From Polytrichum commune (taxonomy: Eukaryota; Streptophyta; Polytrichopsida; Polytrichales; Polytrichaceae): a stretch of DNA of 64,000 nucleotides. Location: assembly GCA_950295325.1 (NCBI GenBank), contig OX485806.1, forward strand, positions 10,664,001 through 10,728,000. The letters are read 5' to 3'. This document shows, piece by piece, positions 1 to 64,000 of this stretch. Position 1 is the first letter of the stretch. The number at the start of each line of letters is the position of its first letter. A model generated the notes under the pieces. The model saw only the letters and a list, made by a program, of their open reading frames with translations, was not told the origin of the DNA and ran no database searches. A program made the position numbers and the translations under genes.

Positions 1-385
1 AAAGAGAATGATGTGACACAGTGATCTTGTGTCATAACTGTAGTGGCATAACCAGGATCTTGAATCTTGAGTAACTGACAAACCTAGATACAAAACCACC
101 CTAAAAAAATTGTAGCATTTTGAGATGATAGCTCTTGTGGATAACTCGCACCCTAAATAATATTTTCACTTAGGATGACAACATAGATAGGTAATCATGG
201 CAAGAGATGATGCAAGATATAACAGGCAAGGTGCATAAGGATAAAATTTATCTAACATCTGTCAAAGATGATTGAAAACGCATTTCTCACCTTGTTCAAA
301 TATGTGCACAAATAGAGAAGCTATCAAAATTGATTTTGAGTATAAAAATTAGCGCCAAGGCTAGTTACATCATGTAAAGTTACAC

Positions 386-3300
386 TCAGAAACTCCTTGG
401 GGTTGGGGGCTTGTCTCCTGCCAAGTTAACTCTTAGCTGCCTTCCGTCATAATCCTGTGCAACACACCCAAATATGAGAACAAACCTTGGCATTCCTCCG
501 GTCATAATAAATATCAAACACTCCTAAATAATCATCTTCTAGTGATCTCAGGGCAGCAAGCAACACAAATAAGAAAGTAAGAACACAGGGCACTTACAGC
601 TCCATCAAGCTTTTCAATGGCTTCATTCACTTCTGAGGCTTTCTCGAAGGTTACAAAACCAAATCCTCGTGACCTCCCTGATTCTCTATCGTGCACAACC
701 TTGGCATCCAAAACATTGCCGTAGTCTGAAAACAGTTGCCCAAGGCTTGAATCATCTACACTCCAGGCTAGGTTTCCAACAAATAGTTTGTTAGGGTTGT
801 TGTAGCTGCCACCCCTGCTAGCACCACCGTAGCCTCCCTCAGTCCTGGGAGGTCTTTCACTCCTAAAGTTGTTTGTCCGGGGTTCCCTGTTAGATTGTGG
901 GAAGTTTACCTTCAAAGCCCTTCCTTCCATTTCCTGAAACAATAAATTCCAAATGCTTAAGAAGATAGAAAAACTGCAAATCATTATTCCTTTTGTTTCA
1001 CCACCCTAAATCACTACAAAATATAGTTCCTCACTATTACAAATACTTAGGTGTATTTGAAGCCATTAACATCACACAACCAGAAGTTCTTTAAAGTAAA
1101 AATACAGCGAGCACCTTTACAGGTAGGGACAATTGACTGAGATAAGTGAAAGTAGTGGCCATAACATCTGCATTGGAACTGACATGATGGAAACTGGATA
1201 AAGCTAGAACAGCAACCTTTTACTATCCATCTTTGATATAAGACAGATTTTGCATCAGTATTAACATTCAGATTTTTGAAAGGCCAGGAAACAACTTACA
1301 AATCCGTCCAACTTAGCAATTGCCTCTTGTGCGTCCTTATTGGAGGACATGGTGGCGAAAGCGTATCCCCTACTTCTTCCGGTGTCTCTGTCATAGATAA
1401 CCTGTTGGGTACATGCCACATTGTAACAATTACTTCCCACAACGCACAGAAAAGCACAGATGGGATTACAAGATTTGCAGACATGGGAATAACACGTAAT
1501 TTACTGAAATCGCTCTCAGACACAGAGTGCAACCTATGGCCAGGACTGTAATGGCAATGCCCTCACTTCTCCTAAAATACTAGGGGTTGGACATATTTCC
1601 CACCTAGGGGCAAACCATGTTATAGGTAGAATAATAATAATAGTTCTACCAAGAACGAATGCTGATATCAGCTACGTTGCTAAAGAATAACTTGAGGAAC
1701 ATGTAGGATATCCAAAGCTACGCAAAAACTTGGTCACTCTCCAAAACCAGTGGACCTCAGAAACGGGTCAAAGTATGGATATAGATTTGTTACATTGCCT
1801 CTGCTTGGAAAAGACGGCGCATGTAAGTAGAAAGGAGGTACTTTCAACATCTCCTCTCGTCAGGAAAATTTGTCTTCCATGAGGCAGCACAAAGGACATT
1901 GTCTAGCCTAACAACAAAAATTGGCATGTGACCAGTAGGACTTATACAATCTCGCAAAGAACACATGTCAGTTTAAAACAGCGAGAGAACAAGGTCGGAT
2001 TACGGACGGCACTAGGCACTAGAATTTGGCTACTCAAGTTTCAACATGTCATCTCGCCAGGAGAATTCAACTTCTATAAGGCAGCACAAAGGACATTGTC
2101 TCGCCTACCAATGATTATTGACTTGTGACAGTAGAACGACATCTACTCATGCAGCATGTCGGAGTTAATATCCGCAAGAAACAGAACACCGACATGCGGG
2201 TAGGTCAAAGCCAGCAGCACCTCGACAAGCTCAACCTTGCCAAAGTCTTTGAGGTAGGTAATAGAAATAAGGTACTAGAGCATCGACGTTATTCTCGTCA
2301 GAATGATTTTAACTTCTATGAGATGCACAAAAACATTGTCTCACCTAACACTGAAAATCGATACATAACCGGTAGAAAACATTGAACATAGCAAAAGAAA
2401 AGCACATAAGCCAGAATTGATATCGGCAGAACTATGAAGGCAAGCAGCACCTCGACAAGCTCAATCTCTCCGACGTCTTCAAGATAAGACTAGAAAGGGA
2501 GTACTAGAGCTTCAATTTAACTTCTACAGGGCGACAGTAAGCACATTGTCTCGCCTAGCAATGAAAATTGACATATGACCAACAGAACTTGTCGAATATC
2601 GCTAAGAAGAACACAGATGCCGGACTTAATGTCAGCAAGAAACAAAATAGATACATGCAACTATGAAGGCGGGCAGCACTTCAACAAGCTCGACCTCGCC
2701 GACGTCTTCGAGGGAGGTAATACAAAGGAGGTACTAAAACTTCCACGTGTCATCTTGACAGATGAGTTTAACTTCTATGAGGCGGCACAAACTTAAACAA
2801 TGTCTCGCCTAACCATATGAAACTGACATATGACCATTAGAACTTGTCGAAGTGCACAGATGCCAGAGTAAATACCAGCCAGAAGCACAACAACAACGAG
2901 CAGCACGTCGCCGCCGTCTTCGAGTTAGATACTAGATAGAAAGTACCATTGCTTTGACGTGTCTTCTTGACGGAAAAAATTAACTTCTATGAGGTGGAAC
3001 AGAGGAAACCGCTAACAATCAAAATTGACATATGACACGTAGAAAACATCCAATATCGCAAAGATGAACACAAATGCCAGGCTTCAATAATATCAGGAAA
3101 CAAGAACAAAGGGCAACGCAGCTTGTGAAGCTGTTTCATCAAGTGTGCAATTGTGACAAGACTTGAATAAGAAGCCCCGGCTAACTCCGTACCAGCAGCC
3201 GCGGTAAGACGGGGGCCTAGACATGGCACTTTGAAGGCAAGCAGCACCTTGTCAACCTCGCCGACGCCTTCGAGGTACGCACTAAAGCTTCAATGTATCT

Positions 3301-3887
3301 TCCCGACAGGAAAATTTAACCCCTACAAGGCGGCAGAGAGGACATTGTCTCCCCTAACACCGAAATTTGGCGTCTGACCAGTAGAACTTCTCGAATATCG
3401 CAATAGAAGAGCACATGCAGACACCTGAGTTGATATCAATAAGATATACGACAACGACATGCAACTATAGGAAAGCGAGGGGCGGTACCTCGACAAGCTC
3501 AACCTCGCCGACATCTTGCAGCACTTCCGCGAGGATTTGGCTGTTGCAGCTCCACGGCAAGTTTCCAATGTAAAGCTTGGAGCCTTCCTCAGGAGAAGGG
3601 GAGCGAGGGGCGCTCTCCTCCGCGGGGGCCTCCACGGTCTCCTCAGCCGCGGGTGCCGATTCGTAATCCAAGTCTGCAGCCCTGGCGATGATAGAAGCGT
3701 TCAAATTCAAACCCGACCTCCTGGCGAGAGACAGGCTCAGAAAGCTACAAGACACGGCCGCTGAGGTCACAGAGGGTGCTGCCATGCTCAAATGGGCACC
3801 ATTCTTGGTCGCGTTTGTCTCGGACCGCATTGCTACGGCGGACAACCGCGTGCCGGCCACAGCCATGGTCATCCTTGCGGCCGCCAT
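386..3887 (-). CDS. Chloroplast ribonucleoprotein with two RRM domains (cp28/cp29/cp31 family)
   Basis: Spliced gene; exons on the minus strand are 3887-3489, 1401-1300, 933-598 and 454-386, all joined in phase 0, giving 301 aa. Seen: an N-terminal Ala/Ser/Thr/Arg-rich stretch of about 65 aa fitting a plastid transit peptide, then an acidic Ala/Glu/Pro linker. RRM1 has RNP2 LYIGNL and RNP1 RGYAFATM; RRM2 has RNP2 LFVGNL and RNP1 RGFGFVTF. A Gly/Arg/Asn-rich spacer separates them and the protein ends PPTPRSF. Known of the family: these stroma proteins bind plastid transcripts and support RNA stability, processing and C-to-U editing. The order transit peptide, acidic domain, RRM, spacer, RRM is diagnostic. 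All four junctions have GT-AG ends, including the donor GAG/gtaccg after exon 1. The start at 3887 is the first ATG of the open frame and begins the leader. Oddity: intron 1 (1402-3488) is a tandem repeat array carrying copies of the end of exon 1. Which cp-RNP paralogue this is cannot be settled here. Confidence 0.95.
1790..3488 (-). repeat. Tandem array in intron 1 carrying copies of the exon-1 end and donor site
   Basis: About six to seven decayed units with a period of roughly 230-245 bp fill most of the intron; one unit is longer because of an insertion. On the plus strand each unit contains a segment like GCAGCACCTCGACAAGCTC followed by AACCTCGCCGACGTCTTCGA. Copies lie near 2208, 2443, 2670, 2898 and 3239. 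The living copy is the end of exon 1 at 3481-3525. Other parts of the unit recur in step: AGGACATTGTCTCGCCTA, GAATTTAACTTCTATGAGGC, and GACATATGACCAGTAGAAC. In gene sense each unit therefore repeats the codons before the exon-1 boundary and a potential GT donor (GAG/gtgctg in copies, GAG/gtaccg in the real site). Copies near 1810-2050 are the most eroded. Confidence 0.85.
3161..3221 (+). other. Short insert of mitochondrial-type small-subunit rRNA (530-loop segment)
   Basis: The stretch contains CCCCGGCTAACTCCGT, then CCAGCAGCCGCGGTAAGACG and a following G run. These are the universal 530 loop of bacterial-type small-subunit rRNA. The AAGACGGGGG ending is, from memory, the plant mitochondrial 18S form rather than the usual bacterial AATACGG or plastid form. 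One position differs inside the universal core (CCGTACCAGC instead of CCGTGCCAGC). The match is only about 60 bp and sits inside one unit of the intronic array, making that unit longer than its neighbours. It is most likely a nuclear insertion of organellar DNA, not an rRNA gene. Confidence 0.75.
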
Positions 3888-4245
3888 AGCTCCAGAAAAT
3901 TTGACGAAACCTGCTTGTTACGCCGATTAAGCTTTCGGAGTCTTGCGGCAAAACAAACCCCAAACCCCTTGCACAAAGAGAGGGCCGTAGAGGAAGAGAG
4001 GAGAGAGAGAAGGCCTCTGGTCTAGCGAGGGGATGGTTATCCAGGGGACTCGCGCACTGGGCCGTCCGATCTCCAGATCCGACGGCCGCGATTGCCTCCC
4101 AGTGGCATTCTCAAGGCCAAGGTGTCGAGGTTGTGGATAATCCAGTTAGCACCTGCGCTGCGCCGTCCGATCTCCGAGACTGGGCGGGTGAGATTGGCGC
4201 AATCTCTTAGCGCTTGGGGAGCACCCGGAGGCCCCGGTCCCCTCG
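3888..4245 (-). promoter_or_regulatory. GC-rich promoter and 5' leader of the chloroplast RNP gene
   Basis: The 350 bp upstream of the start codon are clearly richer in G and C than the AT-rich DNA beyond 4250. Two direct repeats of GCCGTCCGATCTCC lie at about 4061 and 4164. A site-II-type TGGGCC is at 4058-4063; such elements are common in plant nuclear genes for organellar and translation proteins. A purine-rich run (about 3975-4015) probably belongs to the leader. No TATA box is clear. Start-site positions cannot be given. Confidence 0.45.
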
Positions 4246-4490
4246 TAGGCCTTTTTGCACTGGTTTTATTTTCAAATATTTAAAGTCAGAATTCCAATGG
4301 CAATTATTTGAGCCTATGAAGTAAGCTTAGTGGATAGGTTTTAATAAAAGGTTGAAGGTTTGGTGGTTGAAGTAACTTTACATAAATTAGTGTGGTGGCA
4401 TGTTTTAGGTCTGAATACTGCTCAAATATGTGTGGCTTTATTTGGTCGCTCTTAGGCTCAATTGGACACCTATATTTGAGGGATGATGTT

Positions 4491-4672
4491 CACTATCTAT
4501 CCCAATTAGTGTGTGTTACTATTCAGAGTTACGCAAATGCTATAATTAATTATATTCTATAATGTTCAAACAACCTATTGAACTTTTGTTAGTAAAAATT
4601 AAAGTCCGGAATAAAACGTTATTGCACTGCATAGCTCCGAAAGGTGACACACACTAATTGGGGTAATCAATG
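4491..4672. repeat. MITE family A, degenerate copy
   Basis: Palindromic element whose ends read CACTATCTATCCCAATTAGT on the left and ACTAATTGGGGTAATCAATG on the right, inverted relative to each other. A TA dinucleotide follows the right end. Internal sequence (TGTTACTATTCAGAGTTAC, CAAACAACCTATTGAACTTT) matches the better-preserved copy at 15469-15697. It has no coding capacity. Confidence 0.7.
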
Positions 4673-4784
4673 TAGTGGATGGGTTTTGTTCAAAGGTTGG
4701 AGTTTTATTTTGGGTATTTGATGGTTGGGGTAACAAGAATTGGTGTGTTAGAAGGTCTAACTTAAGTTTTTTTTGATACAACTC

Positions 4785-5140
4785 GAATAGTATGTGGGTT
4801 TTGTGAGGTCACTCTTCCTAATTAGACACCTTACTTTATGTTGTATACCACAAGGTTGTAGTTTAAGAAATGGACACCCAAAAGACACATGCTACGATGA
4901 GGTTGGACCTTGTGCTCAAAGCATAGACATAACTTTAGGCTCAACGGCTAGAACACAATTTGGAAGGGCCTATGTGATAGCTTAACAAGAAACACATTTT
5001 GCACTACATACTTTTATAACTTTTGCACGCAAAAAACACATGTTATAATGAGATTGGACTTTGTGCTCAAAAATATAGACACCATATTGAGCTTAATAAT
5101 TAAAAGATGGAAGAATCTATGTGATTCTTTAAAGAGAAAA
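4785..5140 (+). repeat. Dispersed repeat family containing TGTGAGGTCACTCTTCCTAA
   Basis: The unit reads, with changes, a TTTGTGAGGTCACTCTTCC head, then ATTGGACACCTATATTTGAG, then AAGACATGTGTTACAATGAG, ATTGGACCTTGTGCTCAAA, and a tail around TTGGGAGGGTCTATGTGAT. Related copies occur near 4440, 5665, 7085, 15810-15990, 27580-27670 and inside NOC4 at 60020-60240. No open frame is shared between copies, so this looks like a non-coding mobile repeat; termini are not clear enough to classify it. Confidence 0.6.
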
Positions 5141-5381
5141 AGAATTTGCACCATGGACTCTTGTAACTTCTAAACCTTTACTTTGATTCTGAAACTTCAA
5201 AATGATAATCTTTGTGACACAAAATTATTAACCAAATGAGATGATTCTTGAGTTGATCCAACTCAGCAACCAACACACAATACATGCCATGCAAAAGCTC
5301 TACCTCATGCACAAAACTAGCAACCAATAAGATATAGTCCACCTACAATAAAGGCCATCACATGAAACCCAACTGAAGAAC

Positions 5382-5408
5382 TATATATATATATATATAT
5401 ATATATAT
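5382..5408. repeat. (AT)n microsatellite
   Basis: Uninterrupted AT dinucleotide run of about 13 units in intergenic DNA. Confidence 0.95.
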
Positions 5409-8400
5409 GAATGAAATGTATCCACCATCTTCTCAAAGTGTAGAATTGACACTTGCAACAATGTTGACTCTTACCATGCTTGGTATGGTCATGTCTAACT
5501 TAACCCCCTTGCATACCCCTCAATGTAATCCCTTGCCACATCATCCATCAAGCAAGAAGAAAATCCATGTGCCTTCTTTTTGCATATATTGCAATCTTTC
5601 ACATGTGGAGAATCTATTTGCCTTCCAAGCACATCCCAATAATAACTTTTTGTAGACATAAGGTATGTGAGCTTTGTGTGATCACTTTTCTTGATCTGAC
5701 ACATGTTTATGTGGTATCTATATGGAAAGGCTTATAGTTTAAATTGGGCACAAAAAAGACATGTGTTACAATGAGATTGGACCATTTGATCATATAATTT
5801 TTTTTCCATTTCAACCTTTGTTTTAAAACTTAACATGTGTGATTCTACAATTGTTATCATATGAGATAGTTCTCAATCTCATCCCATGGTCCAAATTCTA
5901 TTGTGTAGTTGGAAATACACACAATAGGGTCATGAATTTTACCTTGATTCAACCACTCCCTTTTGCATCCATTGCAAATATTCACATGCCAAGGGGAAAA
6001 TAACATAAATTTCATGTTCTTGCATCGACGAAGAAGATTATCGTTCTCCTTATATTGATAACGAGTATCCATGATGCATGCTGAAGGTGAATTGCTTGCC
6101 TCCCTTTAAGAAGGTGGGCTTTGTGAGGTCATGGGACAGTGGGGGTGTCACATGTGCTTGTCCACAATCAAGCTTTCTTATAGTCTGGATTAAGAAATTT
6201 GAGATGTTTTATGACATTTTGGCACGGGGGGGGGGGTCACTCCATTGTCAAGTTGAACACCACGTGCGACCAAAAAAATCTTCTTTTGGTAAGTTGCACC
6301 ACCAAAATGGGTCAAAATTTTATCAAATTTTTTTCATGAGTAGATATACACAGTACCTATGACATAGTTAAAAGTGGTAACTAAATTTGATGATTTGTTT
6401 TTTTCATAAAACATACCGTTTCTAACTAGAATGACACAGAATTGAACTAAAACAAATACTAAAAAAAATAAAGATAACTAAATATTTCAAAAAAATATAC
6501 GAAAGATACTATCAATGGTTATGTATATGTAGAAAAAATATCATAAATTTTAAATTTATATATGGCATGTAATATAGGGGTAGCAAACTTTGTCCGCACA
6601 TGGTGTCAACTTGACAATGAAGTGACCTCCCCGTGCATTTTGGTGTTTGGATTTCATTAGATTTTTGATGGTGGGTTTAAGAATGTTGAGATCTTTGAAT
6701 TTCACAAGGGAATTTTGATGTATGGCACCTTGTACTCGTACCATGATGATTATTGAAGTTTACTTTCCATCATTTTTTTTCTTCTTCTTCTTAAATGCAT
6801 CTATCAATGAGTCATATTTTCTACATTTATTTTCAACATATGTCTATGGATGTTGGTGGTGGCAACGCGAATTTAATAAATAATATTTAGAGTGAGGGGA
6901 GTGGGGTGGTGGTGTTTGATGTTGATTTTGGGCACCCGTTTATGCATGCATTATGAGTATTATAGTATTTACATCACAAACTTAAGCCGTTCTCTCACAT
7001 TGGCATGCCCCACTACAAGAGATTTGAAGACACACATGTAAGTTGGATTGGTCCATGTGTGAATGGGGCTTTAACTTGATTCTTGGGACCGTTATTGAAA
7101 CTTGATATATCAGCACCACTTATATGCAAGGCTCATAGTTAAGATACGGAATAGACACGTGTTAGAATAATAATGGATCGTGTGCTCTAAATATGTTAAA
7201 CATTTTTAGGTTTGATAGTTTACACAAGTGGGAGCGTCTATGCAGTGGTTAAATGCTCAAGCCTCCATATTCCATTTTCGGGCATTTTCATCACCAATGC
7301 TAAAAAATTATGTTATGTAGAAAATTACACTCATATTATGGAAAATCCGACCGTACAAGTGCGAACTAGATTACTATATATTGTTGTTGTGAAATTTTGA
7401 AGTCTATCAGACCACATTTGCTAGGTTAGATTGATATTTGAAAATTGACTTCAAGAGGGGGGGGGGGTAGCCCTAATTTATTTGGAGCTTTCCATTTGAT
7501 GCCATCTTTGGTGAAGGTAAACATTTTCGGAAGTTGGAAATTTGGCCATAACATGTTATGTGCTTGTCAAAAGAGTTGTTCCCAACAATTTGACTTATTT
7601 GGATGAGATGTAGATGAGGTTTGTCGCCCTCAAAGTTGAAGGGCCAAATAAGGACATTTTTGTAGATGTAGCCTTTGACCATGATGGATAATCCCTTAGA
7701 CTCAAAATTAGCCAAATCCATGTGGTGGAGTCATGCACATCCATGCTCTTGAAGTGTGGAAAAACATTTGGCCAAGTTGGACATGCTATGACTAAGTTTA
7801 AGGCTCCAAAGTGAAGAATTATAGTAGGTGCCCTTTGGGTAGCTACAAAGGGAGTTAGCATGCCCAAAATTTCCCGGGATAATGTCAAGGCCACATGGGT
7901 CCAAGCCCTAACACCGACCTCCCCAACTCTAGGGCTATAGCCTCCCCCTTCAGCATGGTTCTACAACATGCCTGCCTAACATGAAGGTCTACCCAAGGAG
8001 ATTTGACTGATATTTACATATGAACATGTTGAGCTACCCCCCCCCCCCTCCCAAGCGATGGGTGCCACTTGGGTCCCAAGATGTGATCCATGCTCCCCTT
8101 TCTAGAGCAAACCATTTCAAGGCCTTTTTTGCGTTGTTTGGCTTTGGGCACCATCTTGGCAACTCATAGAAACACTGCCAAATCAAGTAGTGCCAATCTT
8201 TGCAAAAATCCCTCACAGTTGGAGTACTAGGTTTTTTAGATGAATTTTGGCCCACATGGTAGTAGGCACCACCCTTCACCAGTAGATACCTTCCATTCAC
8301 ATAGATTGCCACTTAGTGGGTTGCAAACCCCATATGAATATTAAGGGCAATCCATTTTCGTTGCTTGAGCACTTAAGGGTCAAGGAGAAGGAGAGCCTTT

Positions 8401-8724
8401 ACTTTGACCTCCTATAACTTTTGCATCTCAACTTTGATTATGAAACTTGAAATGGCAATCTTTGTGATTTGCAATTGCTAACTAGATGAGGTGATTCATG
8501 ATCCGATCCTATCCAACTACCAAGATTGTATGTAAAGTTGGAAATGCCCCCAACACACTTGCCTTCCATTTCTCAAGCATGTGAGTGTTGCAATGTCTAC
8601 TTTACATACTTGGCGTTCATTTTCCCTAGACAACTAGGTATCATACTTGTTGGTTCAAGTTCACGTGCAAATCCATCAGTGAAGGTGGGCTATGATTATT
8701 GAGGAAAAATGAAAATCTTTACTA

Positions 8725-8939
8725 CACCAATTATCCCAATTGGTGTGTGTAACTATTCGGGGTTATGTAGTGCCATAATGTGTTACTTAAGAGTTCAATT
8801 TTTACTAACAAAAATTCAGTAGGTTGTTCGGACATTATAGAGCATAATTGACTTTTCTTGGTAAAACATAACATTCTCGATAAATAATTATAGCACTACA
8901 TAACTCCAAATAAAAGCACACATAAATTTAGATATCAAT
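8725..8939. repeat. MITE family A, second copy
   Basis: The left end CACCAATTATCCCAATTGGT follows a TA dinucleotide. Internal landmarks (AGAGTTCAATTTTTACTAAC, GTAGGTTGTTCGGACATTAT) match the copies at 4491 and 15469. The right arm is eroded (CATAACTCCAAATAAAAGCA then ATATCAATA). Confidence 0.65.
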
Positions 8940-9199
8940 AGAGTATGAGCTTGGGTTGACCCAACTCTTTACACTCATGTATAACAACACATCACTCTAT
9001 TGTGGTCCTCTTACCTTTTCAAAATGCTGGGAAACGACACCACCACCACCACCTTCTTATTTTCCATTGTAAATAGATATTCAAATGAGCTCCAAACATC
9101 ATGAGGAAAATGTCTATGGTCTCGTGTTGGACTCGCTAATTCATTGCATATTAATTGCGTGTTTGATCCTAGGAGATGTGGATGCAGAGCTAGAATTGT

Positions 9200-9494
9200 C
9201 CATTTTAGGCCCACTCACCTTAGCTCTGACCCAGGTGTGAACGGGGGCTTTATTCAATACCGTCGCTTAAACCCTAGACCCTCTGTCTCTCTTCCTTCTC
9301 TACCTCACGTGTTCCAACACCACATTGTCCGACATTCTGCACTTTTTAGCGACACATTTCCATCCATGGTCTAAGTTACAACTCTGTGTCCACTTCCTCA
9401 ATGCGGATATAATGATGAAGAATGTGCATTTTGGTTTTGTGCGATCACATCAAGTATAGCAGCTGGTTGTAGCTGTTGCAGAATTATTTTGACG
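9200..9494 (+). promoter_or_regulatory. Promoter and leader of the YebC-like gene (site II and telobox)
   Basis: AGGCCCA at 9207-9213 is a site-II-type element, and AAACCCTAG at 9269-9277 is a telobox-type motif. It is followed by a C/T-rich stretch (9278-9310) typical of plant 5' leaders. Site II with telobox is a known signature of plant genes for organelle biogenesis and translation, which fits the gene downstream. The transcription start is not determined. Confidence 0.5.
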
Positions 9495-10523
9495 ATGCAA
9501 CACACGGTGTCATCTATGGGAGCAAATGTGGCCCTCCGGGCCATGCTGTCTCTTCCTTTCCCTCGAGTCTTGTCGAAAGCCTGTCCCATTGCCACGTATG
9601 GATTCATCTTTCGACGGAAAATTGGAACGATCCGAATTGGTGATGGCTATCCTATGACAATTGCTCTAGGTAAGAGTGTGGAATTGCTTCCAAGAATGTC
9701 GTTGTTACAGATTTTTTTGCTCAAGGCAATTCCGGACTGGACTAGGCCATGGCAGGCCTAATTCCTCTATTCGAGCAGAGGTAGTGAGTTTTGAAAACTA
9801 ATTGCAATAGAATTTCAAAGTGGCGTGTTCGACATCTAATAATGTGAGGGAGGCATTAAATGGACTCTTTTAGCTCTGCGCCCACTTGTAGGATATGAAA
9901 CACGCAATTTAGTGCGAGATAATTAACAAATCCAAATCGTGCCCGTAACCATTTCCCTCATAATTTTCGGAGCTCATATGAATGTCTTATTCATTATCAG
10001 AGTGAAGTTTCTTGAGTTCATTAGAGGCCCCCAATTTTTGGTTGACTAACGAGCTTAGAATGGTTAACAAATTTTGATCACGCAGTCCGATCTCTTCATG
10101 GTGTTAATCTTAGATCCACACCATATTACACACCACTCAAATATAGGTGTCTGATTAAGAAAGTAACCAAGTAAGGCTCGCATAACTTATGTGTCATTCC
10201 TGAGGAGTTGTGGTGGTCATAATTAGGCAAATGTGGACTAGGGTTTTGCAAATGTAGTGAAACACACAAATGCCAGCTCATTATGGGTTCTACTTGATAA
10301 GGATCATGTTGGTGTATGCTCATCAGTCTTAATTCATACGAAAAATAGCAAGCCAACCTTGGCATCCTCGCATAATTAAATTCGCAAATGTATAGTCTTC
10401 TACACAAAGAAGTTCAAGGTTGTTTTCAATTTCCCCAAAAAGTATGTCTTCGTAATTCCAACATTAGTACATGATGGAAGGAAATTTGTGTGTTCAGAGC
10501 TTCCAGCAGCATGTATTAGTCCA

Positions 10524-10560
<37 letters not shown>

Positions 10561-13500
10561 TATGATGGGTTACATGAACAATTAGGTGTCACCAATTGGG
10601 AATACGGTTGTTGTCCGATATGGTTGAGAATTTCATTTTTTCCTCTCGTTGTATAGTGCCCTTCTATTTGACATAAGTTACACGTCTGGTGCAACATATA
10701 TACCGAATAAGGCAAAGAGGCAAGTTCTTAGGCAAAGATGTCACTGAAGTTTCAAGGCTGGCCCTGCTTACGAGTATACTAACTCTTGATAAACTTCATG
10801 TTGCGTGCTTTGCAGCTGAAAAGAACTTTACACACAGGTCTTTTGAAATGTTTCTACCAGGCTCTTTGAGAGTAGGGGAAATTTGTGGAGATGCCAGCAC
10901 TGTGTGGCTACCTGTTGAAAAATCTGGAAATCTTGGCATTCGTCGGTTTCGAATCTTACCTCCAGTTCAGATGGGTAGACGATCGTCCAAAATTGCCATC
11001 AGAAAGGTGTGATTTCTCAGAGCACTTTATGCTTTCATGTAGAGGCTATTGCTTCTTAACGCTAGAGCAACATTGATTCCTTAACACTAGAGCTCAAGTT
11101 GGGAGCTAGAACTTGCAATTTCTGGGAGTTTGATACTTTGAATTGACAAGCTTTTATCCAAAGCTCAAACTATTGAGAGCATGACCAATCTTCAAATTCT
11201 CAATAGTTTGAGCAAGTGTAAAAGTGACCATGCTTAAAGTGGGATATCAAAAGGGGGATGATACTAAACAAAGTATCAATCATGGCAAGCCAAAGAATGC
11301 TTGAGAGCCCATTGGGTCTAGGCTCATAAATGAGACCTCGAGCTATTGACATTCCTAATCTACCTTATGGAGGTAGCTTAGGATTTTGACTGAGAGCTTG
11401 ACAAAAATGATGGAGAGCTTGTTGTAGTCGTTCCACATGGGATCCATCAGGGTGCCATCTAAGCATTGTAAGCCCAGTAAAATGTTCAAGCTCTCAAGTG
11501 GAAAGCTCATGTAATGTGGACTTGATTGCACAAGTGTGTGTAAGAGGCTCCCACCAATGAAAAGCTCCTCTCTTTGAGCTCTCAACCTCTCTAATGTAAA
11601 GGGGGCCCTTAGCCCTATTAGCCATTCCATATTCTCTATTCTGCACATGCTGGTACTTGAGTATTAAAGGTTCTTTGGAATTGTTTGTCATGGAGGTGTG
11701 TAGGGTGTTCAAGATCAGAAAAAAGCTAAACTCTATGGCAAGCTTGGAAAGCAGATCATTACAGTGTATGTGCCCATATCCCATCTTCATAGGGGTTTTT
11801 CTAGTTCCTTCCTTGTAGCAGAAGACTTGTTAGTATTTGTCAAGAATACATTTAGATTAAAATATAGTTCAATCATCAGATCAAAATCACAATACGCTAC
11901 ATTTTTCAATAGGATAATGTTTGAAACTTCAAATTCCTAATTGAGAATGATTGTGGGTGGCCGGCGAGCAGAGTGAAAGAGGGAGGACCCAATCCAGCTT
12001 CAAATGCAGCATTAGGAGTTCTATTACAACAAGCAAAAGATGCTGATATCCCAAAGGACATCATTGAGCGCAACATTAAGAAGGCCACAGATAAGGGACA
12101 ACAAGATTTTGTTGAACTGACATATGAAGTGAGAGTCTTTGCCTTTCTTATTGCCTTTTAATTTTTATTTAATGCCTAAACCCTGTGAATAAATGGAGCA
12201 GTTGGGTGATTGTCAATGGTTTAAGCATAATCCTCATTTGACCCTATTTGTCACCACTTGTCAGGAAACAAAGATCTCTCATAGTGTTGGGGCTGCCTGG
12301 CACTAAATACGTTGATATTCGTTCTATTTGTTGTTGGTCAAGTCTGGAGCACTTGCTTGAAGGTCGTTGAGGACATGAACCTTAACTCCAACGGTTCCTG
12401 AGGATTTTGGAGGACAACATTGCCTCCCTCATACTCGAGGAGACTGGTTATCTCCAACGAATTTAGAATACTCTCTACTAACATTTCATACTCTTGTTCT
12501 GTTATAAATAATGGTTCTTGTCTGTGAAGAATTCTTGAGCACTTACTGCTTGACTGCCAGGTATATGGGCATGGAGGGGTTGGATTAGTGTTGGAAGTTT
12601 TGACGGATAACTTCAATCGGGCGGCAGCAACTATACGTGATGTTGTCAAGAAAGGTGGAGCGAAAATGGCAGACTCAGGATCTGTGCTGTTTAATTTTAA
12701 ACGTGCAGGTGTGGTATACGTGAATGCTGACAAAGTAGAAGGAGATGATCTATTGCTTGCAGCCATGGATGCAGGTGCCGAAGATGTTGTGGAACCTTCT
12801 ACCTCTGAAGAGGATGATGACTATGAAGTTGAAGAAAAGTACTTCACCTTATGCCCTTTACTGATGAACATCATGTGAAAGTTATAATATGTCATAAAAT
12901 GAAGTATGTTTGTATTAGAGTTATCCATAAAGTCTCCGGGTCAAACTCTGGGTGAGTTGGCTAAAAGGTGGGTTTGAGAGCTTGTGCATAAAATCACCCA
13001 AGTTTTTGGAGGGCTTAATCGACATGCTCAAAGAGTGGGGTTGGGCTATAAAAAACAGCTATCTAGCTTGTCATAGTAGGATGGGGTGCGCCAAGCTAGC
13101 CTTGCATAGGTCAAGGTGGGGTTTAGGGTGAGGGGTCTCATGGGGTAGACCTTATTTTAGATCCTATAGTTTTCTCAATGAAATGAAATTGATTTTAAAG
13201 TCCAGGAAGGCTAATGGGACTGAAAGTACATTAGGATGGTTTCAAACTAGTTATTCTCTAGAGTGGTGGAGTGTGGTAGCTTTTGTGAGATAGAAGCTAA
13301 TGTTAACTTGTTGGTCTAATTGAAAGAAAGACTTGAGGCTCCTTGGAACTACGTTCTCAAATAGTGATGGAAACTTAGCTCCAATGGGGTTGTATAGGGG
13401 GCATTCCAACACAAAATTTGTCTCATTTTCAACTGCATTATAAGAGCAAAAGTGGCATAGTCTAGTATCTCTAGAGATAGGGATAATTGTCCATCGTCTA

Positions 13501-15059
13501 GTTTCAATGACAAGTCTATGGTTCGAGGTGCGGTAGGCAACAATGATCTTGCGTTGTGGTGGAGTCAACAGTTGCTTCAAGTAAAATTCAGATTCGTATT
13601 TAAGAAAATCCTTGAGATGGAGGTAATCTAGTTTCTTCCCATAGAGATGGAAAGACTTCCACTCTTTAGCAATGCTTTTGGGATAGAAAGAAGAAGTCCA
13701 AGGAATTTCACCCATGTTTGAAAATGAGGCTCCAACATAAGATGTTCTATTGAGCTCTTAATAGAAGTACTTTGAGGCACCAAACTCCTAGTTTGGTCTG
13801 AGCTACTTTGCAGATAACTCTAATACTTTCCAGCAGACAGAGCAAGCAGATGACTCCTAGGGGTGCGACTATGCCTTTTACAAGCCCTAGTCTTCTAGAA
13901 TGCAACTAGATTCAACCTTGAAAAACCTGTAATGGTTCGAGAAATCTTTGTACTGAATCCGTTTACCGTCACTGAAGGTTCATCCTAAATCTTCTAGGAT
14001 TCAAGTGAAGACAAATATGCACCAAAGATGACGAGATTGAATCTGAATCCTGACAACTACACTTCCAGGTATAGATGTTTGGGACAGGAATGACCGAATC
14101 ACTGTGGTTGACTTTATGTGCAGATTCTTCAAAGTTATCACCCCAGTAGATCAATTTGCATCTGTGCGTGCAAGCTTAAAAGGGGCAGGCATTGCCGTTG
14201 ACACTGAAAGCTCTGGATTGGAACTAATTCCAGTGTCCATCATTGAGGTAGCACTTGACTATCTTGTCTATTCATGACTCTTCTTGATGTATTGTAATAT
14301 AGTATCTGGTCGTCTGTCTCTGAAGGTACTTAGTGCCACTTTACACTAAGGCCAAGGGCCATGACCAGAAAATCATGAGGGCCCTTTAAACTCATCCGAA
14401 GGTCATACCATGGAAATCTGAAACTGAAATTTTCATGGTCATGAGCCTTCAAGTGTAGTATAAAGACATACTTGACCAGGCTATCAATTAAAGGGTATTT
14501 CATTACCATCCTATTCACGTGGGTCCTTCTACACAATAAGTTCAAAATAGATTAAGGGTTGAGAGATTTTGAAGTGTCATGGTCTCCCGGTTATGTGTTA
14601 GACCCACCTCAAATCCGGTAGACCATGAAACATTATCCATTTCATGTCATGTAGGACTCCACATAGGTTTTAATCCATTCCAACTTCTTTGGTCCCGTAG
14701 GCCCTCAAGCTCTAGTGTAAAGTGAAGAAAGACAGTCTTAGCATTTTCCACCAATGTGAGATTTTAGATTTCAATGGTCACATGCCCTCAAGTTCAAGTG
14801 TAAAGTGCCCCTTAGCTCATTGAGAAGCATTATGGATGGCCGTTGACATAGGAGTGTCAAACGTCAACCATTTGTTACTTTTGATTGTAGCTCCTGAACT
14901 ATATGTCATAAGTGTTTTTTGGTTAGATTCTTACACGCCATTAAACATGGGGCTCATATTGTGCAGGCTGAGGGGGAAGTGGAGGATCTAAATAAAGCCC
15001 TAATTGACAAGCTTCTTGAGCTGGATGATGTAGATGCTGTGTACTCAAACCAGAAGTAA
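9495..15059 (+). CDS. YebC/TACO1-family protein, probably mitochondrial or plastid
   Basis: Seven exons join with phase kept at every junction: 9495-9669, 10816-11006, 11704-11765, 11972-12128, 12561-12838, 14124-14247, 14967-15059. The total is 1080 nt, 359 aa plus stop. Residues 1-60 are hydrophobic and basic (ALRAMLSLPFPRVLSKA), fitting an organelle leader. The YebC domain begins at MGRRSSKIAIRK and continues GVQDQKKAKLY, KEGGPNPASN, DIPKDIIERNIKKA, YGHGGVGLVLEVLTDNFNR, KMADSGSVLFNF, AMDAGAEDV and ITPVDQFASVRASL. Known of the family: TACO1 aids translation of mitochondrial COX1, and bacterial YebC proteins act in translation of difficult motifs or as transcription regulators. Plant members are organellar homologues. 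The 62-nt third exon has the donor GT/gtatgt, and the 11972 acceptor restores TVVKEGG. A second in-frame ATG at 9516 is an alternative start. The assignment of the first exon is the least certain part. Confidence 0.9.
10527..10556. repeat. (TC)n microsatellite
   Basis: About 15 TC units in the first intron of the YebC-like gene; purine/pyrimidine-asymmetric, so a possible H-DNA former. Confidence 0.95.
13251..13715 (-). pseudogene. LINE 3'-terminal fragment in YebC-like intron 4
   Basis: An open frame of about 150 codons, antisense to the host gene, carries YRTSNHRLVIETRRWTIIP, then RLCHFCSYNAVENETNFVLE followed by CPLYNP. The Cys-x2-Cys...His/Asn...Cys pattern after a Thr/Pro/Gln-rich HRL motif is typical of the C-terminal tail of non-LTR retrotransposon reverse transcriptases. 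No reverse transcriptase core is present, so this is a 5'-truncated insertion. The frame is still open over about 460 bp, which suggests a fairly recent insertion or one conserved by chance. It differs from the I-like LINE at 37-47.6 kb. Confidence 0.6.
14330..14480. repeat. MITE family B (GCCACTTTACACTA ends) in YebC-like intron 5
   Basis: The left end GTGCCACTTTACACTAAGGC and the right end, read inverted, ATACTACACTTGAAGGCTCA form imperfect terminal inverted repeats, each followed inward by CATGACC. A further end of this family lies at 14700-14730 (GGCCCTCAAGCTCTAGTGTA), and related ends occur at 14785-14815, 28980-29490, 57375-57495 and 57884-57988. It is short and non-coding. Confidence 0.55.
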
Positions 15060-15468
15060 ATTTAATTTTAGCCATGCATGTCATTCATCAACGTGACTGT
15101 AATCTCCTGTAAACTGGCACTGCTCCACTTGATAGATGCTGATGTGATATGTGCACTTGACCCACAAACTTTTGGATATATTATCCAGAAAGTGGAGGCC
15201 AAAATCATCATGGATCATTTCACAATTATTTCTCCCCTAGTAGGCCAAGTTCACTGAGCCCTGCTTGGGTGGTATAATGGCATGGGTGAAGCACAGAGCC
15301 CAACCAACTATGAAAGGCACTGGTTGGGAGAATTGGCTTCTGAATTTCAACCATCTCTGAAACGATGTTTCAATCAAAACCTGCTTATTTGTCATTCAAC
15401 TTCACAACCGGAACACTCCATCATGAGGCTTAAAGGTACGCCTACTTTCAAGAGTATGAAGATTACTA

Positions 15469-15697
15469 CACTGGTTATCCTAATTAGTGTATGTTACTAT
15501 TTGGAGTTACATAGTGCAATAATGTCTTACTCAAGAGTTCAACTTTTACGAATGAAAGTTCAATAGGTTGTTTGGACACTATAGAATATAAATGACTTTG
15601 CTTGGTAAAATACTACATTCTCATAAAATAGTTAGAGCAGTGCGTAACTCCAAATAGTAACATGCACTAATTGGGATAATAATTGGGATAATCAATG
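15469..15697. repeat. MITE family A, best copy, flanked by TA
   Basis: 229 bp element with TA on both sides (15467-15468 and 15698-15699). The left end CACTGGTTATCCTAATTAGT and the inverted right end CATTGATTATCCCAATTATT are terminal inverted repeats. A further inverted match is TGTTACTATTTGGAGTTAC on the left and GTAACTCCAAATAGTAACA on the right. The right end has a short internal duplication (TTGGGATAATAATTGGGATAA). A TA target and long imperfect inverted repeats suggest a Tc1/mariner-type non-autonomous element; that class is inference. Confidence 0.8.
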
Positions 15698-17261
15698 TAC
15701 TATAAATTTCACAAGGTAGAGGTAGATGAAGAACAACAATAAACAAACTATGCTTATGCTTGTTTCATGTAGAAGGGTGGATGAACTAGGTCTATTTTGA
15801 TATAAGGTCTGTGGGCCTTATGTGGCCACTCTTCTTAATTGGGCACATATATTTAAGTGATAAATGGCAAGGCTTGTAGTTAAGAATGGATGCCACATAT
15901 ACAAACATCATAATAAGATTGGACTACGTGCTCACAATGTAGAGACTATTCTAGATTCAATTGTGAACATAATTGGGAGGGTCTATGTACCCACTTCAAG
16001 TTTAGATGAAATCCTCACTCCTCACTCTGCCCTCTTATAAGTTTTGCATGTCAATTCCGATTTTGAAATTTGAAATGATAATCTTGGTGATTTGTCATTG
16101 CTAATTGGATAAAAAAAATTAAAAAATTCATGATTTGATCAAAAAGCCAAAATGTACGTACCCTAGATTTGCATAGTATTGCCAATTGTTAGCACAATCA
16201 CTCATGAACTTCTTGTGGGAACACTTAGTGTAAAATAGTGAAATGGGCCTTAGTGAAATAGACACTACATATTCTATTTCAAACAACATGGACTTTGGAA
16301 TAGTGTGGAATAGAGTGAATCACATCAAGTGCAAATGTCTTGGTACCCTTTGACCAAGTAAACATGTGTTTTAACGCTTGCAAGGAGGGTTGATCCAAAT
16401 TGTCATAATCTTTGCAGTAATAGCTTCAAGCCTTTTAGGCTTTTAGGGTTAAGTACCCACTATTAAATAACCACCATGTTAAGGCAACCCAATGATTTTA
16501 CCTTATTTTGTAATATAGAGTTTAACTTACTACTATTAGAGGAAAGTGAGGGATGATTGTATTTACCTATATGGAGGGCGCAAACATCAAGAGTGGGCCC
16601 ATAAGTGTCTATGATTTCTTTAAATCAATTCTAGGCACTTTTGGTGCCTATCAAACTAAGGGAGGTTATAAACTACACTATATAGCCTTATTAGTGTGAG
16701 CCAAAATAATTTTCTAGAGCTCATGCTAATTCTCATAATGAGAATTAATGTGGGCCACATTAATTTTCAGCCCATGCTAATTTTCCTAGAAGAAAATAAA
16801 CTTGGGTCACTTTAAATGATTTTCCTAGAAAAAATTATGTGGATGATATTTTATTTTGTGCTATTTTGTGCTACTTTTGTCCTATAGCTGATATTTATTG
16901 TATTGATTAGAATTTTTTATGAAGACTTATGGGGAGACCCAAGATATTGGACCCACATTGATTCCACATTGATTAGGAAATTAGTATGGCTAATTATTTC
17001 CATGCTAATTTTCCACCCACAGTAATAGGACTACTTAGTGTAGTGATCTATATAATACACATGGCCTTGACTATAGGGACTTTGGATACATTCCAATTGA
17101 CTCTTTCTATTGTTGGGCATTTCATTTCACTTTTCTATATATAATAAGTCAAGGTGTGATTCTAAGCAAGGGCGATATGTATTAGTCCACAAATTGGACA
17201 TCTTCAAGAGACCATGATAGTTTTTAGATGATGGCCCATACGCATGAGTGGAAAAATTGTT

Positions 17262-17304
17262 TGAGGGTTTAAGGGTTTAAGGGTTAAAGGGTTAAAGGGT
17301 TTAG
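17262..17304 (+). repeat. Degenerate telomere-like repeat
   Basis: Five consecutive units of GGGTTTAA/GGGTTAAA ending in GGGTTTAGG. They resemble the plant telomere unit TTTAGGG with one extra A and are most likely an interstitial remnant or slippage product. Confidence 0.55.
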
Positions 17305-18214
17305 GATCCTAGTACTGGCTCTTCTAGGCTTTGCACTTGAATTGAGCAAGTGGAAATTTAGTGTGGAGCTACAAAGCAATTTTTTTTGTTTTTGATATTA
17401 TAATTGTAGTCACCAATTTATTCAATTTGAAAAGCAAATGATTGCTATTCAAGAAGTGCTACAATGCCCTACAAGATTGCTTCTATCCCCCATGTTGTGC
17501 AAAGACAATGGAGTAGAATGGACTTCAATCAAGCAAATCCTTGGTACTAGATTTGTGAGGATGAAAAGGGCATTTTTGACATTTTCTTTAGTCATAGTTG
17601 TAGGTCAATGAAAACATTGTTGGTCATTTCTTTGCAACTAGCATGGGCCACAGTTCCGAGTAGCAAGAGAAGAAACACAAACATTGGCCTTACGATTGAT
17701 GTGAATTTGAGCATGTTGGCCTCAACTTGTTCAAGAGTGCCCTTGGTACAAGATAAACTTTACTACTTACCATGCAAAAGGTGGGCCTTGGTGAAGTGTC
17801 ACATTACAATATCAAAGTTTCCCTATATGGGAAGTAGCGGTGGTGCTTGTTTCCCATATAGTTTCCATCATTTGGTAACGACTAAGTGAGATATTTGATC
17901 GCAATTTGATATATTATTTTCGTCGATCGTTTAAAATTACTGATGGGTTTGTGTAGCAGTGATAAGAAGCAATACAAGAGTTCCTTTGGAATATGAGAAC
18001 AATAATTATTTTAACAATAGATGAGGTAGTTACTCTGGTGCAAAGAGTTGAGAATGCCAATCTAATAATGTTGGGAGATGTAGCACTAATCCATGTGCTT
18101 TATGGTTTAGTTACAACGACTGAAAGCAAACTAAGAGAGTAACACTATGTTGGTGAGTTTAGATGAAAATGGTCACACACATGCACAAAATGACTACACT
18201 AAATATGATAGTTA

Positions 18215-18739
18215 TGCCCCCTTCCCACCTGGCTTTACCAAATAACCAAAGTCTTTCCTAAAAACCGGGTAAAGCTCCCTCGGTTATAGCTGAGGCATCC
18301 GGCTATCCCAATGCACCTACAAGAACTTGCTCCGGAGATTTTCAAGTAGCTTTCAGTTAAGTAGCTTTCACACATGTTCATGGTTTTATCTACCAAGCAA
18401 TGAATGTTGGGTAGTTTTTGTCCCATCCCCAAATGCCTTACTACTCACCTATCTTACCATTGGTTTTTGTTAATGGAGCTCCTGGTGCCCTCATTGCTAA
18501 GACTAAAAAGCAACCGATCACAAGGGCGGGAGGTGACACTTTTAAAGGTTGTATATTCTTGCCTCATGTTTAGGTACCGATGGGAGGGTCGGTGCTGGAG
18601 GCTTAAAACCTCCACTTGTAAGCCATGCCACATCATTTGCCAACAAGGCTCGGCACTAGATAATGTCGATGGTGTGAAGGATGGGTTGTTAGAACCAACT
18701 TTTATTTAGTCTTAGCTAAAGTCAGGTAGGAAGGGGGCA
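18215..18739 (+). mobile_element. PIF/Harbinger-like MITE, copy 1
   Basis: 525 bp element with TTA on each side (18212-18214 and 18740-18742). The left end TGCCCCCTTCCCACCTGGCT and the inverted right end TGCCCCCTTCCTACCTGACT are near-perfect terminal inverted repeats extending to CTTTA. A second copy in the opposite orientation is at 55647-56145, flanked by TAA (TTA on the other strand). The three-base TWA duplication is typical of PIF/Harbinger elements. Open frames inside are not conserved between the copies, so it is non-autonomous. Confidence 0.85.
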
Positions 18740-18814
18740 TTAGTGTCATATGGATTTGATGTCACTTTGTTAACTTTCAGAAGACACTTCTTATGAATTT
18801 AGTGTAAAAATATT

Positions 18815-19105
18815 GTCATGGATGATGGATGGGTTCATCCATTGGCCAAAACCCTACCTTCTTTTGTCAGCAACTTGTGATGAGATATTGTCATGGGTGA
18901 TTGGAAGTTGGACGAAAATTCACTTGGTAAGTGACAGTAATTGCAACAGAGTGAATCTATAATCCCACAAAAAATTTACAAGGAATGACAAAATGATGTT
19001 GGGTTAACATCTAGTGTTGGTGACACTATACCACAGTTTACAGTTAGTATTGAGCAAGACAATTGGAATTGGTGACACTAGATATCATATTTAGTGTAGC
19101 ACCCA
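18815..19105 (+). repeat. Dispersed repeat family D, copy 1
   Basis: A segment of about 290 bp starting TCATGGATGATGGATG and ending in the palindrome ACTAGATATCATATTTAGTG. It is closely matched at 49415-49702 and, inverted and partial, at 28737-28860. Landmarks are GGCCAAAACCCTACCTTCTT and TTAGTATTGAGCAAGACAAT. It has no coding capacity and its class is unknown. Confidence 0.75.
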
Positions 19106-19730
19106 AGCTTTTTTCTTGAAAACTGCCGGTTTTGCAGATTGGTGCATATCTGACTTGCCTTTGTCATACAAACAGATCAGTGCTCACAGGCTTTCGATAA
19201 TTAATGCTAGCAAAAACAATAGATGCTTCTCCAGTAAGTCAGATAAACATATCATCCAAGCTTGTTATTTAACCACACATGGCAAACTAGATTCACAGAG
19301 CTTGCAATAACCAAAGTTTGTATATAAAATTGGTCAAAGCAGGGTCCAAGCTAACCATAAACATGTGAATTGTTTCATTTGTTTCACTGAAAGTTTTTCA
19401 CAACAGGTGAAATGCATCTGCTATTGAAAATATTTTACATGTATCCTTATATACAGACTACAATTGAGATAGACCTGAAGATGCACCAAAAACAGCTTTA
19501 GTTCCAAAGATTTATAATAAATCTGAGTTGAGGTATACAGTGGAGTGAATTACTTTCAAACCCAGATGAATGAATTAGTGACACTGAAGTGCTTGGCTCT
19601 CAAATTCTGCTTCAGTCTTCACCTGTTGTCAAGTACAAGATTTACTTGCTATGCAGAGGCACCTCCTTTCACCTTGTACAATAAAATAAAGGCCATAAGA
19701 CCGTGATACCTGTGTAAAGGCCAAGTTGAG

Positions 19731-24086
<4,356 letters not shown>

Positions 24087-25610
24087 GTCTCTACTACGCT
24101 AACAGATGTGTTCTTCCTCTGCAAAAGTCAATACAAAAACACAGCCTCAGGAACATCAGCAACGTTACGTATGTTATGTCAAGTGTCTTCACACCTCTGC
24201 CACTTGTCCCATCACAACAAACCTCACGACTTCCAAGGAGATTGATCATACAACAATTTCTGACAACAGAGGGTTTGTTGACCCCTGTTTCTCCACCTCA
24301 TAGTCTCGGATGCAACAAATAGCCTGTTCGCAATGTTTTACATTCAAATTAAGAGACAATCAAAGTGGCTTCAGCTGAAGAAACATCAAACATTCCGTGC
24401 TTTTTGGCTTGGAGTGCCTCAAAAACATTTGATTAGCTAACAGCTGGAACTCTCTGTGGCGTATCTTCAATCCAGACATGCGAATGAATGGTTTGGCATG
24501 GTAATCTTGTAAGAAGGAAATTATCAATAAAAAGAAATAAAGAGCCATCAACTACAGTAAAGAAATTGCTTCTATAGAACAAATCTAATAAAAAACGGTC
24601 TCAGGAAAAACAAGGGTAGTTGGAATATCAAGTATCTTCAAACCTATACCAAGCGTCTCACAACAAATCTCAAGACCTCCAACGAGAGAGATCATACAAC
24701 AATTTCTGAAAACAGAGGGTTTGTTAACCCCTGTTTCTCCACCTCGTAGTATCGGATGCAACAATCAAATAGCCTGTTCGTAATGTTTTGCGTTAAAATT
24801 AAGAGACAACCAAAGTGCTTCCAGCTGGAGAAACATTAATAATACCGCGCTCCGCGGCTTAGCATGCATCAGAAATTGAATAATTGGTTTTCAGCTGGGA
24901 ACTATCTATAGCATATCTTCAATACGGACACGCGAATGAATGTTGTGGCATGGTACTCTTGTAGCAGGAAATTTCTCCATGAAGGGAAGAAAAGAGGCCT
25001 CAAATACAACGAAGAGGATCGCTTCGTCTCATCATCACTTGATTTAATTTGCTTCCTCTCCGCAGAAGTTATGATGTTTTTATATCTCCGGTGATTCTTT
25101 TGCGGCAGACCAAGATGCAAACACACACGACCTAAACGTAGAGGAAACTCTCAATACTCAAAGCCAAAATCCTTCTCTTGCAAATTTCGATTGCAATGTG
25201 GTGCATCAAACCGTCACAATAAAGCATAACGAAGAAATCAGGTTCCACCGAACACTCATCGGCCAATCAGGTAGTAGAAACTAAAACAGATTACTTTCTG
25301 CTTCATAAGCTCAAAATTTCACATCCATTCCAAATTTACAGCAACCACTTACAGAAGCTGCGGATTGCAGGGCAGAAAATGCCAAACAGCGGCTCCAGAA
25401 CCCGAGAAAGAAAAAAACTGGAGGTGATTCAGTGGAGCACATTGAAATGTAAGAGGTTCTTCTTTATAGATTTCGTTTTGCAATGCAAACCTGTGTCAAT
25501 TGGAGGGCTGCGTGCAAATCGGAGTCCAAAATGGCTGCCCCTCGCTCGCTTGCTCCTTCGTCTGCCTTCATTTCTTCACCACAACGAGCCACTCTCTCAC
25601 ACAGCTTGAC
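24087..25610 (-). promoter_or_regulatory. Leader exon, leader intron and promoter region of the aminotransferase gene
   Basis: Just upstream of the start codon the minus strand reads TTGACTTTTGCAG before 24118, a good 3' splice site. The segment 24087-24118 is then the end of the leader and an intron lies beyond it. The intron region contains a direct duplication of about 455 bp: 24145-24598 and 24599-25040 share CATACAACAATTTCTGA, ACAGAGGGTTTGTT, CCCCTGTTTCTCCACCTC, AATAGCCTGTTCG and CATGCGAATGAATG/CACGCGAATGAATG. A less AT-rich stretch at 25490-25610 is the likeliest place for the first leader exon, but no start site can be fixed. Confidence 0.5.
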
Positions 25611-26888
25611 CAGAAGGATGAATGAAAATATTGGTCTTCGTCAGTAGATGATAGTCATCCATAATTTCAAGAGCTTCCAATTTGTTGCATCCAAAAATAA
25701 TATCATAATTAGTGTAGCAAGCGCACTTGAATGTCAAGTATCACTCTAATAGTGAAGTTGTTGATCATTATTGTAATCTAGTATACATTTCAAAATAGGG
25801 TAAATGACATAATTACATATGTGACACTAAAATATCATAAATGGTGCACTTGTGTCAAGAAAGATGAGAATAACATGCATGTAAAAGAATTTCAACAAAA
25901 CCTTGATTCTAGGCGGGCCATGTTGGATACTTCATCATTGACATGCCAAAACATTCTTGATTTGTTCGATGGAAATTATATTTGGTCCCATTCTCTAAAG
26001 ATCCAAGCATGGAGTTATGAATTTAACGCTTTTCTTAGAAAGTGCTACATAATAGTAAAGGCACCAAAGCAAGAACTTTGACCTTTTTGGACGTAGTTGA
26101 CATGAAGTCAAACCACCATTGTAGCCGGGAAAAACAACACGAATAGCCACCATAAAGCCGCACCGTTTAGGGTATTTAGTGTCACGTACACTATTTGAGA
26201 AGAGGGCCTAAACTAGATACCTAGATGTCTCAAAGTGCCACATCCGTTGATTGCAATATGATACTATTCGTCAACATCAGGGGGGAAATTTTATTAAGTG
26301 AAAATATACTTACACTATTGACATTCTGTGTAGCACATTGAGATATTTGAGATGATAGTTTTGTGTTTTAGTATGCAAAAAGGAAGATAGTATTGAGCAT
26401 ACTAATTGCAAGTGTCATGAGTATACACTTTAGTATGCAAGAGGTAGATAATTTTGAATGTACCACTGCCAAGTGTCATTTGTGTACACTCTAGTCAAGT
26501 TGTAGACCATTGTGTAACATAGGCATACACCACACAACACTATTGAACATACTTATGCACAAATATTAGAGTAGAGGCGCCCATAACCGATCACTTAAGA
26601 GACTGTGTGCCAAATTTGGAGAAGTACGAGGCGGTGCAAAAAAAAATCCCCATCTAGGAAGATAGAAATCGTGAGGACTGCAAGTTTTTGGTTATTTCAT
26701 TCCGTAAATTGAAATTATTGTGAATTTCTTAAGCCCAAAGTTGGCCCGAACACATTACCAAAGTCTAGAATCTGCCAACATCGCTCATTTTGAAAAGAAT
26801 TCCTCCTCACTTAACACTCCAAATCGGGGACATGTGCCATAGCACAATCGACTCCCTAGTAAATATACTACACCGAAGTTGGAGACTT

Positions 26889-27013
26889 GGGTTAGTTTCC
26901 ACGCAGGCCGCTTTGCCCACACCAGATTCTAGTGGAAACGTAGATTCCACTAAGTGGCATCTACATCCCCACTAGAATCTGGTGGGCAAAGCGGCCTACA
27001 TGAAAACAAACCC
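26889..27013. repeat. Long near-perfect hairpin
   Basis: The left arm carries GGCCGCTTTGCCCAC then ACCAGATTCTAGTGG (26907-26936). The right arm carries its inverse CCACTAGAATCTGGT then GGGCAAAGCGGCC (26969-26996). The only differences are a two-base offset in the left arm and a few mismatches towards the outside (TTAGTTTCCACGCA against TACATGAAAACAAA inverted). The loop holds a smaller palindrome (GTAGATTCCACT / AAGTGGCATCTAC). Total size is about 110-125 bp. It could be a foldback MITE or a small-RNA precursor; neither is proven. Confidence 0.8.
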
Positions 27014-28736
27014 TTGGAAACCATGAAACGCGGAATCTCATATATATTACCCACCCACACAAAGAATTTACCGAACTCAATCCTAGCTTGATCGAAATCA
27101 TAACACCCTGTAGATTCCCAATGGGATCTTGATCAGGAACAAGTGATTCGACTCTGATAAATGCACTTAAAACCTCGCGCATCATGAGGTGACACGAATG
27201 CCGAAATTGTTGATCATTAGTGTAACCTAACATACACCTCGTGATAGAGAAGGCGACATTAATAACACATTGCAACACCGCTAATTACCATGGAACGGTA
27301 GAATGCCATTATTCCACCGACCCTATTCACATGAGCACTTTACAAGGGTCAAGTGCACACTTTCAAGTAAAAGAGAGGCGACTCCCCCACAAAAGCTTGA
27401 CCATGTGGGCGTCGCCTTTGAAGTCCGGTCTTACAATTGACCCCATGGCTGGGCCGCAGCCCAAGGCTTTTGACATTGTCGTGACCCTTTGCAATCGCGA
27501 CCTTAGTTTGTCCCTTTTATTCTCCTCAATGTCAATGATTCTATGCCAACATTTCTAAGCCTCGAGCGGCTTAATAAGGTTGCTTATTAGGGTTGGACTA
27601 CGTGTTCAAAGTTTGTTGAGTATGCTAGGTTCAACGATCGACAAGATTGGAGGGACCTATATGATCGTTCACGAGGGGGGAACAATCGTTTATTTTGACA
27701 ATGAATCAGATCTTCATGTGAGATCCAGAACCTATGAAAAGAGTGATGACAACTTTAGTGTGGATTTGTTGATATTGTTGTTTTAGTTACATGTGAAACA
27801 TCCTAAGAGAAGTGGGTGTGGAGCTAAGATTGTTTAGTGTTTGACCCACTTAATTATCTTAGGTGTGGAGACTGGCCAAGTTTAAGGTGAGTGCACCCAT
27901 AACACATATTTAAGCAAAACTTGACAAAGTCCAAGTCAAGAATCGTAACATGTTGAATTCTATCATAGGTACCTACAATAAGATTGTATGTTAAGATCCT
28001 CCAACAAAATTAAAGAGTTGATTATGATAATATTTTAGCTAATTTTTTAAATTTTTTGGTCATTATTCAACGTTTATTTTATATATTTATCATAAAAAAC
28101 AAAAAAAATTACATCACATGTTGATAGCATAACATTCATGTAATCACTAAGGATTCACACATCTTCCATAAAGTTTAAGTATATCAGGAGTGTGATGTAG
28201 GATCCTATGATAGAATTGAAGTAGCCAAAAAGTCCATATTAACTTAAATACAACATCCATCGTGGATACTTTGAGCAATTCAGGGTAAGTAAGGGGTTTG
28301 ATAACGAAATAAAAACTTTGTAAGCATTTGAGTGAACCCAAACGAGGAACATAAAAGTCAAAACTGATCTTTTTGCGTTCCATATTGGAATTGTATGACT
28401 TTCTTGAAGTAAGACTCATTGACAATCTATATTGTCTATGGTGTTTGGTTTATGGTCAATTTGGGCCTCTCACACTCCTGACCCCCTTGGGCAATGAAGT
28501 GTAAGGATCAATGTTTTTGACATGCCAATTAAAAATGACAACCCTCGATTTGCATAGCCATTTTTCTACGTCTAGAGGACTAAGCTAGACCTTCATGATT
28601 TCAAAGAGGCTAAGTGATTAAGTTCATACCTTCACATATGACTCCTAAGCAACTCCAAGACTTACAAACAATGGTACAACCCAAAGGTACGGTGACACAA
28701 ACTTTCAAGTTCAAACATGCTTATGAACTACACTAA

Positions 28737-28862
28737 ATATGATATTTAGTGTCACCAATTCTAGTTGTCTTGCTCAATACTAACTGTAAACCATGGTATA
28801 GTGTCACCAACACTAGATGTTAGCCCAACATTATTTGTCATTCCTTGTACTTTTTGGGGGGA
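28737..28862 (-). repeat. Dispersed repeat family D, partial inverted copy
   Basis: Starts with the palindrome CTACACTAAATATGATATTT and continues ATTCTAGTTGTCTTGCTCAA, ACTAACTGTAAACCATGGTA and TCATTCCTTGTACTTTTT, the reverse complement of the right 130 bp of the copies at 18815 and 49415. Confidence 0.75.
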
Positions 28863-29690
28863 CACTAATTTCATAGCGTATAGAAATTTAGTATCACCAT
28901 CACTAATTTCACACATGGACTATTAGCCCACCCCCACTAAATTGGATGATGAGTGTAGTGAAAGTTTGGCGCTCTTCCTAAGGGCCATTTCACACATGAG
29001 ACTGAGAGCCCGTGACCATTACACGTCATGCACCGTCATTGGTGGAAAAGGTAGAGTTGGTCCAAGTTTGCTCCACACTACGCTTGAGGGACCAACGGAG
29101 TAAGTATGTGAATGCAAGATGGATGCAAAGTCTACATGGATTCCTACGTGGCATCGAATGGATCATGTTTCATGGTCACTTGGACTATTTTCAAAAACCA
29201 CCTCTTGGAGGTAGGCCTAACACAAAATCGGGAGACCATGGCACTCCGAACGCTCACAACCGTTGATTTATTCTACTTTATCATGCATGAGGACCCGCAT
29301 GTATAGAAATTCATTGAAATAGCATTTGGTTGGGGGCCCGGTGACATATGACTTCACACTTACACTTGAGGGTCCGTGACCACACTACATGGCTTTGGAG
29401 TGTGTTGGGACGGCCTTTGGACACTTTCTTTTGGGTTGTCACAATTTCACGGTCACGGCTCTTGGCTCGTGTGTGAAGTGGCCCTAAGACCTCGACTTGG
29501 AGGACATCATCTTGCCAACACCAAAAGTCTTGTGAGGTCAACGTGTCACATGTGTGCCACAAAAAGGGAGATATATGACATTCAATGCAAAACACGCCAT
29601 TTTTGACACTTAGCTTATAAAAATGATGTTAAGAACTACCATTGAAAGAAGAGAGTGAAGTCAAGAACTAAATAATTAGTTGTAACAGTG

Positions 29691-31683
29691 CTTCACTCTT
29701 TTTCCCACAAAGAGAACATGATTGTACTACAGTAGGGGAGGGGGAGAAAACAACAACATCCTCTCCCGTCCACTGGACGGGACATAGATTCAGCGGACGG
29801 CCACCAACCATCCGTGTCAACCTGTTGGCCCCGCCACCCACGACCAGAGGACACAAGCCAGTGCTGGAGCCGCTCACCAGACGGCGTCCGGAGTCTGAAC
29901 CATCGTTATTGAGAAGGGGGGGCGGAAGCGGAGAACTTAGGTCGCCGTCCGTAGGTCGTGCGCCGCACTCCGCATCACCTACCCCGGCGTGGACTCACTG
30001 CAATGAATTCCTGAAACGGTGAAAGGGCTATTTGGAAGTTCCGTGGGCGCCATTCCGGGATTGCAACAAGGTTAGGGAGCTCTTGTATCTCTTGAAGAGC
30101 GTTCTGAAGAATCTCCTTGTGTTGGTGAGGAGAATCCTTTTCGGTGTCCTCCTTCAACAAGGCCGAAGGTACGAACTCTGTTCTGTGGTTGCCAAATTTG
30201 GTGGAGTTTGATTGCAATCTCCCTTTCTAAGGGCAATCTCCCTCTCTAAGTTTAAGGTATGCTGGAAGGTGTTTTCTGTACTTTGGAATTTTTTGTTCTT
30301 GGCTTGATCGATCGATTGAAGGAAATTACTCTGTTTCGTGGATGCCGAATTGGTGGAGTTGAGTGATTCTTCCGGAGGTGGCTGGGGAACGATGTTTCTT
30401 AATTTAGTGTGAGGTATCTTAGAAGGTGTGTCTAAACGTAGCAATCTGGTTTTCCTTTATCTTTATCACTTAATGCGTATACTAGTTGGATTGTAATTGG
30501 TTCATACTGTGTTGAGAGTCTTTGAAGTACGGAGGAGCTATTATTGCTTCTGTGAAGATAAGTAAACTGTCGTGTGACATTTTGTCTGTAGTTTGCTACT
30601 CGAGTATAGTGGGAGGTGTTACTGTAGTTTCGCATCTGGTGTTCTGTGCTTCATCATTCGATTCAATGAATGACTCGTGGATGTTGAACTGGTGGAGTTG
30701 AGTGATTCTTTCGGAGCCGACTGTGGAACGATGTTTCTTAATTGAGTGTGAGGTATATTAGGTGTTTCTAAGCGTAGAAATATGGTGTGCCTTCTGAAAT
30801 GCGTATAATAATTGGATTGTAATTGGTTCATACTGTGTTGAGAGCCTTTGAAGTACGGAGGAGCTATCATTGCTTCTGTGAAGATTAGTAAACTGTCATG
30901 TGGCAATTTGTCTTTAATTTGTCACTCGAGGTCGGGATTTCCGAGTGTAGTGGAAGGTGTTGCTATCGTTTGGAATGTCTTGTTCTTTGCTCCGTCGATT
31001 GAATGGAAGAGATTTGTTTTGTGGATGCCGAATTGGGTGGAGTTGAGTGATTCTTCCGAATCCGACTGTGGAACGGTCTTTGTTTAGTGTGAGGTGTTTT
31101 AGGGGGTATTGTAGGGGAGGTTTTTCTATGCGTTGAAATCTGGTGTACCTTCCTTGATGGGATGAAATTAAGAAATCTGTTCCCTGGATACCGAATTGGT
31201 CGACTTGAGGTCAACTGACTGTAGAACGGTGCTTTTAAGGCGTTTCTAGGCTTTGTAATTTGGTGCGCAATTATTTCATTCTTTGTTGAGAGTCTTTGGA
31301 GTACGGAGTAGCAACTAATGCTTTCTGTGAAGGTTAGTTAACTGGTCCTCTGGCATTGTGTCTGTAATTTGTCACTTGAGGTCGGGATTTCCGTGTCCGG
31401 GGTGCTTTTAGTAGTTGGAAATTCTTGTTCCTATAATCGGCAACTTTAGTTTTGCTTTTGTTCGTTCTTGATTTCTGTGTTCGCCAGCTGCTCAACGTTC
31501 GAATCTATGGCCTGATTGTCCATAGAAGAGTTAGTCCGCGTCTACAAAAAGAATAATTCGCATGAGCTTATGTTACCAATCTGCAGTCCTACCTCTGTCG
31601 ACAATCAAATTTTGCCATCATCGTGCCTTCATATAATTTCCTCTTACGGAACTGTTTTTTACAGGATCAAGCTATAGAGAAAG
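29691..31683 (+). promoter_or_regulatory. Promoter, leader and leader intron of ACLA, with a tandem array
   Basis: A GC-rich stretch at about 29740-30010 is the likely promoter and first leader exon. A 3' splice site TTTTTTACAG ends at 31664, 20 bp before the start codon, so the leader is interrupted by an intron of more than 1 kb. Inside it, 30170-31440 is a tandem array of about 340-bp units. Landmarks recur near 30180, 30340, 30680, 31020 and in part 31190: GTGGATGCCGAATTGGTGGA, GTTGAGTGATTCTTCCGGA, TAGTGTGAGGT and GTTGAGAGTCTTTGAAGTAC. Leader introns often raise expression in plants; whether the array matters is unknown. Confidence 0.6.
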
Positions 31684-34600
31684 ATGGCAAGGAAGAAAAT
31701 CAGAGAGTATGACTCAAAGCGTATCTTCAAAGAACATCTGAAGCGGCTAGCTGGCATTGCTGTGGATATTCAGGCTGCTCAGGTTGGTTGTTCATCTTAA
31801 CACTTCCTTACTACTAGTTTCGTGTGGTCGTGGGCAGCTAACGTAAAGCAATCAGTTCAATACTTGATTTGACAGCAGTTACTTCAAATTATTACCACTC
31901 CTAGCGGCTTATAAATTCTAATTCCATAACCGACGGATAAGGGACTTCACTTCAGGGTGATTGTTTTCAAGCAAGTGCGTATCAGTGATAGTACATTTAC
32001 GTAATGTCTTGTGTGCTGTTTTGGATTATCAGGTTACGGAATCTACAGATTTCGATGAACTGCCAGACAACGAGCCATGGCTGAATTCTACTCGTCTGGT
32101 GGTCAAGCCGGACATGTTATTTGGCAAGCGTGGTAAAAGTGGCTTGGTGAGCATTTTTTGGGTCCAAATCTATGACTTAGTTGAAGTCAATTTCTTCCTC
32201 CTAACACCCATTTGACATACTGGAACTAGATAGTAAAGATACACGGTGATTCATCTCTTTTTATGCAAACAAATTGCAATTCAAATTGAACGAGACCTTT
32301 TATGCAATAGCTTGAAGGAAAGGAAGCAAGTTTTGTCCATCACATAAAACAAATGGCAACTTATGCACAATTGGAATTTTATGGTCCCGTGTTTCTAGAT
32401 TGATTGGCGTCCCCATTGTCTGCCTTAACTCTTGTCCTGATGTGGTGCAGGTTGCTCTGAATCTGGACTTGGCTGGTGTGGAATCGTTCGTGAAGGAGCG
32501 GTTAGGCAAAGAGGTATAGTTGTTGGCTGAATTTGTTTCCTGCCAATCTAAAAAGTATGAGGAGTTCCTACGGACTATCCATCAGATGCCTCCAACATTT
32601 CTTAAATTTGTCATTTTTTTCTGTCATCAGGTCGATATGAGTGGAACAAGAGGCCCGATCACTACCTTCATAGTTGAGCCTTTTATCCCTCATAGTGATG
32701 AGTACTATCTGTCCATCGTATCAGACCGACTTGGAACGAATCTGAGTTTTTCCGAGTGTGGAGGCATAGATATCGAGGAGAACTGGGACAAGGTGAGTTC
32801 ACAGATATGCTTCTGCTTGTATAGTGCACTGAGAACCTAGTCGTCATTTCTAAAGAATGCGCCAAATAACATATGACTTATATTACCTACGTGTTTGTGT
32901 GTTCTTCTTTCTATGCAATGTAAAGGACCAATCACTAAAACTACAGTTGGTGGGTTCCAGGTCAAGTCTGTGTTTATTCCAACTGAGAAGGCACTTACCT
33001 CGGAGCTTTGTGCCCCTTTGATCGCTACACTTGCTTTGGAGGTAATTTGCATTCTGTCTCTCCTGTAAAAATAGCTCTTAGGGCTCCAGAGTATGATTCC
33101 CTGGAAATTCTTGCTTTTGAGAAAATGTCAATTCTTGCTCGTCATTTTTTTAGTGCGGTGTGCATGTGTCCTTAATCTGACGACTCATGAAAGATTTAAA
33201 TTCATACAAGTCTGTTTGTATCGACCTAGCATCCAGGTTCTAGTCGCCAACACTCATTCTGTGTACCTATCATATGAGACGCAGTAAAATAATAGTTTTT
33301 TTGCTCCTTGCAGATTCGACCTACAATTGAATCATTTTTGAAAGGTTCCTTCGCTGTCTTTCAAGGTGCAATTGAAACCCTTTTATGCTGTAGACTCGTT
33401 GTAGACACTGTCAAACTTTTAAGTCCACCCTCTCGGCTTTACACTCAACTGATTTTTATGGAGTTTTGCATATGCAGATTTGGACTTCACTCTGCTGGAA
33501 ATGAACCCATTTACAATTGTCAATGGTACTCCTTATCCATTGGACATGCGTGGCGAATTAGATGACACTGCCTTATTTAAGAATTTCAAAAAGTAAGCCG
33601 AACTTCCATTCACTCTTTCAGTTAACTATTAAATAATATTGTGATAATTGTTGGAATTATATTTTGGTTCTCAGGAACAGCTAGCATTAGAATCCATGAA
33701 GGGCTGTTGATTATACAAGTGTTAGTGTACTAGCATTTCTAATGAAAACGAGTCGCTCTTTATGTAGAGAATATTTGTAAGTATGAAAAGAACCGAGTGA
33801 ATTGAGATTCGGTTGGGGTTGGTTGTGCAGGTGGGGGAATGTGGAGTTTCCGCTGCCGTTTGGAAGAACCATGAGTCCTGCGGAGGAGAGCATTCATAGA
33901 ATGGATGAAAAGGTGGGATACAAATTGTATTTCTACGACAGACCAGGCCAGATTACATACAGAAACTTATATTCAAGTGTCTGGACGCATTCGCTATATT
34001 TCAAGCTGACTAACATTTGTTTGTATTTGCATGTAGACTGGGGCGTCCTTAAAATTGACAATTCTGAACCCCAAAGGACGCATTTGGACTATGGTTGCTG
34101 GAGGTGGTGCAAGTGTCATCTATGCTGATACAGTAAGTATAACTGCAGATTCGGCCTATATTTGTCATACTGAAGAAGATGATTGCATGCTGAGTTCCAA
34201 ACATGCAGTTTCGTGACCAGGGAAGAAAAAGAAGTTCTGCATACACAGAAGCTGCATGATTAGATAAATTGCCAGCTGAGGATCCTTGGGGACTTCAAAG
34301 TTGAACACGTTAGCTATTGAATTTTGGACCTGTTGTGAAAGTCTGACGCTATTAAATATCTCAGGTTGGGGATCTGGGCTATGCCCACGAGCTTGGCAAC
34401 TACGCAGAGTACAGCGGAGCTCCTAATGAGGAAGAAACCTTGCAATACGCTCGTGCTCTCATTGATGTAATGTTACAAACCCACTTGAGTTGTGTTCTCC
34501 CAATTTTCTTTTCTTGCACTTTTCAAAATTATTGTTACTAGTCGCAATCCTATACCCTCTCAAATCCTTAACTCATCAGCTGCCATAACACAATTTGCAA

Positions 34601-35918
34601 AGAGACATGTCCTTAATCTTTGCAAACAAGTCAGCCAGTCAACTAGAAGGTGCAGACGTATAAATACATGCATGCTTAGGCTACATTTATGAGTTGCATT
34701 TCCAGAGTGCAGAGCAAGGAACTTCTTTTGAGATGCACAGTATCTTCAGTCTAACTTTGGTAGACTTGGTGTTGTCAACCAGTGTGCAACTGCAAACCCT
34801 GATGGTCGCAAGAGAGCATTGGTGGTGGGAGGAGGCATTGCCAACTTTACTGATGTTGCTGCCACTTTTAATGGTATCATTCGAGCTTTGCGTGAGAAGG
34901 TATGTTGTCTATTGAATAGGTTGTAGATTGCTGAAGGAAGATATGCATTTTAAGTATTTTTATGGTGTATACACATTTCCAAAGACTGAATACATTCTCG
35001 ATTCTTCTGTTTCAGCAATCTCATCTCAAGGCAGCAAGGGTCAACATCTATGTCCGGAGAGGAGGCCCAAACTACCAGAAAGGCCTTGCAAACATGCGCT
35101 CTCTTGGCGAGGAAACCGGGGTCCCTATTGAGGTATTACACAACTCTCTAATATGAGCATTACATTGTTGAAAAAGGTTGCAGAGACTCTTTTGATTGAT
35201 CTTCGGCATAACTGGCCGCTCATCCACTTGGAGAGTGCTTCCGCACCTTCGTGTGCTTATCTATCCACGTTGAGAACATGTTCTCCATAACTTCCAATTG
35301 TCGTTCATGAGCAGACCTGTAAAGCCCATGAACGACTCTGAGTAGGTGGGTGTCTCACTGCTACTGCAGCTTGTCATTCACTCTCCTCTTGTCAATTATG
35401 ATGTCCACTAGTTTGAGTCCATACAGTCTCGACCCATTGCACTTCCGGGCCATCCTGCACCCATCCACTCAACATGCCGACGTCAAAAGCCGGCCGTTTT
35501 GGAAAGGTTTGAACGTCAACGGCCTCACCAACCATGTGCCCTCACCGTTCAACCTTTCCAAAATGTGAAGTCATTAGACTGCACCTCTTTTTGGGCATGG
35601 ATGATGTCTTCTACATCTAGGGCGGTATGTAGGCACTGTTGAAGTATAACACAATTGAAATCCCTTCACACCTTCACCCTATATTGAACAAATGCTAGAA
35701 TGCAATAGGTAGGACTCATAGGGCATGTATTTTGTTCTGCCTGACAAATCTAGCAGGAGAATTTGTTTTCCAGCTTGTTTGCACTTGCTCATTGTTATCA
35801 ATATCTATCGTTTGGTCTCCAATGGGTTATGTGGGAATATGCATAGGTATATGGACCAGATGCAAGTATGACTGGGATTTGCAAAGAAGCCATCGATTAC
35901 ATCAGCGCAAGGGATTGA
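31684..35918 (+). CDS. ACLA: ATP-citrate lyase subunit A
   Basis: Thirteen coding exons: 31684-31782, 32033-32146, 32451-32513, 32631-32792, 32961-33041, 33314-33365, 33478-33592, 33831-33912, 34037-34132, 34365-34466, 34783-34899, 35016-35132, 35847-35918. They total 1272 nt, 423 aa, the usual length of plant ACLA. Recognisable segments: [13 protein letters not shown] at the start, [118 protein letters not shown], and [11 protein letters not shown]. Known of the enzyme: with subunit B it cleaves cytosolic citrate with CoA and ATP to acetyl-CoA and oxaloacetate, supplying elongation of fatty acids, waxes and isoprenoids. Subunit A holds the ATP-grasp part; the phosphorylated His is in subunit B. 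No damage is seen in the reading frame. Intron 12 (35133-35846) has a small hairpin. Confidence 0.98.
35493..35565. repeat. Inverted repeat in ACLA intron 12
   Basis: TTTTGGAAAGGTTTGAACG near 35497 is inverted as CGTTCAACCTTTCCAAAA near 35546. The arms are about 18 bp with one bulge and a loop of roughly 30 bp. It may be the end of a decayed foldback element. Confidence 0.65.
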
Positions 35919-36950
35919 GCTCTCTTGCAGTGTGTCATTTCCCAGTAAATAATATTCAGATCCTAGATGAATATATATATATATATACACAGTATCAGCA
36001 GCTTGGTTTTCACTGCACACGTGTTTAATTCGCTTGGCAACTTTCTCAGCAATGTTAGATATCAGGATCAAATTTTTACAGCATTGTTATTGTAGATCTT
36101 TCTTAGACAACATATTCGTAACAAGGTTTCCTCTTGTTGCACAAGCGATGTTGGAGAATGGCAGGCAGTTCAAAGAGGAACTTGGCAATTTAAATCAAAA
36201 GTTTCAAACACACTGAAAATCTTTAGCTGATGGAAGTGTGCAGTCCTGTTGGTTCAATGCTTGATTATTCTCTATAGAACTTTGATGTGCTTTTTGAAGA
36301 GCTTCTATTGAAGCATGATTTGAAGACCTTATTTGGAGTTGGAACAAGCAATATTATTGATGACTGTCACATAATAGTTTCAAAATGGTTATTTTCCATA
36401 TTTTAACCATAAGTCCACTAAAGATTGAAATCGCTTGAACTTTGGTTTGATCAGCTTAAATTACTCCTTTGGTGAGATGAATTCACAGAAGGGCAAACTC
36501 GATTTCATGATTTTACAAACCAATTTAGCAATAGGTTCTACCGATTTCATTGGAATCATGAACCAAGTTCATTACACAGAGACAACCAATTTAACTTGAA
36601 GTTCAACCAATTTCACTACATGTTGTGAACAATTACATGGTTTGGTACCCATATTCACAATTTCATAAATTGATTTCATGAACTTTATAACTTTCTGTCA
36701 CAAAGAACAATCATCATATATGAGGTTCTCCTAATCTCTCCCACAACTAGCTTTATCAAAATTTCAATTGACCTCTCTTAATTTAACCTTGGAGCATGTC
36801 TACAGTAATTGCTTGTACATCATGGTTACCTAATAATGTTCGATAAATTTGGAGATCATTTTGTCATACATGGCTTTTGATGTGTCTGAATATCCATTAC
36901 AACAATGATTATAACGACATTCCTGCCGTGATTATAATGGGTGGTCATAC
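35919..36950 (+). other. ACLA 3' untranslated region and intergenic DNA
   Basis: Downstream of the ACLA stop the sequence is AT-rich with no coding signal. From about 36420 to 36690 it is dense in TTTCATGAA-like words (GATTTCATGATTTTAC, TTTCATTGGAATCATGAACC). Similar sequence lies inverted at 49780-50060. This looks like an old repeat. The LINE starts at about 36.95 kb. Confidence 0.4.
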
Positions 36951-37179
36951 AATCCATCCTAGTTGGGATAGGGGTGGGTGGAGAATGGTGTATTTATCAA
37001 GTTTTCGGTTGGTGGCTTCTACAACAAATATATCAATACAGTAAGTGAATTCAATAATTTGTACTTTGAGGCTTGGGTTGGGAGTGAAGGGTGGTTTATC
37101 TATAGGTGGGGCTCCTAAGATGCATATTATATTGGATCTAAGTCGAGTTGGGCATTTATATCTTGGTAGATAGCATGTG

Positions 37180-37491
37180 CATGAGTAGCCATGAGGGTAT
37201 ATATGGTGTTGTCAAGTGTGGGGTCTTTAATTTTATGGGAGTTGATTAGGGTAAAGCAACGGGCTGTAGGGTGGGCTGGTAATGTGTTCGCTAGTGCGTG
37301 TACTCCTTTTTTGTGTCAGTTTGTCCTTAGATTGTTTATGTGTTTATTGATGCAACATGATAGTAGGTGGAGGCATGTGTCATTTTGATGGGATGTGCAT
37401 AGGTTACATGTTAGGGTTATGTCTTGTTTGAGAATGTGATTTTTTTGGTAGTTCCCTAAGTATCTCCCATATCTAAATTTGAGGATTTGTG
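37180..37491 (-). pseudogene. C-terminal Cys/His segment of the LINE polyprotein
   Basis: The minus-strand frame reads LKFRYGRYLGN then TCNLCTSHQNDTCLHLLSCC. This matches the LKFR...GN...C-x2-C-x7-C-x-H-x4-C tail found after RNase H in I-clade elements. It ends at the TA where the pogo-like element inserted. The matching upstream residues lie on the far side of that insertion at 39433-39640. Confidence 0.75.
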
Positions 37492-37493
37492 TA

Positions 37494-39430
37494 CAATCTA
37501 ACCTCGTTAGTACGACACTCGTTAAGACGACACCCTCGATATTACGACACATTTTTGCGCGACCAAACTTCTTAGTTCAAAACTCCCTCTTTTAGACGAC
37601 TATGACACTCGATAATATGACACTTAGAGCGTGCATTTTGTCATATTAAAGAGGGAATAAATGCTAAAATTCCTTTCATCCATGATATGTACATCTAGAA
37701 TACATCCATTTTCACTTGGGAACTACTTGAGAACTTCACTTATCATTGGAAACTTAATGATAATTAGGGTTACAAGTGTAGAATGGACGTGGTTTAGGGT
37801 TAGAGGGGCCTCCTCCCTAGTATGTTGCCTCTTGTGCACTCTCTTGGTGCAATCTCCAATCTTTGTGCACTCTCTTGCATTCTTGCAATTTCCAAGTTCT
37901 CATTTTATCTCCGGAAGGCCACACTAAGTATTGATCATGTCTTGATTACATTGTATTGAATTATCCTTACACTATTGTACAGAGTGTATCTACATGGTGA
38001 AAGTGGTGATGCTGATGCTGATGGAGTTGCCCAAGCAATAAGTCAGCTTCCTATTCTTTTGTCAAATTATGAGCCTGAAGATGTTTACAATATGGATGAG
38101 ATTGGACTGTATTTTAGAGCACATCCTAATAAAACCTTAGCACAAGGGAAGGTGAAGGGTCGGAAGTTACAGAAAGAACGTGTAACACTTGCTCTTGCTG
38201 TTAATTCAACTGGAACTGATAAGTTGAAGTTGCTTGTGATTTATAAGTCTAAGCAACCACGATGTTTTGGAAGGTGGTAGCCTCATGAGTATGTTCGGTG
38301 GCAATCAAATAAATCCGCTTGGATGAAGGGGGATATATTTGAAGCTTGGATTTTGCAGCTCAACAATCAATTCAAAGGCCAAAATCAAAAGGTGATTATG
38401 ATTTTGGATAATGCATCTTCACATGTTGTTAGATCTGCCAAAGTTGGTAAGTCTCATGGTTTTTCAACCTTGGAATTGAGCAACATGACTTTGGTATTCC
38501 TCCCCCCCAATGTGACAAGCGTAGTGCAACCTTTGGATCAAGGTATAATAGCATCTTTCAAAATTCAATACAAGAAGAAACTTTTGCAGTGGGTTTTGTC
38601 ACAATATGATGATGCTACATTGAAGGACTTAAGGAAGGTGGTGCCCAATATCAGACAAGCTATCATGTGGAGTTATGAAGTATGGAGTGAGTTGGATGCA
38701 CAAATAGTCAGGAATTGTTGGAGGATGGCGCGTATATTACCTGCAACATGGAATGCCGATTTTGCCTTAGTTGACGAAAGGGAGAAGAATAGAATGCGAG
38801 AAGAATCAGATGAACTTGGTGCTCTGATTTCAAAATTGCGATTGGGTGATGATGAGATGTCTATCGAGACTTATATTCATATGGAAGGGGAAGAGATTAC
38901 TAAGCTAGAATTGACAACTGATGAGTTGGTGGATGCCGCTTTGGGAGTCAATCATGCACAAGGCTTTGATCTTAATGTTGATTTGCATTCAGTAGATGTG
39001 GATGATGTTGCTCCACCTACAGTAAAGCTTAGTGATGCTAAACATCATGCATCATTGTTGTCTAATTTCTTATTAGACAACTCTTTACATTTTGGTGTTA
39101 ATGAAATTATTAGTTTTCAAAAGCTAGTAGGGAATTTAGAGAAGATGACAGTTGCTAACTTAGGTAGGCAACACTAGAGATCTTTGAACTCTTATTTCAA
39201 GAGTTCTTGAGAATTTTTGTATTTGTTTGGAGTTATAAGTTATTATTTCATACACTTCCTAAACCCTAAACTCAATGTATATGGTTTGAATCTCATATTT
39301 CTTATGTTTTTGTATTCCCTCGATAGTACGACAATTTTAGGCCATTTGTCATATTAACGAGAAGACGACACCTCGATAATACGACATTTTTTGCGTTTCC
39401 CAAAGGTGTCATACTAAAGAGGGAGAACAT
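37494..39430 (+). mobile_element. pogo/Tigger-like DNA transposon, 1937 bp, TA target
   Basis: TA flanks both ends (37492-37493 and 39431-39432). Terminal inverted repeats are imperfect: left CCTCGTTAGTACGACAC and inverted right CCTCTTTAGTATGACAC align, preceded by eight poorly matching bases. Both ends continue for more than 100 bp with sub-repeats of the type CGATAATACGACA in both orientations. It carries a pogo-type transposase remnant. Removing the element and one TA rejoins the LINE codons across the site. Confidence 0.85.
37975..39177 (+). pseudogene. pogo/Tigger transposase, truncated and interrupted
   Basis: About 400 codons in one frame, broken by a single in-frame TAG at 38278-38280. 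The DDE domain of CENP-B/jerky-type transposases is recognisable: YLHGESGDAD, DVYNMDEIGLYFRA (first Asp), IMILDNASSH (second Asp), FLPPNVTSVVQPLDQGII (third Asp), and QAIMWSYEVWSEL. All three acidic residues remain. The usual N-terminal helix-turn-helix and CENP-B DNA-binding domains are absent from the 480 bp between the left end and this frame. It is therefore both truncated and stopped. A possible 3' splice site (TTGTACAG) at the start of the homology suggests that an upstream exon was lost. Confidence 0.85.
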
Positions 39431-39432
39431 TA

Positions 39433-40115
39433 ATTTGTGCATCGGTAATCTAGGGGGCATCCTATAATAGATTTGACCATTTTATGTGTATGTTTGTGTT
39501 GGAGAGCCATTTGTCTATATAGGGTATTATTATTATATTTTACATTGGAGATGAGTGCGTTAATAACTCTTTTTTAATGTAGTTTTTGAGGTTGTGGACT
39601 AAGCCATCATGTTGTGTGGATGTTGGGGGGATAGATGGTCAATACGGTGTCTTATGACTGATGAGGTGGAAAGGGGTTTCTACAATGCAGGGTTGTTTTG
39701 CTCCTTGTTTGGTCAATTTATCAACCTCGTTGTTTCCAACTATGTTTGTGTGGGCTCTAATTTTGCGGATGATGAAATTGTGGTGGGATGTTTTTAGCAT
39801 ATTTACTATTCTGGTTATGAGGAGCTTATCCATGTGGTTATATTGGGAGGATGGGTTCCTTATGTGGTTGAGGAGAAGATATATGTTGTTGAGGTTGTCT
39901 ATGAATATGAATGTATCCATTGGGAGCGTTTTGGTATGTTCCGCAGCAATCAAGAGTGTGTGTAATTATGCTTCAAGAATATTGGGGTATCCGGGTAGGC
40001 GAGCAACAATATTGACTTGTAGTGGTCCGTTCTTGCGATATCGTCTTTTCCTTCATCCGGTGGTGCGAATGAGCCATCTGTATAGTAGGATTGGGCAGGT
40101 GGGAAGCGTAGGGGG
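39433..40115 (-). pseudogene. RNase H domain of the LINE
   Basis: In minus-strand translation: YTDGSFAPPDE near 40090 (first Asp), IFIDNLNNIYLLLNHIRNP (second acidic region), and IIRKIRAHTNIVGNNEVDKL (His and last Asp) near 39700. This is the order of RNase HI motifs in I-clade LINEs. Frames shift between the motifs and stops are present, so it is non-functional. Near the pogo insertion the frame reads on towards ITDAQI. Confidence 0.75.
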
Positions 40116-40154
40116 AGGATTGATGTTACGGTTGGTAGGAAGGGGGGTGTTGGC

Positions 40155-40196
40155 GGGTTGGGTGGGGTGGGGGGGTGGGGGGGTGGGGGGGCCTAT
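40155..40196 (+). repeat. G-rich run with quadruplex potential
   Basis: Several runs of three to seven Gs separated by single Ts (GGGTGGGGTGGGGGGGTGGG and on) inside the Pro-rich linker of the LINE. On the LINE sense strand this is CCC-rich Pro coding. Confidence 0.8.
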
Positions 40197-40222
40197 GTGC
40201 CATGCTTTAGGATTTTGATGTA

Positions 40223-41696
40223 CAAACAAACTTGAGTACGACATATACAAACTCAACTTTGGCTCCCATTATCAGCTGATACAAATTAGAAAACAAAATG
40301 ATGAAGTGATCAAAGCAAGAGAGTCCAAGTAATCAATTGCATAAATATGAAACCAAAAAGTGACAAGGGTTTAAGGTTTCTAAAATAGGAAATGTCAAAA
40401 TGGTTAGGTTTACAGTACTTGTTTTTTTTTTGCCACTAATCTTCCAACATCGTCATCTGTGTATGCATTATGTAGTTGAGAACGTGATGAGATTTCTTGT
40501 GCATTGTGTAGCCTTGGTTCCATAGTACATGAGGTGCAATTTGTAGAATCATTTGTAGCCATATGCCTCCGTTGTCTTAAGGACAGAAGCACCAAACTTT
40601 GGTGCAACTTAGAAGTGGTGTTTCTACTCGCAAAGTTGCCGCTTTAGTGGGCATGAGCTAATCTTCTGTAGCACATTTGAGGAAGGATGTAGGGGGATAT
40701 GATTGAGAGACAAAGAGGAGGGCATCTAAAGCTTCTTGCAGACCAAGAGAAAAGGCGTTGTGTCACTCTTGTTATTGAAGGATTTGGAATTGCATATGTG
40801 ACAACAAAACAACTTTGATCTGAAACAAGTAAACTAATGTCTGACATCATTGTGAGGCGTGCTTTGAGAGAGGTTAGATTGCATGGTGCAGCAAATGAAG
40901 CCAATTCTGAGTCATCAACATATTCTCGCATGCGTAAGCTCTGCTCAAAGGTATGAGAATTGGACCACTGATGATTGGAAATGCATGATTTTTAGTGATG
41001 AGACAAAGATAAATAGGTTTAACTCCAATGGTGGGTCATGGTGTTGGATTGGAGGTGGAAAACGTGTTGGACCTCAACGTGTCTATCAGACTGTGAAGCA
41101 TGGTGGTGGGTCAGGGATGATTTGGGGATGCATGACAACTTTTGGGCTGGGAGCATGGTACAAAATTGAAGGTAGGATGGATAGGCATTTGTACTAATTT
41201 ATTTTAGAAAATTTCTTGTGGTCCACTATACTAAATTACAATTTGGATCCAAGTAGGTTGGTCTTTCAACAAGATAATGATCCCAAGCACGTGAGCAAGA
41301 TTGTTCAAGAATGGTTGGTATCACAATCATTTCAACTCCTTCAATGGCATGCACAATCTCTGGATTTGAATCCCATTAAACACTTTGGGGCACTTCTCAA
41401 ACAACACTTGAACGAATTTACAACACCTCCAAGGGGTATCCAAGAATTGTGGGAGTGGTGTGTTCCGTGTACTTCAATTTCAGTGAACATGATTGCATAA
41501 CGCTTTATGAAAGCATGCCGCAAAGAATTGACGTTGTGTTGAAGAGTAGGGGTTACTAGACCAATTACTAAAGATTTTGTAGGCAATTTGAACAAAATTG
41601 AGTATATGTATATAGTTTATCATTTGGTTTTGCAGCATATTTTCTTACTATCAATGTAATGCGAAATTTTACATACATGTACACAAGTTTGTGCAG
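40223..41696 (+). mobile_element. Tc1-like DNA transposon, 1474 bp, TA target
   Basis: TA lies at both borders (40221-40222 and 41697-41698). The left end CAAACAAACTTGAGTAC and inverted right end CTGCACAAACTTGTGTAC are short imperfect terminal repeats. The element contains a decayed Tc1-type transposase. Size and structure are typical of Tc1 elements. It is inserted in the LINE just upstream (in LINE sense) of the RNase H domain. Confidence 0.8.
40609..41559 (+). pseudogene. Tc1-like transposase, inactivated
   Basis: Homology runs across several frames. An N-terminal HTH remnant reads SGVSTRKVAALVGMS, then LLADQEKRRCVTLV. WTTDDWKCMIFSDETKINRF has the first Asp, VKHGGGSGMIWGCM follows, and LVFQQDNDPKHVSKIVQEWL has the second Asp. 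SLDLNPIKHFGALLKQHLNE is next and the C-terminus is LYESMPQRIDVVLKSRGY. The spacing suits DD34E, but the catalytic Glu of NPIEH is Lys here. Stops occur after MDRHLY and elsewhere, so it cannot be active. Confidence 0.85.
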
Positions 41697-43399
41697 TATT
41701 ATATCCAATTTTCAAATTAATAAAAGAGCATGTGAATTGTTCATGGTTGTCTGCTGAAGATGAGTATGTTTAAAGTGTACTCAATATTGTTCGTCAATGT
41801 AAGTTCTATTTGTATGAAGGTGGGTGAGGTGGGGTAGGTGGTGAAAGTGGGGAGGAGTGTTGGAAGATGTTGTTGGAGGAAGGTGGGTATTTGTGATGTG
41901 GTGAATGTGTGGGAGAGTATTAAAATGGAAGTGAATATGGATTCTTTGTTGTTGTAATATGTGAGGAAAGATAATGTTTCAGTATATTGTAAAGTGAGGG
42001 GTGGGATGGTAAGTATAGGAGTTACATATGGTTATTAAAGCGGGTTGGTTGGATAGTTTGTTCAATCATCGTGTGTGATGGTAATAATTGTAGTGAAGTT
42101 GTGATTGGTGTGTGTGGCTAGTCTTGCCCATTTGATAATTATTGGGAATAGGTCGAGGGTTGTTATATAGGTGTACCCACATCCTTTCCATTGAGTGGAG
42201 AAGGTTGGACCAATCGAGCCAAAGAATACATCCATTTTACATGGAGACCGATAATTGCATGGGACATGTGAGTGGAATGGAGAAATATGAGTGTGTGATT
42301 TGGATCATCTAGAATCGATGGAGGTGGTGGGTGGTTCGTGTCTTGGAAATGGTTTGTATCAGTTAATTAGAAGGAAATTTTCCATGGCAAAGTCTTGTAT
42401 AGGTGGGGAGAGGGTGTGGTTCTCGATGGGTTACATATTGAATATCTTTCAAATGGTATAACAGTTAGGTAGTTTCCCATGTCATCGTGTATTTGGGTTG
42501 GGGGGGGGGGGGTGTATTTGTATTATGGGTGATGTGGCGATGATGTCTTTGTTTGCGTTACATTCTTGAGTATGAAGGGTAAGGTGTGGGATGTCAAGGT
42601 TGGGGCGGACATTTCGTATGTTGTATGATTGTTGGGTTTTTAAGTTGTTGAGTGATTTGTCTTTTATGTTTTGTTGTTTTATTTTTTTGTGAAGTTGTGA
42701 CGAGTAGTAGGTTATGTTCATAGAGGATGGTATCGAGGTTAAGAATTGTGTTTGTGTGATCCATTTGGAGTGGTTGGTGTGTGGGGTTTGCCAATGGCAA
42801 AAAAAAAAATTTGAATGTTGCTTGGCTCCCCAGTTGTCTTTTATGTATGTGGATTTTAAGCTAGAGATGTACGAGATGGGGGTGCCTAGGGGTTGCGTGT
42901 TTGTGTTGTGTCTTGGGTGTGGGCTAGAGTTTGGGGTTGTGCGAGGTGATGGGGGTGGAGATGGGGTTGGTGGTGTGTGTTGTGTGGTATGTGTTTGGTG
43001 GGAAGATGGTAATGGATTGTAAGAGTGCACTTTTCAATATTCTAGATTTGGTATGGTATTTATCTTGGAATTCGTTAATGATGAGTATGTGTGTGTTGGT
43101 GCGATCTTGGACTTGAGGTAGGGCGGTAATATTGGAGGAGAGTTTTTTAAGAAATTTCTCCGTATTGGATCTTTGTTGTGAGGTAAGAGCAAGGTAAAAT
43201 GTGCTTCTATACCATTTCTTATGATAGCGGGGAGTTGTTGAGAGGAAAGGTGGTATTTATGGAGTCTAGATGGATGTTGAAGTGTTTTTTGGTATGTATA
43301 GGATATAGTGGTTGGTGATTTAGAGCAAGCTTTGGTATTTTGATTGTAAGAGGTGTTCAACTCCACCATATTTGTTGGCTATGAATTTCATTACTCTTT

Positions 43400-44880
43400 G
43401 GTATATCAAGCCTAACATGCCTAGGTCGATTTAGTGTTTGTGTGAGTTGTTTGCTATATGTAGTGGCATATCTTAGGAGTATGGAGACTACTTCAATGCC
43501 AAACGTTTCGCGGGGTAGTTGGGCAAGGATGTTGGGGGAGTTTTGGGGCATATTACATATGGATTTTGTGAGTTTGATGAGGAGTTTATCCAATTTCTTG
43601 ATGTCTAGGACAGAAAAAGGGGGCAACATAAAAGGCATATTCGATGTTTGGGGGAATGATTGTTTTGAGGATCTTTATCTTTGGTTGTAATGATGTGGGT
43701 GATTGTGCCTTTTTTTTTTTTTGCTATAGTGATTTCTTTCTATATGGCCCATTTTAGAGATGGGACTAGTCATATTCCTAGGTATGTGTATGGTTCATTT
43801 TGTGAGAGGATTGCGAATTGTTGTTGTTTATAGTTAATGTTTTGGGTTTTTAGGCATGTGATAGATGCAAGGGGTCATAGTTTTGATTTGTTGGGGCATC
43901 TTATAACTGCACATTTGTTTATGCCTAGTTCTGTGTGTGCCCAATCGGAGTATTCTCTTAGTTTGTTGAGTTGGGGTTGTTTGTGTTTTATGTTGTCGAG
44001 GAGGATGGCTAGGTCGTCGGTGTAGGCCGTGGTTGTGATACTATTTGGTGAGGTATTAAAGTGATATCCTAGTTGATCTTTCTCTAACCTTCTAAGTAGG
44101 GGTTTGAAGAAGATGATGAATAAGTAGGTGTCTCCTTGGATGGTTCCATAATTAATTGGAATGGGTGTTGTTGTTGTGAAGTGTAGACCTCGGAAAGAGG
44201 TGGTTGATTATGCGTAGATATTGCCGACTAGTTTGATGGCATCTAGTGAATATCCAAGGTGTTTCATTATAGCTAGTAATCTAGGGTGGTCTATAGAGCC
44301 AAATGCATTTAAAAAGTCTATGTAAGTTAGGTAGATATCTTTGTTTATGAATTTGGCATTTTCTAAGGCGACAATGATTGCTTTAATTTATCTAGTTGTA
44401 TTTCTCATGGGTTTTAAATCCTTATTGGTTGTGGTGGAGGGTTTTATGTCGTTTACCGAATGTAGTGAGGACGAAGGTGAGTGTGCTTGTAAAGATTTTG
44501 TAGATGGTGCAGGTGAGGGCTATGGGTCTGTAGTTTGTGATAATTGTGTGGTTATCTTGTTTATGGAGGAGTATGGTGATGCTATGTTTCCATTCACTAG
44601 GTATTGCTTTTTGGTGATAGCATTGTAGGAAGAATAGATGCATCATGTTGTGGAAGTTGCATAGTAGGACTTTTAAGATATTGTCGGGGATACTATCAGG
44701 TCCGAGACATTTGCCTTTGGATAGATTTTGGAGGCATCTCTCTGATATAATTATAGTGAATGATGAAGCTAATGAAAGAAGTGTGGAGAAGGTTATTTTT
44801 TCTAGTATGAAAATGTCTTCCATCTGCCATGGATATTGACGGATGGCACACATGTATCTTGACAAGTGGTTCATTGGGTC
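43400..44880 (-). pseudogene. Reverse transcriptase domain of the LINE
   Basis: Minus-strand translation gives KGKCLGPDSIPDNILKVL, then IPSEWKHSITILLHKQDN and ITNYRPIALTCTIYKIF between 44800 and 44450. The catalytic block AYTDDLAILLDNIKH, with the Y-x-D-D signature, is at about 43990-44030. A thumb-like segment SVLDIKKLDKLLIKLTKSIC follows near 43600. Order and motifs are those of non-LTR reverse transcriptases. The frame changes several times. Confidence 0.8.
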
Positions 44881-45799
44881 TGAGCATAGGAGGGCTTATC
44901 TTTGGAATGATTTTTTTTCTTATATAGAGTACATAACATTTACAATGGCATTCAGATATGTGGCTAAGTTTCCATCTTTATCTATGAGCAGTTGAGTAGT
45001 GTGGAGTTTTAATGATTGAAAATATTATTGTGCTTTGTTTTTGGTTTTCTTGCTTAGTAGAGTTCTATATTGTTTTATTGCTCTTTTATAGTGGGAGGTT
45101 TGTGTAGTGGTTATTGTTTGGGCTTCTACCTTGGCATTTTTTGCTATGTTAGTTATATTGTCCAACCAATTTTGTATATCTAGTGGGTCGTAAGTGATGG
45201 GTAATGTAGTGATGTTGTGGAAGTTTTTTATTTCTTGAATTTTTGGTTTAAGGTGCCAGTTAGGGGTTAGTGGGAATGTGGTGGCTCCGATGGTTTTTTT
45301 TTAGAGGTGGCAGGTGTTGAGTTATTTTCCCATTGTTTTTGTAGTTTACTGGCATGAAGTCCCCTTGATGTTTTGTTTGTGGTGTGACGGAGCGGGTGAG
45401 GCACATGTTTGTTTGGTACATTCACTTATTAAGCTTATGATGGTTTGTATTTTTTTTTTGTGTGCTTTTGTCCATTTTTCGGGGATGAGGGGAGCGGCTT
45501 CTTGTAGTAGTTTGGTAAGTCATTGGATGTTGATGAAGTTTGGTATACTAAATTTAGTAAGGAAAGCTTGGATAATAATTTCCGGTATGGGTATGTGAAC
45601 TAGAGGATTGTGTTGGTTGGTGATACAAGAGGTTTGTATACTGCAAATTAGGGTGGGAGGTGGAGGGTTATTGGGAAATGGTTTGAATTGAGGTGTAATT
45701 ACTTATTGGTACGGCATATTAGGTACATTAAATGGGAGTTGGAGCTATAAAAACCCAACTATGAGCCTATTGTGGTAATAGTTGGGTCCCCCTTGTCTT

Positions 45800-46750
45800 G
45801 AAAATGCTGATTTGTTGGGGATTCGTGTGAGTTGGAGATTGGATGTAAAAATTTGTCATTCCATGTCCTCATTGGTTGGTTGAGTTAAAGAGTGTAGGTT
45901 ATGGCGTCGAATGCGGAAGATATCTCAGTTTTAAGTCCTCTATGAGAATTGGGAAGTGTGTTGAGTGGATAGTTAGGGTTTGTTTAATTATTTTTTGGAT
46001 ATCAGGGATTAAGTGTATGTCTTCTTCGTGTGTTGGCATACATGAGTGGATTAGTACTATGGGGGTGAGAGATTTATTGGCTATTGTAATAATTTGTAGG
46101 TAAGAGGTGAGTTCAATAGAATAGTTATTTTGGTGATGTTACTGGAGAAGGCGATTGATTTGTGTATCATAGTGATTAGTCTTCCTCTTGTTGGGGCGTA
46201 TTATATATAAGGGCACATGATGCATATGAGTATATCCAATGTCTTGTTGTACATGATTTTATATATTGGAAATTGTATACCTATATATCTTGTGGGTTTA
46301 TCTTTGGGGATTTCTATTTCCTCTATAAATAAAGGTTAAGATGGGATACCATTTATGGTGGTGAGTTGGTAGATGTCTCGAAGGCTTGTATTCAAGTGCC
46401 CGCAGTGCCATGTGAAGCATGTTATGGGGTCTAGGTATATGTTTGTATGTTGGTTTGGTGTGATTTATGTGAGAAACCGAATATTGGTCGTAGAATTTTG
46501 AAGATTCTTATATGACTTTTATGGGATAGGCTGGAAATAGTCATTGGAGTGATGATTGTGAGGGGATGATAATGTGTGAGATGTTGAGTTTGATGTGGTC
46601 ATATAGTTCTTGTGTGAGTTATTCTAGTACATGGGTGGTGACGAGCAATTGGGAGATGGGGCATATAGTATTGGGGGGTTGAAATGGAGGTGGGAGATTG
46701 TGTAATCTTCTTAATATAGTGAGACTATGTGCATGGAATCCATTTTACAG
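45800..46750 (-). pseudogene. AP-type endonuclease remnant of the LINE
   Basis: Minus-strand fragments read GRLITMIHKSIAF near 46170 and MPTHEEDIHLIPDIQKIIKQ near 46020, resembling the middle of APE endonucleases of I/Tad-type LINEs. FPILIEDLKLRYLPHST near 45930 stands where the GDFN motif should be and appears mutated. Stops and shifts are frequent, so only the general identity is supported. Confidence 0.5.
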
Positions 46751-46798
46751 GGGTGGTGTTGCATTGTGTTGGTAGAGGGCTTCTATAGACTATTAGGG

Positions 46799-46819
46799 TA
46801 TATATATATATATATATAT
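46799..46819. repeat. (TA)n microsatellite
   Basis: About ten TA units within the LINE 5' part. Confidence 0.9.
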
Positions 46820-46963
46820 GATGTGCATGGTGTGGTGTGTGGTGTGTTTGGAGGAGTTGGACATGTTTGGTTAGGTAAGGAAGCTCTTGGTTAAGGTTAG
46901 TGTTGTGTATGGGAGGTTGTACAAAAGAAAAGAATGTGTTGAATAGTATGGCATATTCAAATT

Positions 46964-47570
46964 CTAATGTCGTGAAGTTTTCTTGGTAGTATTGAGAGTG
47001 TTTTTGTTGGAATGTTTTTGGCTTTTTTTTTTTAAGGATGTGGTATGTAGGTATCGGGTTTGGAAAGATATGTCCAGCGAGTAGATGAGTTTCACATGTA
47101 ACAATGAATAGTTTTGCATTTGGGTCTTTTTAAGGTGTGTGTTTAAGATGTGGAGGGTCTCTTTGAACTTTGTGTTTAATATGAGAGTGGTTAAGTTGTT
47201 GTTGTATGTGTGTAGGAGGATGGTGTATATGACTATGTTGGGTGTACTTTGTATATATGTGGAGTTTGCCTTTGGGTGGTGTGCCAGTAGATGTGAAGGT
47301 ATAGGGGCGATCTTGGTGAATGGTGGTATTTCTATGGTGTGTGTTTCCCATTGTGCGGTGTTGGTGTTGAAGATCTTTGTGGTTGTTGGATATTTGTATA
47401 AATTGTAAAGAATATTTATTAATATGAGGGCATGCAAGTATGCATTTGAGGTGGACATGTTTGTGAAGGACTTTATTAGGTTTGAGGTGGGGGTTAGGAG
47501 CATGTGTTTTTGTATTGGTATGTTGATGTGGCTTTGTATAGGCGTGGGTGAATATGTTTTTTGTTAGCAT
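46964..47570 (-). pseudogene. ORF1-like region at the LINE 5' end
   Basis: Two overlapping minus-strand frames of about 150-180 codons, rich in Thr, Asn, His and Lys (for example TSNAYLHALILINILYNLY). No zinc knuckle is visible. Its position upstream of the endonuclease and similar base composition make it part of the LINE, probably ORF1 or the spacer. Confidence 0.4.
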
Positions 47571-48229
47571 ACATTTTGGGAAGATGATAAGAATCCATGG
47601 AAGAAATTCTAGTTCTTTATTGATATAGATATAGATAGTACATAAAGATAGTAGAATGAGCCATTAATGTGAATATATGAGGGAGTTATTCATGTTATAT
47701 GTTGTAGCCTTCGTGATTATTGTTAGTTGATGGTGGATTGTAGAAGCCCATAGGGCTTGGAGTTGATGCAATGTTCTAAATAAGATATTTAGTGTCATAT
47801 GAAATTTTATGTCATGTTAACTTTTTGGATGACACTTCTTATGAATAAGTGAACAAGAAAATGATAGAACCGTGAAGCTTTGTCCTTTACTATGAAAGAC
47901 TACAAATGTAGTTGTTCACTTTGCTCATGCCAATCCATGGCTATATAATATACTTATAACCAGACCTTTATTGGATTTTGTGCACCTTCTTCTCCAATGT
48001 GGGTCAAGGACTGAAGCTACTCATTTATTACCTATAAATGCTAAAATAAGTAATTAACAACTGCCAAAATAACTATAGTTAACTAGATTTTTTCAATACA
48101 TTTTAGGGAGCAACTATAGTTACTATATATCTATATCTATATATAGCCAAAATTTCAAAAGTTTTACAAAGTTTGAACTTCCTCTTTTCAAAGGCCAAAT
48201 CCTTCAACAACTTCTTCATTGCAATGCAA

Positions 48230-48248
48230 GGGTGGGTGGGTGGGTGGG
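48230..48248 (+). repeat. (GGGT)n run
   Basis: Four to five GGGT units in a row; a compact G-quadruplex-type sequence. Confidence 0.9.
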
Positions 48249-49254
48249 AATTTCCATAAGACTCTTTTTATTTTCTTTGCATCTTCCTACTTGGTAACAC
48301 AATAGCATTTTGCATAGTAAAGTTGTTTGCAATCATGATTATCTATGTGTTGTATAACCTGGACATTTTTTGTTATATCCTACTTTGCTTTGCAAGACTA
48401 TGTACCTTACTTAGGGTTGTGCTATAAAATGGTATCCAACAACAAATGTTTAAGTTTGACTATCCCATACCTTTGAGGTTTAATCACCTATCTTCTTGCT
48501 TCACCACAAAGTACACATATCTAATCCACCACATGTATGGAGTACTTACAAAGGAAATGTTCCTAGTAACATCAACCAATAGAAATGCCTTAAATGTCAT
48601 AATCATAATACATCCTCGTATTGAGAGTGTGAAGGGCATGCCTCACCTGTGCCCATGCAACCGACCAACAAACATTTGAGGATTAGTTACGTACATGAGG
48701 TAAATAACAAGACCCAATTGTTATCCATGTCGCACACATATAAACAACATCAAATGCATCGCAATATTTCAAATTATAACACTCATTGCAAAATGACATA
48801 TGGGTGTTCAAACTTGATCCTTGGCCATGACTAGGTTACTCCAAGTAGAATACTCCTCTTGGTGATGAGTCCTAGTTTCTCTCACTTTCCACATGTATCT
48901 ACTATTCTAGTGAGTATGCACAGAGTCACCCCACCTTACGCTTGCATAAATGGTAAAAAAGGAGGCTTCTTTTAGGGTTAGGGGTTTATATTGGAGTTCT
49001 TACCTATGGTAAGTTTTTCCAAACCCTATTTTTTTTATCATGGGTTACAGAAGTGGTTCACAGCTGTAACCATGGTTACTTTGCTCCATTCATCTACATC
49101 CTCGTTACATATATATAGTATGGAAAGTATGACCATTTTCCATGTATGTATATGTAGGATCTTTTGAGTGTATTGTCATCTATTTATAAAGAAGACAATT
49201 TTTAGTTGATTAATGTGAAAGTTTATAATCAAAAAGTTTTTAATATCATGGCAT

Positions 49255-49276
49255 TGAGAGAGAGAGAGAGAGAGAG
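49255..49276. repeat. (AG)n microsatellite
   Basis: About ten AG units. Confidence 0.9.
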
Positions 49277-49414
49277 CCCACATTAAATAAATTGGACCAA
49301 AAATATCAAGAACAAGTAACGTGCAAGTGTGAACGCAAAGTGGTTAGGACATTTGCTCTTGAAATAGAGAAGTCGATGCATAGTCTCTGTCCTACAGATG
49401 GAGCCAACAAATGT

Positions 49415-49702
49415 AGTCATGGATGATGGATGAATTCATCCATTGGCCAAAACCCTACCTTCTCTTGTCAGCAACTTGTGATGAAATATGTTCATAATTG
49501 ATTGTAATTTGTGATGAAAAATCACGTGGTAAGTGATAGTAATTGCAACACTGCAAATCTATAATCCCCCAAAAAGTTTACAAAGTTTACAAATGTTGGG
49601 TTTAACATTTGGTGTTGGTGACACTATAGTGCGGTTTACAATTAGTATTGAGCAAGACAATTAGAATTGGTGACACTAAATATCATATTTAGTGTAGTAA
49701 TG
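49415..49702 (+). repeat. Dispersed repeat family D, copy 2
   Basis: Matches 18815-19105 almost end to end with small indels: TCATGGATGATGGATG, CCATTGGCCAAAACCCTACC, GTTTACAATTAGTATTGAGC, and the terminal ACTAAATATCATATTTAGTG. Confidence 0.8.
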
Positions 49703-50221
49703 GAGCAAGGAAGGAGTGTGAAAACCCATTAACAACGAGAAGTTGAGAAGTTGAGAATATGAAATCCATAAAGTGCAAAACGATTATGAAATTGATTTGA
49801 AAGATTGATGAAGTTGCTAGAGGTAAAAATCCAATATCATGAAATTGAGGTGTGCCACATATCAAGTTGGTTTATGAAAGTGATAATTTAGAAGGTTCAT
49901 GAAAGTGGTAAAACAATCTAGTAACATTCATTGGAATGTTCATGAACTAGCTTGGAACCTTCATGAAATTGAGTTTACACTCTTATGAAGTCATCCTAAC
50001 AAAGGAGTATAACCCGCATAAAATGGTTGAAATGGGACAAATTTATCATGAAATGGTGAAAAGTATCATGTAACTTTGAAGGTGCAAGTCAGAAGAATCG
50101 AATGATTTGTCAAGCTCTGCTCTGTCAAACCTGTTTAGGAAGGACAGGTTATCCTATAGTGTGATATTGAATGCTCAATGATTTATATAAATGTTAACAA
50201 AAAATTAACAACTCACCCTGA

Positions 50222-50712
50222 TAGAAACTTCTACATTAAGCACCAGGATTGCAGTGCCCTGCATTGTTCTGTACTTCAGAGAAAGCATGTTACATAATTC
50301 ATCAAGAGTCAGACATCAACGAACAAAGACAACAATTGAAGTAGTGACCCTCCTCAGATTGGACAGGACAAAACTGTACATTCATTTCCATCGCCAGCTA
50401 GGCACAGACACTTCACTCGATTCGTTGCTAAAGTGATTCATAAGAAGTATATGAGCAGTGGATGCCTGAGTTTCAAAAATAATGGTAACTTTGCTTAAAT
50501 TACAGAAAGTTTCTCCCACGATAGAAACTTCACTGGATTGGAGCACTAGAATTGTGGTGTCCTGCATTGCTCTGTACTTGTAAGAAACCATGTCACTTAA
50601 ATTCATTGGTGTCAGACACCACCAAACAAAGCACAACAGTTGAAGCAGTAAACCTTCTTCAGATTGGACAGGACGAAATTGTACACTCATTGCTGGCATC
50701 ACCAGCTAAGAA
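50222..50712. repeat. Tandem duplication, period about 300 bp
   Basis: 50222-50412 and 50522-50712 share GATAGAAACTTC, GTCCTGCATTG/GCCCTGCATTG, TTCTGTACTT/CTCTGTACTT, GTCAGACA, CAGATTGGACAGGAC and CCAGCTA. This lies at the edge of the possible gene region described next. Confidence 0.75.
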
Positions 50713-50759
50713 ACTGGCACTTGGACCTCAGGATGACGAACCACAAACTACAGCTTGCC

Positions 50760-52740
50760 GAGGTGGTAAGCAATTTACACTCTTCATTTTCTGATTCTAC
50801 TCTCCGCATCCAGAGGCAGGCAGGACTTTCAACATCTCTCCATGCATTCTCTTTCATATGCTGCTGCTACAAATTTCTGCATCCTCTCTAGCTACATAAC
50901 AAATCTCAAAACCCTAGCCACTTACAAATTTTGGGTTTTTTGTTGGGAGCTTCGAGCCAATTCGAGGAGGCTCTTTGCTGAAGGTTATGAATCCAATGTA
51001 GGAATTAAGCAGCGCAAATTCCTTGACAATGCATTTAAGGTTCAAGAATGTTGGTTTCCAAATCACGAAAAGCAGTTGAAGCAGTAGCTTATCCTCTCTG
51101 CCCAGATCCTATCGGACTTGTGAAACCTTTGGCCCATGCCATTGCTTCGCCCTCGCACCTCTTTCTTTCTAATCCTCTCTGCCATCCCGCCGGCTCCACC
51201 ACAGCCATCTGGCACCGTCTCTCTCCTTTCTCTTTTTCTCATCAGCTCTACCCTTGCTATACCTGCTCTTCTCTTGCCCAAAGTGCTCAGTGCGTGCCTA
51301 TCCACACCGTCATCACATCCAGAACACCTCTCTGCCTCGCTAGGCAAAGGCAGCCTCGCCATGTTCGAAGTTCTATGCAATCAAACCCGCCACAATGACA
51401 GCAGGTGAGAACTTCCTTAATTACAAACATCCTATCAACCACTCTCAGCCAAAACAGTGGGACAAAAATTAGACTAAATCGCCCTCAACACGACACTGAC
51501 ACGATCTTGGCACAAAAAGCTGTTGGAAGGTGCGGATGGAGGCATATCAAAAGAAGCTGGTGGTACTGAATAACGAATGGGATTGCTTCCAAGCTCGCTT
51601 TTCGTTGACTGAAGATTAGAAGATCCAAATGCCAAAGATGACTGGGTCAAAATATCGATGAAATCTGAGGATTTCCCGTTTTCATGTTTGCTCTATTTGA
51701 GTACGAACATTATCTTCTATGATATCTTGGGAGAGTTCAAGCAATTAAAAGTCGTTATTGGGATTATGGTTGATTTGTGAAAGAAAAATTGAGCATTTGC
51801 ATTACTTACGAGATTGCAGAGTCGGTCTGCCGAGAAGGTTCAGCTCACTCAGACGATTTCTCTAAATTATGTGAAGGCATGGACTTCCACAATACAAACA
51901 GAGGCAAAATATTCCGAAGAGGATTTGTAGTAAGACATGTAGGTTCGGTAGATACAATGAATGAAAAACCTTAACAACCTTCGTCGACAAAAGTTTTATC
52001 GAAGATTCATCATTTTCAAGAATAGCCCTCACCTTATTTATTGCAATGAAAGAGCCGATGATATTTGTTGACCTTCACTCCTCAGCTTTCCTAAGAAGGA
52101 CTCGGTGCTCAGGAGCTGGTAATCTAAGCATTCGTAACTCTATAACATTGGAGGCAACCCACGGGCAGGTCGGAAGGGTAGAATCCAAACCTGGAATACA
52201 AGATTCTTCTTCGCTTGCACAGTCCACTCCAGACCAGCTTGATCAGAACTAAACCGAGGTCATTTTCTCTACAACACTCTCCGTGATCCACAAAACCTCC
52301 TTCTACACAGGTTAAACCGCACAGAGGCGAGCCGCAAGAGCGCAACTCAGCTTCTCTCTCCCTCCGCCTTTTTCCGTTTTTCTTCAAAATTGGAACCGTA
52401 TGTGTCAAACAAACACAAGGGAGCTAGCAATTCCTACGAAAAGTGTACCCTGTGAACTTCCAGACTTGCGAGTAGCCCAACAGAGCGCAATCTGCAGCGG
52501 TGGCCTCAAGCAAAGTCTCCAAAGCCTGCGTTAGGGTTTCTGGAGGGTTCATGAAAGAGACAGCAGCCACCCGTGCGTACCGGTGAGATACCCGTTCGTG
52601 CCGGTGAGATACCCGCTGGTGCCAGGGTCGTGCGAAGTTTCGAATATTGATATCCGCCGGGTGTAATAGTGTGCCTGTGGCTAGGGAGCGTCTGTGGATG
52701 CCATGTGTCAAGTTGTTGCCACGTGGGCACAATTAGGTGT
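50760..52740. other. Possible uncharacterised gene region
   Basis: Two stretches, about 51100-51410 and 52040-52720, are richer in G and C than their surroundings, as are first exons of recognised genes here. On the plus strand 51136-51408 encodes a hydrophobic Leu/Pro/Ser-rich peptide (FFLILSAIPPAPPQPSGTV, LLSLFLISSTLAIPALLLPK) ending at a possible donor CAG/gtgaga. On the minus strand 52551-52442 starts MNPPETLTQALETLLEATAA, preceded by a telobox-like context. A short tandem repeat around GTGCCGGTGAGATACCCG lies at 52570-52625. I recognise no family and cannot build a gene model; this may be an expressed non-coding locus or a degraded gene. Confidence 0.25.
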
Positions 52741-55646
52741 GCTGGAGCATTACCTGGGCACTGTCAGCAATAGGACACTTATCCAAATCAATGGTGGCTT
52801 ACCACCATGGGCATCCATGTGTTGGTAACATGGGTTGTGTGCATTGGGACCACGGAAAATTGGTACATACGAGTGTAGGTAAATACACCCTAAACTCCGT
52901 AATATCAACCCCCATAATGTCACACACTCTCTAATATCCCAAAACCCTAGGGCACGGATGTTCGTAGTTCAAATCTCACTCTTTATTGTAAAATTCTCTC
53001 CCTTATATCACGATGAAATTTGTCATTAATGCAAACCACCCAAGAAGTCCACCCACACCCTCGCATTGCGCCATGTGTTAACATGTGGAGTGACTTCTTC
53101 TTCTTCCACTTGTTGAATGTTAGTGCATGCATCCGCCACATCACCTAGGAAGGCCAAGTGGAGTGGACCACACTAGCGTAGGTGACGGGAGAACGAATTC
53201 AAATTGTCCTCACATCTCCTTTGTGTTATTCCATAATGTCACATGCCACTAATTCTATAGTATCACGCATCCATGCTAACACTACAAAATTCTGTAATAT
53301 CACATGCACTTTGGTTGCCACATGTGTGATACTATGGAGTTAGAGTGTAATAAGGGTGGGTTCAACATTAGGACATAACATTACATAGAACTTGGGTTCA
53401 TTGCGGCGGCTAGCTAACCTCAGCTTTATGCAACATTTATTTGTCATTAGTATAATGTACATGTTGTACACCTACATCGGGTCCACATGCATGTTGGCGT
53501 CTTCGTGGTAAGGTAGATGTCATGATTGCAAATCCCGGTATTGTAGGGGATGGGAAACATGTGATACCGACTGAGAAAAATTGATGGGGATTATTGTACA
53601 CCAACATCTTCTCGTTGTGCAACTATGTTCAAAATAGGGAGCGGCAATGAGAGGTTGAGTAATGTTATGGATTTGGGTCCAAGAAAACTTGGGGTCCAAA
53701 ACACCCCTTAAACCCTAAGCATTAAAAGCATCCAAGAGGGCACGTTGAGCATCTCCATGCATAAAAACATGTATGATATGAGCTACATTGATATATACAA
53801 TTAGGTTGTCCCATGCTATTTTATCGACATTCCACACTATTTTGAACATTTATTACCACAATTAAAAAAACCATACATCAACCGTTTATTTATCGTGGTT
53901 GCTATACGGATGAATAAGCAAAATTATAAGTTATTATAATCTAGTTTTGATCCAAAGTAATTTGCATGGGTGAAGAGGCAACCTATTCACAAAGGCAACC
54001 TAATCGGACATATCATTGTACGTATTTTCATCTTTGGCTAATTATGTCAAAAGCAAGCTGATCTAAAATCAACTTATTCTCAAAGTGCACTTTTCAAATT
54101 AGTTGAGTACCACAAGGTTACTAAAGATTTGAGTTTAATGAACGACTTTAGTGCCTTTGGATACAAATGCATATGTTGTATTTTGATCATCAATGTCACA
54201 TGTGTGTTTATTTTGATTTCATCCTTGTCATACAAGACAACGTAATAAATAGGTTTCAAACCCCCAATCTTTTTATAAAAAAAAATTTGAGACTTGAAGA
54301 GGCTCATAGAAATTGTCTACGCATTTTGTAGATTGAGCCTATGTATCTTGAAAGAATTAAAGGTTGTCATACGGAAGGGTCTTGAAGATTATTTCTTGCA
54401 TTTTTACTTGAAAATATCATAGGTGGCCCTCTCCAAAACCATCCCATTTATCACATGCATTGTTCCAATCTAAACATAAGTATATGTTAATTGAACCACA
54501 TAGAAATTTGACTTGTATACGCGACCTAGACTCAAATACACCCCACATAAATTTAATTGTTCTTGTCATTGTAGTTTTGAACTTGCATTGTGTTTTTTTT
54601 TGTTACCACTCGAGTTTATATAACTGCATCCATAAAGTAAATGTTTGTCTAACATAATCCTTAACCTAAGAATATTGACTTCTCACCTAAAATCTATAGT
54701 ATTTACTTTTGATAAGTGGCCAACATTGGTGTAAATCCATGTCGAGATCACTACAGTAGTTACCTAGTCAAGTGGGTTTTGTCGTGACACCCCATATGGA
54801 GAAGTCTAGTACTAAAGCAATGGTAGTTGGAGACTTCACATAACTTATGTACGGTAATGGTAAGTAATGGTTATTTAGTTTGTCCTTTCATTCAAATTAG
54901 TTAACCTCACCGATATATTGAATAATTGAAATAGTATGTAAAACCCTATATTGTATAATCCTAGAATAGTATATAACTAATCTCTTATATCACATATGTC
55001 CATTGTCCTTTGAATACCCTTTTTCAAGTGTTATTACATATTGGAATTTCATTAATAAGAGGCATTAGTTTTTGCAAAATTATGAGTATCCAAATCTCAA
55101 CTTTTAAAAATCAAGTTAATTGTCTTGATTCCACCTTCTCTCAAACTCAATCACATCATAACTTTTAACTAAATTTACCAAAATTGTTTGGATTTTCTTT
55201 TTCACTACCTAAATTGTAAACTTGTTGTCAATGGTTGGGCAAAGTAGCGTGGACCCTTTAATACATAAGGCTCGGTTTCATATCAGCTCATGAATAAAAG
55301 ATTGTCAAAGGTCATTGGATGAAATAATAACTTTATCTTGTGTGTTGTTCAAACTTAGGGTTTGTCCGCTCTGTCTACCTGCCATGTCATCAACCAATGT
55401 AGCCACCTCAGTAGCCAAGACGGAAAAGTTTTGGGTCTTACCTAGGGGGTGGCTCCAAACTTGTCTAGTGGTGGAACGCTCCTGCTTGTTCGGTTAGGGT
55501 GGCCGTCATGTTTGAAGTCGCATGTAATGATGAAGTGGATGGCACACACAACAACATGATGATGTGGAAGCACTTTGGGAGATGAAAGTATGGACTTGGT
55601 GTCACTAATCACACTTTGTCTGGGCGCTCATCTAAACCAAGCCTAA
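52741..55646. other. AT-rich intergenic DNA upstream of NOC4
   Basis: No gene is supported. A region at 52900-53350 repeats words such as CCATAATGTCACA, TCTGTAATATCACATGC and CTATAGTATCACGCATCC in both orientations, probably old inverted-repeat elements. The rest is unique AT-rich DNA as far as I can see. Confidence 0.4.
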
Positions 55647-56145
55647 TTCCCCCTCCCCACTTGACTTTAGCTAAGCCTAAAAGTTGGTTCTAAAAATACA
55701 GCCTTCACACCATCGACATTATCTAGTGCTGAGCCTAGTTGGCAAATGATGTGGTGTGGTTTAAAAGTGGAGGTTTAAGCCTCAAGCACCGACCCTCCCA
55801 TCGGTACCTAGACTTGAGGCAAGAATGTAGGACCTTTAAAAGTGTCGCCTCCTGCCCTTGTGATTGGTTGCTTTTAGTCTTAGCTATGAACAAAAACTGA
55901 TGGTAAGGTAAATGAGTAGTAAGGCATTTGGGGATGGGACAAAAACTATCCAACATTCATTGCTTGGTAGATAAAACAATGAACGTGTGTGAAAGCTACT
56001 TAAATAAAACCTACTTGAAAATCTCCGGAACAAGTTCTTGTAGGCGCATTGGGATAGCCGGATGCCTCCGCTATAACCAAGGGAGCTTTACCCGGATTTT
56101 AGGAAAAACTTTGGTTATTTGGTAAAGTCATGTGGGGAGGGAGCA
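55647..56145 (-). mobile_element. PIF/Harbinger-like MITE, copy 2
   Basis: 499 bp, reverse orientation to the copy at 18215, flanked by TAA on both sides (55644-55646 and 56146-56148). Ends are TTCCCCCTCCCCACTTGACT and, inverted, TGCTCCCTCCCCACATGACT. Internal blocks (GGCATTTGGGGATGGGACAA, CATTGGGATAGCCGGATGCC, ACCGACCCTCCCATCGGTAC) match copy 1. It lies about 410 bp upstream of the NOC4 start codon. Confidence 0.85.
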
Positions 56146-56148
56146 TAA

Positions 56149-56554
56149 ACCATGTTAGATTTCCACTTGGTTAATTTTTCTTCTTTGAGGAGAACATTTA
56201 ATATATGCTTTGTGATTCTATACCCTTAGTTTTAGGTGTCCACAATACCGAAATAGGTGCACCTACCTTACCTACCAGTTCACTGGTGTAAAGGTTTAAA
56301 CCCATGGGTGACACCACCGGTTATTCGAGCGGTTTTCGTTGTGATACCCCGTGTATCGAAGTCACACAGGGAGCCAAAACCCAAGGGGTTTAGGGTTTAG
56401 AGCGGCTTCGCGAGAAGACTCAACTCTGCACTTCAAAGGGTCGAATTCTCACCTCCGGTAGTGGAGGTTGAGATACAAACCTCAATTTCACTTTCTTAGT
56501 TGTAGCTTCCTTCTCGTATTTTGGAGAGATTGCGATAAGTGGTTAACCTAAGCA
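56149..56554 (+). promoter_or_regulatory. NOC4 promoter and leader with tandem telobox
   Basis: GGTTTAGGGTTTAG at 56387-56400 is a double telobox (AAACCCTAAACCC on the other strand). Teloboxes are a known signature of plant ribosome-biogenesis and translation genes, which matches NOC4. The leader up to the ATG at 56555 has no obvious upstream ATG of strong context. Confidence 0.6.
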
Positions 56555-59500
56555 ATGGTAGCGATGCTAGGAGGAGGGCGAGAAAGCAAGAAACTGACCG
56601 AAACACGGAAACTGGGAAAAGAGCTTCTGGAGTCTCGAGCTCACGTCAACAATGCACCCCTCTTGATCGCCACCCTCGCCTCATCTCTCTCCGTTGATTC
56701 GCATTCTGCCTCCCCTAAGGCCCTCACAGAGGCACTTACCTCATTGGAGGCTTTCTTCATCCCCTTGGTGCAATCGGGTGAATTCACTCCTGCAGCGCAG
56801 AGGAAGGCTGACAAGGAGCTTCAGAACGCAAAGAAAGATGAGGAAAAAACAGAGGAGTCCGAGATGGCCAAGGCCGAAGCCATTTATAAGAAGTGGATTT
56901 GGGACCGGTATCGTGAGTTTGTTAGTACTATGTTGCGCTTTGTTGCTCGACATAGCGCCATACCTACTGTCCAGGTATGCTTTCCCGCTATTGTTGTGGG
57001 TTTAGGTAGATGGGCCTTATTTGGTAACTTTTTGGATTCGCGGGATTGAAATTTCTGTGCGTCCGGAAATGTATCTGAATAAGCCAGGATCAATTCTAGA
57101 ATTTTTTGGAGACAATTTCGAATTGTTATGAATCATCAAAGTCCACATAGGCTCCCCCCCACCCAATTATGTTGACTTTTGATCCTAGTATGTTCAATGA
57201 ATTTTTGACAAATTTTGTTACAACTATGCTGCGCTTTGTTGCTCGGTATAGCGCTGTACCTACATTCCAGGTATTTTTTTCAGCATTTTGTTTTGTATAG
57301 TTTGGCAGTTCCTTGCTAGGCAATTTGTAATGAGCTTAAAACCTTGGCAAGGTTTCTGTTCTGCAATGGTGCAATTGAGGGGCACTTTACACTAGAGCTT
57401 GAAGGGTTTTGATCATTGTAATCAACAATCTCTTATTGGTGGAAAATGGGGAGACCGACCGTCCCACCTCACTTTACACTAGAACTGGAGGGCCTTTGAG
57501 ACCAAGAAAGTTTGAATGGAATGAGCGTTTTGGTTCAGAGTTTGGCGTAAAACCTTAGCAAATTTTGTTTCTGCAATAGTGCAATTTGTGCACCATAATT
57601 TGGTCATTATGCTATACTTACAGTCCAGTCCCTTGTGAGGCAATCTGCAATGAGGTTTTTTGTTCAGAGTTTGGCATAAAACCTTGGCAAATTTTCTGTT
57701 TTGCAATGGTGCAATTAAGCACAATAATGTAGTAATTTTGCCATACCTACAGTCCAGGTATCTTTTTTGAGCATTTTTTCTATTGGGCAGTTCCTTGTGA
57801 GGGAATTTGCAAAGATCTTTATTTATTTATTGTTCAGAGCTTGGGTTAAACCTTGGCAAATCATGTATCTTGCAATGGTGCACTACACTGGAAAGCCTGT
57901 GACCACACAAAGTTCAATCTCAATTTTCCATGGTGTGGCCTTAACAACCATGGTTACGGTCCTTGGCCATAGTGTAAAGTGGGCTTGAGCACCATAATTT
58001 GGTAGTCTTTGTGAATCTGAAACAATTGTTATCTGGCAGACAGCTGCATTGCACACAATAATGGAGCTTGTACGAGCTGAAACAGATGGCGAGTTTAATA
58101 ACCAGCTCTACTTGAGGTTGTGCTTCACAATTGTAAGTATATCCTCCTCATATATTTGGCTGCTTCAGAAGAATCAATGTTTTTAATCAATGCATTTCTC
58201 ACAAAAGTAGTATGGAATTGCATTCTTTCTGTCTCTTGTAATTCTCAAAGTTATGGCTCTGAATGCATCACTTCATTTTATCTGGAATGTTTGAGATCAG
58301 AACTCTTACTTGTTGTATGGGAATAATGTATCCAAAGGAGGGTGGCTTGGAATTCAGGTTCTGAAAGAAGCAGTGATTTTTGCAGGTGTGCTCGAGAGGT
58401 TTAAATACCGATCTCCTTGCTGTTCTTGTGTCAGATTATTTCAAGTACTTAGATGTTTGGTAAGCACCAAACTGCCCGGTACCATCATAAAACAAAATGC
58501 AAGTAATTTGTCCTTCTCAAACTTGTGTCTCTGGATCCTGTAATGGTCTGTGAAACTGTTCAAGGAAACCTGTTTTTTTGCATAGTCGATTAAGAGCACA
58601 GTGAAATAAATTGTCCGAGTTGTGGAAAGTATTGAGGTTCACATATCATGTTTTGCATGGTGTGCAGTGTTTTTTTTTACTTACTGATATGAGCACATCT
58701 ATATTGTTTTTGAGGGAGTGGAAGGCTTGCACATCTAAAAACTTATTCTGAAGACAATCAGCCAAAATTTGTATTAATACTAATCTCAACATGTAATCAC
58801 CTACATATGGATTCCTTCAGAGAGATTAGAGGTGTACAGGAGACTTTACCCGACTTATGAACTCGAGATCAAATAAAATTGTATGAGAGCTGAGATACAT
58901 ATAGAGGATTCTAATGCATATGACAATATATGTATTTCTGATGGATGCAGTTACTACACTTACTCTAACATGGAGAAGATTGCCATCAGACGAGTTGCTA
59001 AAAAATCAACAGGTTCAGTGTTTCTATTTCTACTTTTTATGTCATTTATATTCTAGGGCACAATTAATTTACTGTTAATTAATGTCATTGAGAATTTTAT
59101 CAACTTGTTTCTGGTATGCTGTGCAGGGAATGACCTTATATCTAGTGATGATGAGGATGGAAGTAATATTGGTGTGACCAGGTACTATCCTTTTCATTTC
59201 TGTTTTTAAAGTTCACGTTAATAGTCTTTTACAGCCAATGGTGGAAAGTGAGGCAGAATGTCTGCAATTCTAACCTTGACATGATTAGTTCCTGATGGAT
59301 ACGAACTGTGCCATGCTGGCCTATTTCAATTGAGCTTGAAGTTGGAGTTTTTAGACCAATCATTTTGGTAATTCTGTTTTTTTGGGAGTGCAGTGTACAT
59401 GGCATGGTGCAGAACATTTATGATGTTTTGATGAATCTACCGGCATTTCCTAATGATGGGGATGTAACCAGTGACGAGCTTTGGTGTAACAATTTGAGTA

Positions 59501-62500
59501 AGTAGTATGTCATGTTGCAAGTGAATCTATTTGGTAGCTTGTTGGGGGCTTGTGTTAGATGTTTGTCACTTTGACTTCGATGTTGAGGCGCCCAACGTCT
59601 TAACCCTTAAAGGACCAAGGGGCTCAATGTACAGCCATATACACATTTTGTACTAGCCTCACCAAGACTATACAACTGTTAATGCTTTTGGGTTCCAATT
59701 TTATTTTATAATATATTATATGTCAAGGGGATAAGAAAGATATACTACCATGTGACATTTATGATCAGAATATGAAGTATGTATTTGTATCCAATGGCAC
59801 CCAGGTTGTGTTCTTTAACCCAAATCTTCAATACTCAAATCACTAAGGTAGTCAACCAATTTGAAAAGTGCACTAGAAGAATAGAAGAATGAGTTAATTA
59901 AAGATAGGGCCACTTTTGTTGCAGTTGGCTAAAAATAAAAGTATATAGTTCACATACACATTTTAGTGCAGTGAGAGGCCCAGATTGGGTATTTTAGATG
60001 CTCAGGGGTTAAGGTAAGCAAGCCTAATTTGGTTACTTATTGGCCACCTATACTTGAGTGGTGTGCAATTAGGTGTGGATCTATGAATGTATACCAAAAA
60101 GATATGTGTTTAAAAGAGATTGGATTATGTGCTCAAAACTTGTAAACTATTCAAGGTTCAATATTTAATGTAATTGGGGGGGACCCATATGATTATTAAA
60201 GAATAAACAGGATTTTATATTCAATTTTTGAACTTGGGCTATGTGGAAGAGTTGAACAATAAGCGACCAATGCCGTGCTTCCACTTCAATGTAGATTTTA
60301 AATATCCCTGTCAACTCCAACCAATAATCAATGCCCTTAATCAATTTTTATGGTAAAAAATCCACCTATAATGGTGTTGCAGGTATGGAGGATACGGCTC
60401 CTGCTTCAGGGGTTAAACGAGGAGCTGAGCCTTCTCAGGTATGAGTGGCGACTTCTACTTCTTAGTTGATGAAACAAGGCCTGAAACTCAATCCATGTAA
60501 CCAGTTGGATTGGGTTTGAGATCATACTGTCTAATTATTTCATTCGTGGTTGTGCAGTACTATAGAGACAAAAAGAAGCAACGAATTCGATTCAGTAAAG
60601 CTTGGCTTACTTTTCTGCAGCTTCCCCTTCCTGTTGATATTTACAAGAAGGTTTGGAGCACTTATTTTCTGTAATATTCAGGGTTTGTTGCTAGGAACAT
60701 GCTACCCATTACAGCTGTATATGGTTTTGGACCAAACCTTGGATGGACATGGACATTGTTTTCAATTACCATGATGCATAATCTATGTGGATTTGCATTT
60801 GAATCAAGTTATAGCATTTAATACCTGAATTTAACTTCACATATGTTCGCAACCAGATCACTTGCACTGTTTCTTAGATTTGCTAGGCCTCGTCACAAAG
60901 TTGGATCATGTCTTGTGACAAGTTTTATTAAATGCCTTACAAGTGGTGATTTCTACTTCAGGTGTTGCCACAGCTACATAAACGTGTCATTCCCTTTCTC
61001 ACAAATCCAAATCTTCTCAGGTGATGAGGTTCTCCATTGTATGATAAATGTTAGTCCTTGTTGAAATATTTATTTTTCATATTTATATTATAAGGTGTAG
61101 TTAAAACTGTCTTTAAAGCTCTATTTACTGAAGTATTCTGGAAATGTTCTCGACTTGGCACCTGCAGTGATTTCTTGACAAACTCATTCAATGTTGGGGG
61201 CCTCATAAGTGTGATGGCTCTCAACGGTCTCTTTATGCTGATTATGAGCTTTAACTTGGAGTACCCTGATTATTACAAGAAGCTCTACTCTCTCCTAGAG
61301 CCATCTATATTTGTGGCCAAGCATCGTGCACGATTTTTTGAGGTAAATGCCTTCAAAGATGTCCTATTGTAATGTTCGTCCCCTGAAAGGTCCTAGAGGC
61401 CCATGCTAGGCCTAACGGTGTCATAAGGAGGGGGTTCAAGAATACTTTGATAACTTTTGCTTAAAATGTTAAAAGTGACCCTATCCAAAATTAGCCCCTT
61501 TGTCAAATGTATCATTCCAATTGGAGCATACATATATATGCAGAATCAATATTAGAGAGATTTGAGCTTGTACAAATGACCTAGACTCAAATACATACCA
61601 TGTATATCGAATCATCATTGTTTCAAATGTGGATTCAATACCATAGCCCAAATAATTTATTTTTTTAATCACCTGTTAGGGTTTGTACAATTGTTCTGTA
61701 TCCCATCACATCCTCGGCCCTTCTCAGGGTTATAGTGTATAGAATGCCAAGTGAAGAACAAGTAGATTCACTGACATCTCTGGCGTTTAATTTGAGGATA
61801 GTCTGAAGGTGAATGTTATTTAGATGGCTGTGCTTTGTTCCTAATGTGGTTCATTGAGTGTTGTTTTTCCAGTTGCTAGACAAAAGTTTGGAGTCTCCAG
61901 CTATCCCATCCTACTTGGCAGCTGCATTTGCTAAAAAACTAGGACGCTTGGCATTGTCTTCACCACCAGCTGGTGCTATTGTTGTGATAGCTGTGATCCA
62001 CAATCTTTTGCGACGGCATCCTGCAATTAATTCTCTAGTGCATCGGGTGTGCTATGTCAACCTATACCTATCTCTGTCTGACATAACATGCAAATAGTGT
62101 TTTCTAGTTCTTTTCAGCAGTGTACTCAATTCTATACTGCAAGGTTCATAGCAAGCATTGTCCTTTCATGCTGAAGTTTGTCCATGTGGACTTCCTGATT
62201 TGATGTATGCCACAAACTCCATGAAGTAAAATTATCATGTAGGCAAAATTTGGAAATTTGTGCTATATTTGTAGGTGTCTGTTGATTATGAAGAGGATGG
62301 ATACTTGGAGGTCAACGTCAATTGCACTGTGGTTTTCTATGAATAGGTTATATTTTGAACTCAAAGCATTCATCTTTGACTTGGGTTAATATTTTCTGTT
62401 CTATAGGACATGGGGATTTCAACCCCTTCAGAAGTTGAGGACCAAATTCAGGAGGATAAACGTGGTGCAGATCCATTCTTGTTCTCTGAAGAAGACCCTG

Positions 62501-64000
62501 CTAAATGCAAAGCTCTTCGTATGTCCACTTTCCTCATTTAAAGCAGAAGTTATTAAAGGGTGATGTCAATTATACTTGTGTGTCTACACTGTCATTTGCG
62601 GGTTTTGTTTAAGCAATGTTATGGTTGTCAACACATTACCTTTAAAAGCAGCATAGACTCAAGTTTCTATATTTCACTCTATGCTCTAGTTTAGCAAAGC
62701 AATGAAATCTTGGATATATGTACATTTACCCAGAAGTTCTATCAGCTGCCACTTGTTGAAAGTAAGCAAATGGTTAACTACCTTACAAGTACACCTGTTG
62801 GGTTTCCTTTTTGAAATTTGAGACCAGGATGTCTTTTTTAAACTCTATTTGTATCAGGATAGATAAATTCAGACCTTTAATTCTACCAAGGGAACACATA
62901 TTTCTATTATGATATTGTGGGAGACTGGTGTTGTAGTTTGTTGAATTTAGTAATGTTTTCTGTTTGAGCTATAGGAACCCATATTTGGAGGCTCTTTAAA
63001 TCCATGTTTGAGCATCTTTTCGCTGTTGACAGTAGATTGTCAACAATGAATTTGATATAGGTCTGATTTGTGGCTCTGATCTGGCAGAAAGTTCGCTTTG
63101 GGAGGTAGAGACATTACGCAGTCATTATTGTCCTGCTGTATCCAGGTAGGTTACTGCTTCACCATCCTTTTTCTCTACTAGTCATTTGTTACTTCTAAAT
63201 GAAATTTCTGTGTGCTATCTCAACAGAGGGACACTGAGTTTTAAGGTAGTATCGTTACTGAAAGCATTTATATGTCTTGGAGACCGGTCATGACAATCCT
63301 GGACTCAAAATACCGGTTTGCTTGGTCATCTTTGCACAATGATGCATCAGAAACAGGGCAAGAGTTTGTTTGATGATCGAGGGATATTACTTTTCAGGTT
63401 TGTATCGTCACTGGAAACAGATTTGACTGCAAGAGCAAAAACAACAGAGGTGGCCATTACAGACTTCAGCTCAGCATCGTACACAACAATCTTTACAGAA
63501 GAAGTGAGCCTTTTTTTCTTTTCATGTAACAATGCACTCTCAGTTTCCAAAGAAGGTTGTTGTGGGCCTTGAAACTAAAACTTGCAATATGTTAACAAAG
63601 CCTTTACACCTCTTTGACTTGGTTGTATCGTCAATCAATGAGTTCTATTAACTCCCAAGTCTCCAAGAGGCTCGATCTGGGCCCATTTATCCAGAAGAAC
63701 GTGTATTTGAGTTACATGTTTCCATTTTAAGCTAATTATGTCAACAGTGACTATTTAAAATCAACTCATGCTTCAAGTCCATTTTTCAAAGTACTTCAGA
63801 AGTAGGCATCATAGGCTTGATTTCCATGTGGCCTGTGCAGGTGTCAAAGAGATTGAAGGCTGTACCATTGGCATTTTATCAGACAGTTCCCACTACTCTT
63901 TTCTCTGAGAATGGTTTAGATGATTTTCTTGGTTGGAGATTTGGAGACCAAAAAGCTAGTGTAGCCGCAGTTCCTGTCAAAAATGACCAGCCTAGTCAAA
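56555..64000 (+). CDS. NOC4: Nucleolar complex protein 4 (NOC4), 3' end outside the window
   Basis: Exons: 56555-56974, 58040-58132, 58386-58459, 58951-59012, 59127-59181, 59394-59497, 60383-60438, 60558-60650, 60962-61020, 61168-61342, 61873-62046, 62275-62310 (probable, 36 nt), 62407-62518, 63088-63145, 63398-63503, 63841-64000 (open). About 612 codons are present. Conserved CBF/NOC4 segments: RFSKAWLTFLQLPLPVDIYK, VIPFLTNPNLLSDFLTNSF, NVGGLISVMALNGLFMLIM, FVAKHRARFFELLDKSL, PSYLAAAFAKKLGRLAL, AVIHNLLRRHPAINSLVHR, SSLWEVETLRSHYCPAVSRF, and VPLAFYQTVPTTLF. Known of the family: NOC4 with NOP14 acts in the nucleolus on pre-40S assembly and export; loss is embryo-lethal in Arabidopsis. An Ala/Lys/Glu-rich, probably helical stretch at residues 85-110 precedes YKKWIWDRYREFVSTMLRF. 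Little of the C-terminus should be missing. Intron 1 holds a tandem array. Confidence 0.95.
57195..57860 (+). repeat. Tandem array in NOC4 intron 1 with copies of the exon-1 end and donor
   Basis: Exon 1 ends ATGTTGCGCTTTGTTGCTCG...CCTACTGTCCAG/gtatgc. A clear copy at 57218-57274 reads CTATGCTGCGCTTTGTTGCT...CCTACATTCCAG/gtattt. Shorter copies are at 57606-57630 (TACTTACAGTCCAG/tccctt) and 57738-57762 (CATACCTACAGTCCAG/gtatct). Shared downstream blocks mark the unit: GGCAGTTCCTTG, AACCTTGGCAAATTTTCTGT and GCAATGGTGCAATT. Spacing is irregular because family-B MITE sequence is inserted. Confidence 0.85.
57884..57988. repeat. MITE family B in NOC4 intron 1
   Basis: Left end GCACTACACTGGAAAGCCTG followed by TGACC; right end, inverted, GCCCACTTTACACTATGGCC. 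The ends match those at 14330-14480. Another partial copy runs from 57375 to 57495. Confidence 0.6.
60010..60245 (+). repeat. Copy of the TGTGAGGTCAC dispersed family in NOC4 intron 6
   Basis: Carries GGCCACCTATACTTGAGTGG, AAAGATATGTGTTTAAAAGA, GATTGGATTATGTGCTCAAA and a tail GGGGGGGACCCATATGATTA, matching the order of landmarks in the intergenic copies at 4785-5140. Confidence 0.6.

Follow-up and report, generated by a model that had tools for sequence, protein, structure and literature searches.

The first intron of a predicted two-RRM, chloroplast-RNP-like gene contains seven direct, head-to-tail repeats of ~225 nt each (3522-1826, minus strand). Positions are those of the window, the whole 64,000-nt stretch of DNA that was analyzed. 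A full unit is composed of the final 34 nt of exon 1, the donor, and about 190-213 nt of intron. The array very probably results from an old tandem duplication across the exon-1/intron-1 boundary that was amplified, has since decayed more or less neutrally, and lengthened intron 1. Read in this way, the gene offers a clear-cut example of intron growth across the 5' boundary, in which several donor copies remain and the predicted coding structure is intact.

Gene structure and paralogs

The coding part of exon 1 extends from the ATG at 3887 to 3489. It comprises 133 codons, ends in GTCGAG, and encodes an N-terminus that appears transit-peptide-like by eye, followed by the start of RRM1. The joined exons 1 and 2 read ...KLYIGNLPWSCNSQILAEVLQDVGEVELVE/VIYDRDTGRSRGYAFATM... 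(also ...VELVE/VIYDRDTGRSRGYAFATM...). This join restores a complete RRM and therefore sets the limits of intron 1 at 3488-1402. The predicted full protein has 301 aa, and RRM_1 matches it in two stretches (E 4.4e-41); it carries the two RRM domains that characterize the cpRNP family. From this layout and the transit-like N-terminus, we take the product to be a putative chloroplast RNP (cpRNP). The features of this part of the gene are as follows:

3489-3887, minus strand: coding part of exon 1, from the open frame and its translation, with the splice position found in paralogs P1 and P2
1402-3488, minus strand: intron 1, 2,087 nt, GTACCG...AACAG, from the exon 1/exon 2 join and the RRM_1 match in two stretches
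1402-1825, minus strand: non-repeated remainder of intron 1, 424 nt to the acceptor, with none of the listed unit-HMM matches
1300-1401, minus strand: exon 2, from the join with exon 1

Two paralogs, P1 (C4:4.09 Mb) and P2 (C6:33.79 Mb), are predicted from their sequences. In both, an intron interrupts the coding sequence at the codon boundary used here, and only its length differs. The P1 intron has 1,300 nt and the donor GAG/GTGCCT; the P2 intron has 597 nt and the donor GAG/GTACGT. At the position of the exon-1 end, P1 and P2 encode DVGDVELVE and DAGNVELVE, respectively, and are predicted to splice there.

A repeat unit across the exon 1-intron 1 boundary

Units were cut at each exon-like start. 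As cut for alignment, U0 to U6 have lengths of 247, 351, 211, 229, 230, 224, and 193 nt. U1 is longest because an rRNA-like fragment is inserted in it.

3276-3522, minus strand: U0, with the true exon-1 end (3522-3489), the true donor (3488), and the first ~213 nt of the intron, from the unit alignment and HMM
2925-3275, minus strand: U1, exon-like segment with a 6-nt deletion, decoy AAG/GTGCTG at 3247, rRNA-like fragment within
3101-3216, plus strand: SSU rRNA-like fragment within U1 (Rfam RF00177 at 37.3 bits and E 3e-9, short of the gathering score of 50)
2714-2924, minus strand: U2, exon-like segment shortened (14-column gap), GAC/GTGCTG at 2906
2485-2713, minus strand: U3, full exon-like segment, decoy GAA/GTGCTG at 2679
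2255-2484, minus strand: U4, full exon-like segment, decoy GAG/GTGCTG at 2450
2031-2254, minus strand: U5, full exon-like segment, decoy GAG/GTGCTG at 2220
~1826-2030, minus strand: U6, intron part only, exon-like segment unrecognizable, HMM match of 132 bits to ~1826

The first-pass annotation had proposed at least five copies of the exon-1 end and its 5' splice site with a period near 240 bp. The copies are present, and the proposed period is roughly correct. U1-U5 repeat the 34-nt end of exon 1, which gives five extra copies, three of them full length (U3-U5), and the U4 segment is 90.3% identical to the exon end over 31 columns. In three of the six extra units (U1, U2, and U6), the exon part is shortened or lost. 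The U2 decoy at 2906 adjoins the deletion, and its register is uncertain. The unit HMM matches all seven units with 132-214 bits, as it must by construction, having been built from them. A possible eighth unit below 1837 did not align with the others and was left out of the counts. The segment at 3101-3216, which matches four other places in the genome at 75-97%, probably derives from an SSU rRNA gene of the bacterial type and is presumably of numt origin.

The similarity is well beyond chance. When 3560-1401 is compared with itself, 18 direct-repeat pairs are found at E up to 0.01, led by two with E 7e-38 and 7e-32. In the alignment of 3517-3228 with 2708-2431, the similarity runs unbroken across the exon into the intron. 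The last 40 nt of exon 1 score 43 against the intron, a value reached by none of 300 shuffles (17.5 +/- 1.9, maximum 24). There are 266 pairs of repeated 8-mers separated by 60 nt or more, and shuffled sequence gives 48.9 +/- 9.5. As negative controls, the paralogous exon ends were compared with their own introns; P1 scores 15 (reached by 229 of 300 shuffles) and P2 scores 13 (244 of 300).

Diverged local repeats are not rare in the window. Among 22 diverged direct pairs (at least 60 columns, lag 100-900, E up to 1e-6), 10 lie in the array and 12 elsewhere. What is special is therefore the exon end inside the unit and not the array as such. The other diverged direct repeats are located at 4790-5792, 24176-25008, 30257-31396, 50220-50708, and 56918-57882, with lags of 129 to 873 nt.

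At the sensitivity of the searches, the unit is restricted to its own intron. A search of the 408-Mb genome with U3 returned five matches, all of them within this intron, itself included. With the whole region, nine matches were returned: the region itself, two gene-fragment copies, the two exon-1 paralogs, and four places with the rRNA fragment. This search ignores very common words, and only its top candidates are scored. As a sensitivity control, the same kind of search with a dispersed piece of the P1 intron recovers that repeat at 73-83% identity. Over the P1 and P2 loci, the unit HMM finds the exon ends only, extending ~20 nt past the donor in P1; neither paralogous intron holds the unit. 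In the rest of the window, it gives two chance-level matches only (E 1.6 and 9.1). The unit is thus found only here, its exon part corresponds to homologous coding sequence in the paralogs, and the paralogous introns lack it, which together support the earlier proposal that the intron grew by repeated duplication across the exon-intron boundary.

History of the array

In the proposed history, the final ~34 nt of exon 1 plus the adjoining ~213 nt of intron 1 would first have been duplicated in tandem. The copies would then have been amplified to about seven. The upstream-most copy would have retained the true exon end and donor, and the downstream copies would have become intronic since splicing kept the first donor and the old acceptor. 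This would have taken intron 1 from ~0.64 kb to ~2.1 kb, after which point changes, deletions, and insertion of the rRNA-like, probably mitochondrial fragment would have eroded the exon-end and donor copies more or less neutrally. We infer this order of duplication, by unequal exchange or break repair, together with continued use of the first donor and the absence of function.

The 213-nt intron part of the unit and the 424-nt unique remainder add to 637 nt, close to the 597 nt of the P2 intron. The sum fits a short ancestral intron of ~0.64 kb that six additional units extended to 2.1 kb.

The array is old. Over 21 pairs of units, the K2P distance has a mean of 0.51 (range 0.35-0.87), and the identity of the intron parts is 0.52-0.73. 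Plant non-coding rates are 6.5e-9 to 1.3e-8 per site per year. By these generic plant rates, which may not be those of the host, the age of the array would be roughly 20-40 million years.

It had been suggested that the older copies lie deeper in the intron. The distances do not bear this out. Units deeper in the intron are not more distant from U0 (Spearman 0.03, n=6), nor are units that lie farther apart more diverged from one another (0.13, P 0.56). Trees of the units have a star-like shape, and their supports are 20-52%. This suggests that the array was built fairly quickly, or was shuffled later, rather than growing stepwise with the oldest copy deepest.

Decoy donors and conservation of the copies

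The true donor is GAG/GTACCG, and GTGCTG is found in U1-U5. The first-pass annotation had assigned GAG/GTGCTG to each copy. The exact motif is found in two of the five, at 2450 and 2220; the other three begin with AAG (3247), GAA (2679), and GAC (2906). AG/GT is exact at 3247, 2450, and 2220. Donor strength was calculated as pairing with the 5' end of U1 snRNA among 180 GT sites. The true donor is weak, at -5.7 kcal/mol and rank 8. The decoys at 2450 and 2220 (-5.4 kcal/mol, rank 10) and at 3247 (-5.3, 12th) are close to it.

These near-equal values invite a functional reading, in which the array would bind U1 snRNP, or decoy splicing would yield transcripts with premature stops that undergo nonsense-mediated decay, tuning expression. 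The retention of GTGCTGC in all five decoys speaks for it, as does the reading frame. Translation past GTCGAG at the end of exon 1 ends at the eighth codon, a stop that precedes all of the decoys. Any decoy would therefore give the same 140-aa truncated product and no longer protein. These frames were run exactly for 2906, 2679, 2450, and 2220, and for 3247 through two adjoining positions that are two to three bases off. The same stop rules out coding alternative first exons. The longer first exons once envisaged for this gene would thus have no open frame, and decoy donors are conceivable only as sites of non-productive splicing.

A functional decoy array is nonetheless unlikely. Two of the decoys are weak, namely 2679 (-2.8 kcal/mol, rank 48) and 2906 (-0.6, rank 126), and the exon-like parts are shortened or lost in half of the extra units. 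Seven GT sites that are not decoys outscore the true donor. The strongest, at 2344 (minus strand, TTAG/GTGAGA, -9.5), is in U4, outside the exon-like segment. At the equivalent place, U2, U3, and U5 have GGCGAGA.

Whether the copies are conserved depends on how conservation is modeled. The exon-like segments of U3-U5 are 76-79% identical to one another, versus 57-68% for the rest of the unit. Across U1-U5, the exon-like block has a mean identity of 0.81, versus 0.65 for the rest, and 15 of 253 windows of equal length are as high, itself included; for U3-U5, the block ranks 35 of 177. Compared with the final 27 nt of the exon, the copies show 4, 2, and 7 distinct changes at codon positions 1, 2, and 3. 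This excess at third positions (7 of 13) is not significant (P 0.10).

GTGCTGC and TAGAAGTT are the sole blocks of at least 7 nt common to U1-U5. In star simulations with an assumed divergence of 0.16, 0.19, or 0.23 per lineage, two such blocks occur with P 0.122, 0.034, and 0.006, respectively; for a longest word of 8, P is 0.140, 0.064, or 0.012, depending on the assumed divergence. The word test ignores position; AGAAGTT in U0 sits elsewhere in the unit and so was not counted. In an aligned simulation (0.23), a run of 8 was found in 0 of 200 runs, with simulated copies that are less alike than the real ones (0.642 vs 0.690), and in 25% of runs the most conserved 34-column window equaled that of the real units. 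By column permutation, the count is 0 of 5,000; this test is anticonservative, as the alignment favors runs of matches. Together, these results give a weak, model-dependent hint of selection (P 0.006-0.12); this dependence on the model also counts against a functional decoy array. The closer likeness of the exon-like copies and the shared blocks weigh against purely neutral decay, and mild constraint or local gene conversion may be involved.

The strongest form of the functional reading is a ladder of five decoys, three of them nearly equal to the true donor, with the core GTGCTGC under selection, that would compete with this weak donor so that part of the transcripts end up in a premature-stop form. 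We regard this as very unlikely. If true, the length of the array would set the expression of an RNA-binding protein gene.

It is also very doubtful that the repeats are kept for intron-mediated enhancement, or for another DNA- or RNA-binding role of their non-exon part, with the donors as passengers. The shared words could be read in its favor, TAGAAGTT in U1-U5 and GAGACAATGT, which is common to U3-U5. To our knowledge, neither matches a known motif. No word of at least 6 nt is common to all seven units, and the paralogous introns do without the unit, both of which argue against such a role.

The array thus looks like an ordinary by-product of duplication and not a working device. It lends itself to a natural test of how the spliceosome settles on the first among near-equal donors and of how copies of an exon end decay once intronic.

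Dispersed repeats in the intron of paralog P1

Alternatively, the window intron might have received an unrelated insertion, a dispersed repeat or transposon that had tandem repeats within it; the similarity to the exon would then be due to chance or capture. Such an element does exist in the paralog P1. Intron 1 of P1 has its own array of four copies (C4:4091069-4091737), starting ~60 nt inside the intron. This array has 52 matches in the genome, itself included, with 40 of 1,216 candidates scored, and tandem groups are found at several places. The diverged local repeats elsewhere in the window could also be cited for this reading.

For the window intron, it is highly improbable. The genome searches with the whole region and with U3, together with the unit HMM, place the unit only in its own intron, and the similarity is continuous from the real exon into the intron in U0. 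In four dispersed copies of the P1 type, the unit HMM finds nothing better than E 6. Over the loci scanned, which include the dispersed P1 copies and the gene-fragment loci, it gives, beyond the exon ends of P1 and P2, one chance-level match (E 6.3, locus L012). A dispersed repeat, which had been named as the finding that would overturn the duplication account, therefore explains P1 and not the window intron.

A shared origin of the two arrays was considered and rejected. The P1 array is dispersed, starts ~60 nt into its intron, and has no similarity to the window unit. The similarity of the P1 intron to exon ends is at the level of chance, with the score for the P1 exon end reached by 229 of 300 shuffles and that for the window exon end by 125 of 300. 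The introns of two paralogs would thus have grown by different routes, one by self-duplication and the other by a dispersed repeat.

An assembly artifact has next to no chance of being the explanation: no supporting points were found, and the units differ at 27-48% of the sites in their intron parts and have private indels, which mis-assembly does not produce.

Relation to known cases

Tandem duplication across an intron-exon boundary is described for a potato gene, where it made a new intron that was confirmed by RNA-seq (PMC4974935). That duplication is single, involves the 3' end of intron 1 and the start of exon 2, and is younger than the split from other Solanum (PMC4974935). As in potato, the proposed duplication spans the boundary and turns a once-exonic stretch intronic. 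Unlike the potato event, the array described here is old, has six extra units, and lies at the 5' end, and an existing intron was lengthened with no new intron position seen.

In the Rogers model, a standard model of intron gain, exonic segments bearing AGGT are duplicated in tandem (PMC3443670). The segment described here likewise has AG/GT and supplies extra potential splice sites; unlike that of the model, it consists largely of intron sequence and has given rise to no new intron position. In Drosophila, near intron pairs and intronization after exon duplication have been described (PMC2891723). Duplicated exonic sequence inside an intron is common to both cases, whereas the intron position described here is unchanged relative to P1 and P2.

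No report of an intronic, donor-bearing array of exon ends in the cpRNP family was found in the literature covered, which included few subscription journals and is not evidence of absence. On present evidence, the array is a further example of a known process. It differs in direction (the 5' boundary), in copy number, and in outcome, with a longer intron and no new one.

Gene-fragment copies elsewhere in the genome

The two gene-fragment copies returned by the genome search are recent (99.3-99.4% identity) and correspond to window positions 788-1580 (the copy on C3) and 991-1580 (the copy on C6). The C3 copy contains the end of intron 1, exon 2, intron 2, and part of exon 3. Both copies are fused to the same further piece of 276 nt. 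Part of this piece is also found at C4:10661581-10661760, ~2.2 kb before the window, and C3 has two inverted, 100% identical copies of a 207-nt part of it, ~10 kb apart. From their sequence, the C3 and C6 copies look like the result of a recent capture by a mobile element.
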